From Bythopirellula goksoeyrii (lineage in GTDB: Bacteria > Planctomycetota > Planctomycetia > Pirellulales > Lacipirellulaceae), in the NCBI RefSeq assembly GCF_008065115.1, contig NZ_CP042913.1, positions 443,211-507,210 on the forward strand: 64,000 nt of DNA, in the 5' to 3' direction. The position numbers and the translations under genes are program-made. Below, in pieces: positions 1 to 64,000 of the stretch; position 1 is the stretch's first letter; each line of letters starts with the position of its first letter. The notes beneath the pieces are model-generated. The model was not told the origin of the DNA. It searched no databases and saw only the letters and a list, made by a program, of their open reading frames with translations.

Positions 1-1493
1 TCCTCCTGCGGCAGATCTTGCCCCACGTTGACAATCATCCGCAGCGAGTTGGAGACAAGATTCGCATAGCGACGCGTATAGCTCGCGCCAAGGTTGTGAT
101 AACTGCGGCCCAGATTTTCGGTGTCGTCGAGAAAGGCGTAACCAATCTCAGCGTAACCACCTTTGCTTTCGATAAAGGTGGTGAGTCCCACCATGTTCGC
201 TGCCCGGTTGTCTCCATCGAATGCGATGTTGCTGGTAATTTCGTCCAGGCCGACGAACAAAGTGGTGTCAAAGTTGGACCAATCGAGCAGAGGATTATTG
301 CGTGCCGGGATCGTGGCGGCAACACCGAGAAAGGCGTCTTCCATCCAGACACCATTCTGAAACAACAGTGGCATCAGTCCCACGGCAAACGGCAAATTGA
401 ACGAGGCATATTGGTCGGTGAATCCGCCGATGATATAGCCCAGATCTCCTTCAAAGAAGAGTGTGTCCGTGCGTTGATCCCAAAAGTCCCAGGCGTCGTT
501 GGTGGATAACTGGCCATTGTCATAGATGATGCTGTTGAATTCGTTCCCCTCATCCAACGGTCCCATGAACATGTGGATTCGCTCGGTGGCGGTGATGGCC
601 CAGTCGAATTCGAGATTGAGTCGGTTCGCCCAGATCGTTTGTTCGTTGGCAACGTTTTGGTTGTAAGCAAGAGCGGAACGATAGTCGCCATACACATAGA
701 ACTTCTGTTGCGTCAGATTCGTGCAGCCAAATGCCGTCCCGGAGCGGGGCAGGGGGCCCGTTTCGTAGAAGGGTAGGCCCCATTCAATCGCGGGACGTTG
801 AATAGGGTTCATGTATTTTCCGCCATAGATGGCCAACTCGCCGCACGAATCCCAACCGAATTGGCCATAATAGGGGTCCGGCGAGAAGTCGCCGCTGTTG
901 TACTGAGCCCTGCAGCTACGTGGGTCGTGACACTGCTTGCCAACTACCATGATGCCACCGTCGAGCTCCGCCGGGGTCGGCAATCGCTCCCACGGAGGTG
1001 CATGCGCCGAGACCACTGCAGGGGCAATCGGTGAGGTAATGCCATAGCGTGTCGGTCCGCGCATATAACCAGGTGCACTCGGAGGAGGCGAAAAGCCAGG
1101 TGCCGGTTGGCACTGCGGTCCATGGAAAAGTAGCGGCGGACCAACGATTGGCCGAGTCACTGCAGGGAAGTCGAGAAAGAGGGAAGATTGCAATGGCGAA
1201 TACGTCCACCATGGAAAAATCGAAGAACGATGCCCCGCGATGTTGCCAACCGGTGGCAAAGCCCAAAATTCATCGGGTCTGGCAACAGTCGTAGGTTGTG
1301 CACTCTTGCCCGTCACGGGTTCAATAGCCGGCAGTGGCCGAACAGCTGGTGAGGGTGTCGCCACCGATTCCGGCGCAGCAAAGAGTTCCTCTGCCTTCGC
1401 GTTCTGCCAGCCTCCCAACGCAATCACCAGCAACACCGCACAGCAAGCGCGGAATGTCGATGTAAATTTCAAGTTGGAACGGTGGTGAATCAT
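1..1493 (-). CDS. Secreted, probably outer-membrane protein, partial (C-terminus off left edge)
   Basis: An open frame of about 497 codons starts at ATG 1493 and is still open at base 1, so the C-terminus is missing. Residues 1-34 form a signal peptide: basic N-region, hydrophobic core ACCAVLLVIALGG, and an AKA-type cleavage site at 32-34. Next comes a Pro-rich segment (about 45-130), then alternating aromatic/polar stretches and repeated short motifs such as NLEFDWAIT and YAEIGYAFLDD, which suggest outer-membrane beta strands. The start lies 11 bp downstream of the stop of the pentaheme cytochrome gene, so the two are almost certainly cotranscribed. I do not recognise a named family. An outer-membrane porin-like barrel partnered with the cytochrome is an inference; a secreted non-barrel protein is the alternative. 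Confidence 0.7.
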   Translation of the reverse strand, partial: MIHHRSNLKFTSTFRACCAVLLVIALGGWQNAKAEELFAAPESVATPSPAVRPLPAIEPVTGKSAQPTTVARPDEFWALPPVGNIAGHRSSIFPWWTYSPLQSSLFLDFPAVTRPIVGPPLLFHGPQCQPAPGFSPPPSAPGYMRGPTRYGITSPIAPAVVSAHAPPWERLPTPAELDGGIMVVGKQCHDPRSCRAQYNSGDFSPDPYYGQFGWDSCGELAIYGGKYMNPIQRPAIEWGLPFYETGPLPRSGTAFGCTNLTQQKFYVYGDYRSALAYNQNVANEQTIWANRLNLEFDWAITATERIHMFMGPLDEGNEFNSIIYDNGQLSTNDAWDFWDQRTDTLFFEGDLGYIIGGFTDQYASFNLPFAVGLMPLLFQNGVWMEDAFLGVAATIPARNNPLLDWSNFDTTLFVGLDEITSNIAFDGDNRAANMVGLTTFIESKGGYAEIGYAFLDDTENLGRSYHNLGASYTRRYANLVSNSLRMIVNVGQDLPQE

Positions 1494-1504
1494 CGAGTAG
1501 CTGG

Positions 1505-3871
1505 CTATTGAATCTCAAACTCATAGGAACTGTGATGGAAATCGGTGATCCCTTCGTTCATCGCCCGCTGCATCTCCATCGTCGCACCGCAAAACCGCAT
1601 GAAGTAGATGGGCTGCGTCCGCATCCGCAACCGGAAAGAGAGCCGATAGTAACCAGGCTCCTTGATTAACTCGGCTGGGATTTTGTAGGGAGCCCGACGC
1701 GAACCGAGCGGTGCGAGCGACCGACCTTCCATACGAATAAAGGGAGGATGATTCATCACGGAAATCGGCTGCGCCCCCGGACGCAAGTAGGGCAACTGGT
1801 CGATGTCGACATTCACGGGCAAGAAGAATTCACGATCAGTACCTGTGGCTCCCGTGATGAGGAACATCGTCTGTAGATTGAATAATTGCCAATCGTAGGG
1901 AATCCGTTTGTTGCGGACATCTTCGGAGTGAATGTCCGCTACGTCCCCCCATCGATCCGTGTAACCCGATTCCCATACTCGTTGCCCACGCGGCCCAATC
2001 AGTACCACGTTGGCCCATAGCTGCGGTTGAGCACCCAACGAACCGCTGGGCATGTTGTGACCATCGTTTCTGTTGGTCACAATATAGTGGAATCGCAAGT
2101 CCTGTCCGCGTACGAGCGGCTTGTCGAAGAATGGTCCATCCACGTGGGAGCCATTCTCCATGATCTGGTGTCGACTGATGTCCTTCTTGCCGAGTTTCTT
2201 TTGGTTGTCGTCGATTACATCGCGGGCATCGTAGCGATCATCCACATTTGCCCATACTGGCGGGAAATTCACATAGAGGTTGCCCTGTTCAACCGCCTCC
2301 TCAAACGCCTCAGTTCCCCACCCTGCGCGGTAGTCGAACTGGAGCCATTCGAGCATTGACCATCGCAGCGCGTCCTTGTTGAAAGGGAACACACCGGGGT
2401 GAGCGATCGAGTAACCCGGGCCATAGAACACATGGTTGGCATGTTTGCGGTGGTCATTAACCGTCTTGCCGTTGACGACCGCCGCCGGGCCTGTTTCATA
2501 ACCACTCGCTACGCCTGGCAGACGCCCCATGTGGCAGTCCTGACAAGATATTCCCTTCTTGCAGGCAGGGGAGGCACGATATTGCTCCCACACCACTTCT
2601 AACTTGATCCCCGGCTGTACGGCCACCTGATGACAGGAAACACAGAACTCGGGCTTCGAGAGTTGATCAAAATAGCATCCCGCGATGTGGATGTCCTGCC
2701 CCGGACCTTGCTCAGAGGGCGAAGTTTTGACTTTGAACTCATTTTTGTGAGCAATGACTTCCGCGACACCGCTGCCACCGATTGAACCATAAACGGGGGC
2801 GAAAATATCGCCAGGTTCAATGCGACGCTCACCGTTAACTTTGCCGTAACGCTGATTCACACGATGGCAGGCAACACAGGTAACCCCTTCGCGGGCAACC
2901 TGAGGCATATCCCACAATGGTGCTGCCCGTGAAATTCCCAAACTGACACCCGCCGGGGAATGGCAGCGGTAGCAAAAGTAACCAACAGTTGCCTGTGAGA
3001 TGTCGTTAATCTTCTGCTCAAATTTTTGGAACATCGGCGAAACAGCCGCATAGGCATGGCTGGAAACGCTCCATTCCTCGAATAACTTTTCGTGACATGT
3101 TGCACAAGCAAAGGCAGAAGGATACAGGGAGTCGGCAACGTAGTCGCAATACGATTTTCTGTTCGGGTTAGAATCCGCAGTCGTCTGGGTGGGTAGGGAG
3201 TGAGGAGCAGCTCCCGTCGGAATTGGGGGTGGGGCGAAAGGGCTCTCTGTAGGGTGGCCGATCTCCTCTGCAGGTGCGGGCAGTGGAACCGGAACAGACT
3301 CTGAATCAAGTTCCTCGGTTTGTGCTGATGGATCTTCTGGCTCGTTGGCTGGATAGCTTGGCTCGCTCACGGGTGCTGATTCATCCGGAACCTCAACTGC
3401 AGGTAATTCAGAAGGGGTCTCTTCGGCAGGGGCAGCGTCTTTCCACAAGAGGTCAGCTGTGCCATCGAGCAAATCATCCGGATCACCTGAAGAGTCCGGT
3501 GACACTACGGCCTTGTCTGAAGAACTGTCTTTCAGGACCCGGCTTGCTACACGCAGTGGCTGGGGATACTTTACCCGGGGCACCCTCGCAGAAATGGTGC
3601 GAATCTCAGGTGGAATGACTTCAGGTCCCAAAGCGCTGGGGCCCTCGCTGGCCAAAGCCATCCACCCCGGGCAACCCGCCTGGGCCAAGGCCTGCTCGAT
3701 CTTCTCCATCCGGTCTTCGGTATGATCGACAAGTTTGATATCCGTGTAGCGATTCGATTCAGGGGGGGGTTGCGGCTCCGCATGCCAATAGCCCACCAGC
3801 GTACCGATTACCACCACCATGGCTCCCCCGAGCCATGGCCATACGTTCAAACCAAGCTGTTTCCCCTTCAT
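1505..3871 (-). CDS. Membrane-anchored pentaheme c-type cytochrome
   Basis: A 788-residue protein. Residues about 11-28 form an N-terminal hydrophobic anchor or signal (WPWLGGAMVVVIGTLVGYW). Residues about 130-240 are a long linker rich in Pro, Glu and Ser. A heme region follows with five CxxCH motifs: CATCH (256-260), CYRCH (300-304), CVACH (332-336), CVSCH (410-414) and CQDCH (443-447). This spacing resembles the cytochrome c554/multiheme cytochrome group. The C-terminal ~300 residues include a GHNMPSG motif that is common in planctomycete multiheme proteins, then a beta-rich domain. The likely role is periplasmic or cell-surface electron transfer; donor and acceptor are unknown. It is the first gene of a minus-strand operon with the outer-membrane-like gene and is divergent from the DUF1549/DUF1553 gene. 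Confidence 0.88.
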   Translation of the reverse strand: MKGKQLGLNVWPWLGGAMVVVIGTLVGYWHAEPQPPPESNRYTDIKLVDHTEDRMEKIEQALAQAGCPGWMALASEGPSALGPEVIPPEIRTISARVPRVKYPQPLRVASRVLKDSSSDKAVVSPDSSGDPDDLLDGTADLLWKDAAPAEETPSELPAVEVPDESAPVSEPSYPANEPEDPSAQTEELDSESVPVPLPAPAEEIGHPTESPFAPPPIPTGAAPHSLPTQTTADSNPNRKSYCDYVADSLYPSAFACATCHEKLFEEWSVSSHAYAAVSPMFQKFEQKINDISQATVGYFCYRCHSPAGVSLGISRAAPLWDMPQVAREGVTCVACHRVNQRYGKVNGERRIEPGDIFAPVYGSIGGSGVAEVIAHKNEFKVKTSPSEQGPGQDIHIAGCYFDQLSKPEFCVSCHQVAVQPGIKLEVVWEQYRASPACKKGISCQDCHMGRLPGVASGYETGPAAVVNGKTVNDHRKHANHVFYGPGYSIAHPGVFPFNKDALRWSMLEWLQFDYRAGWGTEAFEEAVEQGNLYVNFPPVWANVDDRYDARDVIDDNQKKLGKKDISRHQIMENGSHVDGPFFDKPLVRGQDLRFHYIVTNRNDGHNMPSGSLGAQPQLWANVVLIGPRGQRVWESGYTDRWGDVADIHSEDVRNKRIPYDWQLFNLQTMFLITGATGTDREFFLPVNVDIDQLPYLRPGAQPISVMNHPPFIRMEGRSLAPLGSRRAPYKIPAELIKEPGYYRLSFRLRMRTQPIYFMRFCGATMEMQRAMNEGITDFHHSSYEFEIQ

Positions 3872-4183
3872 GCTGCGAACGTCCTTGTTCTGCAGTGATG
3901 CTTGTCTCGGATAACAGGCCAGCTCCTCCTAGATACTGGAGAATTCCAATTCAGCTAGCCAGAAATGGCGAGCACAACTGGCCCTTCAACTGATCGAACC
4001 GATCCGTTCGGCACATTGAGAACCACGCGTTTAACCGCTATATCTTAACGCTCTCGCTGCTAGCTCTTGGCCCACCGGTCGTGTAGAATAGCGTGATCGC
4101 AACTCCCGTTTGCCTCTGACGGTGTACAAGTTTGCAGCGGATCGGCATTTCTGCCTTCGAATCGCCTGAATTGGAGACCTTAA
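3872..4183. promoter_or_regulatory. Divergent intergenic region, cytochrome operon / DUF1553 operon
   Basis: This 312 bp gap separates two divergently transcribed operons, so it must hold both promoters. A TAGAAT-like -10 lies near 4083 on the plus strand without a convincing -35, and GGAG at 4173-4176 is a plausible ribosome-binding site for the GTG start at 4184. No hairpin or operator was recognised. Confidence 0.5.
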
Positions 4184-6571
4184 GTGCTCAATAGCAGTTT
4201 GCTAGCAAGGCTCGGACTCACTGTAGCCATAGTCGCTTACCACTTTGGCTACACGAATTGTCGCGGCGAGCATTCTGCTGTCGATTTCAACAGAGATATT
4301 CGCCCGATTCTCTCTGAAAATTGCTTCGCATGTCACGGCCCTGATGCAGAGACCCGTGAGGCAGATCTCCGTCTGGATCAGGAGGAATCAGCCCTTGAAG
4401 ATCGTGGTGGATATGCAGCGGTCGTTGCAGGAGATGTCTCACTAAGTGAATTAGTACGCCGCATCGAGAGCGACGACAAAGACGAGCAGATGCCCCCTCC
4501 CGAGATGAAAAAGCATATCACGGACGATCAAGTTGTTCTCCTAAAACGATGGATCACTGAAGGTGCAGTCTGGTCACCGGCCTGGTCCTACGTTCCCCCG
4601 AAGTGGTGGGAGCCACCAGCCACTAAAGCAACTAATTGGAAACAGAATTGGATTGACCAGTTTGTACTAGCCAGGTTGGAGGAAGAAAATCTGAGCCCAA
4701 GCCCCGAAGCCGACGCCGTGACTTTGATACGTCGTCTGTCGTTTGACCTGACCGGACTTCCTCCCACGCCAGAAGTTGTTGATACGTTTATGGCCGATCC
4801 CAGCGATGAGGCCTACGAGCGACTTGTCGATGAGTTCTTGGCTTCGCCCCATTTTGGCGAACGCATGGCAATCAAGTGGCTCGATCTCGTCCGGTTTGCC
4901 GACTCGGTGGGCTATCACGGTGATCAAGGGCACAACATTTGGCCGTATCGCGATTATGTGATCCATGCTTTCAATGAAAACATGCCCTTCGATCAATTCA
5001 CCCGCGAACAACTCGCAGGGGACTTGTTACCGAACAACGACGTAGACCAACTAATCGCTTCGGGCTACAACCGTTTATTGCAGACTTCCCATGAAGGAGG
5101 GCTCCAACTCAAGGAGTATCGTGCCATTTACCTTGCCGACCGGGTACGCAACGTGTCCCAAGTGTGGATGGGAGCCACGATGGGCTGCTGCCAATGCCAC
5201 GATCATAAATACGATCCCTACACAGCGCAAGATTTCTACGCTATGGGGGCTTTCTTCGCGGATATCGATGATGAGTGGCACCTCCGGAATGAGAGTGGCG
5301 AGGTTGGCAATACCGATCCCACTGTACGCAAACCAGAGAAGGAAGTGCTTAGCGTCTATCAACGAGAAGAAATTGCTGAATTGGAAAAACTGCTTACCAA
5401 GCTCGATTCGGAAAAAGAGTCAAAGCAAATTGCCAAGTTGCGTGAGCAAAGGGATAATTTGGCAAACATCACATCGCCAACTATGATTACGGAATCTACG
5501 GAACCTCGCGTCGTTCGTGTTCTCGCCCGTGGTGATTGGCAGGATGAGAGCGGTGAAACTGTCACCGCTGCCGTTCCGAAATTCCTCGGCGATATCAGTC
5601 GTGTGAATCGGCGAGCGAATCGGTTGGATCTATCCAATTGGCTCACAGACCCAGAGAACGGGGTAGGGGGGTTGACCGCGCGGGTGATGGTCAATCGCTA
5701 CTGGGCACTCATGTTTGGAGAAGGATTAGCCCGAGTGCTCGACGACTTTGGGGGCCAGGGCGAGCCTCCTTCTCACCCCGAGCTGCTCGACAACCTGGCT
5801 GTGGAGTACATCGAGAGTGGCTGGGATACCAAACACTTAATGAAACTGATCGCATTGAGCAGCGCTTATCGGCAGTCTTCTATGGCCGACGAGAAATTGC
5901 GGACTCGCGATCCATTGAACCGATTGCTCGCACGGCAGAACCGCTTTCGATTGCCTGCTGAAATGGTACGTGATACGACTTTGGCAGTGAGTGGACTCTT
6001 AGTGGACAAGCTCGGAGGTCGCAGTGTGAAACCTGCCCAGCCTGCCCACTACTACAAGAATCTGAATTTCCCCGAACGTGAATACGAACCAGATACCGGT
6101 GCCGAACAGTGGCGACGAGGAGTCTATATGCACTGGCAACGCACGTTTTTGCATCCGATGCTCAAAGCGCTCGATGCACCAACTCGTGAAGAATGTACGG
6201 CCAACAGACCTCGATCCAATACGGCCCTTGCTGCGCTGGTGCTACTGAACGATCCCAATAGTGTGGAGGCTGCCCGAGCACTTGCTGCGAGAATCTTGAC
6301 TGATGAAGTGGCTCACACGGACAATGAAAGGATTCAACGCGCATTCCGCCTGGCAGTATCTCAGCAACCAGATGTCCGCCAACGACAAATTCTTGTGGAC
6401 TTGCTCAGCGATAGTCGATCCTATTTCGCCACAAACTCAGCCGACAGGAAAAAACTACTGGAAGTTGGATCATCGCTAACAGGAAAGGAATTACCCGAGG
6501 CAGAGCTTGCAGCTTGGACCACCGTCTCCCGAGCGGTACTCAACATGAGTGAAACCACTACCCGCAACTAG
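4184..6571 (+). CDS. DUF1549/DUF1553 protein with planctomycete cytochrome c domain
   Basis: A 795-residue secreted protein starting at GTG 4184 with GGAG seven bases upstream. Residues 1-32 look like a signal peptide. A planctomycete-type cytochrome c (PSC1) domain follows, with one heme motif CFACH at 47-51 inside the family signature (DIRPILSENCFACHGPD). A DUF1549 domain then spans about 155-370 (ARLEEENLSPSP, RRLSFDLTGLPPTP, WLDLVRFADS), and a DUF1553 domain spans about 470-760 (RVMVNRYWALMFGEGL, SSAYRQSS). The family is expanded in planctomycetes and nearly always paired with a DUF1501 protein, as here. Its role is not established; a link to extracellular polymer degradation has been proposed. 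It sits 10 bp upstream of the DUF1501 gene. Confidence 0.93.
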   Translation: MLNSSLLARLGLTVAIVAYHFGYTNCRGEHSAVDFNRDIRPILSENCFACHGPDAETREADLRLDQEESALEDRGGYAAVVAGDVSLSELVRRIESDDKDEQMPPPEMKKHITDDQVVLLKRWITEGAVWSPAWSYVPPKWWEPPATKATNWKQNWIDQFVLARLEEENLSPSPEADAVTLIRRLSFDLTGLPPTPEVVDTFMADPSDEAYERLVDEFLASPHFGERMAIKWLDLVRFADSVGYHGDQGHNIWPYRDYVIHAFNENMPFDQFTREQLAGDLLPNNDVDQLIASGYNRLLQTSHEGGLQLKEYRAIYLADRVRNVSQVWMGATMGCCQCHDHKYDPYTAQDFYAMGAFFADIDDEWHLRNESGEVGNTDPTVRKPEKEVLSVYQREEIAELEKLLTKLDSEKESKQIAKLREQRDNLANITSPTMITESTEPRVVRVLARGDWQDESGETVTAAVPKFLGDISRVNRRANRLDLSNWLTDPENGVGGLTARVMVNRYWALMFGEGLARVLDDFGGQGEPPSHPELLDNLAVEYIESGWDTKHLMKLIALSSAYRQSSMADEKLRTRDPLNRLLARQNRFRLPAEMVRDTTLAVSGLLVDKLGGRSVKPAQPAHYYKNLNFPEREYEPDTGAEQWRRGVYMHWQRTFLHPMLKALDAPTREECTANRPRSNTALAALVLLNDPNSVEAARALAARILTDEVAHTDNERIQRAFRLAVSQQPDVRQRQILVDLLSDSRSYFATNSADRKKLLEVGSSLTGKELPEAELAAWTTVSRAVLNMSETTTRN

Positions 6572-6581
6572 AATCACTACT

Positions 6582-8018
6582 ATGAACGAATCCTCGACAA
6601 CTTCTTTCCAGCGCCAACTCTGCCGGCGAACATTCCTTGCTCAGACAGGGTTGGGATTAGGGACCGCCGCGTTGTCGACGTTGTTGGGCGGTGAATCACA
6701 AGCTGCTTCGAACCAGAGCATAGGACTTCCGACGTTGCCCAATCTGCCTCAGAAGGTGAAACGAGTCATCTTTCTCTGCATGGCAGGAGGACCTTCGCAT
6801 CTAGAGACGTTTGACTACAAACCTGCTCTGGAAGAGATCAGTGGCCAGCCGATGCCGGAGTCCTATACGAAAGGACAACAGATCGCCCAACTACAAGGGC
6901 AGGAACTGATTGCCCAGGGACCGATGACCAAGTTTGGTCGCTACGGCAAGAGCGGCCAAACCATGAGCGACTTTTTCCCCTACCACCGGGAAATCGCGGA
7001 CGACATTTGCATTATCAAATCGATGGTTACCGAGCAGATCAATCATGATCCAGCACACACTTTCATGAACACTGGTACTGTGATCAGTGGCCGACCTTCG
7101 ATGGGATCGTGGGTTAACTATGGTCTGGGATGTGAAAATAAGTCGCTTCCTGGTTTTGTCGTGCTCGTCTCTCAGGGAGGTCGCAACCCGCAGCCGATTG
7201 CCTCAAGACAATGGTCGGCGGGTTTTTTGCCCAGCCAATATCAAGGTGTCCCTTTCAATTCCACCGGTGATCCGGTCCATTACATCAACAATCCACCAGG
7301 GGTATCCGGCGATTTGCAACGACGCGTCGTCGATAGTGTGTTGGCACTCGATGGCCATCGACAAGACCACCTTCATGATCCTGATCTGACAGCCCGTCTC
7401 GCAGCATACGAAACAGCGTTCCGCATGCAAACCTCAGTGCCAGATCTGGTCGATATGTCCGATGAACCACAACACATCCTCGATATGTATGGTGCCGTAC
7501 CTGGCGATGGTTCGTATGCGTCGAATTGCCTCTTGGCGCGCCGCCTAGCCGAACGTGGCGTTCGCTTTATTCATCTTTACCACCGAGGTTGGGATCATCA
7601 CGGCGACTTGGTCCAGCACATGAATACCTGTAGCGGATTGACCGATAAGCCGACAGCGGCCCTAGTGATGGATCTCAAGGCACGAGGCATGCTTGAGGAT
7701 ACGTTGATCGTGTGGGGAGGCGAATTCGGTCGCACACCGATGTTCCAGGGCAAAGGGGGCCCGGGACGCGATCACCACATCAAAGGTTTTTCCATGTGGG
7801 TGGCCGGTGGTAATATTCGACCCGGGATCTCTTATGGTGCTACCGACGAGCTAGGCTACAACGCTGTGGAGAATCCCGTCCATGTTCGCGATCTGCACGC
7901 TACAATGCTCCATCTATTGGGAATTGACCACAAACATTTTACGGTCAAGTTCCAAGGACTCGACATGCGGCTCACGGGTGTGGAAGAAGCCAAAGTGTTG
8001 CACGACATTCTGGTGTAA
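6582..8018 (+). CDS. DUF1501 Tat-exported protein
   Basis: About 478 residues from ATG 6582. An in-frame GTG at 6549 would overlap the upstream gene, but the ATG places the twin-arginine signal (CRRTFLAQTGLGLGTAALS) near the N-terminus. The body carries features of the DUF1501 family, which has an alkaline-phosphatase/sulfatase-like fold: MAGGPSHLETFDYKP near the start, WDHHGDL in the middle, and WGGEFGRTPMFQ with GRDHH near the C-terminus, the likely metal-binding positions. It is the standard partner of the upstream DUF1549/DUF1553 gene, forms a two-gene operon with it, and should act in the periplasm. The substrate is unknown. Confidence 0.93.
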   Translation: MNESSTTSFQRQLCRRTFLAQTGLGLGTAALSTLLGGESQAASNQSIGLPTLPNLPQKVKRVIFLCMAGGPSHLETFDYKPALEEISGQPMPESYTKGQQIAQLQGQELIAQGPMTKFGRYGKSGQTMSDFFPYHREIADDICIIKSMVTEQINHDPAHTFMNTGTVISGRPSMGSWVNYGLGCENKSLPGFVVLVSQGGRNPQPIASRQWSAGFLPSQYQGVPFNSTGDPVHYINNPPGVSGDLQRRVVDSVLALDGHRQDHLHDPDLTARLAAYETAFRMQTSVPDLVDMSDEPQHILDMYGAVPGDGSYASNCLLARRLAERGVRFIHLYHRGWDHHGDLVQHMNTCSGLTDKPTAALVMDLKARGMLEDTLIVWGGEFGRTPMFQGKGGPGRDHHIKGFSMWVAGGNIRPGISYGATDELGYNAVENPVHVRDLHATMLHLLGIDHKHFTVKFQGLDMRLTGVEEAKVLHDILV

Positions 8019-8040
8019 ATCAAAGTGAAAATCATAGCAA

Positions 8041-8270
8041 GAATACCCGCGAATCACGCGGATATAATCGGATTTGTCGCGAGGCTAATTCACACCGGAA
8101 AAAATAGATTCTTCATTCCTAGTGCTTTGTCATTGCCAAGAATTAGGGTGGGTGACGACAGAACCACCTACTGGGACAATACTTCTGTCGTCACCCACCC
8201 TAAATTTCGATATTGTCAAAGCACTAGCTTCTTCCTATCTGCGATTATTCGCGTGATTCGCGGGCTCCTC
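8041..8270. repeat. Nested large inverted repeat (MITE-like)
   Basis: The gap between two convergent genes is filled by a two-layer palindrome. The outer arms are about 8041-8073 and 8237-8270 (CGCGAATCACGCGG versus CGCGTGATTCGCGG). The inner arms are about 8120-8163 and 8183-8226 (AGGGTGGGTGACGACAGAA versus its complement, ending AGTGCTTTG/CAAAGCACT). The centre is about 19 bp. Sequences of this kind recur between planctomycete genes. The transcript could fold into a long hairpin and end transcription from both flanking genes. Confidence 0.8.
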
Positions 8271-8307
8271 ATTTCATCTTGAGAAATACCTTTAAGAAAT
8301 CACTCGC

Positions 8308-9585
8308 TTATTTCTCGGCAGGCGCAAACTTGTAAATGTCCTGTTCGGTGGTGAAGTAAACTTCTCCCTGGTCGTCTTCTCCGAAAGTCATGACGGGGAA
8401 GCCCTTCTCTTGGATCAGGCGATTAGCCGTAACCACCTCATTCTGGAAGTCGTACCACAAGGCCCAAACTTTTCCGCTCACGTAATCAGCATACAGATAG
8501 GCTCCCTCCAATTCAGGAACCTTCCTGCCTCGATAGACATGCCCTCCTGTAATCGACTTTCCCACATCGTGATGGTATTCCCATATGGGCTCAATCAGAG
8601 TTTCGCACTCTGGGAATCCAGCAGGACCAAAGGGATGTTGGCCCTCTCGAAGGTTCCAGCCGTAGTTGCCACCGCGTTGAATGATGTCGATTTCTTCCCA
8701 TGTATCCTGCCCAACATCAGCTGCCCAACAGGCCCCGGTCTTGCGGTCAAAGGTTACTCGCCAAGGATTGCGTAGTCCGTAGGCCCAGATTTCCCCCCGT
8801 GGAAAACAGTTCGCACCAGCAAAGGGGCCATCTTTGGGGGGAGCCGGTTGCCCATAGAAAGGATTGTCCTTGGGAATCGCGTAGGCCAAACCTTCGTCCT
8901 TGTGGTCTACGTCGATTCGCAAGAGAGCACCTAAAAGAGTATGTGTATTTTGCCCATTCATGTGGGGATCATTCCATGCTCCCCCATCTCCAACCACGAT
9001 GTAAAGAAAACCATCGGGACCGAATGCCACAGTACCACCATTATGATTCCAATACGGCTCTTTAATTTCTAGCAGGATTTCTTCACTGTCGGGATCCGCC
9101 TCTTCAGGGTTATCCTTCTTGGTGCGAAACCTAGAGATACGAGAACTATGTGGATTGTCTTTTGAAGGAGTAGGGGTGTAGTAAACGAAGAATTCTCCGT
9201 TCTCCTTAAACCGTGGATGAAATGCGAGTCCCAAAAATCCTTCCTCGCCCTCCCACTCCTTGAAAGGCACAACGCGATCACGAATGTCGAGAAACAATTG
9301 CATCTCTGAAGTGTTGGGGTCGTTTTCAAAGGAGTGGATTGTGCCGTATTGGGTCGCCACAAAGAGTCGATTCGATCCATCACCGGAACCCGTGATTATT
9401 AAAGGCCGTGGCTTGATAGGCTTTCCCGTGTCGATTCCAGTGATCCAGTCCGGCCACTGCAGTTCTGGAAACGCAGGAGCCACTTCGACTGGTAGCGGTG
9501 ACTCATCTAATTCAGCCCGCAGCTCACAAGTGATCAGACCAAGCCAACAGACTCCTAGAAACACCTTCTTGAAACACTCTGTCAT
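8308..9585 (-). CDS. PQQ-dependent sugar dehydrogenase-like protein (GSDH family)
   Basis: A 425-residue secreted protein with a signal peptide at about residues 1-24 (FLGVCWLGLITCELRAE). The rest fits the six-bladed propeller of the glucose/sorbosone dehydrogenase family: ITGSGDGSNRLFVATQ at the start, EGEEGFLGLAFHP, WNHNGGTVAFGPDGFLY with a conserved His, GLRNPWRVTFD, and GGNYGWNLREG toward the end. Members oxidise aldoses or related sugars in the periplasm with PQQ and pass electrons to a carrier; many planctomycete homologues are uncharacterised. It stands alone, convergent with the DUF1501 gene across the inverted repeat. No PQQ synthesis gene is in the window. Confidence 0.88.
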   Translation of the reverse strand: MTECFKKVFLGVCWLGLITCELRAELDESPLPVEVAPAFPELQWPDWITGIDTGKPIKPRPLIITGSGDGSNRLFVATQYGTIHSFENDPNTSEMQLFLDIRDRVVPFKEWEGEEGFLGLAFHPRFKENGEFFVYYTPTPSKDNPHSSRISRFRTKKDNPEEADPDSEEILLEIKEPYWNHNGGTVAFGPDGFLYIVVGDGGAWNDPHMNGQNTHTLLGALLRIDVDHKDEGLAYAIPKDNPFYGQPAPPKDGPFAGANCFPRGEIWAYGLRNPWRVTFDRKTGACWAADVGQDTWEEIDIIQRGGNYGWNLREGQHPFGPAGFPECETLIEPIWEYHHDVGKSITGGHVYRGRKVPELEGAYLYADYVSGKVWALWYDFQNEVVTANRLIQEKGFPVMTFGEDDQGEVYFTTEQDIYKFAPAEK

Positions 9586-9910
9586 CGAGAAACCTCATTC
9601 TTGTTGAGCGGCAATTTGTACTTGGACCAGATAGCATACTATTGACCACGCGTTCTCCCAGCAAGGAGTAGAAGGGCGTGTGGCAGGAGAACTGCAAAGT
9701 ACGTCGGCATTGATAGGAAAATGACCAATGTACAATTTTCAATGACCAATTTCGGCAGGAATCTTGACTGTCTTGGTCATTGGTCGTTGGTCGTTGGTCA
9801 TCGGAATTTGTTCTTTCTTGGTGGAAGGTTTCATTGTCGCGATTGGGAAAAGAATCTCTACAACGATTCTTGGGCCATGGGAGAGTCGAGAGCCAGACGT
9901 GTTAGGCCGC
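9586..9910. other. Non-coding, with short GACCAAT/ATTGGTC repeats
   Basis: No credible gene. Bases about 9720-9815 hold several copies of GACCAAT and its complement ATTGGTC in opposed orientation, able to form hairpins. Similar copies occur at 25044-25097. Bases 9842-9880 (CTACAACGATTCTTGGGCCA) resemble the right end of the dispersed ~400 bp repeat that follows, so this may be the end of a second, decayed copy. Confidence 0.5.
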
Positions 9911-10305
9911 ACGAGCGGTGTAAAGTTCACGATTCTTTTTCGATCCTGCGCACCGAAGGAGGGGTTTTGTCGCCGCACATTTTGTCGCAAACCTTCTCTA
10001 CAAAACAAAACCCCCTCTCAATCTCTCGGTCCGGTGGGCTTCAACTCGTTGGCCGATCAAGACTTACGCGAATCACGCTGCCTCGGGGGCGGTAGGGTTT
10101 TGAAAACTAAACCCTACGAATCTAGCCTCTTCCTGCTCGTCCAAATCGCCAAACTCGTTTAGCGCGCGGACCTGTCACGAGCAAACCCGTAAGTCCATAC
10201 GGGCGATAGTGCGTTCCGATTACTTATCGCACGTACCATTATCAAGATGCCGGGGAGAAATTCCACAACGATTTTTGTGCCAAGCGGAAAACAGCCGCGC
10301 AGCAA
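9911..10305 (+). repeat. Dispersed ~400 bp repeat, copy A
   Basis: This stretch matches 54560-54968 read on the opposite strand over nearly its full length. Shared blocks in the same order include ATCCTGCGCACCG, CACATTTTGTCG, CTACAAAACAAAACCCCCTC, GGGCTTCAACT, TGCTCGTCCAAA (one mismatch in copy B), GTGCGTTCC and ACCATTATCAAGATGCCGG. Reading frames inside it are not conserved between the copies, so it is probably a non-coding mobile or regulatory element rather than a gene. Confidence 0.8.
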
Positions 10306-10315
10306 CGATTGGTTA

Positions 10316-10530
10316 CTCAAACTGAAAAGGAGAACCACGGATTGCACGAATTTCACGGATAAATGGAGACGAAACCGTACATATATTCATCGAGTAGGTT
10401 TGAGCAGATGGTGGGTGTGATTTTGAACCATCGAATGAGTTTCGTCCCGTTTTCGTGGGACTTGCTCTATCCGAGAAATCCTTGTTATCCGTGGTTACCG
10501 TAGTCTTGCTTTTCACTTTGAGTTGGTTAG
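10316..10530. repeat. Inverted repeat with ACCACGGAT/ATCCGTGGT arms
   Basis: The left arm at about 10316-10360 (ACTCAAACTGAAAAGGAGAA, then CCACGGATT) is the imperfect complement of the right arm at about 10479-10530 (TTATCCGTGGTTACCG, then CTTTTCACTTTGAGTTGG). About 120 bp lie between the arms without a credible gene. This is a MITE-like relic in a repeat-rich region. Confidence 0.6.
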
Positions 10531-10907
10531 CCGTAAACGTGAGTGACCGGAGGAGATCGGGATACTGGGGGCTGCGGGCGAGGGAATCCATGCGGGCCGC
10601 GAATCGCGGCAGTTCCGGCGAGGTCACTGGTGACTTGTGCCAGAGTAGATGCAACTAGCAAGTCGCTCTCGAGTCGTTGAAAACCTATTCCCCTGGTTCC
10701 CATTCTCCGGTTTGGAATACACTATCTGCGAGGCTCCGCCTGCCATTCGCACCGCGTTCCCGCAGAGTCGCCTTTTGCTCCGCAAAAGTAGCGGGAAAGG
10801 GAAAAAAGAGCAGATATAATTGGGGCTCTGATAAGACCCTGTATCATCGTAAGCGCTTTAGAGACCACAGGTTCTAAGCTCTCTCGGCGTTTTGCAATGA
10901 TCGAAAT

Positions 10908-11531
10908 GTGCATGTCCTTTTTGTCGTCCTTTCGATTGATAGAAAGAGTTACAATGCACTTCCAGAATCTCTGACGATTCGTGAATGCTGTTTTCAAGTC
11001 GAACAGGCAGGCTTTCGCTGCAAAAAGATCGTCCTCGCAACGACTCTGTTAGATGCCGACGAGTTTTCGGTGAACGATTTAGCCTTGCTCTATCGTGCGC
11101 GGTGGCATGCAGAACTTGATCTAAGATCATTAAAAACGGTTATGAAGATGGACGTCTTGCGTTGCAAGACCCCAGAGCTTGTTCACAAGGAAATCTGGAC
11201 ACACATCCTCGCCTACAATCTCATTCGCACGATCATGGCACAAGCGGCTACCAAACACGACATCGAACCGCGATCGATAAGTTTCAAAGGCACGATCCAA
11301 ACACTAGACGCCTTTCAACCAGTCATTGCGAGCATGGGCCAAAACGACCCTGCATGCTGCAGGCAGCTCTACGAACAGTTACTTGATTGCGTCGCAAGTC
11401 ATCGAGTCGGCAATCGACCCGACCGGTTTGAACCACGGAAAGTTAAACGCCGATATGGATCCTATGATTGGCTTACCAAACCAAGAAAAGAAGAAAAAAT
11501 GCTGCTAGTGAAGAGACATAACGAGATCTAA
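10908..11531 (+). pseudogene. IS4-family transposase, 5'-truncated remnant
   Basis: A 207-codon frame with the C-terminal part of an IS4-type DDE transposase. It contains the complete Y-(2)-R-(3)-E-(6)-K signature (YRARWHAELDLRSLK), preceded by ATTLLDADEFS and followed by MDVLRCKTPELVHKEIW and HILAYNLIRTIM, all characteristic of the group. The N-terminal half with the first two catalytic aspartates is missing: upstream in the same frame a TAA occurs at 10875-10877, and the intervening codons do not resemble a transposase. No matching terminal inverted repeats were seen. It marks a past insertion in the repeat-rich block and should be inactive. Confidence 0.85.
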
Positions 11532-12195
11532 GCGACATTCGTTTGGCACGCCGACGCTGTTCGAATTTTCACGCCGGTGGCAGTCAAGGTTCTTGGTAAC
11601 GGGACCGGGATTCAACTCTGCCGACCGAACGAACCCGCCTGCCTAGTCCGGCTCGCGTTCTGCCGTGACGCTTCTGTTTCCGTTTTCAACGCTGTAATAG
11701 TCGAGACGGACAGATATGCCAGCGTTGCCAAGGCGACGCAATGTGGATGCTGAAATTTCGAAGTCACAGAGTCCAACTGCGAACACTCCAGTGAATACCG
11801 TTACCGACCCGCCAGTGTCGTCTATCCGTCGGGTCAAGTCGGATGTATGGCACAGCTGTAAGTCAACCAGGTCTTCAAGGAATTCCGACACATCGTGACC
11901 GTCAAGGATCTCAAAAAGGGGTCAAAGGGGTCGGGAGTCTTTGATTGACTAAGTTAATCGCAAATCGCGTGCCGAACAGTATTGGCTGCGTCCCCTTTTC
12001 TCCCACCTGAGTCTCCTTGCCCTCATGGGCGCTTAAGACTCTCATAACATATGGATCTCTTTTTGGGGAGCAGGCCAGGATGAAGTCTCCGACGACCAGG
12101 CCGCCCACCAGTTGGCGAGTGACGGCGAGTCCGCCACTCAAAGAAAAGGAAACTCTGTGGTTAATGAGAGACACATCGCAGAGCGATAGAGAAAG
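11532..12195. other. Gene-poor stretch between transposase remnant and hairpin
   Basis: Apart from a possible short relic at 11643-11891, no gene was recognised. Around 11905-11935 there are near-direct repeats of GGGGTCAAAGGGGTC. The sequence that follows (TTTGATTGACTAAGTTAATC) looks like the intergenic repeat material often found beside REP elements or transposases. The opposite-strand frame over 11911-12204 lacks protein character. Confidence 0.45.
11643..11891 (-). CDS. Small hypothetical protein, possibly a DUF4279-like fragment
   Basis: An 82-codon frame with GTG as the first possible start. Its second half (ISASTLRRLGNAGISVRLDYY) resembles the C-terminus of DUF4279 proteins, where a structural segment precedes a short beta strand ending in DIY. 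A family member is about 130-150 residues long, so this would be an N-terminally truncated relic; a stop lies shortly upstream in frame. It sits between a transposase remnant and a hairpin repeat, a setting that favours decay. A chance frame cannot be excluded. Confidence 0.35.
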   Translation of the reverse strand: MSEFLEDLVDLQLCHTSDLTRRIDDTGGSVTVFTGVFAVGLCDFEISASTLRRLGNAGISVRLDYYSVENGNRSVTAEREPD

Positions 12196-12220
12196 CGTCC
12201 CCACGCGGAGCGTGGGGACG
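12196..12220. repeat. REP-like hairpin, 11-bp perfect stem
   Basis: CGTCCCCACGC and its exact complement are separated by GGA. The hairpin lies 11 bp beyond the stop of the minus-strand gene at 12231, with no run of T on either side, so it is more likely a repetitive extragenic palindrome than a classical terminator. It could still stabilise the 3' end of that transcript. Confidence 0.75.
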
Positions 12221-12230
12221 AGGTGGATTG

Positions 12231-12908
12231 TTAGTCGGCGTCGACGGGTGGATGAACATGAATGTGGATATGTGGTGCCACTCCAATACCATCCAAGGGG
12301 CGGTAGCTGAAGCCGTAGCCATAATCACCGTACAGTCCACCATATCCGTTGTAAAAACTGTCGACGTTGGAAGCGTCGAGAGACGTTTCCTCTTGTTTGG
12401 CCAGACCTCGTTCGGCATCATTTTGAGCTTGGATCTGTAGAGAACGCTCTTCGGTCGAGGCTGCCTCGTTTTCGTCGCGATTGATATCGGCGTAAGATTT
12501 TTGTGTGGCATTATTGATCGCTTCAGCCTGCTTGAGATGAGCCCTTCGAGCGATTTCAAAGTCCTCCTCTCGTTTGCGATTCATTTCTTCCTGGTGATCA
12601 AACTTAAGCAGCCACAGTTTCATCTGAACGGGCGATAGGTTTTCTAGTTCTGTCATGTACTGCTTGGCTTCGGCAGGAGTGATCTTGGCCGACCGCTGAC
12701 AGTACTCTTGCACCCAGGCGCGGGCCTTGAGCATCGTCGGGCTGTTCCAAATCTTTTCACGTTCAGCGGCAGTATTGATCGTAGTGGCCGAACTCGCCTG
12801 ATTGGTACCGCTGGGACGGCGAGAATTCGCGTTTTGGCTGATGGCGGCCGTCGCCAGGCCAAACAATACAATTGCAGCGCAAACAGATATAGAAAGGATG
12901 CGGTTCAT
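12231..12908 (-). CDS. Secreted hypothetical protein with coiled-coil centre
   Basis: 225 residues from ATG 12908; an in-frame start five codons upstream is less likely because the signal peptide begins at MNRILSISVCAAIVLFGLATAA. After a Ser/Asn-rich spacer, residues about 50-190 are highly charged and helical, with many Glu, Lys, Gln and Arg (EEDFEIARRAHLKQAEAI), typical of a coiled coil. The C-terminus is Gly/Tyr-rich (YNGYGGLYGDYGYG) and then His-rich (HIHIHVHPP), which may bind metal. I recognise no family, although short secreted proteins of this kind are frequent in planctomycetes. Confidence 0.75.
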   Translation of the reverse strand: MNRILSISVCAAIVLFGLATAAISQNANSRRPSGTNQASSATTINTAAEREKIWNSPTMLKARAWVQEYCQRSAKITPAEAKQYMTELENLSPVQMKLWLLKFDHQEEMNRKREEDFEIARRAHLKQAEAINNATQKSYADINRDENEAASTEERSLQIQAQNDAERGLAKQEETSLDASNVDSFYNGYGGLYGDYGYGFSYRPLDGIGVAPHIHIHVHPPVDAD

Positions 12909-13196
12909 GGTTTCGTCTCCCAATTATTGTTGGTGGTGAGTAGGGCATTCATGAGGGGCGATGACTCGACCACTCTATAATAACAACTAAGAGGAAAGTA
13001 CTCCAGGATAGATTGCAAGGCGATCTATTCATCCACGATTGGTGAAATTCCTCTGAAAGTCCAATGAAAACGTATAGGGGGTTTCTGAAAACTAGATGCA
13101 CTAGAACAAGTGAGCGATCTGCAAGTGAATTCCCAGTTCGCTTATGATGAGCCCCTATCGACGAGAGATGAACCATAGGCATTTATTGCAATGTTT

Positions 13197-13832
13197 TTAG
13201 GTCGAACGTGACTCGCGGCACATTAACCAGACCGTAGGACCGTCTTTCAGATCAACTTCGTTTTCTATCTGAAATCCGAAGTGTTCGTAGTAGGATATAT
13301 TCTCGGGCAATGAAGTCTCCAGTGCTATCTTCCGGCCAGTCGCGTCGCACTCTTCAATTTTAGATTTTAGCAGACCTGCTGCATGCCCTTGTCCACGCTC
13401 CGACTCGGTAGTTGCCAAGGCTAGCAGATACCAATACGGTTGCTGAGGATGGCGCTCCGCTAGGTCTGTGAATCCTTGCCGAACTTCATGAATTCGCTTG
13501 CCGTGGGCGAGTCGCATAGCAAGGGACTCCGCCAATCTCTCCCAGCGGTTCGGGGCAGGGGGGTAGGGCGGGGTCCAGACTGCCACGCTCGCCAACTGGC
13601 CCTGACAGGTTCGGCTCACGGAGACCAAACCTGGTGCAATCCGCGGAGCAACCAATCGGCGAAAGAGCCTCTCGCTAGCGGCAAGCCGTAGTCGCTCGTC
13701 GGGGAAAAGCCAACGCTGCAATGGATCATTTGCTAGTGCTGCGGCCAAGAGCCTCGAAATTGCCGAGATCTCGCTGCGATTTGGTTGCCTATCCAGGACT
13801 CGATGTGTCGCAGGGGCGATAGCATTTGCCAC
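13197..13832 (-). CDS. GNAT-family N-acetyltransferase
   Basis: 211 residues with the acetyl-CoA binding motif RGQGHAAGLL at about residue 150, preceded by the beta-4 strand (YWYLLALATTE) and followed by IALETSLPENISYYEHFGF, the conserved C-terminal region in which Tyr acts as general acid in many members. The substrate cannot be told. It is transcribed alone and divergent from asd. Confidence 0.88.
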   Translation of the reverse strand: MANAIAPATHRVLDRQPNRSEISAISRLLAAALANDPLQRWLFPDERLRLAASERLFRRLVAPRIAPGLVSVSRTCQGQLASVAVWTPPYPPAPNRWERLAESLAMRLAHGKRIHEVRQGFTDLAERHPQQPYWYLLALATTESERGQGHAAGLLKSKIEECDATGRKIALETSLPENISYYEHFGFQIENEVDLKDGPTVWLMCRESRST

Positions 13833-13931
13833 TTTGCAGGTTCCTTGAGTGACAGGACGTTGGACGACTAGTCAATTCAAATTTAGCTTACCTTGAGACC
13901 TGTAAATGCAACTTTTATCTCTTTCGCGAAG

Positions 13932-13961
13932 TTGTCGAGGGCTGGGTTGACTGATTATAAT
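13932..13961 (+). promoter_or_regulatory. Probable sigma-70-type promoter for asd
   Basis: A -35-like TTGTCG (13932-13937) and a perfect -10 TATAAT (13956-13961) are separated by 18 bp, about 100 bp upstream of the asd GTG start and pointing toward it. Confidence 0.55.
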
Positions 13962-14059
13962 GAGGGGCCAATCGCCTGGAGACTGAACCAGCCTGGGTGG
14001 ATTCGGGTCTACCAGACAATTTGACCCTCGTTATTCCCTTAAATTTTTGGAGCCAGAAC

Positions 14060-15073
14060 GTGTTTGATTCGATCGCCATCGTGGGTGCTACTGGTGCCGT
14101 AGGCACTTTGATACGACAAATGTTAGAAGAGCGGAATTTTCCCTACGAGAAAATCACGTTCTTGGCATCCGAGCGATCTGCCGGCACTAAAATCACTTTT
14201 AAGGGTGAAGATCACACGGTCGAGCTACTCCGTCCTGAAGCATTTGAGGGAATCGACTTAGCCATCGGCAGTACACCTGACCCTGTGGCAGCGGAGTTTT
14301 GTCCCTGGGCGGTCGAGCGGAATTGCATTGTCGTCGATGAAAGCGGCTATTGGCGGATGGATCCCAAAGTCCCCTTGGTCGTTCCCGAGATCAATCCCGA
14401 TGCAGCGCTCAATCATCAAGGAATCATCGCCAGTCCCAACTGCTCGACCACCCAGATGGTCTTAGCGATGAAACCGTTGCACGATGCGGGAATCATTCGC
14501 CGAGTGATTGTGAGTACCTATCAGGCTACCAGTGGGGCAGGAGTACAAGGACAAGAAGACCTCGTCGCGGGAAGCCGTGCATTTCTAGAAAACGAAGATT
14601 ATAAGTATCAGGTGTTTGCCCATCCGATCGCTTTCAATCTCATCCCACAGATTGGCTCGGCCAAACATGAGGGTTACACGAGCGAAGAGATGAAGATGGT
14701 GTTCGAGACCCAGAAGATCTTTGGCGACGACTCCATTCAAGTCTGCCCGACATGTGTACGCGTGCCGGTTGAAAACTGCCACAGCGAGAGTATTCTCGTC
14801 GAAACCGAGAAGAAGATTACGGCAGCTGAGGCCCGCGAATTGTTCGCCGCCACTCCAGGGATCAAAGTGATCGACAATCTCGCTGCCGGTGAGTACCCCA
14901 TGCCTGCCGATTGCAGTGGTGACGACGCAGTATTCATCGGCCGCATCCGCGAGGATCTTTCTTGCGACAATGGTTTAGCATTCTGGTGTGTGAGCGACAA
15001 TCTGCGTAAAGGCGCTGCAACAAATGCTGTGCAGATCGCTGAGTTGCTGGTTCGTTCACAAGCCGCGGTCTGA
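14060..15073 (+). CDS. asd: Aspartate-semialdehyde dehydrogenase
   Basis: 337 residues. It reduces beta-aspartyl phosphate to aspartate semialdehyde with NADPH, the branch point to lysine/diaminopimelate, threonine and methionine. I chose GTG 14060 because TTGGAG lies eight bases upstream and the NADP-binding motif GATGAVG then falls at residues 9-15; the longer frame from 13997 adds 21 unconserved codons. The catalytic Cys is Cys128 in SPNCSTTQM, followed by the substrate-binding stretch YQATSGAGVQGQEDL. It stands alone, just upstream of a repeat and truA. Confidence 0.96.
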   Translation: MFDSIAIVGATGAVGTLIRQMLEERNFPYEKITFLASERSAGTKITFKGEDHTVELLRPEAFEGIDLAIGSTPDPVAAEFCPWAVERNCIVVDESGYWRMDPKVPLVVPEINPDAALNHQGIIASPNCSTTQMVLAMKPLHDAGIIRRVIVSTYQATSGAGVQGQEDLVAGSRAFLENEDYKYQVFAHPIAFNLIPQIGSAKHEGYTSEEMKMVFETQKIFGDDSIQVCPTCVRVPVENCHSESILVETEKKITAAEARELFAATPGIKVIDNLAAGEYPMPADCSGDDAVFIGRIREDLSCDNGLAFWCVSDNLRKGAATNAVQIAELLVRSQAAV

Positions 15074-15093
15074 GGTGAGTAAGAAGCCAATTT

Positions 15094-15167
15094 CGTCATT
15101 CCCACGTAAGCGGGAAACCGGCTGGCCAGCCTAGATACTGGATCCCCGCCTGCGCGGGGAAGACGGG
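15094..15167. repeat. Palindromic intergenic repeat abutting truA
   Basis: CGTCATTCCCACG…GCGGGAAACC on the left and GGATCCCCGCCTGCGCGGGG plus AAGACGGG on the right form the familiar inverted 'GTCATTCCCGC/GCGGGGATGAC' element found between genes in many bacteria. The right arm contains its own hairpin (CCCCGCCTGCGCGGGG). It ends nine bases before the truA ATG. Confidence 0.75.
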
Positions 15168-15175
15168 TTCGCGCG

Positions 15176-15922
15176 ATGCCGACGTTCAAACTCACAATTG
15201 CCTACGACGGCACAAAGTTTTCCGGCTGGCAGGCACAACCAGACCGTCGCACCGTTCAGGGAGCCGTGCAGGATGCATGGCAGAAGATCACGAGTGAATC
15301 GGTCCAGGTAACGGCCAGCAGCCGCACCGATGCCGGAGTCCATGCGCTGGGGCAGGTCGTAGGTGTCAGCTCAGCCACGCATCTGACCGCCGAGCAACTC
15401 CATCGGGCACTCAATGCCTTGCTGCCACCAGATGCGGTTGTGAAAAGAGTTGACGCTGTGCCGGATGGGTTTCACGCCACTTACAATGCCGTCGGCAAAC
15501 GCTATCGCTATCGCATCCACAATGACCGATGTCGACCGTTGTTTGATCGCGACACCGTCTGGCATGTCCCGCAGGTATTAGATGCCAATGCGATGCATCA
15601 AGCTGCAAAAGTACTGATCGGTACGCATGATTTCGCCAGTTTTCAGTCGGCAGGCTCTGAACGGGAATCCACTGTGCGCACGATCTCATGCATCGAAGTG
15701 CGGCGTGTCAAAGGAGAACATGAATCCCTGCTGGAAATCGATGTCGAGGGAAATGGGTTTCTCTACAACATGGTACGAATCATCGTTGGCTCACTAGTGG
15801 AAGTGGGACTGGGCCGACGTGACGAGGCGTGGCTTGCAGCATCCCTCAAGGCTTGTGATCGGCGTCAGGCCGGAAGAACGGCACCTCCCCAGGGATTGTG
15901 CCTAATGCGCGTGGATTACTGA
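15176..15922 (+). CDS. truA: tRNA pseudouridine(38-40) synthase TruA
   Basis: 248 residues, the usual length. It isomerises uridines 38-40 of the tRNA anticodon arm to pseudouridine. The N-terminus (KLTIAYDGTKFSGWQ) and the catalytic motif SRTDAGVHALGQ, with the nucleophilic Asp near residue 51, are intact, as are FHATYNAVGKRYRYRI and the C-terminal NGFLYNMVRIIVG. The ATG at 15176 lies immediately after a repeat, with no clear Shine-Dalgarno, so translation initiation may depend on repeat-derived sequence. Confidence 0.97.
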   Translation: MPTFKLTIAYDGTKFSGWQAQPDRRTVQGAVQDAWQKITSESVQVTASSRTDAGVHALGQVVGVSSATHLTAEQLHRALNALLPPDAVVKRVDAVPDGFHATYNAVGKRYRYRIHNDRCRPLFDRDTVWHVPQVLDANAMHQAAKVLIGTHDFASFQSAGSERESTVRTISCIEVRRVKGEHESLLEIDVEGNGFLYNMVRIIVGSLVEVGLGRRDEAWLAASLKACDRRQAGRTAPPQGLCLMRVDY

Positions 15923-16019
15923 GCGGGAAACACTCTTTCGCCGACTCACTGTTGTGACTAGACTGGCACTTTCTAGCAAGTGTTCCTGCAGTAATCCTCA
16001 AGCCGCAAATAGAGAATTC

Positions 16020-16913
16020 ATGGCATCTGCCGGTAAAGAATTTGTTGGCCCTTACAGGCTGTTTTATTTAATCCGAGCCGGGGCGATGTTCGAGATTTGG
16101 GCGGTGAAGCCGATTGGCAAAGACGAGCCATTTGCCATGAAGTGGCTCCCCCCAGGGCCAAAACATACGCGCCAATCCTCTGGAGAGTTGAAGCACGAAT
16201 ACAATGTTGGCAAGACGTTGGATCATCCTTCAGTGATCAAGACCCTTGATTTCGGTACAGAGAAAAAAGACGGTACCTACCTGATCATGGAACTGTTCAA
16301 GACCCCCAACCTCAAGCAGCAGATCCATGATGGCGTCGAGCAGCTTCATTGGAGACTGGAAGAGATTCTTGGAGCAGCCGCTCTTTCGGTCGAGTACATG
16401 CACAAGCAGGGTTGGACCCATCGCGATATCAAGCCCGATAATTTTCTCGTCAGCGATGAAAATGAAGTACGTTTGATCGATTTCACTTTGGCCAGGAAGA
16501 TCAAGACAGGAATCTCGAAGCTGTTCGGCAACAAGGCGCCGGTGCAAGGAACTTATAGCTACATGGCCCCCGAGCAGATCCGCGGCAAGGAAGTTGACGA
16601 GCGGGCCGACATCTATAGTTTTGGCTGCATGGTGTACGAATTGATGACCGGGAAGCTACCCTACACGGCCAGCAGTTCCACCGAACTTTTGAACAAGCAT
16701 CTCAAGGCACGCCCGCAACCAATAAGCATGCTGCAGAAGAATGTGCAACCAGAGTTCGCCAATCTGGTGCATCGTATGCTCGAAAAGGACCCCAATGATC
16801 GCCCCGATACCCTGATGGAGTTCTACCGCGAACTCAAAGCAGGTCGCTGCTTCCATATCAAGCCAAAAAAGCCCGTAGAAAAGCCGCCGAAAGATCACGA
16901 CGAAGGCGTCTGA
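16020..16913 (+). CDS. Ser/Thr protein kinase-like protein with altered Gly-loop and DFT motif
   Basis: 298 residues from ATG 16020; a GTG 22 codons upstream is possible. It consists of a kinase domain only, without a membrane segment. The ATP Lys (FAMKWL), the helix-C Glu (ELKHEYNV), the catalytic loop HRDIKPDN (Asp136) and the APE-type segment YMAPEQIRG are kept. Two key elements differ: the glycine loop reads RAGAMFEIW with one glycine, and the metal-binding DFG is DFT (residues 154-156). It could be a slow or atypical kinase, or a pseudokinase. It lies between truA and accA, 18 bp from accA, so cotranscription with fatty-acid synthesis is possible. Confidence 0.88.
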   Translation: MASAGKEFVGPYRLFYLIRAGAMFEIWAVKPIGKDEPFAMKWLPPGPKHTRQSSGELKHEYNVGKTLDHPSVIKTLDFGTEKKDGTYLIMELFKTPNLKQQIHDGVEQLHWRLEEILGAAALSVEYMHKQGWTHRDIKPDNFLVSDENEVRLIDFTLARKIKTGISKLFGNKAPVQGTYSYMAPEQIRGKEVDERADIYSFGCMVYELMTGKLPYTASSSTELLNKHLKARPQPISMLQKNVQPEFANLVHRMLEKDPNDRPDTLMEFYRELKAGRCFHIKPKKPVEKPPKDHDEGV

Positions 16914-16931
16914 TCGCGGTATAATCCAACC

Positions 16932-17921
16932 ATGCCAGGATACGACTTCCGACTACCGTTTGAGCAACCCATCTTCGAACTGCAAGAGCAGATCGATACG
17001 CTCGAAGCCAACGAAACAAACTCGCCCGAGCTGCGCGAGCGGATTCGGGAATTACGCAAGCAACTCACCGAAACAACCAAGGCGATCTACAACCATCTCG
17101 ATCCCTGGGAAACCGTCCAGGTGGCCCGCCACAAGGAGCGTCCCAAGTTCACCGACTACCTCGACTTGGTATTCGATGAGTTTGTAGAACTCCACGGCGA
17201 CCGGTTCTTTGGAGACGATCGTGCCCTTCGCACCGGTTTTGCCAAATTGGACGAATACAAGGTCCTCGTCGTCGGCCACGAGAAGGGAAAAACGCTCAAA
17301 GAGCGGAACGAGTGCTATTTTGGCTGTGCCCATCCTGAGGGCTACCGCAAGGCGATGGAAAAGATGAATCTGGCCGCGAAATACGGCCTGCCAATCATTG
17401 CAATGATCGACACCCCCGGTGCCTATCCGGGCATTGGAGCCGAAGAACGCGGTCAGGCGATGGTGATCGCCCAGAGCATGATGGAAATGTCGCGATTCAA
17501 AACTCCGATTATTTGCGTTGTGATCGGCGAAGGAGGCTCCGGCGGGGCACTGGGAATCGGCGTAGGAGATCGCGTCGCGATTTTGCAACACGCTTATTAT
17601 TCGGTTATCAGCCCCGAGGGTTGTGCCGGAATCTTGTGGAAAAGTCATAACTACGCCGAGCAAGCAGCCCAGGCGTTGCGGATCACTTCCAAGCATCTGA
17701 GTGAAATGAAAGTCGTCGACGATGTGATCGAAGAACCCTTAGGTGGAGCCCACCGCGATCATCACCAGATGGCGGGCCGGATGAAGGTTTATCTTTTGAA
17801 AACCCTCCGCGAACTTCTGCGAAAGCCAACCGACAATCTGCTTGCCGAGCGCTATGAAAAGTTTCGCCGCATCGGACCGTTTCTAGAGACTCCGCCAGCC
17901 GTTGGCGAGCCGGTTGCATAA
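16932..17921 (+). CDS. accA: Acetyl-CoA carboxylase carboxyltransferase subunit alpha
   Basis: 329 residues, the usual length. With AccD it transfers the carboxyl group from carboxybiotin to acetyl-CoA, making malonyl-CoA for fatty-acid synthesis. The N-terminal coiled segment (PIFELQEQIDTLEAN), the crotonase-fold motifs IDTPGAYPGIGAEERGQ and GEGGSGGALGIGVGD, and SVISPEGCAGILW are all present. No accD, accB or accC occurs in this window, in line with scattered acc genes in many bacteria. It starts 18 bp after the kinase-like gene. Confidence 0.97.
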   Translation: MPGYDFRLPFEQPIFELQEQIDTLEANETNSPELRERIRELRKQLTETTKAIYNHLDPWETVQVARHKERPKFTDYLDLVFDEFVELHGDRFFGDDRALRTGFAKLDEYKVLVVGHEKGKTLKERNECYFGCAHPEGYRKAMEKMNLAAKYGLPIIAMIDTPGAYPGIGAEERGQAMVIAQSMMEMSRFKTPIICVVIGEGGSGGALGIGVGDRVAILQHAYYSVISPEGCAGILWKSHNYAEQAAQALRITSKHLSEMKVVDDVIEEPLGGAHRDHHQMAGRMKVYLLKTLRELLRKPTDNLLAERYEKFRRIGPFLETPPAVGEPVA

Positions 17922-17929
17922 CCTTGGGC

Positions 17930-17987
17930 GAGCCGGATTTGTCAGCATCCGACACCTTAGGCGAGCCGGATGCGTCAGCTTCCGGTA
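17930..17987. repeat. Tandem GCGAGCCGGA(T)…TCAGC repeats
   Basis: Two adjacent imperfect copies of GGCGAGCCGGATGCGTCAGC plus a CTTCCGG-like tail. Each can form a short GCCGGA/TCCGG hairpin. A third copy (GCGAGCCAGATGCGTCAGC) lies at about 34290-34315. The element follows accA and may lie in the 3' end of its message. Confidence 0.7.
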
Positions 17988-18141
17988 GGGTAGCAGTAGA
18001 GAGAATCCTGACATCAGAGCATCTACCACGAACGTCCGATAATCACTGTTATGTTCGTTTTAGAGGTGTTTTTCCTCGGGAATTGGCATGGGTCAGCTTA
18101 AACCGCCACCCTTTTCAATTGTATCAGAAGTCACTTGGCAG

Positions 18142-19662
18142 CTACTCTAAACTCACACGCTCAGGCCGTGCATTGTCTGCCTTCATGGACCTCGGCAAGG
18201 CGAAAACGGCGCCCTCTTGGTTGCAAAAGTAAAGTGTTGAAGACGAGGGTTTTCGGCCATGGCCATCAGCCCAGAGGGCATAAAAATCAGGGTGGACGTT
18301 TACGGGACGGCGAACGTAATCGTGGTTTCGTGCGCTGCGGTGAGTAAGTAAAGTCTGCATCTCCCAGTGGTGGCCTAAATCGCGGGAAATCCACTGGACG
18401 ATCTCGCCCCCCGGGTTGTAGGGTTGAGGTCCCCTTTCAGTCGGGGCAATGATCTGCCAGATTCCAGCTTTGCTCAGCCACAACGACCCCATGTCGTAAT
18501 TATTGTCGGAATGCATTGCCTCTTGAATATCCCAATCGCTACCAGTCCAACGTGCCGTATTCCAAATTCTCGGGTCGTTCTGGGGTCCCGATTCGTAGCC
18601 TGCACTGGTCAGAAACAGGATGATTGGTCTGTCGTTTTCATCATACCGGATGTCTTTCAGATAGACGTTCAATCCTTCGGACTCGTAGTCATTAACAAGT
18701 GCGACGTTGGCCGAATCGGTTAGCGGCACCTGCACTCGATCTCCTGCGATCGATTGCCAGGATTTTCCAAAATCGGGGGTTTCAAGGTAATACAGGTTAG
18801 TACGCCAATTAAGCCCCTTCCCGTGAGGGTGGTAATTGAACGCCGAGCCTACTTTTTCTCTTCCAATTGCACTGATCTGATAGTGTCCTTCCTCAATCGC
18901 TGCCAACCGCTGCAACGGGTTCCAGGTGAATCCATCCGAACTGCTCATGAAACATAGAGTTCTTGCCGCTGGAGATTGGTATTTGGTGAAGAAGCAGGCA
19001 AACCCACGCTTCGTATCATGCCAAGCCTGCATGTAGGAGAAGTTCGAAATTTCAACCTCTTCATTTGATTCCTGGCGAGTAGCTTGCACAAGTTCAAATT
19101 CTGTGACATCGTAGGGCAGTTTGCTGCGGTGAATGTAAGAAGGGCGACTCGTACCATGGGAAGTTGAAAATACCCAAATGTGACCGGCACCATCGACGGA
19201 AAGGACGGGATTGTCGTGGGCGTCATTCGTATGTTTGTCGAGTAGAATAGTTGGCCGGGGAACAGACTTCGTCTCATGATCGAAGTACGAGACCAAGTGC
19301 ATCAGGTGGCGATTGTCATCCTTCGTCGCACCTCCGTAGCAGAAGAAAGTTTTCTTCGCTTGTTCACAATAGACTGCAAATGGTTGGTGCTTTGCGCAAT
19401 AGGTTGCCATGCCGCCGCTATATTTGTAAGCATATTCGTCGCCCGACGGTTGGTTCATATACCATATGCCTCGATATCCATCAGCCTTTTGGTTGAGTGT
19501 GATATCGGTTTTTGGAACAGGCGACGATTGCAAAGTAGAATCTTGAGCATGGCTTGAAAAAAACCAAGCAAATGAAATCAACGAAAAGATCAAACCTTGC
19601 CCGGAATACCTTGCCAAAAGGCTGGCCTGTCGAGCATCTCTAAACTCAAGGGTGATTTGCAT
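18142..19662 (-). CDS. Secreted BNR-4 repeat protein (seven-bladed propeller type)
   Basis: 506 residues. Residues about 22-41 form a signal peptide (GLIFSLISFAWFFSSHAQ), so translation may begin at the annotated ATG with an extended n-region. The N-terminal block GYRGIWYMNQPSGDEYAYKYSGG and the later DAHDNPVLSVDGAGHIWVF, RPSYIHRS and NFSYMQAWHD stretches identify the BNR-4 family. Members are extracellular propellers, and some relatives are polysaccharide lyases (for example ulvan lyases); the exact activity here is unknown. It is a lone gene. Confidence 0.85.
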   Translation of the reverse strand: MQITLEFRDARQASLLARYSGQGLIFSLISFAWFFSSHAQDSTLQSSPVPKTDITLNQKADGYRGIWYMNQPSGDEYAYKYSGGMATYCAKHQPFAVYCEQAKKTFFCYGGATKDDNRHLMHLVSYFDHETKSVPRPTILLDKHTNDAHDNPVLSVDGAGHIWVFSTSHGTSRPSYIHRSKLPYDVTEFELVQATRQESNEEVEISNFSYMQAWHDTKRGFACFFTKYQSPAARTLCFMSSSDGFTWNPLQRLAAIEEGHYQISAIGREKVGSAFNYHPHGKGLNWRTNLYYLETPDFGKSWQSIAGDRVQVPLTDSANVALVNDYESEGLNVYLKDIRYDENDRPIILFLTSAGYESGPQNDPRIWNTARWTGSDWDIQEAMHSDNNYDMGSLWLSKAGIWQIIAPTERGPQPYNPGGEIVQWISRDLGHHWEMQTLLTHRSARNHDYVRRPVNVHPDFYALWADGHGRKPSSSTLYFCNQEGAVFALPRSMKADNARPERVSLE

Positions 19663-19761
19663 GGAGTCAATATAGACTCACTAGCTTCCCCGTTGAAGAG
19701 TGTGCCCCAAAGAGAGCGCGCGAACAGACTCTTCGTCCATGGCCAACACGAAAATGCAGAA

Positions 19762-20469
19762 TTAATATTGCCTGCCACCAGCCCCCGCTGCCTGGGAATC
19801 CGGAGGCCAATTCGCTGTGGGCTGCGTGGGGGTGGAGACGGGTTGGCCGACTGGGTTGGATCCCGTTGTGGGCGTTGAGCTAGGCCACTCGGGAAATGCC
19901 GCCGAAGGCCAATTGGCTTGCCCACTGTGCTCATGATGGTGTTGGCCGCCGGGGTCGAGTTGCTCGTTGATTCGATGCAAATAAGGGCCAATCACATCAT
20001 GAATCTCCGGCGGGACGACCGCGTCAGTTTTGTCCAGCATTGCGACGATATAGCGGCCAGTCTGAGAGGCAATAATCTGTTCCTTTTGTGGCTGAGGCAG
20101 CAGAGATACCGCGAAGAAGGTAATCGCCGTGCAAAGCAGCACACCTTTGGCAAAGCCGAAAATCCCACCCATTTGGCGGTCGAATGTTTCGAGTTTCACC
20201 CGATCGATAACTCCCGAAACGATTCGGAATAAACTCCAGATCAAAAAGGAAACCACCATGTAGATCACCAGCATGGCAACAAACTTATTGAGTGGTGGAG
20301 GGGCAATTCCCGCGAACTTGGGCGCCAAGTGATCGGCAAAGCGCAAAGCAACGAAGTAACTCAACACCAACGAAGCCAAAGAAGCAATCTGCCAGGCCAT
20401 GCCTTTCCACATACCAAAAATTGTGGCGGCAACGAGTACGACCAACATCAGGACGTCGTAAATCTGCAT
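19762..20469 (-). CDS. CvpA-family membrane protein
   Basis: About 235 residues from ATG 20469; the longer frame from 20577 adds 36 residues without conservation. Four predicted membrane segments fall in the first ~135 residues (IYDVLMLVVLVAATIFGMW, IASLASLVLSYFVAL, FVAMLVIYMVVSFLIWSLF, GVLLCTAITFFAVSLL), matching the CvpA domain first linked to colicin V export. The C-terminal ~90 residues are rich in Pro, Ser and Gln and probably unstructured. The role in this organism is unknown. Confidence 0.85.
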   Translation of the reverse strand: MQIYDVLMLVVLVAATIFGMWKGMAWQIASLASLVLSYFVALRFADHLAPKFAGIAPPPLNKFVAMLVIYMVVSFLIWSLFRIVSGVIDRVKLETFDRQMGGIFGFAKGVLLCTAITFFAVSLLPQPQKEQIIASQTGRYIVAMLDKTDAVVPPEIHDVIGPYLHRINEQLDPGGQHHHEHSGQANWPSAAFPEWPSSTPTTGSNPVGQPVSTPTQPTANWPPDSQAAGAGGRQY

Positions 20470-20581
20470 GAGATTGATTCTGCATACGGGGTTTTCAATG
20501 GATTTCGGGCTGCGGAAGTATATCGAGGGATGATGACGCGGCGAAGGGCAATTAATGAAGCGTATCCGGCTATTCACGTTC

Positions 20582-20672
20582 TGTCATTTCGAGGTACTCC
20601 GAGAAATCTGACCAGATCCCGCCATGGCGAGTCACCCGTGGAGACCCTAGGAGTTACTCGGGATGACATATC
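20582..20672. repeat. Intergenic 'GTCATTTCGAGG … GGGATGACA' inverted element
   Basis: TGTCATTTCGAGG at the left and CTCGGGATGACATA at the right are the imperfect ends of a short palindromic element common between bacterial genes. The interior (CCGAGAAATCTGACCAGATC) also matches this class. Confidence 0.55.
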
Positions 20673-20777
20673 TCGTCTGCTAGCAGTGCTAGCAATCGGG
20701 TATCTCTGGCAATCAGTTAAGACTTCTCCTATTCTCCCGCTCTCGAATTTCCTCTCCTCGTACTACTTACATATTCT

Positions 20778-21656
20778 ATGGCTGGATTCAAGACACATAT
20801 CACTACCAGCACGGTGCTGGGCGTCGGCTATGGCGCGGTCGGTGCTTACTATGGGCTGCCCTGGGAGTCTTCCATTATCGCTGGTGGACTGTGCGGAGTT
20901 GGCGGGATGTTGCCTGATATCGATAGCGACACGGGAGTCCCATTTCGCGAGTCTATGTGTTTTGCCGCGGCCATCATTCCTGTCCTACTTTCAACAAGGT
21001 TGGCCGAGCTAGGACTGAACCACGAACAATACGTGCTGGCGGTGATGAGTTCGTATGTATTCATCCGCTTCGGCGTCGGAAAAATGATTAGGAAATATAC
21101 GGTCCATCGTGGAATGTTCCACAGTCTTCCGGCTGCAATGACGTTTGCCGGACTGGTTTTCTTATTCTCTGGTTCGGACAATCTCCAGTTGCGTTATTTC
21201 AAGGCCGCCGGCTTGTTGCTTGGGGTGATGTCGCACCTGATGCTCGATGAAATCTATTCCGTTGAATGGGCCGGAGGAAGGTGGCGATTCAAGAAATCCT
21301 TTGGGACGGCGATGAAACTGTGGGGCCATAGCACATGGGGGAACCTCTCCACCTACGCCAAGCTGATCCTTGTGTACGCAATGATTCTAGGTGAACCGAT
21401 GGTGATGGAACGCTATGGCACAAACTACTCCATCGCAGTGGACCTTGATAGGTGGCGAGTGCGAACGGAGAGCGAGATGGCCGGGACACCGTATCCAGGA
21501 ACACTCCCGACCGCAGGAGTTGTACCACCAGGGTACGCCCAGCAAAACCAATATCCTCAAGCCCCCAACGGCGAAACAACTCCACCCGACGATGTTGACC
21601 GCACGATCTACGATACGGCGCGGCGATTCTGGCGCAGTATGGGAGGCGCGAAATAG
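20778..21656 (+). CDS. Metal-dependent hydrolase, YdjM/LexA-regulated membrane family
   Basis: 292 residues. The N-terminal motif FKTHITTSTVLGVGYG and GGMLPDIDSDTG, with conserved His and Asp residues, and the later HRGMFHSLPAAM and GVMSHLMLDEIYS match the YdjM family of membrane-bound, putative zinc-dependent hydrolases. Several hydrophobic segments span about 15-180. The C-terminal ~100 residues are rich in Pro and Gln and look cytoplasmic and disordered. Planctomycete homologues are common and uncharacterised. Confidence 0.82.
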   Translation: MAGFKTHITTSTVLGVGYGAVGAYYGLPWESSIIAGGLCGVGGMLPDIDSDTGVPFRESMCFAAAIIPVLLSTRLAELGLNHEQYVLAVMSSYVFIRFGVGKMIRKYTVHRGMFHSLPAAMTFAGLVFLFSGSDNLQLRYFKAAGLLLGVMSHLMLDEIYSVEWAGGRWRFKKSFGTAMKLWGHSTWGNLSTYAKLILVYAMILGEPMVMERYGTNYSIAVDLDRWRVRTESEMAGTPYPGTLPTAGVVPPGYAQQNQYPQAPNGETTPPDDVDRTIYDTARRFWRSMGGAK

Positions 21657-21722
21657 TGAAACAGTTGAGAGATAAGAGTTGATGGTGGAGGGCAATTTCA
21701 CTCAACCCCCCACTCTCAACCC

Positions 21723-22169
21723 TCAACCCTTCTCCGTATCGATCCAAATTGTCACGGGTCCATCGTTCACAAGTTCCACTTCCATGTGAGTGCGGAACCG
21801 GCCCATGGCAGTTGAGATCCCCTGCTCAATCAATCGAGCGACGAATTTCTCGTACATTGCCTCCGCCATTTCTGGTGGTGCCGCCGAGATGAAACTGGGC
21901 CGACGGCCCTTGCGGCAATCGCCGTAGAGGGTGAATTGACTCACCACCAAAACTTGACCCTCGACGTCCGCTAGGGAGCAGTTCATCTTGCCATCGGCAT
22001 CCTCAAAAATACGCAGACCGACGATCTTGTCGGCCAGCCAGTTGAGTTCGGCGTCGGTATCTGCAGCAGCGACTCCCAAGAGCACGAGTACCCCCCCGCC
22101 GATCTTCCCGACGGTTTCGGAATCGACAACGACTCGGGCGCGGGAAACTCGTTGAATACATGCTCTCAT
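21723..22169 (-). CDS. dtd: D-aminoacyl-tRNA deacylase
   Basis: 148 residues, the usual length. It removes D-amino acids (and glycine from tRNA-Ala) from mischarged tRNA. The N-terminus [16 protein letters not shown], the active-site motif SQFTLYGD and the C-terminal NDGPVT group are intact. It is transcribed alone and divergent from the ZIP transporter gene, whose start lies about 80 bp away. Confidence 0.96.
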
Positions 22170-22247
22170 AACGTATCTCCAGACGCTAAGTCTTACAGCT
22201 CACCGTCGCGCTTGTCGCACAGGGTTTCCGGTGCCATACTTCACCCC

Positions 22248-23147
22248 ATGAATTCCAATGTACTGCTCACCTATTATTGTCTGTTGGTTCTGTTGGTGTC
22301 CATCGCCGGTGGGATGATCCCCATCTGGATTCGGCTGACCCATCGCTGGATGGAATGCGCTGTCAGCTTCGTGGCCGGAGTGATGTTGGGGATTGGACTT
22401 CTTCACATGCTGCCCCATGCGCTAGAGCAGGCGACAAGCTCTGGATTGCCCCCCGCAGCAGCCAACATGCAGGTCATGCTGTGGCTTTTGGCGGGTCTAT
22501 TGGCAATGTTTTTCATCGAGCGTTTTTTTTGTTTTCACCACCATGAAGTCGAAGATGGTGAAGTCACCTGCCATCATGGTCCTGAGAGTGGCCATGATCA
22601 CAGCCACGGTCACAATCTCTCTTGGAGCGGCGCTGCATTGGGACTCACGCTGCACAGCGTGATCGAAGGGATCGCCCTGGCAGCAGGCGTAGCCCACGGA
22701 CATGAGTCGGTGCGACTAGCGGGATTCGGTACGTTTCTAGTAATAGTCCTGCACAAGCCGTTTGATTCCATGACGATCGCCACGCTTATGGCCCACGGCG
22801 GCTGGTCGCTCACCTGGCGACACGTGGTCAACGGGCTATTTGCATTGGCAATCCCACTGGGGATCCTCATATTCCGCTTCGGCATGATGAGCGAAGGGGG
22901 CGGAGGCGAAACCTTGTCTCACGCGTTGGCTTTCGCTGCAGGTACGTTCCTTTGTATCGCGCTGAGCGACCTCCTGCCGGAACTGCAATTCCACGACCAC
23001 GACCGCGGCAAACTCTCGGCAGCGTTGTTATTGGGCCTAGCCCTGGCCTGGGGAATCAGCCAACTCGAGAGCACAACCCATTCGCACCCCCCTGCCCTGC
23101 CGACCGAGACTATACAAAATGTCCCAACTGAAATCCTCCAGCCATGA
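22248..23147 (+). CDS. ZIP-family metal transporter
   Basis: 299 residues from ATG 22248; upstream codons in the same frame lack protein character. Seven to eight membrane segments are visible. The large cytoplasmic loop is His-rich (FFCFHHHEVEDGE, HDHSHGH), and the transport-site motif LHSVIEGIALAAG in the following helix is typical of ZIP proteins, which import zinc, iron or other divalent metals. Its stop overlaps the ATG of the DoxX gene (ATGA), so the two are translated from one message. Confidence 0.92.
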   Translation: MNSNVLLTYYCLLVLLVSIAGGMIPIWIRLTHRWMECAVSFVAGVMLGIGLLHMLPHALEQATSSGLPPAAANMQVMLWLLAGLLAMFFIERFFCFHHHEVEDGEVTCHHGPESGHDHSHGHNLSWSGAALGLTLHSVIEGIALAAGVAHGHESVRLAGFGTFLVIVLHKPFDSMTIATLMAHGGWSLTWRHVVNGLFALAIPLGILIFRFGMMSEGGGGETLSHALAFAAGTFLCIALSDLLPELQFHDHDRGKLSAALLLGLALAWGISQLESTTHSHPPALPTETIQNVPTEILQP

Positions 23148-23569
23148 CAATCGAAACTAAGCTAGACAGGCTTACTAAACCTGCAATTCTTTTCGCACGA
23201 ATTGCCCTGGCGGCATCATTTCTCTCAGCAGTAGCCGATCGGTTCGGCCTGTGGGGTGAAGCAGGCTCCGGCGAAGTTGCCTGGGGCAGTTTTCCTGCAT
23301 TCGTCGAATACACAGGGATGCTGCTTTGGTTTCTTCCGAAGTCGTTGGTAATCGTCTCCGCCTGGATAGCAACGATGCTTGAAGGCCTGTTGGCGATTGG
23401 ACTGCTCATCGGATACCGGCTGCGACTTGTCGCGCTGGCCAGCTGCCTATTGTTGCTCTCTTTCGCACTATCGATGACATTCAGTACCGGAGCAGAAGGC
23501 CCCTTGTCCTACTCTGTTTGGACCGCTGCAGCAGCCGCGTTATTACTTGCTACGCATCCTTCTGTATGA
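23144..23569 (+). CDS. DoxX-family membrane protein
   Basis: 141 residues with four membrane helices (ILFARIALAASFLSAVADRFG, VEYTGMLLWFLP, TMLEGLLAIGLLIGYRLRLVALAS, WTAAAAALLLATHPS). The fold and the motif around residue 25 (SAVADRFG) match the DoxX group of small membrane proteins. Function is unknown. Its start overlaps the ZIP transporter stop by four bases, suggesting translational coupling. Confidence 0.82.
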   Translation: MTIETKLDRLTKPAILFARIALAASFLSAVADRFGLWGEAGSGEVAWGSFPAFVEYTGMLLWFLPKSLVIVSAWIATMLEGLLAIGLLIGYRLRLVALASCLLLLSFALSMTFSTGAEGPLSYSVWTAAAAALLLATHPSV

Positions 23570-23593
23570 AGAGCATTTGAAGATCCAAAAAAT

Positions 23594-24961
23594 TCACCCA
23601 AACACCAACGAAGAATAAATCGTCACTACAACCACTCCCATCAGATTCAATACAAAACCTTCCCTTGCCATCTGACGAACCGTCACGCGCCCCGAACTAA
23701 ACACCACTGCATTCGGCGCTGTTGCGACTGGGAGCATGAACGCAAAACTGGCGGTCAGCGCGGCGGGGACCATGAGCAACTTTGGATCGATGTCCGTCGC
23801 AGTTGCCGTTGCTGCCAGTATTGGCATCATGAGGCTGGCGATGGCAGTGTTGCTTGTCACTTCGGTCATGAAGGTTATCGTCAAGCACAAGAAACCGATT
23901 AACAGGGGAACAGGCAACGTCGACAAAGAAGCGAGTTGGTCGCCAATCTCTTGGCTCAATCCGGACTGAATAAATGCTTGAGCGATGACAATGCCACTGC
24001 TGAAGAGCAACAAGACACCCCAGGGAATCTTCACCGCTGTTTCCCAATCGAGCAGCTGCTCCCCCTTGCCGTTTGGAATCAAAAACAACGCGACGACTGC
24101 GAGCAAGGCAATACTGGCATCGTTGGCCCCGGGCAAGTTCAATAACTCTCGCCAGCCACCAAACGGATCAGAGCGGGTGATCCACAAGAGGGCTGTGGTG
24201 GCAAACACGGCGAGAGTACGAATTTCCTCTTTCCGCCACTCGCCGACGGGAGGAAGTTCGATTCTTGTCGTTGATTCGATCCGTCTGGTGAGCCACAGCC
24301 AGATCAAGGGGATCATTATCAGCACGATGGGCAGAGTCCAACTCATCCACGTCAGAAAACTTATCTCTTCGCCCACGAGCGATTCGTAATTTTGCATGAA
24401 GATCAAATTGGGAGGGGTTCCGATGGGCGTGCCAATGCCTCCCACACTGGCAGCGTAGGCGTATCCCAAGAGCAACGCCAGCGAGAGTCGTTCGTCAGAT
24501 ACTTTTTCAATGACAGCAACCACGATAGGCAACAGCATCAGCGTCGTCGCCGCATTGGAAATCCACATACTCAGGAATGCAGATGCCAACATGAATCCCA
24601 GCACCAGCCGTCGGCCATTGGTTCCCCCCAAGATAGAAACCATTCCCAAGGCAATCCGGCGATGTGTTCCGCTGCGTTCCATGGCAGACGACAACATGAA
24701 GCCGCCGGTTAATAGTAGGATCATCGGATTACCGTAGGCGGCTCCCACCTCGTCGGCTGTAAGTACACCGACCAACGGGAACATAGCCAATGGAATCAGC
24801 GAAGTTGCTGGAATAGGAATCGGTTCAAGAACCCACCATAGGGCAGTGAGCGCGGTAATGCCGGCCGTCCAAGCAGCGGCAGAAGGCAATCCTTGCCAAT
24901 AAAGCAGGTACCCGAGCAAGACAGCGACAACTGGTCCGAGCCAGAGTGCCCATTGTTTCAT
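23594..24961 (-). CDS. SLC13/DASS-family sodium-coupled anion permease
   Basis: 455 residues with about eleven membrane segments. Family motifs are present: SNAATTLMLLPIVVAVI and IGTPPNLIFMQNY in the first half, and TEVTSNTAIASLMMPILAA with VATAPNAVVFSSG in the second. The paired SNT/SNA hairpins form the sodium and substrate sites. Substrates of the family are dicarboxylates, citrate or sulfate; which one applies cannot be told. It stands alone and is convergent with the DoxX gene. Confidence 0.93.
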   Translation of the reverse strand: MKQWALWLGPVVAVLLGYLLYWQGLPSAAAWTAGITALTALWWVLEPIPIPATSLIPLAMFPLVGVLTADEVGAAYGNPMILLLTGGFMLSSAMERSGTHRRIALGMVSILGGTNGRRLVLGFMLASAFLSMWISNAATTLMLLPIVVAVIEKVSDERLSLALLLGYAYAASVGGIGTPIGTPPNLIFMQNYESLVGEEISFLTWMSWTLPIVLIMIPLIWLWLTRRIESTTRIELPPVGEWRKEEIRTLAVFATTALLWITRSDPFGGWRELLNLPGANDASIALLAVVALFLIPNGKGEQLLDWETAVKIPWGVLLLFSSGIVIAQAFIQSGLSQEIGDQLASLSTLPVPLLIGFLCLTITFMTEVTSNTAIASLMMPILAATATATDIDPKLLMVPAALTASFAFMLPVATAPNAVVFSSGRVTVRQMAREGFVLNLMGVVVVTIYSSLVFG

Positions 24962-25043
24962 CGATTTCCTCCTGAGATGGTTTTTTGCACTAGTCTAGCG
25001 TCAGCCGGCGGGCAATTGAACCATCTAGAAGAGGAAAGGACCA

Positions 25044-25097
25044 ATTTCTAATGGCCAATGACCAATTCTTGAATCAGCAAATCACTGACTCACTGGT
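25044..25097. repeat. GACCAAT-type short inverted repeat
   Basis: GGACCAATTTC, CCAATGACCAATTC and ACTGGTCATT repeat the GACCAAT/ATTGGTC theme seen at 9720-9815, in the gap before the SLC13 gene. Confidence 0.55.
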
Positions 25098-25099
25098 CA

Positions 25100-26275
25100 T
25101 TAAGAATCCTCGTTGGTAAGCTCTTGAGCGTTTTGCTCTGGCGGTGTTTGCTCAGCAGTCGCAACATTGATTGCACCGAGCATCTTCTCCAGCTTGGTGC
25201 CAAATAATCCGCCCTTCTTACCCTTTCTGGAATAACTCACACGACAGGCGAGTTTGGGCTTCACCCAGGTTACATCATCCATCTGCACGGGAACGAAGGG
25301 TTCGTAGATCTTGTATTCTGAGAGTTGATCTCCCAATGCTTTCAGTTCCCGCACCTTCATTTGGGGAACGACTTGCCCCACATGCTGTAGACGACCGAAG
25401 TTCTCCCCAGCGAGCACCAAATAGTAGACGATTCCCGCTTCGTTCGCTCGATAGCCGATGATAACGCAATCGGTTTCAGACCGCTCGGTGGGCTTTTTGG
25501 TGATTTTTTTCTTTTTCCCCTCTTCATCGGTCAAGTTTTGAGTGCCTCCCAATTCCTCCACGGCTTCCTCGAGCGACTGATCTTTTCCCTCGCCTTTCTG
25601 AGCTTGCTCCGCAATTGCTCCCATCAGGTCTTGATCGACGGGCTTGGCAAATCCCCAATCCCAAAGTCTCTCGTAGGGAATTCCCCCGATCACCAGCACC
25701 GACATCAAGACTGCCACCACGCCGCTCACAGCGGTGTGACAGACCCATTGCTTGGCGGGTAATTCATGGATTCGTAGAAGCCAAGGTCGAATTGGCTTGA
25801 GAAGGATATCGAGCAAACCAACTTCGCTGTCGTCGCGAATGAGCAATATGAATGCAGCGAAATGACAAACGGCTACTGAAATCCCTCCGATCAAAAGCTG
25901 GATGAGCGACCAACGTGTACGTGCGATACTCCCTGCGGAAGTAAGGAAGCGAGCAGCGATGCTCTCAGCGATCACTACTGCGACACACCCTATCATCAAC
26001 CAAACCCACTCTGGCATATGGAATGACGACGCGTCCTCACTTGCCACCATTGGCTCGACATCGCCGTCGCTGTTCTCTTCCCAGTTCTGGTCAATCTCCA
26101 CAAACGAGCCGATACTGGCATACCAACCACACTTCCGGCAGACTAGCGAATCATGGGCATCAATCAGAGCACCGCATTTTTCACAAGATGGCAGCGAGGA
26201 ATCGACGCTTTCTGTTTCCTCTGTATCTACGCTAATAGCAGTCTCTTCTTCGCTGGGCAATTCTTCGTAGCTCAT
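25100..26275 (-). CDS. Membrane protein with N-terminal zinc-ribbon
   Basis: 391 residues, not assigned to a family. After an acidic N-terminus, residues about 30-57 hold two CxxC pairs (CEKCG…CRKCG), a zinc ribbon. Three membrane helices follow (about 92-112, 125-150 and 180-205). The soluble C-terminal ~190 residues are charged and contain a Lys-rich stretch (GKKKKITKKPTERS) and a region like a small beta domain (YYLVLAGENFGRLQHVGQVVPQ). Planctomycetes have many unassigned zinc-ribbon membrane proteins of this plan. Confidence 0.78.
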   Translation of the reverse strand: MSYEELPSEEETAISVDTEETESVDSSLPSCEKCGALIDAHDSLVCRKCGWYASIGSFVEIDQNWEENSDGDVEPMVASEDASSFHMPEWVWLMIGCVAVVIAESIAARFLTSAGSIARTRWSLIQLLIGGISVAVCHFAAFILLIRDDSEVGLLDILLKPIRPWLLRIHELPAKQWVCHTAVSGVVAVLMSVLVIGGIPYERLWDWGFAKPVDQDLMGAIAEQAQKGEGKDQSLEEAVEELGGTQNLTDEEGKKKKITKKPTERSETDCVIIGYRANEAGIVYYLVLAGENFGRLQHVGQVVPQMKVRELKALGDQLSEYKIYEPFVPVQMDDVTWVKPKLACRVSYSRKGKKGGLFGTKLEKMLGAINVATAEQTPPEQNAQELTNEDS

Positions 26276-26474
26276 CGAGTGAACCTCTGGTGATTTAGAT
26301 TGAGCGGACCGACAATCACTTGGCCCAGATCTGGTGGTATTTACACTAGAATAGGTTGCCAGAGGAATGTGCGCAGGGATGGCTTTACACTATGACTCGC
26401 TGAGGCAACCGGATTCTACCGGTCCTAGCGGTAGTGCCAGATGATCGCCCCAATGTTCCACATCTTATTCGCAT

Positions 26475-27506
26475 TCAGCGCGAACACGCCTGTTCAATCG
26501 CTTTGCTATCTGCGAAGGAGCATGAAGGGTCTTCGAGCCATTCTAGAATTCGCCAATCGATCCAGCGGATATCGGCATCAAGCCCCGGTTGGCCTAAGAA
26601 CCCAAGGTGTCCACCGTGGGAGGTAACGATCGTTTCGACCGAGGAACTGTGAGGATAATCAAACAGGGGGGCGAACGGCACCACCGGGTCATCTTTGCTA
26701 AACAAAATCGTTACCGGCTGCCGAATCGCTTCGAGCTTGGGACCGGGTTGTGTTTTGGTGTAGTACTGCTCAGCCGAATCAAAGCCACCGGTAGGTGCGA
26801 TCACCATGTCGTCGATGTCACGCAACCGTTTCGGGCGTGATGGAATCGTTTTGGGGGCCGTATCTGGAAACTCTTTCCACCGCCTCAACACTTGGGCCCA
26901 AATATTCTTTACGAAGAATTTGTCGTAGGGTCGACCAAGGAGTGTGCGGAAATGGCGTTCGACGGAAAAGAGATCGATCGGAGGGCAAATCATCAGGGCC
27001 CGTTCGAAATTTCCGACCCGCATCTCACCTGCCTCGGCGAGCATGTTCAACGCGAGTGTGCCACCCATTGAAAACGCAATAAGAGTCGTCGGCGAATCGG
27101 TGTACAACTCGGCGATATAGTTTAACGCCGATGCGACATCTTCAGAGCGACCGCAATGGTTCGGTTTACGCGCGATCCCCTCCCCTGCTCCGCAACCTCG
27201 CATATCGAGGCGGAAAACCCGGTACCCTCGGGGAGTGAGTCTTTCGACCAGCCGACACATGTAGGAGCTATCGTAGCCTCCGGAGAGCCCATGCAACAAC
27301 AAGATACTGGGCGCCTCTTCCGCGTCGCCGAAAGGGGCATCTTCATGCAATGCGAGTTGGTCGCCATCCTCTAGGGTCACATGATGTACCTGGGCAGCAT
27401 AGGGAGCGGCGCGCTGGGGCCAGCGCAACCCAAACACGGTTTGCATGTGGGCATTAGCCAGCAACGGATGCGGGCGGAATTTCCAAGTTTCGATGACACG
27501 ACTCAT
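26475..27506 (-). CDS. YheT-family alpha/beta hydrolase
   Basis: 343 residues from ATG 27506. The N-terminus FRPHPLLANAHMQTVFG, the oxyanion segment ILLLHGLSGGYDSSYM, the nucleophile motif AFSMGGTLALNML (Ser), the charge-relay region SKDDPVVPF (Asp) and the terminal His in SHGGHLGFLG are typical of YheT/EMB8-like esterases. The substrate is unknown. It stands alone; the next plus-strand gene starts about 250 bp away. Confidence 0.92.
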   Translation of the reverse strand: MSRVIETWKFRPHPLLANAHMQTVFGLRWPQRAAPYAAQVHHVTLEDGDQLALHEDAPFGDAEEAPSILLLHGLSGGYDSSYMCRLVERLTPRGYRVFRLDMRGCGAGEGIARKPNHCGRSEDVASALNYIAELYTDSPTTLIAFSMGGTLALNMLAEAGEMRVGNFERALMICPPIDLFSVERHFRTLLGRPYDKFFVKNIWAQVLRRWKEFPDTAPKTIPSRPKRLRDIDDMVIAPTGGFDSAEQYYTKTQPGPKLEAIRQPVTILFSKDDPVVPFAPLFDYPHSSSVETIVTSHGGHLGFLGQPGLDADIRWIDWRILEWLEDPSCSFADSKAIEQACSR

Positions 27507-27755
27507 GAGAAATAAAGTAATTCCAAGGTGGCTTTCTGGGAACCGCAATGTATCAAAAAAGCTGCGATTGGTCAGTAAAGTTTTGCTAAGCGGACTATCT
27601 TATCACCTAGGTCCAGTCTAATTGCTACATCACGAGTTTCTTGCCAATCTTCAGTAATCCTTGGAAAGTAGCTTTTCATCGAGTTCGATAGCATTCTCAC
27701 CCGAATTCCTTTCCTAGAGGCAGTTATTCGACCCAGCACTCCGGAAGCACTCCAG

Positions 27756-28502
27756 ATGAAACTTTCCCCCTCCGCGGCTCGGGTAGCCTTTATGATCCAG
27801 CTGCAAACCCGCGGGTCGGCTACCGACGTGGCCCGCATCCAGCATGTGGTTCATCTGTTCCGTGGCCATCGGCTCCCCTGTACTTGGAGCGTCGCGGGCT
27901 GTTGTAGTCTGGAGTCAATTGAGCAAATGGGGATTCAACATTCGACGGATAGTGTGGCACTCACCATTGGCACCGACAATGTTGTTCCACAGCAGTTTCG
28001 CGAAACACTGCGGAAACGACTCGCAGCGATGCGATCCTGCGGCGATGTGAATATCCAGCTGGTCGCTGGCGATCCGGCTGCATTGCGCCCCCATTCTGCC
28101 ATCCTCGCCGAGCAGGGAATACTGGCTGTGTTATCGAACTCAGACGAGCGAGCTTGTCCGAGCAGTCACACCCCCCTGCCCTGTGGGCTCTGGCAAATGA
28201 ATTTCGGCGCACAGATCCCTCGGCGGTCCTGGTTGGCTTCACTCCTCTCAGGGAATCAAGCCGTGTTGCGACAGATCTCCAAAATGTCTGCTATGGATCA
28301 GCCCCTCTTGGTATCAATCGATGCTTCTGCCGTGGCACATACGAGTGCACGTAGTTTGCAACAGCTTGACAAGCTCCTGCAATCAATTTCACTCTCGGCG
28401 AGCCGACAGGAAGTGAACATAGTGACCATCGGTGAGATTGTCGCCGGCTTGACCGCCAGTCGAGTCTCGCGCCCGCAGCAGTCGATCCTCCGCGCAGCTT
28501 GA
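27756..28502 (+). CDS. Hypothetical protein, degenerate NodB/polysaccharide-deacetylase-like
   Basis: 248 residues, cytoplasmic, no signal peptide. The start AAFMIQLQTRG is unusual, but the body has strand-helix alternation like a (beta/alpha) barrel: FRGHRLPCTWSVAG, QHSTDSVALTIG, LAEQGILAVLSNSD and LLVSIDASAV. The phrase LPCTWSVAG near residue 40 is reminiscent of polysaccharide deacetylase-type proteins (PATWAV), but the catalytic Asp-Asp and His-x3-His motifs are absent. A non-catalytic relative is possible; the assignment is weak. Confidence 0.6.
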   Translation: MKLSPSAARVAFMIQLQTRGSATDVARIQHVVHLFRGHRLPCTWSVAGCCSLESIEQMGIQHSTDSVALTIGTDNVVPQQFRETLRKRLAAMRSCGDVNIQLVAGDPAALRPHSAILAEQGILAVLSNSDERACPSSHTPLPCGLWQMNFGAQIPRRSWLASLLSGNQAVLRQISKMSAMDQPLLVSIDASAVAHTSARSLQQLDKLLQSISLSASRQEVNIVTIGEIVAGLTASRVSRPQQSILRAA

Positions 28503-28611
28503 GTGGTGTCTGGGGCCAACAGTATTGCGACCTTGACCACCAACCGGTGTTTCTCGGGAATGCGACATGAGTTTCCTGCTCAGACGCACATAGTGTTTTC
28601 TAGTCGATTCG

Positions 28612-28620
28612 TGCTATAAT
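28612..28620 (+). promoter_or_regulatory. Extended -10 promoter upstream of hybrid histidine kinase
   Basis: TGCTATAAT combines an extended -10 TGn with a perfect TATAAT. It lies 43 bp before the GTG start of the kinase gene, without a good -35, which is normal for the extended -10 type. Confidence 0.5.
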
Positions 28621-28662
28621 TGCCCTCTCGTCTGCGATTACTATTTTCACGAGGTGGCCCTA

Positions 28663-31600
28663 GTGGATGCACTTCACGATACGCGGCTGATCATACGCTT
28701 CCACTTCCTGGCGAAGGTGGCAAGCCTGGCCGTCATTGGCGTTAGCTGTGTGGTGCTCTTGGGCTGGGTGCTGAACGTAGAGATTCTCAAGACGGTTTTC
28801 CCCGGATTGGTCGCTATGAATCCGGGAGGAACGGCGGTCGCTTTCTTGATGTGCGGTGCTTCGCTTTGGCTTCTGAATGGTGATGACCGGAATCGGCGAC
28901 AGCTCGGGCGTGTGCTTGCCATGGGAGTCGTATTACTCGCAGTCATACGACTCGGGGGTTATTGGCTCGACTGGGATAATGGTCCTGATCGTTGGCTCTT
29001 TCGCCAAGGTCTCGAAGCCTATGACACTCCTAATCGAATGGCTCCAAATACTGCTGCGTGTTTTCTGTTGTGCGGGCTGGCACTATTGTTGATTGATGTA
29101 AGACTTCGCCGAAAATTTTGTCCGGCGGAATTTCTGGCTCTGACAGCAGCTCTAATAGCCTTCCTAGCCATCATTGGCTACTCCTACAGTACGATGAGCC
29201 TGATCGGCATCGAATCTTTTATTCCGATGGCGCTCAATACGGCTGTGGCGTTTGCACTGTTGAGCTTAGGAATACTCTGTGCAAGGCCCACAGAAGGACT
29301 GATGACAATTGTCAGCAGTCCAGGGGCTGGCGGAGTCATGGCGCGAAAGCTCTTGCCCGCAGCCGTTCTCATTCCTGCAGGCTTGGGCTGGTTGAGGTGG
29401 TATGCACAGCAACAAGGGCACTTCGACCAAGTGATGGGGCTGTCGCTGTTCGTACTCTCAAACATAATCATCTTTAGTTTTCTCATCTGGTGGATTTCTT
29501 TCTCACTCAATCGAACGGAAGATGAGCGAAACCGGGCTGAACGTGAAACGAAACGAAATGTCGGACGAACGCGTCGAATTATAGATACGGCCCATGACGC
29601 CTTTGTAGCGATGGACGCTACGGGTCGGATCATTGATTGGAATCCCCAAGCGGAAGTTGAGTTTGGTTGGTCAAGAGATGAAGTGCTGGGGAGACTTGTC
29701 GCAGATGTGCTTGTCCCGGAAGAACTACGCTCAAAGCATACCCAGGGGTTGGAGCACTTCCTGGCGACGCAAGAAGGTCCTGTATTGAATCAGCGGATCG
29801 AACTTCCGGCTCTACGGCGTAGTGGAGAGAGGTTCCCCGTCGAAGTGACGATCACATCGATATCTGAGGAAGACAGCTATCTCTTTGTGGCATTCTTGCA
29901 CGACATTACTGACCGCAGGCGAAGGGAAACCGAGTTGAAAGCGTCTCAGCAGGAAGCCGAGGCGGCCAACCAATCCAAGAGCGAATTCCTCGCCAACATG
30001 AGTCACGAAATTCGCACGCCGATGAATGGCATCATCGGCATGACCGAACTGCTATTGAATACGCAGCTCACTGCCGAACAACGTGAATATCAAGAAATGG
30101 TGCAGAGCTCTGCCGATGCACTACTAACGCTGCTCAACGATATTCTCGATTTCTCGAAGATCGAAGCAGGTCGACTGGAATTGGAAATGATTCCTTTCGG
30201 CTTACGCGATACCTTGGGAGCAACGGCCCATGCTCTGGCTGCCCGAGCAGCAACCAAAGGAATCGAATTGGCAGTTCGCATCGTCCCCGAAGTTCCCGAC
30301 AATCTCGAAGGGGATCCGGGTCGACTCCGCCAGGTGATCGTGAACCTGATAGGCAATGCCATCAAGTTCACTGAGAAAGGTGAGGTTGTTCTTACCGTGA
30401 CTCCCAAGGACGTGACTGACGAACGTGCAAGACTGCATTTTGCGGTGCAGGACACGGGCATAGGCATCGCCGCTGAACAACGGGTCAAAATCTTCGATGC
30501 ATTTACCCAGGCCGATGCCACAACCACTCGCCAATACGGCGGAACTGGCTTGGGGCTAGCCATCTCTTCGCAGCTCGTAAAACTGATGGGAGGACGAATC
30601 TGGGTCGAAAGCAAAATTGGTAAAGGGAGCAACTTTCAGTTCACGGCTGAGTTTGCACTTCGGGAGAAACCACTTGAAGAGGATCCTGCCGAAATTGAAA
30701 CGCTTTATGAACTTCCTGTGCTTGTAGTGGACGACAATCGCACCAATCGCATCATTTGCCATGAGATACTGACCAACTGGGGCATGAATCCGACATCAGT
30801 CGAGAGTGGTGCAAGGGCTCTCGAAGAACTCGACCGCGCCTATCAGGCTGGCAATCCATATCGACTTGCCCTGCTCGATGTAATGATGCCACAAATGGAT
30901 GGTTTTGAATTGGTACGTCAAGTTCGTCAGAAGAAAGAGCTCGATTGTCTGACCATTTTAATGCTCTCGTCGGCCCATCGCCCTGAAGATTCTGCCAACG
31001 CCAAGACTCTCAATGTAGCGCGCTGCCTGAACAAACCGATCACGCAATCCAACCTGCTTGACGGCATTACCTCAGCGTTAGGGACAGCCCGTGCCGATAG
31101 TGAACCCCACGACGCGTTATTCACGGATCGGCCTGAGACGTTTATTCCCCGACGAATCCTTTTGGCCGAAGATGGAGTGGTCAATCGCAAGGTAGCCGTC
31201 GGCTTGCTCGAAAAGCGAGGCCACTTGGTCACTGCGGTCGAGAATGGCAAGGAAGCTGTGCAGGCCTGGAGCGGCGCACCATTCGATGCCATCCTGATGG
31301 ACGTTCAAATGCCCGAGATGGATGGATTTGAAGCGACTGCGGCCATACGTGAAATGGAGAATGAACAGAGAAGCCATATCCCGATCATTGCGATCACAGC
31401 CCACGCAATGAAAGGAGACCGCGAACGGTGTCTGGAAGCAGGCATGGACAACTATGTTTCTAAACCGTTTCGACCAGTGGAACTGTTCGCAGCGATCGAA
31501 GAATTGGATTCTCGTCCTTCAGAAAGTGTAGTTAGATTACCTGTCGAAACTAGTGAGAAAGACAATTCTTCGACGGACCTACTCCCAGCTTTCAATCGCG

Positions 31601-31917
31601 CAGAAGCACTTGTGAATGTAGGGGGGAGTGATGAGTTTCTCAGAGAAATGGTACAACTCTTTCTGACGGAATGCCCTAAACAGTTGGCGGAGATTGAGAA
31701 GACCCACAGTGAGGGAGATCAGCAGGCACTCGCCCGTGCCGCTCACACCTTCAAAGGTTCGGTAAGCATGTTCGCCGCCGAAGCGGCCACCGCGGCCGCC
31801 AAACAAATCGAAGAAATGAGTCGGTCTGGAGACTTGGGCGAATACGATCAGGCTTGGTTCGAATTGCAACAACGAGCAGATGAGCTTGTCGCTGCGCTGA
31901 AACAGGAGCTCAAGTGA
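28663..31917 (+). CDS. Hybrid sensor histidine kinase (8 TM, PAS, HisKA, HATPase, two REC, Hpt)
   Basis: 1,084 residues from GTG 28663, preceded at a good distance by AGGTGG; an earlier GTG at 28654 lies within that ribosome site. About eight membrane helices fill residues 10-290, a PAS domain spans about 300-420, and the dimerisation domain carries the phospho-accepting His448 in [10 protein letters not shown]. An ATPase domain follows with the N, G1 and G2 boxes ([30 protein letters not shown]). The first receiver (about 690-810) has Asp739 in [11 protein letters not shown] and the second (about 833-955) has Asp880 in [11 protein letters not shown]. The C-terminal Hpt domain has His1028 in AAHTFKGS. 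All sites are intact. The ligand is unknown. The next gene is a receiver-Ser/Thr-kinase fusion, the likely output. Confidence 0.95.
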
Positions 31918-31954
31918 CGATATTCCAATTGCTTGGGTTGGTAGGAGAACTCCG

Positions 31955-33202
31955 ATGAAGGTACTCATCGCCGAAGACAATCCACTCTGGCGTGGCATGC
32001 TCACCCAAAATGTCCAATCCTGGGGACACGATCCCGTGATTGCCGAAGACGGCACACAGGCATGGGAAATTCTCCAAAAAGAAGACGCACCTCGCCTCGT
32101 GATCCTCGATTGGCAAATGCCAGGAATGGATGGTATCGAGGTATGTCGCTTGGTGAAACGTAATCCTAACCATCCGTTTACCTACGTAGTAATGCTCACA
32201 AGCCGTGATGCTCAGGAGGATATGGTGGCTGGCCTGGATGCCGGGGCCGATGATTATCTCACCAAACCGATCGATCCCGCAGTTTTGAAGAGCCGGATGG
32301 CGGCCGCCGAACGGATCGTCAAGCTGGTGCCCCCCAAGGAATGGACGGTTCCCCAGGTCGAAGGCTACGACGTCAAACAGATGCTAGGAAAAGGGGTCTT
32401 TGCCACTGTTTGGGAAGCGGAGCGACAACAGTCAAGTGAAACCGTGGCACTCAAAATTATTCGCGTTGATCTGGCAACCGACGACGTCTTCGGCCGTTTC
32501 GCCCGTGAGATCGAATTGATGGAGAAGCTAGACCATCCCAATATCGCCAAGATTTACGACAGCCATATCGACAAGACTCTCGGTTACTATGCGATGGAAT
32601 TGGTGCAAGGTGGCACACTGGAAAAGTACGTTCAAGAGAAGAAGCCGAAGGGAGCCGTTTTGATCTACATGATCGCCAAAGTATGCGATGCGCTCGATCA
32701 TGCCCATAAACAGGGAGTTATCCATCGTGATCTGAAACCCTCGAACATCATGATGACCCTTGAGGACGAACCGAAGCTGGTTGATTTTGGCCTTGCTCGC
32801 TCAATGTTCATGGCCAATGCCGAAGATTCCGCCGTGCAATCCATGGACGGTAGTGTGATCGGCACTCCCATGTTCATGTCCCCCGAACAGGCTCGCGGTG
32901 AGAACGACAAACTCGATGGCCGTGCCGATATCTATGCGGTGGGCATTATTTTGTATGTCATGCTCCTGCGTAAACATCCCCATAAGATCAACCATCAAGA
33001 TCGTTGGGAAACGATCCACCAGATTGCTTCAGGGCAAGTGCGCCGACCGAGTGAAGTACGTCCGAACTTTGACAAGCGGCTCGAAGATATCATTATGAAG
33101 GCACTGGCCAACCAACCTGCCTTCCGTTATCAGACCGCGGGTGAGTTTGCCAAAGCGTTACGGCATTTCCTCAAGCAACTCGTGAAGGACAAGAAATCGT
33201 AG
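31955..33202 (+). CDS. Response regulator fused to Ser/Thr protein kinase
   Basis: 415 residues. Residues 1-125 form a receiver domain with Asp52 in LDWQMPGMDG and the conserved Lys in LTKPI. Residues about 135-410 form a complete Ser/Thr kinase: Gly-loop LGKGVFATVWEAE, ATP Lys in VALKIIRVD, catalytic loop HRDLKPSN (Asp259), DFGLARS (277-279) and MSPEQARGE. No membrane segment. It begins 37 bp after the hybrid kinase, so the two are probably cotranscribed. The natural reading is that phosphoryl transfer through the Hpt domain controls the Ser/Thr kinase. Confidence 0.95.
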   Translation: MKVLIAEDNPLWRGMLTQNVQSWGHDPVIAEDGTQAWEILQKEDAPRLVILDWQMPGMDGIEVCRLVKRNPNHPFTYVVMLTSRDAQEDMVAGLDAGADDYLTKPIDPAVLKSRMAAAERIVKLVPPKEWTVPQVEGYDVKQMLGKGVFATVWEAERQQSSETVALKIIRVDLATDDVFGRFAREIELMEKLDHPNIAKIYDSHIDKTLGYYAMELVQGGTLEKYVQEKKPKGAVLIYMIAKVCDALDHAHKQGVIHRDLKPSNIMMTLEDEPKLVDFGLARSMFMANAEDSAVQSMDGSVIGTPMFMSPEQARGENDKLDGRADIYAVGIILYVMLLRKHPHKINHQDRWETIHQIASGQVRRPSEVRPNFDKRLEDIIMKALANQPAFRYQTAGEFAKALRHFLKQLVKDKKS

Positions 33203-33275
33203 AGCCGTTTCTCCGAGACGGACATTGCGACTACTTCACAAGAAATTCGAGTCACAGAGAGACTCGACTATCACG

Positions 33276-33458
33276 CTATTTCTGCTCTCGAAAGGTCGAA
33301 AAGCTGAGATATCCCAGAATGGCAGAGGCCAGAATCGCGCCGATGTGCATCGCCTTTCCTTCCGCTCCGAAAGGAATGCCTGCCACGAAGTCAACCGTGA
33401 ACAGGAGAAACACCAAGGCCGCGACGACCATGCCGGCGATCGTCATGCCTTTGGCCAT
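33276..33458 (-). CDS. Small two-helix membrane protein
   Basis: 60 residues: MAKGMTIAGMVVAALVFLLF as the first membrane helix, a short loop with FGAEGKAMHIG, then a second helix (IGAILASAILGYLSFSTF) and a basic end. The clean two-helix topology and the ATG start favour a real gene. No family is recognised. It lies alone between the convergent end of the phosphorelay genes and the next minus-strand gene. Confidence 0.6.
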   Translation of the reverse strand: MAKGMTIAGMVVAALVFLLFTVDFVAGIPFGAEGKAMHIGAILASAILGYLSFSTFREQK

Positions 33459-33652
33459 ATGCTTCTTTGCCTTCTCTTGAGTGGGGAATAATAGCGATTG
33501 TCGTGGAGCGAATCTGTTGGAACCTTCTAGTATAATTCCTAGCCGTCACTTGTCATGGCGTCCCTTGCGCAAAACACCAGAAAACCGCCACTTTCGTTAG
33601 ATTCCAGGGAGTATTTAAACTGGCTGTATGGAATTCGCCGGGTATGAGAGGG

Positions 33653-34261
33653 CTAGGAAATGGAGGTTGTTTCTTCGAGATGCTTATTCGTTTTCTCGCC
33701 GTCGCCAGGAGTCATTGGCTCGTCCAAGCCTCTTTCTCGGCGAATCTTGGCCACTTGGGCGACAATTTCTTGGATGACTCCCTGGTTGGCGTAAATGTTT
33801 AGCCAGACCTGGTAGTACGCCCAGCAAATGACTGCCATTCCCACCAGCGCTCCCGCAAGATGCACGTCGGCCATGTCAGCCGTATTCTCTCGGCCTGTTC
33901 CAGGATCCGAGGCAGCCCCCAAGGCCCCCACACCAACGACGGTCAGCATCCCTACCACGCACCAGGGGAAAGTCTTCCGCTTGAGCTGGGTACTACGTTG
34001 CAGCGGATCTGTATCGAGGCGATAGGTCTCGGTTACTTCCTTGCACCAGCGACTTGTGCCAACAAAATAAGTTACTGCAATACTCAACACAAACACCACA
34101 GCCAAAGCCGCAGAAGTCCCTGTGAGCATATGGACTCCCCGCCAATTGAGTGTGTCTTGATCCGGGTGGTCGTAGAGGTCGCCAATCGTAAGCCCAAGCA
34201 CAATCGATGCCAGATACAGACCTAGCGAAAGCGATGCGAGAGTCGGAAAAATGCGAGTCAT
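33653..34261 (-). CDS. Four-helix membrane protein, unassigned
   Basis: 202 residues with four membrane segments (LASLSLGLYLASIVLGLTIG, VHMLTGTSAALAVVFVLSIAV, FPWCVVGMLTVVGVGALGA, VHLAGALVGMAVICWAYYQVW). Two His residues sit at helix starts (GVHMLTG and DVHLAGA), a plan reminiscent of heme- or metal-binding membrane proteins, but this is only suggestive. The C-terminal 50 residues are charged and cytoplasmic. Confidence 0.7.
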   Translation of the reverse strand: MTRIFPTLASLSLGLYLASIVLGLTIGDLYDHPDQDTLNWRGVHMLTGTSAALAVVFVLSIAVTYFVGTSRWCKEVTETYRLDTDPLQRSTQLKRKTFPWCVVGMLTVVGVGALGAASDPGTGRENTADMADVHLAGALVGMAVICWAYYQVWLNIYANQGVIQEIVAQVAKIRRERGLDEPMTPGDGEKTNKHLEETTSIS

Positions 34262-34282
34262 TTAGAGGTGTTGGCTATTAGA

Positions 34283-34320
34283 TGTTAGTGGCGAGCCAGA
34301 TGCGTCAGCTTCCGGCATAT
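34283..34320. repeat. GCGAGCCAGATGCGTCAGC repeat
   Basis: A single copy of the element that occurs twice at 17930-17987, with the same CTTCCGG tail, in the gap upstream of the four-helix protein gene. Confidence 0.6.
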
Positions 34321-34464
34321 TCTATCCCGCCAAGGAAGTCTCCAGCCGAGGCCACTGGAAATATGATATTAGTCTAGAATACCACCTGCAGATCTGGCAG
34401 GGGGCAGCCGTGGAAAATTCGCAGCTGTGCCGCAATAAGGCACTCGGCCTGTGCTAGAAAAGGT

Positions 34465-35415
34465 CTACTTCGTAGCAATCGTGTACGAAAGTCCCATTCC
34501 ACGACAGAGCAGATGAGATTTGTCGACTGGTAACCGATCAAGCAATGGCTCAACAATCTGCTTGAAGTATCGCAAACCGTTACCAGCGAGATAAATCCGG
34601 CTGCGACTGACCATCAGTGGAGTAGCAATTCTCTTAAAGCCAGCTTTCTTGAGCAGCTCTACTACCTCGGCGAGCCGATACTCTTTGAGATGCAAGCCGC
34701 GAGCCTCGGTTCGCAACGGACAAAAGAGCCTGGTGACGTCCGAAGGCCGCAGCAACCAATTCGGTGTAATGGTCACAAGCGACCCACCTGGCAAGAGTAG
34801 GCTATGGATGTGCTCCAGGTAAGCAGAGATTTCATCTGGACAGATGTGTTCAAACACATCGTTCCAATAGACAAGACTAGGCTTGTCAATAAACGAGGCG
34901 GGATCAACCGATCTCAAGTCGCCCAAAAGCAACTCGTCGGAATGTACGGCCCCCAACGTAGCGATAGCCTGCTCTCGCATTGTGGCAGATATCTCCACTC
35001 CACCCGCGGGAAAACCATGCTCTCCAATCGTCTTGAGCAATGTTCCAGTACCGTATCCAATTTCGAACAATCGGGGTCGACCGATTCCACGGTCGACTTG
35101 TCGATAGAGTAAGTCGAGTACCAACCGGCCGTATCGCTTGTCGAAGCCCATGACGAAGGGTTCTTCATCTGACTGCTGAGCTGCGAGTATCGTGCAAACC
35201 GTATCGTAGGCCTGGCCAATCACCAGTGCCCGGTCCCGACTGTGAGGGGGAAACAATTGCATCGCGCGGGCGAATTGTTGTTCTTGCTCCCATTGCAAAT
35301 CGCGCAGTTGATCCGGACTAAGCCCGGTGAGCGATACCCAATTGCCGTCGGCCAGCATGATCTTGGGTAAGGGCTTTTCGGCAGCATCAGAAACAGTTTT
35401 TTCGACGGTGAGCAT
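34465..35415 (-). CDS. Class I SAM-dependent methyltransferase
   Basis: 316 residues. The AdoMet motif I is FEIGYGTGTLLKTIGEHG, followed by the acidic loop GVEIS, motif II LLGDLRSVDPASF and VYWNDVFEHICPDE, then LLLPGGSLVTITPN. A long N-terminal region (about 90 residues) precedes the fold and may contact the substrate, which is not identifiable. It stands alone. Confidence 0.88.
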   Translation of the reverse strand: MLTVEKTVSDAAEKPLPKIMLADGNWVSLTGLSPDQLRDLQWEQEQQFARAMQLFPPHSRDRALVIGQAYDTVCTILAAQQSDEEPFVMGFDKRYGRLVLDLLYRQVDRGIGRPRLFEIGYGTGTLLKTIGEHGFPAGGVEISATMREQAIATLGAVHSDELLLGDLRSVDPASFIDKPSLVYWNDVFEHICPDEISAYLEHIHSLLLPGGSLVTITPNWLLRPSDVTRLFCPLRTEARGLHLKEYRLAEVVELLKKAGFKRIATPLMVSRSRIYLAGNGLRYFKQIVEPLLDRLPVDKSHLLCRGMGLSYTIATK

Positions 35416-35540
35416 CAGACGAGACCTGCGAGTACATTTGTGGGCACTACAAGTCTAGGTCATTTCGACGGCATCTTGCTGCCGATTCAGCAAGTTGCGG
35501 TTATGATGCTTAGAGGGAATACAGGCCGTCACGCTCCATA

Positions 35541-35567
35541 GAAAAGGGGCTGCCCGTAGGCAGCCCC
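35541..35567 (-). terminator. Rho-independent terminator of the spondin/PEP-CTERM gene
   Basis: On the minus strand GGGGCTGCC, loop TACG and GGCAGCCCC form a 9-bp GC-rich stem, followed by TTTTC. It begins about 23 bp beyond the stop of the PEP-CTERM gene, in the right orientation to end its message. Confidence 0.85.
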
Positions 35568-35589
35568 TCGAGTATTGCCTCTTCAGACT

Positions 35590-36426
35590 CTAGCGACAGC
35601 GACCGGTGGCTATCATACCCAAGAGCCCCACACCTCCTAAAAGTAGAAGCGACGCCGGCTCGGGAACAACTTCAAAGGATATCCGGAACACGGGCGTATC
35701 TGCCGAGAGTTGACTGTCGAAAACGTATCCGGGTGCAGTAGTTAGGCCGTTGAAAACGGTCCCCAAAGTTTCAAAAGAAAAATCAACAGTGCCGTTCTGA
35801 TCGACCCGCTGGTCGTTGTTTCCGATTTGAAGAAACGCGGCATTTTCAGCAATGTCGAGTTCGGATCCTGCGTCCCAGATTTGCCGCGCGGCCTGATTGA
35901 TAGTGTTAATCTGTAGATTGCCGTTGCCGTCGAACAGTTGGTACGCTGTCGGAGAGTCATTGCCGATGAAAAAATCATTGCTAGGCACAACCATGGATGC
36001 AAACGTAAAGTACGGATTCACATCAGTATCAATCGTGAATGTTTCGGAAGAGCTTGCACCCGGCAGAAACGGGCCCCCTGGGGCGATTGATCCAAGTGTT
36101 GCGTTAGGATCTGCCGCGGCGAAAGCAGGAAACCAATTTGATCCCGATCCCCCTTCTGCGACGGTTACAATCGGAGCGTCAGCAATACTAGGAAATCCTA
36201 AAAGAAAGGCCGGCGAGCCGCTGTCAAAGCTATCGAATGTGCCATTATGAAATCCGATGCGCAAAGGGGCAAAGCTTACGCTGTTAGTGGGAGCCAGATT
36301 TTCCGCAGTAACTCTTAGCTGCACGATTTCTGCTACTGCTGGACTAACTATGCGCATCAAGAGCATGCATGTGAAGGCTAACCTGGAAAATGAAAATAAC
36401 TTCGTACTGACAAATCTTGGAATCAT
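35590..36426 (-). CDS. PEP-CTERM protein with spondin-like domain
   Basis: 278 residues from ATG 36426, chosen because GGAGGAGA lies just upstream; a start 18 codons earlier lacks support. The signal peptide covers about residues 1-32 (FTCMLLMRIVSPAVAEI). The central region (VTAENLAPTNSVSFAPLRIGFHNG, GSGSNWFPAFAAADP, FASMVVPSNDFFIGND) matches the spondin-N fold found in bacterial surface proteins. The C-terminus is a PEP-CTERM sorting tag: VPEPASLLLLGGVGLLG plus a basic tail. Exosortase-dependent anchoring or secretion is expected. Sigma/anti-sigma genes lie upstream in the same direction. Confidence 0.9.
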   Translation of the reverse strand: MIPRFVSTKLFSFSRLAFTCMLLMRIVSPAVAEIVQLRVTAENLAPTNSVSFAPLRIGFHNGTFDSFDSGSPAFLLGFPSIADAPIVTVAEGGSGSNWFPAFAAADPNATLGSIAPGGPFLPGASSSETFTIDTDVNPYFTFASMVVPSNDFFIGNDSPTAYQLFDGNGNLQINTINQAARQIWDAGSELDIAENAAFLQIGNNDQRVDQNGTVDFSFETLGTVFNGLTTAPGYVFDSQLSADTPVFRISFEVVPEPASLLLLGGVGLLGMIATGRCR

Positions 36427-36697
36427 AGTTCTCTCCTCCGGGAAAGGCGCGAAACTCAAGTCCTCCGAGAAACAATCCAAAAAGACTCAAATAAGTTCGT
36501 GCTTGAAAAAACAAAAAACAGTACCAAGAGCAACTTCAATGGCGCCTCTGAATATGCTTCTAGGACAGAAAAAGCAGAACAAATCTTTGCCGCTCTTTCC
36601 TGAAAACGAGCAGCATTGTACTTGTGCTAGTCTGTTGCAGTCTTTGTCGCCTAGTGGAGGAATCTATTACAAGAAATCTGTATAAAGAATGAATTCT

Positions 36698-37000
36698 CTA
36701 TTGTTTACTAGCCTCTTCGCGAAGCAGTGCTTTGATTCTAGATGCACATTGCGTGGAAAGTCGGGTACTCCTCGAGAATCCCAAGTCGAGAAGTTCCGTT
36801 GGAGCGCTGGCTACCAGTTGTTTTAGAAATCTCATCTGATCGCGAAACTGACGGCAAGTGCCGCAGACAAGCAAATGTGCCCATAAGCCAAACCGGTGCC
36901 AACGGGAAAGCTCTAGTTCATCTACATTCGCTAAGAGAACACTTGCTTCGCGACAATTCATATTCGCGACTGCGAATGTCTGTTTGATCTTTTCAATCAT
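36698..37000 (-). CDS. Putative zinc-finger anti-sigma factor
   Basis: 100 residues, or 87 from an internal ATG at 36961. The segment MNCREASVLLANVDE … LWAHLLVCGTCRQF carries the His-x3-Cys-x2-Cys zinc site of the ZAS anti-sigma domain (HLLVCGTC). There is no membrane helix, so it is a cytoplasmic anti-sigma. It begins eight bases after the sigma factor stop, the usual arrangement. Confidence 0.85.
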   Translation of the reverse strand: MIEKIKQTFAVANMNCREASVLLANVDELELSRWHRFGLWAHLLVCGTCRQFRDQMRFLKQLVASAPTELLDLGFSRSTRLSTQCASRIKALLREEASKQ

Positions 37001-37008
37001 TCAGTACG

Positions 37009-37608
37009 TCACTCCTGAAACCATTTTTCTTCGAGACACTGCCTGAGCGAAATTCGGGCACGATGGAGTCGAACGGCAACGTTGGAGACGCTGATTGCGA
37101 GTTGGGCACCAATTTCTTTCACAGCCGTTGAATTCAATTCTCTCAATCGATAGACGTAACTCAAATGGGCTGGCATTTCCGCCAGACAGTCGGCGAAAAC
37201 GGACCAGAATTCACGATCCTCTGCCACCTGGTCGGGTGCAGCGTTCCAAGGGGTCAACTGACGCGACCATTTCCCAGATTTTGTAAACAACTCTCCCGGA
37301 AGCTCATCCGAGTCTTCGTTGGAATGCAACTCACGACCCGCCGCGCGAAAGTGATCGGCGATTTTGTTCCGCAGAATCGCAATTAACCAAGTCGAAAACT
37401 TGCTTCGCTGCTCAAATTCCTGCCGCCGCTTCCAGGCAGCCAGGAAAGTTTCTTGAACCATGTCTTCAGCCAGATCCTGCTTTCGCAGTCGAGCCACAGC
37501 ATAGCTCATCAACAGATCGCCATAGAGGTCGACCCATTCGGTGGGGTCCACACTGGTAGGACACGATTTTTCCTGCTCAACCGCCACCGTTTGCCTCGTT
37601 TCTTCCAC
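37009..37608 (-). CDS. ECF-subfamily RNA polymerase sigma factor
   Basis: 199 residues from GTG 37608. Region 2 (LRKQDLAEDMVQETFLAAWK, FSTWLIAILRNKIADHFR) and region 4 (STAVKEIGAQLAISVSNVAVRLHRARISLR) are complete and region 3 is absent, which defines the ECF group. The next gene in the operon is its likely anti-sigma. The spondin PEP-CTERM gene lies downstream in the same orientation after a 270 bp gap and is a candidate target, though this is inferred from position only. Confidence 0.93.
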   Translation of the reverse strand: MEETRQTVAVEQEKSCPTSVDPTEWVDLYGDLLMSYAVARLRKQDLAEDMVQETFLAAWKRRQEFEQRSKFSTWLIAILRNKIADHFRAAGRELHSNEDSDELPGELFTKSGKWSRQLTPWNAAPDQVAEDREFWSVFADCLAEMPAHLSYVYRLRELNSTAVKEIGAQLAISVSNVAVRLHRARISLRQCLEEKWFQE

Positions 37609-37837
37609 TGCTGAAAGTTCCCCTGCTATGGAGTTGGTAGGCCAAAGAGTCGTTTTCTTACATGCACGATTCGAGAATTGCTCATATTACACGAATCCGG
37701 CTTCCGAACCTCCATTCTATCGCAACGGTCCTTTGGGCAAGTTTTCTCCCTCAGATACCCCTGATTTCAGCTGATTCTCCCGCTACAATTAGTGGCCTGA
37801 CAACCTGTTTCCTTCCCCCTACAGCCGAGAAATTGCC

Positions 37838-39541
37838 GTGCCCGCTCCAGTCGACACTGCCCTTAATAAATATAGTCGCCACATCACTCAGCCCAAATCC
37901 CAGGGTGCCTCGCAGGCCATGCTCTATGGCACCGGGATGACCGACGACGATATGCAAAAACCGCAAGTCGGCATCGCAAGCATGTGGTACGAGGGAAATA
38001 CCTGCAACATGCACCTTTCTGACCTGGCTGCCAAGGTGAAAGAAGGAGTGCAGGCGGCGGGACTCGTAGGGATGCGATTCAACACCATCGGTGTGTCAGA
38101 TGGCATCTCGATGGGTACTTCAGGCATGAGCTATTCCCTTCAATCGCGGGACTTGATCGCCGACTCCATCGAGACGGTCATGGAGGCACAATGGTACGAT
38201 GCGTGTATCGCGCTGCCTGGTTGCGATAAAAACATGCCTGGCTGCATCATGGCAATGGGACGCTTGAATCGACCCAGCATCATGGTTTATGGAGGCACGA
38301 TCAAGCCTGGCTTCACTCACTTTGGCGGGGACGATCAGAAGCGTGATATTGTCAGCGCGTTTCAATGTTATGGCGAATTTCTCGCCGGTAAGATCACTGA
38401 GGACGAAAGAAAACAGATCGTGCGGACTAGTTGTCCCGGTGCAGGTGCTTGTGGCGGCATGTACACCGCTAACACGATGGCCTCGGCAATTGAGGCCCTG
38501 GGGATGTCGCTTCCTTATAGTTCCTCGATTCCCGCCGAGGACCCCGACAAACTCGATGAATGTCTGCGCGCGGGAGAAGCAATTCGCACTTGCCTGGAGC
38601 GCGACATCAAGCCCCGAGACATCATGACCCGCGCAGCCTTCGAAAATGCAATGGTCCTGTTGATGGCGGTCGGCGGCTCGACCAACGCCGTATTGCACTT
38701 GTTGGCGATGGCCCGCAGCGTGGGAGTCGAACTCACGATCGATGACTTCCAGTCGGTCAGTGATCGCATTCCCCTGCTGGCCGATCTTAAACCGAGTGGC
38801 CGCTTCGTGCAGGAGGAACTCCACGCCGTCGGAGGGACCCCCGCCGTCATGAAATTGCTACTAGACGAAGGTCTCATTGATGGTTCTTGCCTGACCGTCA
38901 CCGGCAAAACGTTGGCTGAGAACCTTGCCAATTTGCCTGGGCTCAAGGAAGGCCAAGAAGTTGTGCGACCGCTCACGGATCCCATCAAAGCGACAGGACA
39001 TATCCGCATCATGCGGGGCAACTTCTGTCCTGAGGGTGCCGTGGCCAAGATCACCGGCAAGGAAGGCCTACAGTTCACCGGCCCCGCCAAGGTGTTCGAC
39101 TCCGAAGAGGACATGCTCGCTGCATTGGAGCAGAAACAGATCGAAAAGGGAGACGTCGTCATTATCCGATACGAAGGCCCTCAAGGCGGCCCCGGAATGC
39201 CAGAGATGCTCACTCCTACGAGTGCCATCATGGGCGCCGGCCTGGGAAGCGATGTCGCATTAATGACCGATGGCCGTTTCAGCGGGGGTTCCCACGGTTT
39301 CATCGTCGGCCATGTCACTCCCGAGGCCCAAGTCGGCGGCCCTATCGCCCTGGTGCAAAACGGCGACAAGATCATCATCGACGCCGAGCAAAACACCATC
39401 GACGTGGATCTCACCGAGGACGAATGGAAGAGCCGCCGCGCCGCTTGGCAAGCCCCAGCGTATAAAGCCACCCGTGGTACGCTCTACAAATACATCAAGA
39501 ACGTAAAAAGCGCTAGCGTTGGGTGTGTGACAGATGAGTGA
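37838..39541 (+). CDS. ilvD: Dihydroxy-acid dehydratase
   Basis: 567 residues from GTG 37838. It removes water from 2,3-dihydroxy-3-methylbutanoate and its homologue, in valine, leucine and isoleucine synthesis. The iron-sulfur cysteines lie in [21 protein letters not shown] and [17 protein letters not shown]; the segments [11 protein letters not shown] and [23 protein letters not shown] are typical. Full length. No other ilv/leu genes are nearby. Confidence 0.97.
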
Positions 39542-39647
39542 AGTCTAGCCATGGCGCAGGCTTCCAACCTGTTATTGTGATGTAATTTGGCAGGCAAGAT
39601 GCCTGCTCCACGTGCTAGCACTGCCCGCGTTGCGCTATTCAAGTGTC

Positions 39648-39677
39648 TTGACACTACCTTATCGAAGTTCCTATAAC
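39648..39677 (+). promoter_or_regulatory. Strong sigma-70-type promoter for outer-membrane protein gene
   Basis: A perfect -35 TTGACA (39648-39653), 18 bp spacer and -10 TATAAC (39672-39677), 57 bp before the ATG at 39734. One of the best consensus promoters in the window, in keeping with high expression of an outer-membrane protein. Confidence 0.7.
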
Positions 39678-39733
39678 TCTGCCGCTCTATAGCGGGCACA
39701 GGTTCTCTTCTTCTCTATCAAGTGTGGCGACAA

Positions 39734-40969
39734 ATGTCCCGATTCTTGCGCATCATTTGCCTACTGCTAGTCTCACAGGCAACCTTCGCAACGAACACAC
39801 GCGCACAGAATCAATCTGCGCAGCCGGTACTTCCCTATGGTAGTACGCCAGTGATGCAAGTTGCTCCGGACGGAGTGGTCCATCTTGACGGTCCCTATGC
39901 GAATTACTCGAACCCACAGTATACAACTCCAGCCCAAGCAGCCATCGGCCAACCGGTCGTGCCCCAACCTGTCTTAGGGACAGGGCAAGCGGGAGCTACA
40001 GCCGATACCTCGTTTTCTAACTACTTGTATAATGCTCCGATTCCACCTCAGTTTGATCATCGAACTGGTTTCTATGGTGATTTTCTGTTTCTCAGACCTC
40101 GTAATGCGGAAGTGGCCTATGCCTTGCCGATCGACGGTCCCGTCTTGCCCGTTCTCGGCAATGAAGTACCTATAGGTTCGACGGCCGTGGTCGACTTTGG
40201 TTATGAACCCGGGTTCCGTGCAGGAGGCACCTGGTGCTTGAGCGCAGAGAGCAGCCTCGCTGTCCAGTATTCTCAATTCAGCAGCAACGCTTCTGACTCC
40301 GCTTCGATCAACCCGGCGGACGGCGTGTTGCGTTCGTTGGTCACTCACCCACTTGGTGCCAATGCGGCCACCGATGCCTTGAGTGCGAATGCTTCTTCAT
40401 CTATTGACTACCAATTGATTGATGGAGACTATCGGGGTCAAATTGTAGGACGCGAATCGTGCGAAACCATGTGTGCTAGCGCCCTGAACTTCATCCTCGG
40501 CGGTCGCTATGCCACGATGGATCAAGATTTTGGTGCCAATTTCGTTGCCGCCGGTACGACGTCGGTCAACACCAATATCAACTTCAATGGAGGTGGTATC
40601 CGCTTCGGACTGGAAGGGGAACAACACAGAACCTCCCGAGGACTCTTCGTCTATGGACGTGGCGTCACCAATATCTTGGTTGGCGAGTTCGACGCGAGCT
40701 ATCGACAATCGAATACCTTCGCCGGGAATCAAGCCTTTACGGATTGGTCGGCAGGCAGAGTTGTGCCTGTAGTTGATTTGGAAGCAGGGATCGGTTGGGT
40801 CGGCCCGATGCGACGGTTTAAGGTGTCAGCTGGGTACATGGTCAGTGCCTGGTTCAACGTCGTGACTACGGACGAATTCATCCAGGCCGTCCAGCAGAGC
40901 AACTTCGTCGATCCGAGCGGAACACTCACGTTCGATGGTCTCACAGCCCGAGTTGCTTGGGAATTTTAG
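39734..40969 (+). CDS. Lpg1974/BBP7-like outer-membrane beta-barrel protein
   Basis: 411 residues from ATG 39734; an in-frame start four codons upstream is less likely because the signal peptide begins at MSRFLRIICLLLVSQATFA and ends at about residue 24. After a Gln/Pro-rich linker, a beta-barrel domain spans about 105-411: GFYGDFLFLRPRNAEVAYA, FGYEPGFRAGGTW, LNFILGGRYATMDQDF, LEAGIGWVGPMRRFKVSAGY, and a C-terminal strand ending in aromatic RVAWEF, the barrel-assembly signal. It resembles the Legionella Lpg1974 pore family, widespread in planctomycetes. A good promoter precedes it. Confidence 0.88.
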   Translation: MSRFLRIICLLLVSQATFATNTRAQNQSAQPVLPYGSTPVMQVAPDGVVHLDGPYANYSNPQYTTPAQAAIGQPVVPQPVLGTGQAGATADTSFSNYLYNAPIPPQFDHRTGFYGDFLFLRPRNAEVAYALPIDGPVLPVLGNEVPIGSTAVVDFGYEPGFRAGGTWCLSAESSLAVQYSQFSSNASDSASINPADGVLRSLVTHPLGANAATDALSANASSSIDYQLIDGDYRGQIVGRESCETMCASALNFILGGRYATMDQDFGANFVAAGTTSVNTNINFNGGGIRFGLEGEQHRTSRGLFVYGRGVTNILVGEFDASYRQSNTFAGNQAFTDWSAGRVVPVVDLEAGIGWVGPMRRFKVSAGYMVSAWFNVVTTDEFIQAVQQSNFVDPSGTLTFDGLTARVAWEF

Positions 40970-41181
40970 TATGCAAATCGTAGCTGGATTTGCTTTCCTG
41001 AGACTCTGTCGTCTCCCAGGGGGAATTTCGCATCCCCATATTCCTCGTCAAAATGCTTGCTATTGGCTCCATACCCTCTTAGGATGATGGCTATTGTCTT
41101 GCCCCAAGGGAATCGTATTCCTGCACGGGCATAGAGACTTATTCATCGCTTGATAGACTTCTAAGAGTGGGGACGTGTGGG

Positions 41182-44100
41182 ATGCTGCGCTGGAAATCTC
41201 TGTTGACTGGTCGATTGACCAAGGGCATCCGTCGCAAGCAGCCCTCAGATTCTCTCAAGCCGCGTCGGCTAGCCACTGAGATGCTCGAAGATCGGCGGAT
41301 GCTGGCGGCGGTCTCGGTATCAAATGTCTCCGAAGTGGTTGACGGTACCGTCACCTCAATCGGCGCATTGATTTCGAACCCAGGTACGGATGGCACGATT
41401 TCTCTCCGCGAAGCGATTCTCGCGGCTAATGCCACAACTGGTGCGGATGAAATCACATACGACCCTATCGTTTTCGCTTCGGCGCAAACGATCCTAGTCA
41501 GCAGTCAGTTGCCCACGATCAGCGATGCGTTGACCATCACTGGTCCCACTGCGGGGGGAGTCACTCTGGATGCCGACGGGGGCAATTACCGCATATTTCT
41601 GATTGACGACGCAGACGCAAACAATCAGATCGATGTCGAGCTGAGGAATCTCACTCTGACAGGCGCCAATTTGGTCAGCTTATCTGAAGTCGGCGGAGCG
41701 ATTTTCAATCGCGAGAATCTGACCATTGAGAGCAGCACCATCAGCGGTAATTCCTCCAGTTTTGGCGGAGGCATCCATAATTATTCTGGGAACCTCACAA
41801 TCATCAACAGCACGTTGTCAGGGAATTCGGCCGCGTTTGGCGGAGCGATCTTCGACACAGGCTCTTTATCAGTTGAATACAGCACCATCACCAACAATTC
41901 CGCAACCGACGGTGGCGGTGGAATCGATCACGAGGTCAGTGACTCATTCACCATTTCTCACAGTATTGTGGCAGGCAACACCAGTCCAATGGGAACCGAC
42001 GTCATAGACGTATCGGGATCTGTTAGTGGTTCATTCAACCTGATCGGCGACGGCACAGGTCTCACGGGCATCACCAATGGCATCAACGGCAATATGGTCG
42101 GCACCGACACCAATCCAATTGACCCACTTCTTGAACCCTTAGCCGACAATGGCGGACCGACGCTCACACGCGCCTTACAGCCAACGAGCCCGGCAATCGA
42201 CATGGGCGATCTGGCAATCACCACTCCCCCAGATTTCGATCAACGGGGCACGGGGTTTGATCGCGTAGTCAACGGTCGCATTGATATCGGTGCGTTCGAA
42301 GTGCAGATTGATCCGTCGCTCTTCATTGTGACCACGCTCGACGACGAACAGATCGATAATGGATTGGTTAGCTTGCGCGAGGCGATCGCGAATGCGAATA
42401 ATTCTGCTGGTGCCCAGGAAATCACGTTTGATCCGTCGCTTCTCAATGGTAGCCTGTCCACGCTTGACCTGGACATGGGTGAATTGACAATCACCGAGGC
42501 CCTTACAATTACCGGACCCGGTGCTAACCTGCTTTCCATCGATGCCGATCAAGGTTCGCGTATATTCAACATTGATGGCGGGATCGCCAGTGATTTCGAC
42601 GTAACATTTGCTGGGCTTACTCTCACTGGAGGTAAGACAACCGCTGCGAACGCTGACCGTTCGGATACAACTAACAATGGGGGGGCGATACGTTCGATTA
42701 CTACTGGTGATCTGACGATCAATGATTCTAGTCTCAGTAACAACAGCGTAACGGGTACCTATTCCGGAGGGGGCGCGATCTTTGCCCTCTTTAATATTGC
42801 ACTCAACAACACAACCGTGAGTAACAATTACACCGGAGGGATACACGGCAACGGGGGTGGATTTTCCGCCTTCAACGTGACTTTGACCAACTCGACGGTC
42901 AGTGGCAACCACACCAAGGGAGCATATGCCTATGGGGGCGGGATCCACTCCTATGATAGCGTCACGCTAACCAATTCGACTGTCAGTGGTAACTACACCA
43001 ATGGTGAATTTGCCACGGGCGGTGGGGTCTATTCCAACAATGATACCACGTTGACCAATTCAACGGTCCGTGACAATCACACCAAGGGAGCCGATGCGTA
43101 TGGAGGAGGAATCCTGGCCTTTGAAAGGGTAATCCTGACGAACTCAACGGTCAGTGGCAATTACACCCTGGGAGATAGAGCCTATGGCGGTGGGTTCGTC
43201 GCCTACGGCCAGGTGACCTTGAATAATTCGACAATCAGTGGCAATTACACCACCGGCACTGATGCCGACGGGGGAGCGATCTGGGCAGTTGAGAATATTA
43301 CTCTGAGCAACTCGACAGTTAGTGGCAACAGCACCCGGGGAACAGGGGCCAATGGTGGAGGGATTTGGGCAGAAATCGGAACCACGCTGAACAATTCCAT
43401 CTTGGCTGGCAATTCTTCTACAGGTGTTGAGGCAGATTTGCAATCTGACAGTGGCGATGTCACAGCCAACTTCAGTCTGATCGGAACCGGGATTAGCCCC
43501 AGTTCTGGTGGCAACAATGTGGTTGTGGATGATCCACTACTTGAATCCCTCGCCGACAATGGAGGTCCAACATTCACACGTGCTCTGCAGCCAACGAGCC
43601 CCGCGATCGACGCGGGCGATCCGACCTTTACCACGCCACCCCAGTTCGACCAGCGCGGCACGGGTTTCCCACGGGTGCTCGATGGCAATGGGGACTCGAT
43701 AACCAGAATCGATATCGGCGCGTATGAGTTTCCCGCAGCTCCACCAACGCCGAAAACCGTCTCTCTCGATAGCTCTCTGAATCTCGTTATCACCGACCTT
43801 CTCGCTGGAGGCGCAAACGACCAGATCGACTTGTCGGTCGTCGGATCCAATCTTGTGATCGCAAATCCCAGCCAACCGATGACCACCGATATTTCCGGTG
43901 CGTCGAACAACGGCCCGAATGAACTACTCATTCCTCTTTCTGCGATTGTCGGCGGCAAAGCAATCGTCAACTCCCTCGAAGGCGATGATACACTCAGCGT
44001 AAAGACCTCTGTCACTGCCGCTGGACTCGCCGTCGAATTCGACGGCGGCACAGGAAGCGATGGCCTGGCCGTCATGGGGACAGGTACTGAAATCGCAACC

Positions 44101-47100
44101 TACACACCCGACGCTTCGACAACGGGCGACGGCGTCGTAGATGTTGGTGGTAGAGAAATATCCTTTGCCAACCTCGCGCCGGTGGACATCAGCGGCATGA
44201 TAACCGCTCAATTGAATCTTCCCGGTGCCAACGACATCTTGACCGTTGCCGAGGGCGTAGATTTCGTCTCCGGCGGAACCAACCAAGCCTTGCGAGTGAG
44301 TGGCACCAGCGGCGGCGTGACCATCGAGTCCGCCGCGTTCTGGGACAATCAGTCTCTTAGAATCAACACCGCATTGGGAACCGATGGGGATGATACGATC
44401 ACGATCTCATCAGCGGCCAACGCCCATCTCAACCAGTCACTCTCCCTCAGAACCGGTGCCGGAAATGACCATGTGAACCTCAATGGCCCAGCCCATTTCT
44501 CAATGATCGCCGAGATAGAAACTCACGATATCTCACTTGAAGGGAAATTCTCCGCCACAGATTATGTCGAATTGATAGCATCGGGTGCAATCGTCGATGC
44601 TATCAACAACTCCGATATAAAGGTCGAGGCCCAATCAATTGTTCTCGAAGCGGGAGAAGGGGTTGGCACGGCTGCAAATGCGATCGAAACTGCCACACAG
44701 GAGCTGTTTACCTTGAACACTCTGAGTGGCACGATCCATGTAGTGAATCTCGGGGCCTTAGAAGTGACAGGGTTGGAAGCCGTTGGAGCTGCAATCATCG
44801 AGGCTACTAGCCCACTCACGATTTCAGGCAACATCACTGTCGGCGCTGACAGCACGTTCACGGCCACTGATTCCTCCGCAGCAGGAGACGACCTCACGAT
44901 TGCGAGCGGTGTCACCATCGACGCCAACGGCAGTGAACTCACGTTTAACGCGGGAGACAATTTTGATTTCGCAGCCGGAGCTTCGATTATTGATGGTGCT
45001 AATGTGACCGTGAATGTCGACACGCCTGACGCCGACGCTCCCGATGTCGGTTCGTCGGTCACTGTTCTGGGCACCATCACGGCCATGCAGTTGACACTCA
45101 ATGGGGGAGAAGACGAGGATTCATTCCTCATCGTTCCGAGCGTTGATACCCCCATCCAAGTCAACGGTGGCAATCCCACCACTGCCCCCGGCGATCGCCT
45201 CATCGTAGAACAGTTAGGTGGCATTGCCGACGCGGTCGTGCCAGCCGGATCTCCAACCAGTGGCACAATCAGCTTCTCTGCAGGCAGCCATCAAGCGATC
45301 ATGTTCACAAGCATCGAATCACTGCTGGCTGGGATCTTCGTGGTCGACACACTTGTCGATGAAGACGATGGCGACTTTTCGGTCGGTGATCTCTCACTCC
45401 GTGAAGCCATTGGCTTGGCCAATAGCGACAGTGGGCCCGACAGAATCACATTTGCTCCTGCACTCAACGGCGGCACGATTGATCTCACTCTTGGAGAACT
45501 AGAGATCACCGATGAACTGACTATAGCAGGTCCGGGAGCTAGCCTGCTCACCATCGACGCCCAGCAGGACTCTCGCATATTTAACATCAGCACCACTACC
45601 GGTGACTTTACGATAGAAGGGCTAACCCTCACGGGTGGGAAAACGACCGGCGACAATGCGGACTTCTCAGATACGACCAACAGTGGTGGAGCGATCCGTT
45701 CTCGCACCACTGGTAATCTCTCGATCAACGACAGCACGATTACCGGCAACAGCACCGAAGGAAGGTACGCCCTCGGCGGCGGTATCTATGCCTACAATGT
45801 GACGCTGACCAATTCGACGGTCAGCAGCAACAGTACTGCAGGAGAGCTTGCCTTCGGCGGAGGGATCGCGGCGTATTTCAATGCAACCTTGACCAACTCG
45901 ACTATCAGCGGAAACACCACATCGGGAGCAAGTGCGCGCGGCGGTGGAATCTACGCATACTATTTGGCGCTGACCAACTCAACGGTCAGCGGCAATAGCA
46001 CCACGAATGACTACGCCGTGGGCGGCGGCCTTAATGCATACAATGTGACACTTACCAATTCGACCGTCAGTGGAAACAGCACAGGAGGAGGGAATTCAAG
46101 AGGCGGTGGGCTTTATGCCTCCACGGCAACACTGACGAACTCGACCGTCAGTGGCAATAGCACAGCAGGAATCTTCTCCGATGGGGGTGGCATATTTGCC
46201 AACAATGCCACCGTCAACCACAGCACGATCACCGACAACCATGCCATGAGTTTTTCGGCAGCGGGTGGCGGCGTGTCCGTAGGGAACGACCTCTCTATCG
46301 ATCACTCGATCATTGCCGACAATACGGATGGAGGCGGAAATCCCGATCTGCAACCTGGATCGGGTGCTCTCTCGGTAGACTACAGTCTGATTGGCGACAC
46401 AAGCGGCACAGGGATCAACATCTTAACTGGCACTGGCAATCTGCTTAATATCGCGGCAGATCTATTCCCGCTGGCAGATAACGGTGGCCCGACTCAGACG
46501 CATATTCCCATGCCCACCAGCCCCGTAATCGATGCGGGCAGATCGGATGCTTTTCCCGGGGTAGATGGCGTACCAGAGTTTGACCAACGAGGTATTCCGT
46601 TTGTCCGGGTTCGAGATGGCAACGGAGATTTGGCGTCTCGCATCGACATTGGAGCAACTGAGGTTGAGAACCAACTCAACGGCCCCCAAGTAATCGGCCT
46701 CGCTATCAGTGACAATACTTCAACAGTTGACGTCTTTGCTCCGAAAGGTCCGACACTCGTGGGGCGCACTTTGGAGATCAAAGTTCGCGATTTGCCACCT
46801 CGGTCCAACGCGGCAGACGCTCCTGCCGTGGATTTTGCGTTTGCGAGCAACAAGGCACTATATTCACTGGTAGGCGATCACACGGGTAACATCGCCATTG
46901 CAAGCGTTCAAGTCGTCCCTGACCCCATTACCGTGGGACAACCGGCGACTGCCACCATCCGGCTCCTCTTTGCGGACCCGTTGCCGGATGATCGATTTAC
47001 CTTGACTGTCTCCGATTCCGTTCGTGATCTGGATGGCAATCTGCTCGACGGTGAGTGGAATGCTGCGGAGCCCCTCACACCTGGCTTCCCCAGTGGCGAC

Positions 47101-49239
47101 GGCGTGCCGGGCGGAGACTTTGTTGCTCGGTTCACGATTGATTCGCGACCCGAGATCGGTGTCTACGGCGCCGGCCAGATCTTTATCGATGCCAATGGGA
47201 ACTCGACGTTCGATCCAAATAATGCCGATCCATCGAACTCTGATTTGGTGTTCCTGCTCGGCTATTCGTTGGATTCTATATTCGCTGGCAATTTCGTCGA
47301 GAGTAGTGCGGATGCCGCCGATGGCTTCGACAAGCTGGCCGTTTACGGCCGCGATGGCAATCAATGGCGATGGCAAATTGATATCGACAACGATGGCCTT
47401 CCTGACATAGTGAGAGACGAGCCACTCAACATCAATGGCATCCCCTTCGCGGGTAATTTTGATGGGGACGATAGCAACGGCGACGAAGTTGGTGTCTTTG
47501 ATGGGACGAGTTGGTACTTCGACATGGACCACGACTTTCAACTTGATAGTGCTTCCAAACTGACGATCTCGAACCTCACGGGCTATCCCGTTGTCGGTGA
47601 TTTCAATGGAGACGGGTTCGACGACCTGGGTACCTACGATCCTTCGCCTGGCAACAACCAGTTCTCGCTTGCACTCGCCACAGGAGCGAACACTTGGTCT
47701 ACCACCTTGCGAACGTCGCGGGTCGGTACGCTGGGGAGCTTTACCGGCTTCGCTGGTGTGCGGGAGCGACCCGTCGCCGCCGATATGAATGCCGATGGCG
47801 TGGATGACCTCGGCCTGTGGGTGCCCGATGGCAGCATGCTCACTCCAACTCAGCAAGCCGAGTGGTTCTTCCTATTGTCCGACGATGACCCGACAACTAT
47901 AGCCGTTGAAAACAGCATCGCCGATCGCTTCACCGCAGGAGGAGGGTTTGTGCCCTTCAGCACAGTTCCCTTCGGCAATGATTTGTTCTTCCAGTTTGGT
48001 AACCCCTACATGCTGCCGATCGTTGGCAATTTTGATCCTCCTGTTTCCCCGGGCATTGATTCTACGCCTACTGCCATTACACGGCCGGATGAGACGCAGT
48101 TGGCATCTCAGCTCGACAATGAGCTTTTGCCTGGCAATTCCGTAGAGCCAAAGGACGAGGAGCCTACTGGAGGATTGGCAGAGGTTTCGCCTGAACTTGA
48201 AGAAGCTAAGTCGACCACATCCAAAAGTGCCGAGACCGCAATTCTAGTCTCCTCTGACAAGAACATGACTAGATTCTTGGCAAGACGCGCCTTGTCGAAA
48301 CAGGTCAATCAACCACAGCCATTTAAGCCGGTGGAAGAAGTCACCTTCGGTGCCTCGATTGTGGTCGCGCAACCTAAGGCCTCGATTCCCGTTGTAAAGC
48401 CAACCGTTGAAGCGAAGAAAACGGAGGACCAAGAACCGATCGAAGTAGCCGCTGTCGAAGAAACCCCGAGCGAACCAATTCCAGTGATATCGCTCTCGCC
48501 GGAACTCGAAGAGCCTGCTCCAGTCGTCACGCCTACTCGTACAGGTATCGCATGGCCTTCCATCTTCCGACGCAAGTCGACGGAAACAATAGCTGAGGCT
48601 ACCGGCACGGAATCTCCAATAAGCGTCCAGCGGCAAGTCGTGATATCTGCTCCAACCGCACCTCCATTGGAAACGCGCGTTATTATCCCCAGTGCTGTAG
48701 AGGTATCTCCAGAACCCGTACCAGATTCCAGTCCGCGAATTAGCTATGCAAGTTCTTTTCGCTCAGTTGTCGCCACCAGAACACGTACTGCCGCAATACC
48801 CCCAATTCAGAACCGCATATTGCAACCAGAATCTCTTCCCGCGCAGCAAGAATATGTTACTGCTGACACTCAAACCCCTCTCGCCTTAGAGACTCTCGTC
48901 AGCCCGAAAGCAGCGGTAGTGACGAACACTCCGGTTGCGAGTCCGAGTACCTCAGGCGATTTGCTGCAGACCAGTGCTGCAGCACTCCTTTCTTTCAGAT
49001 TGACAACGTCTCCCATTGACAAACCCGCACTACGAGACGTTTCGCCTCGCAACCTCATCAATGAGAAACTAGCAATACTTGATTTGGCATTCTCCAAGCG
49101 ATCCCACGCAAACGAGGAATTGGCAACTCTTCTCGCGAAAGAGCACGTCGTCGAACACCAAGAGCAGAATCTCCGTGGCACTGCTCTGGACCGCTGGTCA
49201 CCGGCCCGCTCTGCGAGGGAGAGATGGCTTTCTTTCTGA
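41182..49239 (+). CDS. Giant secreted beta-helix protein (choice-of-anchor Q type, three CSLREA-like units)
   Basis: About 2,685 residues from ATG 41182; a GTG five codons earlier is also possible. Near residue 38 it has the planctomycete surface motif MLEDRRMLAA, in place of a classical signal peptide. Three units begin with a CSLREA-like segment (GTISLREAILAANA, LVSLREAIANANN, LSLREAIGLANS) and continue as right-handed beta-helix coils. The second and third units contain about 7-8 tandem ~23-residue coils each (LTNSTVSGN…GGGI). Residues about 850-1390 are a different beta-rich region, and about 1990-2290 contain FG-GAP-like repeats (GDFNGDGFDDLGTYD). The last ~390 residues are rich in Pro, Glu, Ser and Thr and end without a PEP-CTERM tag. 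It is probably an adhesin or cell-surface protein. Confidence 0.92.
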   Translation: MLRWKSLLTGRLTKGIRRKQPSDSLKPRRLATEMLEDRRMLAAVSVSNVSEVVDGTVTSIGALISNPGTDGTISLREAILAANATTGADEITYDPIVFASAQTILVSSQLPTISDALTITGPTAGGVTLDADGGNYRIFLIDDADANNQIDVELRNLTLTGANLVSLSEVGGAIFNRENLTIESSTISGNSSSFGGGIHNYSGNLTIINSTLSGNSAAFGGAIFDTGSLSVEYSTITNNSATDGGGGIDHEVSDSFTISHSIVAGNTSPMGTDVIDVSGSVSGSFNLIGDGTGLTGITNGINGNMVGTDTNPIDPLLEPLADNGGPTLTRALQPTSPAIDMGDLAITTPPDFDQRGTGFDRVVNGRIDIGAFEVQIDPSLFIVTTLDDEQIDNGLVSLREAIANANNSAGAQEITFDPSLLNGSLSTLDLDMGELTITEALTITGPGANLLSIDADQGSRIFNIDGGIASDFDVTFAGLTLTGGKTTAANADRSDTTNNGGAIRSITTGDLTINDSSLSNNSVTGTYSGGGAIFALFNIALNNTTVSNNYTGGIHGNGGGFSAFNVTLTNSTVSGNHTKGAYAYGGGIHSYDSVTLTNSTVSGNYTNGEFATGGGVYSNNDTTLTNSTVRDNHTKGADAYGGGILAFERVILTNSTVSGNYTLGDRAYGGGFVAYGQVTLNNSTISGNYTTGTDADGGAIWAVENITLSNSTVSGNSTRGTGANGGGIWAEIGTTLNNSILAGNSSTGVEADLQSDSGDVTANFSLIGTGISPSSGGNNVVVDDPLLESLADNGGPTFTRALQPTSPAIDAGDPTFTTPPQFDQRGTGFPRVLDGNGDSITRIDIGAYEFPAAPPTPKTVSLDSSLNLVITDLLAGGANDQIDLSVVGSNLVIANPSQPMTTDISGASNNGPNELLIPLSAIVGGKAIVNSLEGDDTLSVKTSVTAAGLAVEFDGGTGSDGLAVMGTGTEIATYTPDASTTGDGVVDVGGREISFANLAPVDISGMITAQLNLPGANDILTVAEGVDFVSGGTNQALRVSGTSGGVTIESAAFWDNQSLRINTALGTDGDDTITISSAANAHLNQSLSLRTGAGNDHVNLNGPAHFSMIAEIETHDISLEGKFSATDYVELIASGAIVDAINNSDIKVEAQSIVLEAGEGVGTAANAIETATQELFTLNTLSGTIHVVNLGALEVTGLEAVGAAIIEATSPLTISGNITVGADSTFTATDSSAAGDDLTIASGVTIDANGSELTFNAGDNFDFAAGASIIDGANVTVNVDTPDADAPDVGSSVTVLGTITAMQLTLNGGEDEDSFLIVPSVDTPIQVNGGNPTTAPGDRLIVEQLGGIADAVVPAGSPTSGTISFSAGSHQAIMFTSIESLLAGIFVVDTLVDEDDGDFSVGDLSLREAIGLANSDSGPDRITFAPALNGGTIDLTLGELEITDELTIAGPGASLLTIDAQQDSRIFNISTTTGDFTIEGLTLTGGKTTGDNADFSDTTNSGGAIRSRTTGNLSINDSTITGNSTEGRYALGGGIYAYNVTLTNSTVSSNSTAGELAFGGGIAAYFNATLTNSTISGNTTSGASARGGGIYAYYLALTNSTVSGNSTTNDYAVGGGLNAYNVTLTNSTVSGNSTGGGNSRGGGLYASTATLTNSTVSGNSTAGIFSDGGGIFANNATVNHSTITDNHAMSFSAAGGGVSVGNDLSIDHSIIADNTDGGGNPDLQPGSGALSVDYSLIGDTSGTGINILTGTGNLLNIAADLFPLADNGGPTQTHIPMPTSPVIDAGRSDAFPGVDGVPEFDQRGIPFVRVRDGNGDLASRIDIGATEVENQLNGPQVIGLAISDNTSTVDVFAPKGPTLVGRTLEIKVRDLPPRSNAADAPAVDFAFASNKALYSLVGDHTGNIAIASVQVVPDPITVGQPATATIRLLFADPLPDDRFTLTVSDSVRDLDGNLLDGEWNAAEPLTPGFPSGDGVPGGDFVARFTIDSRPEIGVYGAGQIFIDANGNSTFDPNNADPSNSDLVFLLGYSLDSIFAGNFVESSADAADGFDKLAVYGRDGNQWRWQIDIDNDGLPDIVRDEPLNINGIPFAGNFDGDDSNGDEVGVFDGTSWYFDMDHDFQLDSASKLTISNLTGYPVVGDFNGDGFDDLGTYDPSPGNNQFSLALATGANTWSTTLRTSRVGTLGSFTGFAGVRERPVAADMNADGVDDLGLWVPDGSMLTPTQQAEWFFLLSDDDPTTIAVENSIADRFTAGGGFVPFSTVPFGNDLFFQFGNPYMLPIVGNFDPPVSPGIDSTPTAITRPDETQLASQLDNELLPGNSVEPKDEEPTGGLAEVSPELEEAKSTTSKSAETAILVSSDKNMTRFLARRALSKQVNQPQPFKPVEEVTFGASIVVAQPKASIPVVKPTVEAKKTEDQEPIEVAAVEETPSEPIPVISLSPELEEPAPVVTPTRTGIAWPSIFRRKSTETIAEATGTESPISVQRQVVISAPTAPPLETRVIIPSAVEVSPEPVPDSSPRISYASSFRSVVATRTRTAAIPPIQNRILQPESLPAQQEYVTADTQTPLALETLVSPKAAVVTNTPVASPSTSGDLLQTSAAALLSFRLTTSPIDKPALRDVSPRNLINEKLAILDLAFSKRSHANEELATLLAKEHVVEHQEQNLRGTALDRWSPARSARERWLSF
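42830..43400 (+). repeat. Tandem ~70 bp coding repeats (beta-helix coils), block 1
   Basis: About eight imperfect tandem copies of a roughly 69-72 bp unit encoding a coil of the form TLTNSTVSGNYTxG…AxGGG. Core bases such as AACTCGACGGTCAGTGGCAA recur. They lie inside the giant gene and keep the frame, so they can expand or contract without frameshift. Confidence 0.8.
45730..46240 (+). repeat. Tandem ~70 bp coding repeats (beta-helix coils), block 2
   Basis: About seven imperfect tandem copies of the same unit type as block 1, encoding LTNSTVSGNSTxG…GGGIYAYN. Close DNA similarity between the two blocks (for example GACCAATTCGACGGTCAG) suggests duplication or gene conversion inside the gene. 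Confidence 0.8.
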
Positions 49240-49461
49240 AATAGACAAAGCACAGAGCCCGGCACACGGACAATCGGAGCCATGCAACTAGCCGCCGGTC
49301 GACGACCGGCAGGTCTTTGCCCAGCATTCGCATTCTTCCTCAGAACGCCAGGCGAATCCAGTTTGGCTCCAACCTGCTAGCTAGAGAGCTTTTCGACTTG
49401 GCCTAAATTGGTAAAATCGAAGTGCGGGGCAAGTCAAGTCACCCAACTCGTAGGGCCTCCA

Positions 49462-49704
49462 ATGCGATGCGACGAAGACAAAGTGAACGATGCGGTGCTG
49501 GCACTGCTCATGTTAACAGCTCACGAGGAAGGAGAGTTTGCTGCAAGAGCTTGGAAAGGCCACGATTGGGATGTCCTCAATCGACTCCACGAGAAAGGAT
49601 TCATTGGCGATCCAGTATCCAAAGCGAAATCGGTCCTTCTCACGCCCGCAGGTTTGGCCAAAGGCCGGAAGCTATTTGAAGAACTTTTTGCAAAACCTTC
49701 CTAA
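49462..49704 (+). CDS. DUF6429-family small protein
   Basis: 80 residues from ATG 49462. The sequence MRCDEDKVNDAVLALLMLT, then RAWKGHDWDVLNRLHEKGFI, DPVSKAKSVLLTPAG and the end match DUF6429, a short family widespread in bacteria and often near transposons or accessory genes. Its function is unknown. The next gene starts 49 bp downstream on the same strand and may be cotranscribed. Confidence 0.85.
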   Translation: MRCDEDKVNDAVLALLMLTAHEEGEFAARAWKGHDWDVLNRLHEKGFIGDPVSKAKSVLLTPAGLAKGRKLFEELFAKPS

Positions 49705-49753
49705 AGCTTCACACTGACGCTTTACTTTGGCCCATTTGACAGGAGGTCCGTCG

Positions 49754-50920
49754 GTGAGTGAATACCAACACGTCGAGTTTCGAGCAGTCGACCGCCCTCT
49801 AACCGACACAGAGTTGGCCTACGCTAGAAAACAATCCAGTCGTGCCGAGATTACTTCTTGGTCTTTCCAAAACTTCTATACCTTCGGCGACTTCCATGGC
49901 AATGTGCAGGGCATGCTACGGAGAGGATACGATATCTTTCTCCACTACGCGGACTTCGGCATTCGCACGATAGCGATACGCTTGCCTAACGGCCTCCCCT
50001 TCGCGGAGAAACTTTGGTCACAATATATCGGTAGTGGAGAGCTAACATGGTCTCCCGATCCACGAGGCAACGGTGGAATTCTGACTCTTGATCCCTACCA
50101 CGAGCCAGGCGAGCTTGACGATTTGTGGGAGTTCGAAAAGTACTTGCGATCGGCCATTGAGATTCGCAAGAGGATTCAGTTGGGGGATCTCAGAGCGCTT
50201 TATCTGCTTCGACTTATTACGTTGATCGACAGTCAAGAGGAACCGCTAGAGACGTTAGAGCCACCCGTTCCAGCTGGTCTAGGTGAGATTCCCAAGGACT
50301 TCCACACTTTCCTGGATTTTTTCGGACTCGATTCATTGCTAATTTCAGCTGCCGCAGAAGTCTCACCCGAGCAACCAAATACCCATTCGCAGGAGAAGCT
50401 CATCGAGCAATGGGTGTCTTCCCAGGATGAATCGGATGCGAAGTCCTTGCTTCACACATTCTTGACGCGTGACCCAGTAGCCGTCAAAGCCGAAACGATA
50501 GCTAAGGCCTTGAATGGTAAGAACAATGCTGGCTGGCCCACTGTCTCTCCAAGCCGTACCGGCCTGGAACTGCTCACTCGAACCGAGCAACTTCGAAAAG
50601 CTCAGAATGAGAAGGAACGTGAGAAACAAGCTGCTGCCGAGAAACGCAAAGCCGCGAAGCAAGCTCAGGACCGTAAGGAGCGGATGGAACTGATGGTCAA
50701 AGACCCAAACAAGTGGCTCCGCAAGGTTGACAAACTAGTGAAGGCACGAGGAATACACAATTACGAAACCGCTGCAGAGACACTGGATGAGTTGCGGGAA
50801 GCCCTAGCAGACAAAGATGGCAAGCGAATAACACACCAACACGCTGCCCATTTGGCTCAGAAGCACCCAACCTTGAACCGGATGAAGTCTTCGTTACGCA
50901 AGCGTGGTCTGCTGGATTGA
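49754..50920 (+). CDS. Hypothetical protein with coiled-coil C-terminal half
   Basis: 388 residues from GTG 49754, chosen because GGAGG lies six bases upstream. The N-terminal ~160 residues form a conserved-looking unit (YQHVEFRAVDRPLTDTELAY, SSRAEITSWSFQNFYTFGDF, HYADFGIRTIAIRLPNGLPF). Residues about 160-290 are helical. About 285-345 is a long Lys/Glu/Ala-rich coiled coil (EKEREKQAAAEKRKAAKQAQ), and the end is helical with HQHAAHLAQKHPTLN. I recall similar unassigned proteins in several phyla, often next to SWIM zinc-finger or accessory genes, but give no function. No signal peptide or membrane segment. Confidence 0.8.
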   Translation: MSEYQHVEFRAVDRPLTDTELAYARKQSSRAEITSWSFQNFYTFGDFHGNVQGMLRRGYDIFLHYADFGIRTIAIRLPNGLPFAEKLWSQYIGSGELTWSPDPRGNGGILTLDPYHEPGELDDLWEFEKYLRSAIEIRKRIQLGDLRALYLLRLITLIDSQEEPLETLEPPVPAGLGEIPKDFHTFLDFFGLDSLLISAAAEVSPEQPNTHSQEKLIEQWVSSQDESDAKSLLHTFLTRDPVAVKAETIAKALNGKNNAGWPTVSPSRTGLELLTRTEQLRKAQNEKEREKQAAAEKRKAAKQAQDRKERMELMVKDPNKWLRKVDKLVKARGIHNYETAAETLDELREALADKDGKRITHQHAAHLAQKHPTLNRMKSSLRKRGLLD

Positions 50921-51605
50921 AGCATGCTGTTCGGCACCTGAGGTTGTCCAGTTGTGGCGAAAGCTATCGTTTCTGCTTGAAATGGGGGATGCATTACCGT
51001 TTATGGTCGTGATGGATAAATCGAAAACTCGCTTCTGACATCCAAGGAACTAGACACGATTACAAATCTGCTCAAATCACTTGCTGCTGCGAGCGAGGAC
51101 GAGCTTGACAGCGGACGATGGACAAAAAGGGTACAGCATAAGGGTAAGTGCCGAAATCGTACGCGATCGATACCGAATCTACTCGACCCTACCGATCATC
51201 AAGAGTAGATCCGGCGCGGGAAGATGCCGGATCGATGCACACGATCGCGAAGTGCTCTCCACCGACTTGCTCTGCCCGCGGCTGATGACGCCATTGGGTT
51301 TCTGCAAAATTTGATACTGACGAGGTTTCGATTTTCGACTCGTGCGACGACTGGTTCGAAAGTAATGAAGCAACGGAGTACTCCAGATGAGAGAAGGTGG
51401 GAAATCCATCCCCACAAGATCTCAGATTGCCGATTATTCCCAGAATAAGTTTCTTGGGAGGCTGAAACAGCGTAGCCGTGAAACGCTGAGGGGAGTTAGA
51501 AATAGCGTCCACCAGAGGAGTTGGAAATACGTTCTACTGTTGTCGGCAATGGACTCTATCGTAGCAGAGTCAGAGACTTAGGCTGTACTCTTAGCCTTGC
51601 TTTTC
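50921..51605. other. Gene-free stretch
   Basis: About 690 bp without a credible gene. Short frames on both strands lack protein-like composition. The minus-strand frame at 51189-51512 ends in a passage (QVGGEHFAIVCIDPASSRAG) that might be a decayed relic, but no family is recognised. No strong hairpin was found. Confidence 0.45.
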
Positions 51606-51634
51606 TTGTTGGCACATCAATTTATGGCTATAAT
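51606..51634 (+). promoter_or_regulatory. Sigma-70-type promoter for the second PEP-CTERM gene
   Basis: TTGTTG (51606-51611), 17 bp spacer and a perfect TATAAT (51629-51634), about 80 bp before the ATG at 51715. Confidence 0.6.
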
Positions 51635-51714
51635 CGCACAGAGTACTAGGAATAGGGAACAACTGTTGGCAGGCAAAGATCAGACGATAGTCCACATTTG
51701 CAAATGGCTTCTCT

Positions 51715-53493
51715 ATGCGAATTCACTCTTGGCTTTTGGTTGGCGCGATCTGCTTTTTACTCATGCTCCCGTCAGCTCAAGCTGAATTCGACACGATTAT
51801 TAATGCTCCGCCTGACACAGTCCCCACGTCGATTGACTCTAACACGCAGCTGAATCTTTCTGAGGGGGGCGCCATCGGCAGCTTGTTTCATGCGGGGCAC
51901 TTTCATGGCACAAGCACTAATGTTGAAGTCAACATTATGGGTGGGACTGTTGATGATTATCTACGGGCGTACAACGGCAGCACAGTCAATATTTCAGGCG
52001 GATCAGTTGGCAACCATTTTGAATCCTATGCAGGCAGTGTAGTCAACATCACTGGAGGAACGGTTGGTCGTTCTTATGACGCCTCCTTGAACTCATTGCT
52101 CAATGTTTCGGGCGGAAGTGTCGGGACAGAATTTACTGCCGGATTTAGTAGCATTGTCAATATCAGTGGAGGTTCATTCGACGAACGGTTCATTGCCAAA
52201 GATAGTTCTAAGGTCCGGTTGTCGGGTGGTACGTTCGGTCGCAATTACAATTTTTCGGTTAGGGTCGAAAGCGGCAGCGAATTCACCCTTGTGGGTAACG
52301 AGTTCAGAGTAAATGGCACTCCGCTTACCGGCCTCGAAACACTTGGTACTTCGCTTCAGCTAGACCTGACGGATTCCGACCTGCTCAGTGGCATCTTTGC
52401 TGATGGCACCCCATTCGCCTTTCACCGCCGCGATGACAGCTTCGCGAGTGGAACTCTCCATCTCGAATCAGCGACTATTCCTTCCATCGGCCCCGCCATT
52501 GTGAATGCATCCACAGACCCCCTTCCTTTAGGTATACGCAACGGCCAAACCCTTTGGGTACGAGACGAAGCCGTGGTTCCCCACAGCTTCAATCTGGGAC
52601 TGGGTAGCACTTTATTAATTGAAGGAGGCGCCTTAGGTAGAAACCTTGAAGCAGTGGATGCTACCGTCAACATCCTGGGCGGTTCCGTGGGAGATCGCTT
52701 TGATGCTCTTGCTGGTTCAGCCGTGAATGTTTCTGGTGGATCGATTGGTGACTACTTTTTTGCGAGGGATAGTACAGTCACGGTAGCCGGCGGTACCATT
52801 GGCAGTTTTTTTCGAGCTGCCGATTCAACCGTTGATGTTTTCAGTGGCTCGCTTGGGCATAACACTTCTGCCGAGGAGGGTAGCGAAGTGCGATTCATCG
52901 GTGGCGAAGTTCCTGGTCGCTACATTGCAGGCGGCGGAAGTACGACAAGTATTGCTGGTGGTCTCTTCAATGAGATGGCAGAGTTTCTTGCCTACGAAAA
53001 CAGCTCTGTACACCTATACGGCACGCAGTTCGAGCTGGATGGTCAGGATATCACGAGCTCGCTTACTTATGGTTCGCAGGTTACGATATTCGATCGTGAT
53101 GTTAGGCTCACTGGACTGCTGGCTGACGGTTCGCCAATAACCATCGACCTCTATCTCGAAGGTGGTTCGGGAGCGGACATCTTTAGTCCCAATGCTCAGT
53201 TGACGATTACCCTCATCAAACCTGGCGACTTCGACCAAAACGGTGTCGTCAATGCCGACGACCTTACTGATTGGCGGAGTGCGTATGGCACAACTACCTC
53301 GAACCCGTTCAACAGCGGTGATGGTGACGGAGATCGAGATGTCGACGGAAGTGATTTTCTCGTTTGGCAACGGCAACTTGCAAGTTACAACCTGGCACTT
53401 TCCAATGATACAGTTCCTGAGCCGACTGCATTAATGCTCGGTATTTTTGCTGCACTCGTGATGATTTCCTCCCAAAGAGTTAGTCTTTTTTGA
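51715..53493 (+). CDS. PEP-CTERM protein with beta-solenoid repeats and dockerin-like region
   Basis: 592 residues. The signal peptide spans about 1-23 (WLLVGAICFLLMLPSAQAE). Two repeat blocks of roughly 20-residue units (STVNISGGSVGNHFES, SVVNITGGTVGRSYDA) suggest a beta-solenoid; the second block starts near residue 295. At about 500-560 there is a dockerin-like calcium-binding region: GDFDQNGVVNADDLTDWR and GDGDRDVDGSDFLVWQRQ. The C-terminus is a PEP-CTERM tag: VPEPTALMLGIFAALV, then a basic end. Exosortase-dependent cell-surface sorting is expected. The dockerin-like motif is common in planctomycete PEP-CTERM proteins and need not mean a cellulosome. Confidence 0.9.
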   Translation: MRIHSWLLVGAICFLLMLPSAQAEFDTIINAPPDTVPTSIDSNTQLNLSEGGAIGSLFHAGHFHGTSTNVEVNIMGGTVDDYLRAYNGSTVNISGGSVGNHFESYAGSVVNITGGTVGRSYDASLNSLLNVSGGSVGTEFTAGFSSIVNISGGSFDERFIAKDSSKVRLSGGTFGRNYNFSVRVESGSEFTLVGNEFRVNGTPLTGLETLGTSLQLDLTDSDLLSGIFADGTPFAFHRRDDSFASGTLHLESATIPSIGPAIVNASTDPLPLGIRNGQTLWVRDEAVVPHSFNLGLGSTLLIEGGALGRNLEAVDATVNILGGSVGDRFDALAGSAVNVSGGSIGDYFFARDSTVTVAGGTIGSFFRAADSTVDVFSGSLGHNTSAEEGSEVRFIGGEVPGRYIAGGGSTTSIAGGLFNEMAEFLAYENSSVHLYGTQFELDGQDITSSLTYGSQVTIFDRDVRLTGLLADGSPITIDLYLEGGSGADIFSPNAQLTITLIKPGDFDQNGVVNADDLTDWRSAYGTTTSNPFNSGDGDGDRDVDGSDFLVWQRQLASYNLALSNDTVPEPTALMLGIFAALVMISSQRVSLF

Positions 53494-53761
53494 CTCTGTG
53501 TGATTGAAGTTCTTTGCAATCTTTTCTATCCGTAAACTTTGGATTAGCTGTTGATGGCATCGATACTACCGCAGCGATCATCATAATAGGGACTGATTTA
53601 GCCGAAGGAGATTATCCTGTGCCTGCGTGAAACTCCGATGCAGCGACGGTGGGAATCTTTCTTACCAACAACAGGCTGTTTCTAAGTCGCATTGCTTAGT
53701 GGTTTTGTTAGAATTACAGTGAACTCATCGTGACAATTGGTAACCAATCTGAGGTAGCTTC

Positions 53762-54436
53762 ATTACCAGCCAAGAAACAAAACCACTCGCAGAGGGGTTC
53801 TCATTAATTGAGAACTGCTACTCACAAGTAGAGTGTGACTCCATAATTGCACAACTGGAAACGTTCACTGGTGCGGGTACGCGTTGTCTCCTAGACAACG
53901 GTTGGTGCCAAGCACTATCGAAATCACTCAAAAACCGATTGGCTGCCTCAATACCAGATATTGAACCGATGGTCGCGGTGCAGTGCACCTTCTTCAATAA
54001 ATCGCCGACGAGCAACTGGTTCGTAGCGTATCACCAAGATCGCAGCATTCCGGTCGCTTCGTACGTATCCCGGAAAGATTGGCCCGGTTGGTCACTGAAG
54101 GAGGGGATGACCTTCGTTCATGGTACTGACGAGTTGCTGTCAGACATGGTCGCCGTAAGGCTGCACTTAGATGATTCCACTCCAGACAATGGCCCTCTTC
54201 GTGTAATTCACAACTCACACCGCGATGGCACCCTCTCGCCCCACGATATTGATTTGATTCGTGAATCTTCGGAAGAAATTCAACTGACCGTTGAAAGAGG
54301 TGGCATCGTCGCCTTTCGCCCGCTCCTGCTTCACGCGTCATCGAAATCCCGTGCAACGGACAATCGTCGCATCCTTCATTTTTTGTTCGGTCCATCTGAG
54401 CTCCCGCACGGGCTTAAATGGAGACGCATTGTGTAA
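53762..54436 (+). CDS. Phytanoyl-CoA dioxygenase-like protein, probable ATT start
   Basis: 224 residues if translation begins at ATT 53762. The PhyH-type iron site is visible: HQD at 91-93 (AYHQDRSIPV) and the distal His191 in LLLHASSKS, with Arg in the terminal RRILHFLFG. This is a mononuclear iron, 2-oxoglutarate-dependent oxygenase; the substrate is unknown. The frame is open from 53753 after a TGA, and codons upstream of 53939 read like the family's N-terminus (CDSIIAQLETF, LLDNGWCQALSKSL), but contain no ATG, GTG or TTG. ATT 53762 follows GAGG by seven bases, so a rare AUU start is the best guess; TTG 53939 would delete this part. A frameshift or sequencing error is the alternative. Confidence 0.82.
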   Translation: MTSQETKPLAEGFSLIENCYSQVECDSIIAQLETFTGAGTRCLLDNGWCQALSKSLKNRLAASIPDIEPMVAVQCTFFNKSPTSNWFVAYHQDRSIPVASYVSRKDWPGWSLKEGMTFVHGTDELLSDMVAVRLHLDDSTPDNGPLRVIHNSHRDGTLSPHDIDLIRESSEEIQLTVERGGIVAFRPLLLHASSKSRATDNRRILHFLFGPSELPHGLKWRRIV

Positions 54437-54559
54437 CCCCGCGACCAATCGGATGTGGTGGCCCAGTGAACAAAAGGTTATACTGTAGTTATTCAAATAG
54501 AGTAATACTTCCCCTTCCCTCTTCCCCTATTCTTATCCAGTTGCCAACGTGCGAGGCTG

Positions 54560-54968
54560 GCTAGTTGGCGCTATACGGCTGCTCTTCCATAGATGGCCCA
54601 AAAATTATTGTGGAATTTCTCTCCGGCATCTTGATAATGGTATGTGCGATATGTAATAGGAACGCACCACCGCCCGGTATCTCATGAGGGTATGCTCAAG
54701 CTAGGTCTGCGCGCTGCATGCGTTTGATGGTTTGGACGAGCTAGTAGCGGCCAGTTTGGTGGGATTCTGTTTACAGAACCTCGCCGCTCGGCAAGTAACG
54801 AGATTCGTGTAAGTCTTGACCAGCCAACAAGTTGAAGCCCAACGGACAGACACAACGAGAGGGGGTTTTGTTTTGTAGAAATAGTTTCGACAAAATGTGC
54901 GAGGACAAAACCCTTCCCGCGGTGCGCAGGATTGAGAAAGATTCGTGAGATTTACACTGTCCGCTCAT
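54560..54968 (-). repeat. Dispersed ~400 bp repeat, copy B (inverted relative to copy A)
   Basis: Read on the minus strand it matches 9911-10305 with the same order of blocks; the exact 19-mer ACCATTATCAAGATGCCGG is shared, as are CTACAAAACAAAACCCCCTC and ATCCTGCGCACCG. The intervening sequence drifts, and no frame is common to both. It fills most of the gap upstream of the ATPase cluster. Confidence 0.8.
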
Positions 54969-55298
54969 CGAACTCGTGCAAGGAGAAGATCCCCAAAACT
55001 GAAACGTCGCCTCTTCCCTCCCCGGCCGCTACCGCGTCCAACCCTCCCGGAGGGAGGGTACTGGGAATCACGACTCTGGAACCCGCCACAATGCATGACT
55101 ACTGACAAACCGCTGCCTGCTTATACGCGCCGGAATTGCTAGCACCTTACCCTCAATCTCTCGCTAATCGAAGCGACCCTCAAGGTCGTTAGATTGTGCA
55201 CCGATAGATAGGACTAGCGAGTGCCGTCGTAAGAATGGCGGTGCTAGCTATTGGTCTCCTTTCACGCAAGCGTTCCTGTTGAACAAGGATGGATCGAC
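54969..55298. other. Intergenic, with one perfect hairpin
   Basis: About 330 bp upstream of the membrane protein gene. ACCCTCCC-GGA-GGGAGGGT (55041-55059) is a perfect 8-bp hairpin without a T run, likely a repeat relic. An alternative TTG start for the next gene lies at 55251. No clear promoter was seen. Confidence 0.5.
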
Positions 55299-56159
55299 GT
55301 GGCAATTCCTCGACGAACCCAAGCCGTACCACTGACTAGGTCAACAGACCGTCCTGCGTACTTGGCCGATTTACCCCATGTGGGTGAGAAACTGGCCTCG
55401 AATCGCGAACAGCGAACTCTGCCCGCAGCTACCAGCAGCTCAGAGCAACCTACCGTTTCAACGCACCCTGCTTTTGCAGAAATCATTGCGTTGGATCGCG
55501 GCAGATCTCACCCAGTTGCCCCTGGTTCGGTCGGGAAACTCTTTCTGGACAGAGCTCACGTCGCGGAGGACGACTATGAAGGATATGAAGCATCCGTTGA
55601 CCGCAGACCGGCCGATCCGCAGCCTTCGCGGCAGCATCGGCGAGGTTGGCGAAGACTTTTCTCGCAAGCTCACAACCTATTGGCGCCTTTTGCAGGACTC
55701 ATCGTTACACTGGCATTGCTGACCTCTGCGGGGCTTTTATTTTGGCTCATATCGCGTGGACAACCGGCAGAACTGGATCTAAGGGACCTAGAATACTATG
55801 ACGGCGCCCTCAGCATCCAAATAAGTGAATCCGAGCCAGCGTCATCGGCCATCCCAGCCGATCAAGCACTTGAGGCAACCGAGGCAGTTCAAGAACCAAC
55901 CGGCGCCACACAAGCGGCAGCACCAGTTGAGAAACCAGTCGAACCGATTGTCGAAGAGAGCGTCCAAGCCTCCTCGCCCGATGTAACGGCTTCGATTCCC
56001 TTGGGGCAAATCAGCTTCCCAACCACAAGTACTCCGTTCGCATTCGACTACAGCAAGGCTTTCGATACGGCTACTGCGGAGTCCTCGGAAAAGTTTCATG
56101 GACTGCCAGAAGTAGCTGAGCGCGAGAATTCCTCCGCAGAAAACTCCGTTGCCCGTTAA
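55299..56159 (+). CDS. Single-pass membrane protein, first gene of ATPase cluster
   Basis: 286 residues from GTG 55299, preceded by AAGGA; TTG 55251 would add 16 residues. The N-terminal ~135 residues are polar and cytoplasmic, with a basic stretch (RQHRRGWRRLFSQAH) just before one membrane helix (FAGLIVTLALLTSAGLLFWLI). The outer ~110 residues are rich in Glu, Ala, Pro and Ser (EATEAVQEPTGATQAAAPVE), probably a flexible periplasmic arm. No family is recognised. The plan (cytoplasmic basic region, one helix, disordered periplasmic tail) suits a scaffold for the two ATPases encoded next; the following gene starts 28 bp on. Confidence 0.75.
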   Translation: MAIPRRTQAVPLTRSTDRPAYLADLPHVGEKLASNREQRTLPAATSSSEQPTVSTHPAFAEIIALDRGRSHPVAPGSVGKLFLDRAHVAEDDYEGYEASVDRRPADPQPSRQHRRGWRRLFSQAHNLLAPFAGLIVTLALLTSAGLLFWLISRGQPAELDLRDLEYYDGALSIQISESEPASSAIPADQALEATEAVQEPTGATQAAAPVEKPVEPIVEESVQASSPDVTASIPLGQISFPTTSTPFAFDYSKAFDTATAESSEKFHGLPEVAERENSSAENSVAR

Positions 56160-56187
56160 TCACTTCGCCGTACTAGGAATTGACTCC

Positions 56188-57222
56188 ATGAGCAACATCG
56201 ATCAAGCGTTTATTAATGCGTATGCAGATCAATCGTCTGCAGTAGACCTACCGCGCAAACCACCCACCCATGGGACTCAGAGGCATCAGCCAAACGAAGC
56301 CGCTACGGTCCGGCTTTTTGGCAAAGAGGTTCATGACGGATCTTCCGTGCTTCGTTTCGACCCACCGAATCAGACATCTCAGCCAACGACCACGGTTGAT
56401 GCAGCCAGACAACAAACGCTCTCTGCTGTGGCTGCAGCGCAGCGTGCGAGTTTTTCGAATGCCGATCAAAGCGAGGAAACAATTCTGCTCCCACCGTTAG
56501 GGAATGATCGGCGCCCCTTGTCAGCTTTCGCAGCACCCCCTCGGCCAGTGCAAACCGCATTCAGCCCTGCTTTCGAAGTGGATGGTTTCCAGTGGCCAGT
56601 GATTACCGATCAATTGCTAGTTTCCACGAAGGAGTCACTAGCGCCCATTGTAGACTCACTGCTGGCCAATGCTCAGAACGGGCACGCACTAATCGGACTG
56701 GTGGGAACGCAATCAGGAGTCGGCTGTTCGACTGTTACCATGTGCTTGGGAAGAATGATCGCTCAAACGGGTGCCTCATTGGCTGTCGTTGATGCGAATT
56801 TTTCTCTGGGAAATCTAGCATCTAGTCTTGGACTGGAATTCGATCAGGGATGGGAGCACGTGCTGACAGGCGAAATCCCGCTGGCCGAGTGTGCAGTTCA
56901 TTCTCTCGCAGATGCCATGACGCTCATCCCTTTATGTGGGCCGGTTGAATCGTGCGAAGAACGTCTGGCAAGTATTCAAACTTCAGTGATCGCCGGAGTT
57001 CTCCGCTACCACCACGATATTGTCCTGGTGGATCTTGGCTCCCCTCTATCAACGCAGCAGGTTTCAGCAGTGCATAGCATGGTGGAACATTGCCGACTCG
57101 ATACAACGATCATCGTGGCGCCGAGTGGAACGACCGATCCAGCGACAGCCGATAGCATCGAATCCTTACAAAAACTGCTCGGGACGACTTGCATGGGAGT
57201 GATTGGCAATCACTCTGCTTGA
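56188..57222 (+). CDS. MinD/BY-kinase-like P-loop ATPase with Cys in place of the Walker A Lys
   Basis: 344 residues from ATG 56188. A disordered ~130-residue N-terminal part precedes a P-loop domain of the ParA/MinD/CpsD type. The Walker A reads VGTQSGVGCSTV, with Cys180 where Lys is expected; the Walker A' VVDANF (Asp202) and Walker B VLVDLGSP (Asp282) are kept, as are IVAPSGTTDPATADSIE near the end. The C-terminal Tyr cluster of bacterial tyrosine kinases is absent. It may bind nucleotide weakly or act as a regulatory partner. It overlaps nothing; the ExeA-like gene follows in 22 bp. Confidence 0.85.
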   Translation: MSNIDQAFINAYADQSSAVDLPRKPPTHGTQRHQPNEAATVRLFGKEVHDGSSVLRFDPPNQTSQPTTTVDAARQQTLSAVAAAQRASFSNADQSEETILLPPLGNDRRPLSAFAAPPRPVQTAFSPAFEVDGFQWPVITDQLLVSTKESLAPIVDSLLANAQNGHALIGLVGTQSGVGCSTVTMCLGRMIAQTGASLAVVDANFSLGNLASSLGLEFDQGWEHVLTGEIPLAECAVHSLADAMTLIPLCGPVESCEERLASIQTSVIAGVLRYHHDIVLVDLGSPLSTQQVSAVHSMVEHCRLDTTIIVAPSGTTDPATADSIESLQKLLGTTCMGVIGNHSA

Positions 57223-57244
57223 TCCATCGACTAGAAAGTCTCTA

Positions 57245-58066
57245 ATGTACGAAGAATACTGGCAGCTAGAAACAAAACCGTTTGAGCCGGCGAGCGATCG
57301 ACGGTTTCTGTTCCCCTGCCCTGGCCATAGTTCCACGCTGCACAAACTACAATACACGGTAGAAAACCGCCGTCCTGCTGCCCTACTCGCGGGTGCCGCT
57401 GGCATCGGCAAGACTTTGCTATGGCACGCGCTGGTGGATCAACTTGGCGAAAAGCTTGGCAAACACGCCCACCTGGTATTTCCCTTGATGTCGCCACGGG
57501 AAATGCTCGCCTTTCTGGCTGAGCAGTTGGGCACTCCGTTGGGAGCCAATCGACCTAGCATCGAAGAAAGCTTATGTGCCTTAAGAACTGTTTTGGTTCA
57601 AAATCGAACGCAGAAAAAATTGGCGATCCTGGCCGTTGATGAAGCCCATCTCTTGGAGGACGCGGGACTTCTTGAGCCTCTGCGGTTGCTGATGAATTTG
57701 CGTGAGGAAGATGAATCTCTCTTCACGCTGCTACTTATAGGGCAGGTCGCCACAATTTCCACCCTGGAAAGGATGAACGACCTCGACGAACGGATAGAAA
57801 TGAAAGTGCTGCTCAAGCCCTTCAGCAGCGAGGAAACCGCTGGCTACATCGAACATCGCCTCGTAGCAGCAGGAGCAACACGTCCTCTGTTCACACCCCA
57901 GGCACTGGAGACTGCTCACCAACTCACGGGCGGTATCCCTCGCCGGATCAATCGCTTGTGTGATTTGGCCCTTCTGGTGGGCTTTGCTGCCCAAGAAAGC
58001 CAGATTGATGACGCACAACTCCGCGCGGTCCAATCCGAATTGCTCACACTCGCTGCCGCGGCGTAG
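57245..58066 (+). CDS. ExeA/GspA-like AAA ATPase (PEP-CTERM locus ATPase type)
   Basis: 273 residues from ATG 57245. The N-terminus (MYEEYWQLETKPFEPASDRRFLF) is typical of ExeA and of the ATPase found in exosortase/exopolysaccharide loci. Walker A is GAAGIGKTLL (Lys56), Walker B is ILAVDEAHLL (Asp132), sensor residues lie in LLIGQV, and the C-terminal GIPRRINRLCDLALL motif is present. No periplasmic peptidoglycan-binding domain follows, unlike full ExeA. It belongs with the two preceding genes. Confidence 0.9.
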   Translation: MYEEYWQLETKPFEPASDRRFLFPCPGHSSTLHKLQYTVENRRPAALLAGAAGIGKTLLWHALVDQLGEKLGKHAHLVFPLMSPREMLAFLAEQLGTPLGANRPSIEESLCALRTVLVQNRTQKKLAILAVDEAHLLEDAGLLEPLRLLMNLREEDESLFTLLLIGQVATISTLERMNDLDERIEMKVLLKPFSSEETAGYIEHRLVAAGATRPLFTPQALETAHQLTGGIPRRINRLCDLALLVGFAAQESQIDDAQLRAVQSELLTLAAAA

Positions 58067-58144
58067 CAGGTGGTGAAGGCTTCCAGCCTGTATCGAGTAT
58101 GGCAGCCTAGAAGCTTACCCCTTCGTTGCGGTAGACTGAACCGC

Positions 58145-58897
58145 ATGGATGCACAACAATTAGTCTTGCTTGCGGGTCGGTTGGCGGCTTCAGAAATCTC
58201 TGCCGAGGAGTTCTTGCGCCAAGCGGGAAACCTGACCGGTCAATCCGCAGTTGCTACCGTCGATCTGAATCGTGCCGCTCGCTGCGGGTTTCCTGAAGTG
58301 ATTTTCGGTCCGGGCAAGACGCCTGAGGCAATCAACGAAATTGCTGGGCGCCTCCTTGCTCACGACCAAAATGTCTTGGCGACTCGAATTGACCCTGCCA
58401 ATGCCACCATGATTCTAGAGAAGTTTCCGGCTGCGAGATACAATAAGATCGCCCGCACCTTGCGCATCGACGCAAGCTCGCGCAATTCAGAGGTTGGCAA
58501 CGTGGCAGTCATCACTGCAGGTACAAGCGACCTACCCGTTGCCGAGGAAGCCCGCGAAACGCTCGATTGGATGGGAGTTCGGGCGACTATGGTTCACGAC
58601 GTGGGAGTAGCGGGGCCGCATCGCTTGCCGGAACGACTTGCGGAGTTTGCTGAGACAGATGCCATCGTTGTGGTGGCGGGCATGGAAGGAGCGCTGCCGA
58701 GTGTGGTGGGGGGCTATGTCCGCTGCCCTGTCTTTGCTGTTCCCACAAGCGTTGGTTACGGAGCCAATTTAGGTGGACTGTCAGCCCTACTGTCCATGCT
58801 CAATAGTTGCGCGAGCAATGTGGCCGTCGTGAATATTGATGCTGGGTTCAAGGCAGGGTACTTGGCGGGCCTTGTGGCTACTCGGAGGGATTACTAA
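58145..58897 (+). CDS. larB: Nickel-pincer cofactor biosynthesis protein LarB
   Basis: 250 residues from ATG 58145; 25 upstream codons in frame are unlikely. LarB is a PurE-like enzyme that carboxylates the pyridinium ring of nicotinic acid adenine dinucleotide and cleaves it, the first step of the nickel-pincer nucleotide used by lactate racemase and relatives. Family motifs: DLNRAARCGFPEVIFGPGKT, then NVAVITAGTSDLPVAEEA, DVGVAGPHRL, VVVAGMEGALPSVVGG and PTSVGYGANLGGLSALLSML. The partner genes larC and larE are not in the window. Confidence 0.95.
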   Translation: MDAQQLVLLAGRLAASEISAEEFLRQAGNLTGQSAVATVDLNRAARCGFPEVIFGPGKTPEAINEIAGRLLAHDQNVLATRIDPANATMILEKFPAARYNKIARTLRIDASSRNSEVGNVAVITAGTSDLPVAEEARETLDWMGVRATMVHDVGVAGPHRLPERLAEFAETDAIVVVAGMEGALPSVVGGYVRCPVFAVPTSVGYGANLGGLSALLSMLNSCASNVAVVNIDAGFKAGYLAGLVATRRDY

Positions 58898-58917
58898 GTC
58901 GCAGGTGGCTTTTTATC

Positions 58918-59802
58918 ATGTCAATCATAGACGTTACATCCGACCCGATTCCACAACTCCCTCCTCGCAAGGCTGAGAGCCACAAAGGCTCCTATGGCCG
59001 CGTGTTGGTAGTCGGCGGTTCGCGCGGCAAGGCAGGCGCAGCGGCTCTTGCCGGGAAGTCTGCACTGCGGAGTGGTGCAGGATTGGTGACGGTGCTGGTG
59101 CCTTGCTCAATACAAGCGACTGTCGCCAGTTTTGAACCTGCCGTAATGACTATTGGCATGGGTAAAGTTAACTGTGACGAGCTATTGCAAGAATTCGAAC
59201 CGGAGATCAGAGAACATGCCAGCGAGATGAACTGTCTCGCAGTCGGACCAGGGCTGGGGACTAACTCAAGTACCGTGCGGTTGGTCCAAGCGCTGTACCA
59301 CCGTATCTCAGAAACTATGATCGTGGATGCAGATGCTCTCAATGCACTCTCCGCTTGGCGGGATGGCTTACAACATCCGAGCGGTCCGAGGATACTCACG
59401 CCCCATCCGGGAGAATTCAAGCGTCTCACCGGCGAGACTTGCGCAATTGAACCCACCGCAAGAGCGGAGCAGGCAGCCAGTTTGTGTCGCCGCGACTTAA
59501 CCGGTCAAACGATCGTCGTGCTGAAAGGACATCACACGATTCTGACGGATGGCAATCGCGTCGCCTTCAATCAGACCGGCAACCCAGGAATGGCAACGGG
59601 TGGCACGGGTGACGTACTAACCGGTGTTATATCTGCACTTGTGGCGCAGGGCCTGACGTTGTGGGATGCAGCGCGGTTGGGAGTGCATGTTCACGGACTG
59701 GCGGGGGATTTGGCCACGGAAACGTTTGGGCAGGTGTCGCTGATCGCAAGTGACTTGCTGAATTCTCTGCCAGCAGCATTTAAGAAAAGCGAGAATCGCT
59801 AA
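58918..59802 (+). CDS. nnrD: ADP-dependent NAD(P)H-hydrate dehydratase
   Basis: 294 residues. It repairs hydrated NADH and NADPH. The carbohydrate-kinase-like domain is complete: GSYGRVLVVGGSRGKAGAAA at the start, GPGLGTNSS, VDADALNAL, LTPHPGEFKRLTG, KGHHTILTDG and the anion-hole motif GNPGMATGGTGDVLTG. The N-terminal epimerase domain of the fused NnrA/NnrD form is absent; the epimerase must be encoded elsewhere. It follows larB by 20 bp. Confidence 0.94.
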   Translation: MSIIDVTSDPIPQLPPRKAESHKGSYGRVLVVGGSRGKAGAAALAGKSALRSGAGLVTVLVPCSIQATVASFEPAVMTIGMGKVNCDELLQEFEPEIREHASEMNCLAVGPGLGTNSSTVRLVQALYHRISETMIVDADALNALSAWRDGLQHPSGPRILTPHPGEFKRLTGETCAIEPTARAEQAASLCRRDLTGQTIVVLKGHHTILTDGNRVAFNQTGNPGMATGGTGDVLTGVISALVAQGLTLWDAARLGVHVHGLAGDLATETFGQVSLIASDLLNSLPAAFKKSENR

Positions 59803-59814
59803 AGAGTGAGTCTG

Positions 59815-61395
59815 CTAGACCTTTGCCGTGACCTGTCCCGCCCATTCGATTGCGAGTTCTGAGTCGTAAACCTTCTCGAACATCCCCAACCGGCGACGGG
59901 CAGCCCATAGATCAGTCTCTGGATATTCTTTGGCTTCGACGATCAATTCCAACAAATCATCCGCCATCCGAACCTCAACCTTTTCCACAGTTTGATTGTG
60001 GCTCCGATCCAGACCTCCCGCCAGCCGCAATACAGCGGCCATTCGCAACACACGTTGCTGATCTTCGTCACAGAGTCGGCGGAAATTCTCATGCTTTCTC
60101 TTAGGCAGCGCACCGCGGTGATATCGAGCCACATTGGCAATGATCTCGATCTCCTCAGGACGGAATCCTTCCAAATGACTGTGAAGGATGAGGTGATATG
60201 AATGTTTGTGATGACCGTCATAGTTGATGAGATATCCTACGTCTTGAAGACGAGCAGCAGACTCCAGAAGTCGGCGATCCTCACTGTCGATTTCGAAATG
60301 CTCACACAAGCCAGCATAGATCTCTCCTGCCAACCGGGCAACTTGTTGGGCATGTGCGAGTTCCACTCCGCAAGCTGAGGCAAAGCGTTCAAGCTGGGCA
60401 TTGTCGTTGGCAGGAATATCCTGCCGTGTGCGTCCTTGCATCTCCTCAATCATCGATAAGAGCAAACCATCGCGTACTCCGAACGAATGGACTTGTAGCA
60501 AGTTCAACTTGAATCTCCGCATGACGCAATCGACGACTGTCATGCCTGGTACGATTATATCCGCGCGATCAGGGTTAAGCCCGGGAACCTCGCGTCGCTG
60601 TTTGAGAGACATTTTTCGCAAACGATCTATCAAATGCCGCAATTCAGCCCGTGGAATCTGACACCCCCCCACAGGTAGCCGCGACTGCCCCCTAGCAGCC
60701 ATCACCATTCCCGCCAGGCTCGTAAAGGTTCCACCTGAACCGATCAAGAGGTGAAGTGGCGCCGAAGGTTTTTCTGTCGTCCTACGCAACTCACGATTTA
60801 CCCAACGGACCATTCTCTTGAAATCGTCCCCGGCCAGTGCCTGACCACCGCCGAACTTCTCATTGAGTCGAACTGCACCCAGCTTGGTGCCATAGATGGC
60901 CTCGATCAATTCACCACTGGCAAGGACTAGCTCGGTGCTTCCCCCACCAATATCTGCTAACAGTGTGTTCTTGCCCGTCAGATCAAATCGTCGTCGCACA
61001 CTGTGAAATGCCAGATGTGCTTCCTTCTGCGAGCTGATGACCTCTAACGTCAGGTTCAATTGTTCCTTGACGAGTTTGCAGAATTCAGCGCCGTTGGTGG
61101 CTTCTCGTACTGCACAGGTGGCGATCGCTCGCAAGTTCTCCACACTCAGACCTTGGACGATAGACAGAAAACGACGTAAGGCTGCCAGCGAGTCGGCGAT
61201 CGACGCGTCATCAAGTTTCCCCGTAGACGCCAAAGATCTGCCGAGACGGGGTGTTTCTCGCTCTTCATCCAGCACCCTGTAGCGACCATCCGCCAACGCC
61301 TCGGCCACGACGAGCCGGATGCTGTTGCTACCGACATCAATTGCGGCCAGACGTGGAATAATATCGGAAGTTAGATAAGTTTGCTGTTCGGGCAT
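59815..61395 (-). CDS. Ppx/GppA-family phosphatase with C-terminal HD domain
   Basis: 526 residues from ATG 61395; 17 upstream codons in frame are unconserved. The N-terminal ASKHA fold shows AAIDVGSNSIRLVVAE, LLADIGGGSTELVLAS and LIGSGGTFTSLAG, the phosphate-binding loops. Residues about 330-510 form an HD-type helical domain (RRLLESAARLQDVGYLINYD, HHKHSYHLI). Such proteins hydrolyse polyphosphate or the pentaphosphate pppGpp; which applies is unknown. It is convergent with nnrD and divergent from ribF. Confidence 0.93.
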   Translation of the reverse strand: MPEQQTYLTSDIIPRLAAIDVGSNSIRLVVAEALADGRYRVLDEERETPRLGRSLASTGKLDDASIADSLAALRRFLSIVQGLSVENLRAIATCAVREATNGAEFCKLVKEQLNLTLEVISSQKEAHLAFHSVRRRFDLTGKNTLLADIGGGSTELVLASGELIEAIYGTKLGAVRLNEKFGGGQALAGDDFKRMVRWVNRELRRTTEKPSAPLHLLIGSGGTFTSLAGMVMAARGQSRLPVGGCQIPRAELRHLIDRLRKMSLKQRREVPGLNPDRADIIVPGMTVVDCVMRRFKLNLLQVHSFGVRDGLLLSMIEEMQGRTRQDIPANDNAQLERFASACGVELAHAQQVARLAGEIYAGLCEHFEIDSEDRRLLESAARLQDVGYLINYDGHHKHSYHLILHSHLEGFRPEEIEIIANVARYHRGALPKRKHENFRRLCDEDQQRVLRMAAVLRLAGGLDRSHNQTVEKVEVRMADDLLELIVEAKEYPETDLWAARRRLGMFEKVYDSELAIEWAGQVTAKV

Positions 61396-61664
61396 TATTA
61401 TTGTGACATCCTTGTGTGCTGATCCTAGAAAGAGCTTGACGATCATTTCTATTGAACGATAGCGACCTACCCAGTGCTATTAACAGCATAACATGCAATA
61501 AAAAACAAGTAGAGCCACTTCCTTTGAGAAAAAGCAGTAATTCGTTGGATTGCATATCAAACTTACCTCGTTGACCGAACCGACGAGTGGCAGAATAATC
61601 GAGACTTAGCTGTCGAGCATTCTTGTGTCACTAGACAATAACTTCCTCACTTCGAGTAAACCTC

Positions 61665-62609
61665 TTGCCAATCATTCGCGATCTTGAATATTTCCCAGAA
61701 GCAGCTCGCCATGGAGCGGTCGCTATTGGTAATTTTGACGGCGTCCATCGAGGTCACTTGGAGATTGTGCGACGGCTAATCGAACGGGCTCGCGAAGTAA
61801 ATGGTCCTGCCATCGTCTTCACTTTCGATCCCCACCCTGTGCGACTGCTGCGGCCAGAACAATGCCCTCCGCCGCTCACCTGGACCGAGCGAAAGGCTCA
61901 ATTGCTTGCTGAGCACGGGGTGAATAAAGTTGTTGCGTACCCGACCGACGAGCAACTATTGCGATTGTCTGCCCAAGAATTCTTTGACTCGATCGTGTGT
62001 AATTTGCTCCAGGCAAGGGCGATCGTGGAAGGACCAAATTTCTACTTTGGGCACAACAGGGAAGGAAATGTAGAATTACTTTCTCAACTTGCTTCTAGGG
62101 CTGGATTGACTCTCGACGTTGTCCCTCCAGTAGAAATTGATGGAGGTCTGGTTTCGAGTTCACGAATCCGGGAACTCATCGCCGATGGGAAAGTTGCCAA
62201 TGCTAGGGGTTTGCTCTCGGCACCCTACCGAATTCGGGGGATGGTGACTCATGGAGCAGGACGCGGTGCAAAGCTGGGATTTCCCACGGCCAATCTCGAG
62301 GCGATTGATACATTGCTTCCCGGAGTTGGGGTCTATGCCGGTAGAGCTTGGTTGAATACGACCAGTTATCCCGCGGCCATTCATATCGGACCCAATCCCA
62401 CATTCGGTGAAGCAGCGTTAAAAGTGGAGATTCATCTCCTTGATTTTCACGATGTGTTGTACGGCCAGCCTTTGGAAGTTGAGTTTGTTGATCAGATACG
62501 TAATACTTGTACGTTTGAAAGCGAAGCGTCTCTGGTTGCTCAGCTTGAGCAAGATGTTCACCGGACTCGCGAAATTACTTCCCGTGAATTGGGTTCGGAG
62601 ACTTCATGA
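61665..62609 (+). CDS. ribF: Bifunctional riboflavin kinase / FAD synthetase
   Basis: 314 residues from TTG 61665. It phosphorylates riboflavin to FMN and adenylates FMN to FAD. The N-terminal nucleotidyltransferase has AIGNFDGVHRGHLEIV (HxGH) and VFTFDPHP; SSSRIREL follows. The C-terminal flavokinase has GRGAKLGFPTANLE and AIHIGPNPTFGE. The stop overlaps the nrnA start by four bases. Confidence 0.97.
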   Translation: MPIIRDLEYFPEAARHGAVAIGNFDGVHRGHLEIVRRLIERAREVNGPAIVFTFDPHPVRLLRPEQCPPPLTWTERKAQLLAEHGVNKVVAYPTDEQLLRLSAQEFFDSIVCNLLQARAIVEGPNFYFGHNREGNVELLSQLASRAGLTLDVVPPVEIDGGLVSSSRIRELIADGKVANARGLLSAPYRIRGMVTHGAGRGAKLGFPTANLEAIDTLLPGVGVYAGRAWLNTTSYPAAIHIGPNPTFGEAALKVEIHLLDFHDVLYGQPLEVEFVDQIRNTCTFESEASLVAQLEQDVHRTREITSRELGSETS

Positions 62610-63586
62610 CCATCGATTGGCAACCACTCCAAAAAATCATTGGCGAACATGAGTCGTTTCTCCTGACATCGCATTGTCGAGCTGATTGTGATGCGCTAGG
62701 CAGCGAATTGGCCATGGCCGAGATTCTGGAGCAACTTGGCAAAAAAGTCCGCATTGTCAACGGCGACGAAGTGCCCCGGCATATTAGCTTTATCGACGCT
62801 GAAAATCGCATCGAAACTCTGGAGTCTGGAGTGACAGCTTCAGATTTGCAAGACACCGAAGTACTCATGGTCCTTGACACAAGTGCTTGGGTTCAACTGG
62901 GTCCCATGGCCGAGGTCGTGAAGAGATTCTCCGGCATCCGTGTGGTGATCGATCACCATGTGAGCCAGGACGACATGAAGGCGACCGTATTCAAGGACTC
63001 GACTTCAGAAGCAACCGGTCGCTTGATTCTCGAGCTTTGCAATGCCTTGAATGTTTCCGTCACCCCGTCGATAGCCCATCAGTTGTTTACAGCAATTGCA
63101 ACAGACACTGGCTGGTTCCGGTTTGCCTCGGTCACCGAAAAGACATTCTCGGCACTGGCTCAACTTGTAGCCGCAGGGGCCAGTCCCCCCCAAGTTTTTG
63201 CGGCCCTCTACGAACGACATACTTTGGCACGGCTCAAGCTGAGAGCCCGCATATTAGAGAACATCAAGCCGCTCGTAGGTGGGAAACTAATGGTCACAGA
63301 GATCTTTCAGCAGGATTTTACCGAAACGGGTGCTGAACCAGCCGACACAGAGGACGTAATAAATACGTTGTTAACTGTCGCTGGGAGTCAAGTTGCCGTG
63401 ATGTTTGTAGAGCTCAATCGCATCACGAAAGTGAGCCTTCGTAGTCGCACAGATTTCGACGTGCGTGCCGTCGCTGAACAGTTTGGGGGCGGAGGACATA
63501 AGGCTGCTGCCGGGATTGCCTACGAAGGGAGTCTTGCCGAAGCCCGCACTGCAGTGCTCAAAGTGTTGGAAGCAGAGTTGAAATGA
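62606..63586 (+). CDS. nrnA: DHH-family oligoribonuclease/PAP phosphatase (NrnA-like)
   Basis: 326 residues. It degrades short oligoribonucleotides and dephosphorylates 3'-phosphoadenosine 5'-phosphate in relatives. DHH motifs: SHCRADCDALGSELAM, VLDTSAW, VVIDHHVS and TDTGWFRF; the C-terminal DHHA1 domain ends with QFGGGGHKAAAGIAYEG, which binds the substrate. It overlaps ribF upstream and the Rieske gene downstream, each by an ATGA. Confidence 0.95.
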   Translation: MTIDWQPLQKIIGEHESFLLTSHCRADCDALGSELAMAEILEQLGKKVRIVNGDEVPRHISFIDAENRIETLESGVTASDLQDTEVLMVLDTSAWVQLGPMAEVVKRFSGIRVVIDHHVSQDDMKATVFKDSTSEATGRLILELCNALNVSVTPSIAHQLFTAIATDTGWFRFASVTEKTFSALAQLVAAGASPPQVFAALYERHTLARLKLRARILENIKPLVGGKLMVTEIFQQDFTETGAEPADTEDVINTLLTVAGSQVAVMFVELNRITKVSLRSRTDFDVRAVAEQFGGGGHKAAAGIAYEGSLAEARTAVLKVLEAELK

Positions 63587-64000
63587 AAGAAGCCAAAACA
63601 GCCAGAACAGAAATCAAAACCGTGTCGTGGAACCGCCGAACATTTTTTGAAATGCTCGCTGCGGTAGTCGCAGGCGGTGTGGCAATTGCCACACCCTTAG
63701 TGGCCGGGGTTGTCACATTTCTTTCACCTCTGCTCAAAAAGAACACCAGCCCAAAAGTGCGTGTCGCGCTACTAAGCCAGATTCCTGATGATGGCATGCC
63801 ACGCAGCTTCCCGATCGTGGCTGACCACGTAGATGCCTGGACGAAGTACCCTGAACAGCGAATCGGATCTGTTTACTTAGTTCGCAATAAGGGAGAGGCT
63901 GAGCCAATAGCCCTTACTGCTAAATGCCCCCACGCAGGTTGCTTTATCGGCTACAAGCCCGGGGATGACTTGTTTCGCTGCCCATGCCATACAAGTGCCT
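63583..64000 (+). CDS. Rieske 2Fe-2S protein, partial (C-terminus off right edge)
   Basis: 139 codons are visible from ATG 63583, still open at the edge. A Tat-like signal with a twin arginine (NRRTFFEMLAAVVAGGVAIA) doubles as a membrane anchor. The Rieske cluster ligands are present: CPHAGC (115-120) and CPCHTS (133-138). This matches the iron-sulfur subunit of a cytochrome bc complex or a related quinol oxidoreductase; the cytochrome b gene would be expected beyond the window. It overlaps nrnA by four bases. Confidence 0.93.
   Translation, partial: MKEAKTARTEIKTVSWNRRTFFEMLAAVVAGGVAIATPLVAGVVTFLSPLLKKNTSPKVRVALLSQIPDDGMPRSFPIVADHVDAWTKYPEQRIGSVYLVRNKGEAEPIALTAKCPHAGCFIGYKPGDDLFRCPCHTSA

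Follow-up and report, generated by a model that had tools for sequence, protein, structure and literature searches.

A lysine-less BY-kinase-fold protein between a single-pass membrane protein and an ExeA-like ATPase across a planctomycete order

The 64,000-nucleotide stretch of the Bythopirellula goksoeyrii genome analysed here (the window) holds three genes, g1, g2 and g3, that are found throughout one planctomycete order, and the product of the middle gene is read by us, from its modelled fold and its motifs, as a BY pseudokinase. An initial annotation had described the locus as a cluster of a single-pass protein, a MinD/BY-kinase-like ATPase with Cys180 in place of the Walker A lysine, and a full ExeA-like ATPase; the three plus-strand reading frames, the TGT codon with the kept Walker A' and B motifs, the one hydrophobic segment of g1 and the intact g3 all proved to be as described (Table 1). 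The genes are separated by 28 bases (g1-g2) and 22 bases (g2-g3). BY pseudokinases are already known, together with polysaccharide co-polymerases, and it is the pairing with an ExeA-like ATPase that appears to be new. On balance we lean towards a reading in which the three proteins make up one envelope-associated assembly complex, GspAB-like in plan, with g2 as its pseudokinase adaptor.

Table 1. Coordinates, within the window, of the three genes and their features.
Feature	Position	Strand	Remark
g1	55299..56159 (GTG start) or from 55251 (TTG start)	+	single-pass membrane protein, orphan
g1 predicted cytosolic motif YLADLPHVG, VLARLPxV variant	55359..55385	+	proposed strand docking on g2
g1 transmembrane segment	55695..55751	+	hydropathy
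g2	56188..57222, ATG start	+	BY-kinase fold (model), read as pseudokinase; no Walker A Lys
g2 N-terminal helix MSNIDQAFINAY	56188..56223	+	proposed docking element for g3
g2 Walker A GTQSGVGCST	56704..56733	+	Cys180 instead of Lys
g2 Cys180, codon TGT	56725-56727	+	Lys position of Walker A
g2 Walker A' AVVDANF	56782..56802	+	kept
g2 Walker B HDIVLVDLG	57013..57039	+	kept
g3	57245..58066, ATG start	+	ExeA/TIGR03015-like AAA+ ATPase, intact

Across 97 genomes of relatives, the genome of the window included, g3 scored at least 296 bits in 78 (counted by hand), and g2 lies directly upstream of it in every one of the 78, as sequence in 73 and by coordinates in five (G003, G028, G071, G090, G091), so that the linkage seen in the window recurs elsewhere and its absence did not occur. 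Matches below this group reach at most 177 bits among those listed, and the gap therefore marks g3 as a distinct subfamily. Eight genomes hold g2 without g3 (G022, G044, G051, G078, G079, G092, G095, G096) and 11 hold neither such a g3 nor a clear g2 (G012, G014, G034, G048, G050, G065, G067, G080, G081, G088, G089), a profile search of these 11 returning Wzc-size proteins and weak short matches and no clear g2. Some of the 11 are incomplete, and G034 has one weak g2-profile match with three internal stops. Upstream of g2, an open reading frame stands in 76 of 77 loci and one with a segment above the hydropathy limit in 65, so a one-segment protein directly precedes g2 in relatives too, and in eight loci (Gimesia and other planctomycetes) a g1-like gene is followed by g3 without an intervening g2. 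Because gene order and lysine loss both recur across the order, the trio is not a chance arrangement.

The loss of the P-loop lysine is the most consistent property of g2. Among 81 orthologues, one per genome, the position is occupied by Cys in 36, Arg in 20, Ala in 11, Val in 5, Thr in 3, Ser in 2, Gly in 2, Leu in 1 and Lys in 1, which amounts to 80 proteins without the lysine and to at least 22 changes on a quick tree built without that column. The initial annotation had called for a test of Cys180 conservation, and Cys180 proved not to be conserved: judged from the aligned proteins, the conserved feature of the site is the absence of Lys and not Cys itself. Homologues with a normal Lys were essentially not met, the sole one (L065) coming from a genome that is 70% complete and has no g3, and two of its congeners, also without g3, carry Arg. 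Around the site the preceding Gly and the following Ser/Thr are present in 81 of 81, and the Walker A' Asp and Walker B Asp in 79 of 81 each, the window protein among them. In the named-collection loci, several of whose genomes overlap with the 97, 51 of 80 (up to L226) match the g2 profile; with three left out in which the protein lies more than 6 kb away (Lys in each), the other 48, with g2 within 600 bases of g3, include no Lys, and L168 has no residue there. Of the BY-kinases of the phylum that served as controls, 9 of the 10 stand-alone and 12 of the 16 Wzc-type proteins retain Lys. A pseudogene or a sequencing error was rejected as an explanation, as the lysine is lost across the order with its flanking residues conserved. 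Lysine loss also occurs outside g2, for example in L152, an exosortase-adjacent protein of the same genome.

An AlphaFold2 model of g2 made from 64 sequences has a core (residues 121-340) with 10-residue confidence means of 87-98, preceded by a helix at residues 3-12 (block 77) and then a low-confidence linker. The closest solved folds to this model are the BY-kinase domains of Wzc, Etk, VpsO, CapAB and BceF, with Z of 20.9-24.0 over 196-204 residues, and the BY-kinase part of the earlier description therefore stands; the MinD part does not, MinD/ParA having been rejected as nearest fold at Z up to 16.6. The MinD/ParA motif is KGGxGK[ST] with both lysines, and g2 lacks it, having GTQSGVGCST. 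On a quick tree with several long branches, a branch with SH-aLRT 99 separates the 81 g2 proteins from the 10 stand-alone and 16 Wzc-type kinases. The C-terminal Tyr cluster was not found in g2, the last 40 residues holding 0.17 Tyr on average and 1 at most (n=81) compared with 0-8 in the stand-alone and 0-12 in the Wzc-type controls, and the EX2RX2R pattern before the P-loop occurs in just 4 of 81 g2, not in the window protein, and in 4 of 10 and 9 of 16 of the respective controls. These two losses are weaker signs than that of Lys because the controls share them in part (four of the 16 Wzc-type proteins have no Tyr there, and two of these four keep Lys); with the controls so mixed, Lys is the cleanest difference of g2. 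We read g2 as a BY pseudokinase because it is modelled with a BY-kinase fold and has neither the catalytic Lys nor the Tyr cluster, and the non-catalytic partner role proposed for it in the initial annotation looks right on these sequence features.

The third protein retains its full set of motifs. g3 is 273 residues long, with Walker A GAAGIGKT and DEAH intact and the Walker A Lys (K56) invariant in a 61-row alignment; it matches PF13401 at E 9.3e-15, and its nearest NCBIfam family is TIGR03015 at E 5e-48 and 163.8 bits, below the curated cut-off of 324.5.

Nearly every g2 opens with the pattern M[ST]xx[DN]xAFIxA[YF], the modelled helix, and its presence follows that of g3: of the 73 loci that have g3, 70 carry it, compared with 1 of the 8 that lack g3, in which it was sought in three frames around the g2 start (Fisher 2.7e-7, a value that ignores relatedness). 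The misses among loci with g3 are L150 and L072, which are degenerate, and L060, where none was found, and the single g3-less locus with the motif, L096, has it in degenerate form. Counted as independent pairs, there are just 2 on supported branches (p 0.5), too few to separate the association from relatedness, and 6 on all branches. Confidence in the helix is no higher with g3 in the model, its block scoring 70 in a fused model of all three proteins (described below) and 77 with g2 alone. Our hypothesis that the g2 helix docks to g3 is suggested by the missing helix in seven of the eight genomes without g3.

g1 has no significant Pfam or NCBIfam match. The pattern [VIL][LVIM]xx[LIV]Px[LIVMA] before the membrane segment, which we call the VLARLPxV-type motif, was found in 49 of 65 g1 where g2 is present (against a mean of 2.2 after shuffling) and in 0 of 7 where g2 is absent (7 of the 8 passing the hydropathy limit). 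The strict pattern misses YLADLPHVG of the window and its counterpart in sister locus L078. At the other end of the protein an LxGxI motif occurs in 7 of 7 g2-less and 30 of 65 g2-bearing g1 (shuffle 2.6). Because the VLARLPxV-type motif resembles the segment that several Wzc-type proteins have ahead of their kinase domain, it might act as a Wzc-type strand in trans. PF16537, which we take to be the GspB HR domain, was absent from the Pfam matches of the window's g1 up to E 1, and from those of the g1 of eight relatives up to E 0.1.

The possible contact between this motif and g2 was modelled with the three same-frame genes of L080, from the same genus, read through as one chain with the stops changed to Gly, from an alignment of 37 rows (A4) that leaves out g1-only rows since these had aligned onto g2 in alignment A3. 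In this read-through model the g1 motif forms a strand at residues 23-27, within a block (21-30) of pLDDT 77 whose neighbouring blocks have 44 and 35. The structural alignment of the model, a single fused chain of pTM 0.44 whose alignments are known by their first and last aligned residues, starts at model residue 17/18 in 18 of the 19 BY-kinase entries listed, opposite CapA 207/208 or Wzc/Etk 461/463 in 17 and BceF 486 in one more; VpsO is the exception and starts at model residue 31. By this model, the g1 motif is predicted to sit at the place that the CapA strand takes on CapB. The strand slot may be permissive, because in the g2-only model a low-confidence stretch of g2 from about residue 40 fills it in 5 of 19 BY-kinase rows.

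PMC3795738 describes a precedent for such a contact, the Staphylococcus aureus pair CapA/CapB, in which a membrane modulator gives an alphaA-betaA element to a cytosolic BY-kinase domain. That element is C-terminal in CapA (residues 194-222), whereas the g1 motif lies before its single membrane segment, and CapB2 has kinase activity and a Y-cluster of the kind missing from g2. The same source reports that the Lys-less CapA1B2(K55M) carried ADP-Mg without any having been added, and by this analogy g2 still looks fit to hold a Mg-nucleotide. Entries of Wzc K540M with MgADP in the title are also among the solved structures listed.

For the other end of the trio the likeness is to GspA/GspB (ExeA/ExeB) of type II secretion, which, according to PMC9239104, act jointly on secretins; there too an AAA+ ATPase is partnered with a protein of the inner membrane that has a periplasmic tail. 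g3 is the AAA+ domain alone, without the membrane and peptidoglycan-binding parts of a typical GspA as described there, and in the trio a pseudokinase stands between membrane protein and ATPase.

In the complex that we favour, g1 would anchor the assembly in the inner membrane, its cytosolic N-terminal tail donating the VLARLPxV beta strand to g2 in the way that CapB receives one from CapA, and the periplasmic tail of g1, which ends in LxGxI in many relatives, would meet the cargo. g2 retains the backbone of the P-loop together with the Ser/Thr that binds Mg and two Asp, and may still bind Mg-nucleotide; lacking Lys and the Tyr cluster, it should not work as a tyrosine autokinase. A long flexible linker joins it to the N-terminal helix, which would bring g3, a soluble AAA+ motor, to the membrane, and g3 would hydrolyse ATP and, if GspA/GspB are a guide, remodel or assemble a structure of the envelope. 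A bolder version, which we put forward tentatively and think doubtful as a whole, has the Lys-less P-loop under selection as a nucleotide-sensing switch, such that a former tyrosine kinase seated on the CapA-like strand of g1 gates docking and firing of the ExeA-like motor in a planctomycete envelope machine unrelated to polysaccharide co-polymerases.

As to what such a complex might act on, secretins are present in 97 of 97 genomes, and the strength of their matches bears a mixed relation to the trio. The four f7 genomes, which have neither the trio nor, at E 1e-40, a TIGR03015-like ATPase, show only weak secretin matches (best E 1.0e-15 to 3.8e-17) and 4-6 PF00482 matches against 9-24 in the 16 other genomes given. 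In the four f9 genomes secretin matches are strong and g3 is missing, G014, G022, G034, G092 and G096 combine strong secretins with the lack of any TIGR03015-like ATPase at E 1e-40, and in G003 (83% complete) the trio occurs with a secretin match that is weak (9.7e-19). Co-occurrence this mixed does not establish a secretin as partner of the trio, and the secretin and PF00482 pattern amounts to no more than a hint that the cargo is T2SS-like. Judged by eye apart from a PF00731 match, the genes that recur beside the trio include LarB-like, NnrD-like and MetH-like ones as well as those for a WD40-type kinase and a large surface protein; these neighbours differ between families, so we rejected them as a guide to function and read them as synteny only.

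An unlikely account of the trio is that it has been displaced from an exosortase/PEP-CTERM exopolysaccharide system, with g2 and g3 as an XrtA-type autokinase and ATPase that would act in trans in polysaccharide export or in the sorting of proteins. The nearest named families of g2 and g3 are indeed the XrtA-associated TIGR03018 autokinase and TIGR03015 ATPase, and five Lys-bearing stand-alone kinases outside the order adjoin an ExeA-like gene, but both scores are far under the curated cut-offs (for g2, 35.6 bits against 230.65), g2 has neither Lys nor Tyr cluster, and no Wzz domain was found in g1 of the window or of six other g2-bearing loci. The exosortases (PF09721) of the genome itself lie at least 0.7 Mb from the trio, in line with the earlier statement that no polysaccharide or exosortase genes are adjacent, which needs qualifying for a dockerin-type protein at 51715-53493, 1.8 kb upstream, with a PEP-CTERM-like tail recognised by eye and no family in the NCBIfam scan; the tail would speak for such a system. 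PF09721 is present in 91 of 97 genomes, yet it was not found in the trio genomes G056 and G072 (99% complete) and G020 (66% complete) and does occur in g3-less genomes, G048, G050, G065 and G089 among them. With this distance and mismatched distribution, linkage of the trio to exosortases is not supported, and the trio in G056 and G072 bears out the earlier proposal of a module separate from exosortase or polysaccharide loci.

It is quite unlikely that g2 instead steers a distant PCP-2 co-polymerase, with g1 and g3 as mere neighbours, in the manner of EcpK (Myxococcus xanthus) and HfsB (Caulobacter), which PMC12004946 describes as BY pseudokinase scaffolds for PCP-2 proteins; the word planctomycet was not found in that text. 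EcpK and HfsB share with g2 the BY-kinase fold, the missing Tyr cluster and the loss of catalytic residues, and in the EcpK-EpsV model the cytosolic tail of the partner supplies an alpha1/beta1-like element. g2 is also kept without g3 in eight genomes, and because of this it must have some role alone. Against the PCP-2 reading stands the near-constant neighbour of g2, which is an AAA+ ATPase beside a one-segment orphan and not a PCP-2 polysaccharide co-polymerase, the Wzz-less g1 proteins already mentioned, and the reported loss of all Walker motifs in EcpK, where g2 retains everything but the Lys.

Very unlikely is an active g2 that uses another residue, Arg in many or one from a partner, in place of the P-loop Lys: the conserved Gly, Ser/Thr and both Asp, the Arg in 20 of 81 and the existence in the MinD group of NF047398 (a KGGVGR-variant AAA ATPase family with Lys replaced by Arg in Walker A, known here by its name and by weak matches of other proteins) would suit it, but NF047398 is not among the matches of g2, which varies freely at the site, with Cys, Ala, Val, Thr, Ser, Gly and Leu, none of Lys-like charge, also occurring, and the Tyr substrate cluster is gone.

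The planctomycete cell envelope has long been debated. If the three proteins do form one assembly complex, the trio would be a conserved envelope module of a planctomycete order, one of which we found no description in open-access literature (titles and abstracts, among the matches listed). g2 would offer a natural P-loop series in which Lys has given way to eight other residues with the phosphate and Mg positions fixed, and so a test bed for the Lys-less P-loop. BY pseudokinases would then extend beyond polysaccharide export, to a motor ATPase.

The own genome of the window carries, besides the BY-kinase-fold g2 of the trio, a Wzc-type protein (L152) whose Walker A lysine position is occupied by serine, within SMEGSTT, and whose last 40 residues hold no tyrosine. 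This protein is possibly a second BY pseudokinase of the genome, of the fused type.

Coordinates of the features discussed
Feature	Location	Remark
Secreted protein, repeat-rich	window 51715-53493	
ORF with PhyH domain	window 53939-54436	
L152, Wzc-type protein, 776 aa	G000 C1 1233462-1236922	adjoins exosortase
Weak g2-profile match	G034 C3 220098-220859	3 internal stops

The repeat-rich secreted protein gave a weak dockerin match under the cut-off and no match in the NCBIfam scan, and its tail was judged by eye to be PEP-CTERM-like; in one relative, L085, three ORFs resembling it lie close to the trio. The PhyH-domain ORF aligns with the latter half of the profile alone, from position 115 to 212 of 213; its start may lie further upstream, or it may be truncated. 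In several relatives (e.g. L080, L081, L082, L084, L085) two large ORFs, both named by eye, precede the trio by about 3-9 kb: one is WD40/kinase-like, the other surface-protein-like with an RRLExRRxLDA-like N-terminus. Neither large ORF was seen at the corresponding place in the window.

Among the compared genomes, G034 is without g3, and the match that the profile search returned there could perhaps represent a g2 in decay. All four genomes of the family-level group f7 (G048, G065, G080, G088) are without the trio and have zero strong secretin matches, such that trio and strong secretins may have been lost jointly in this group.
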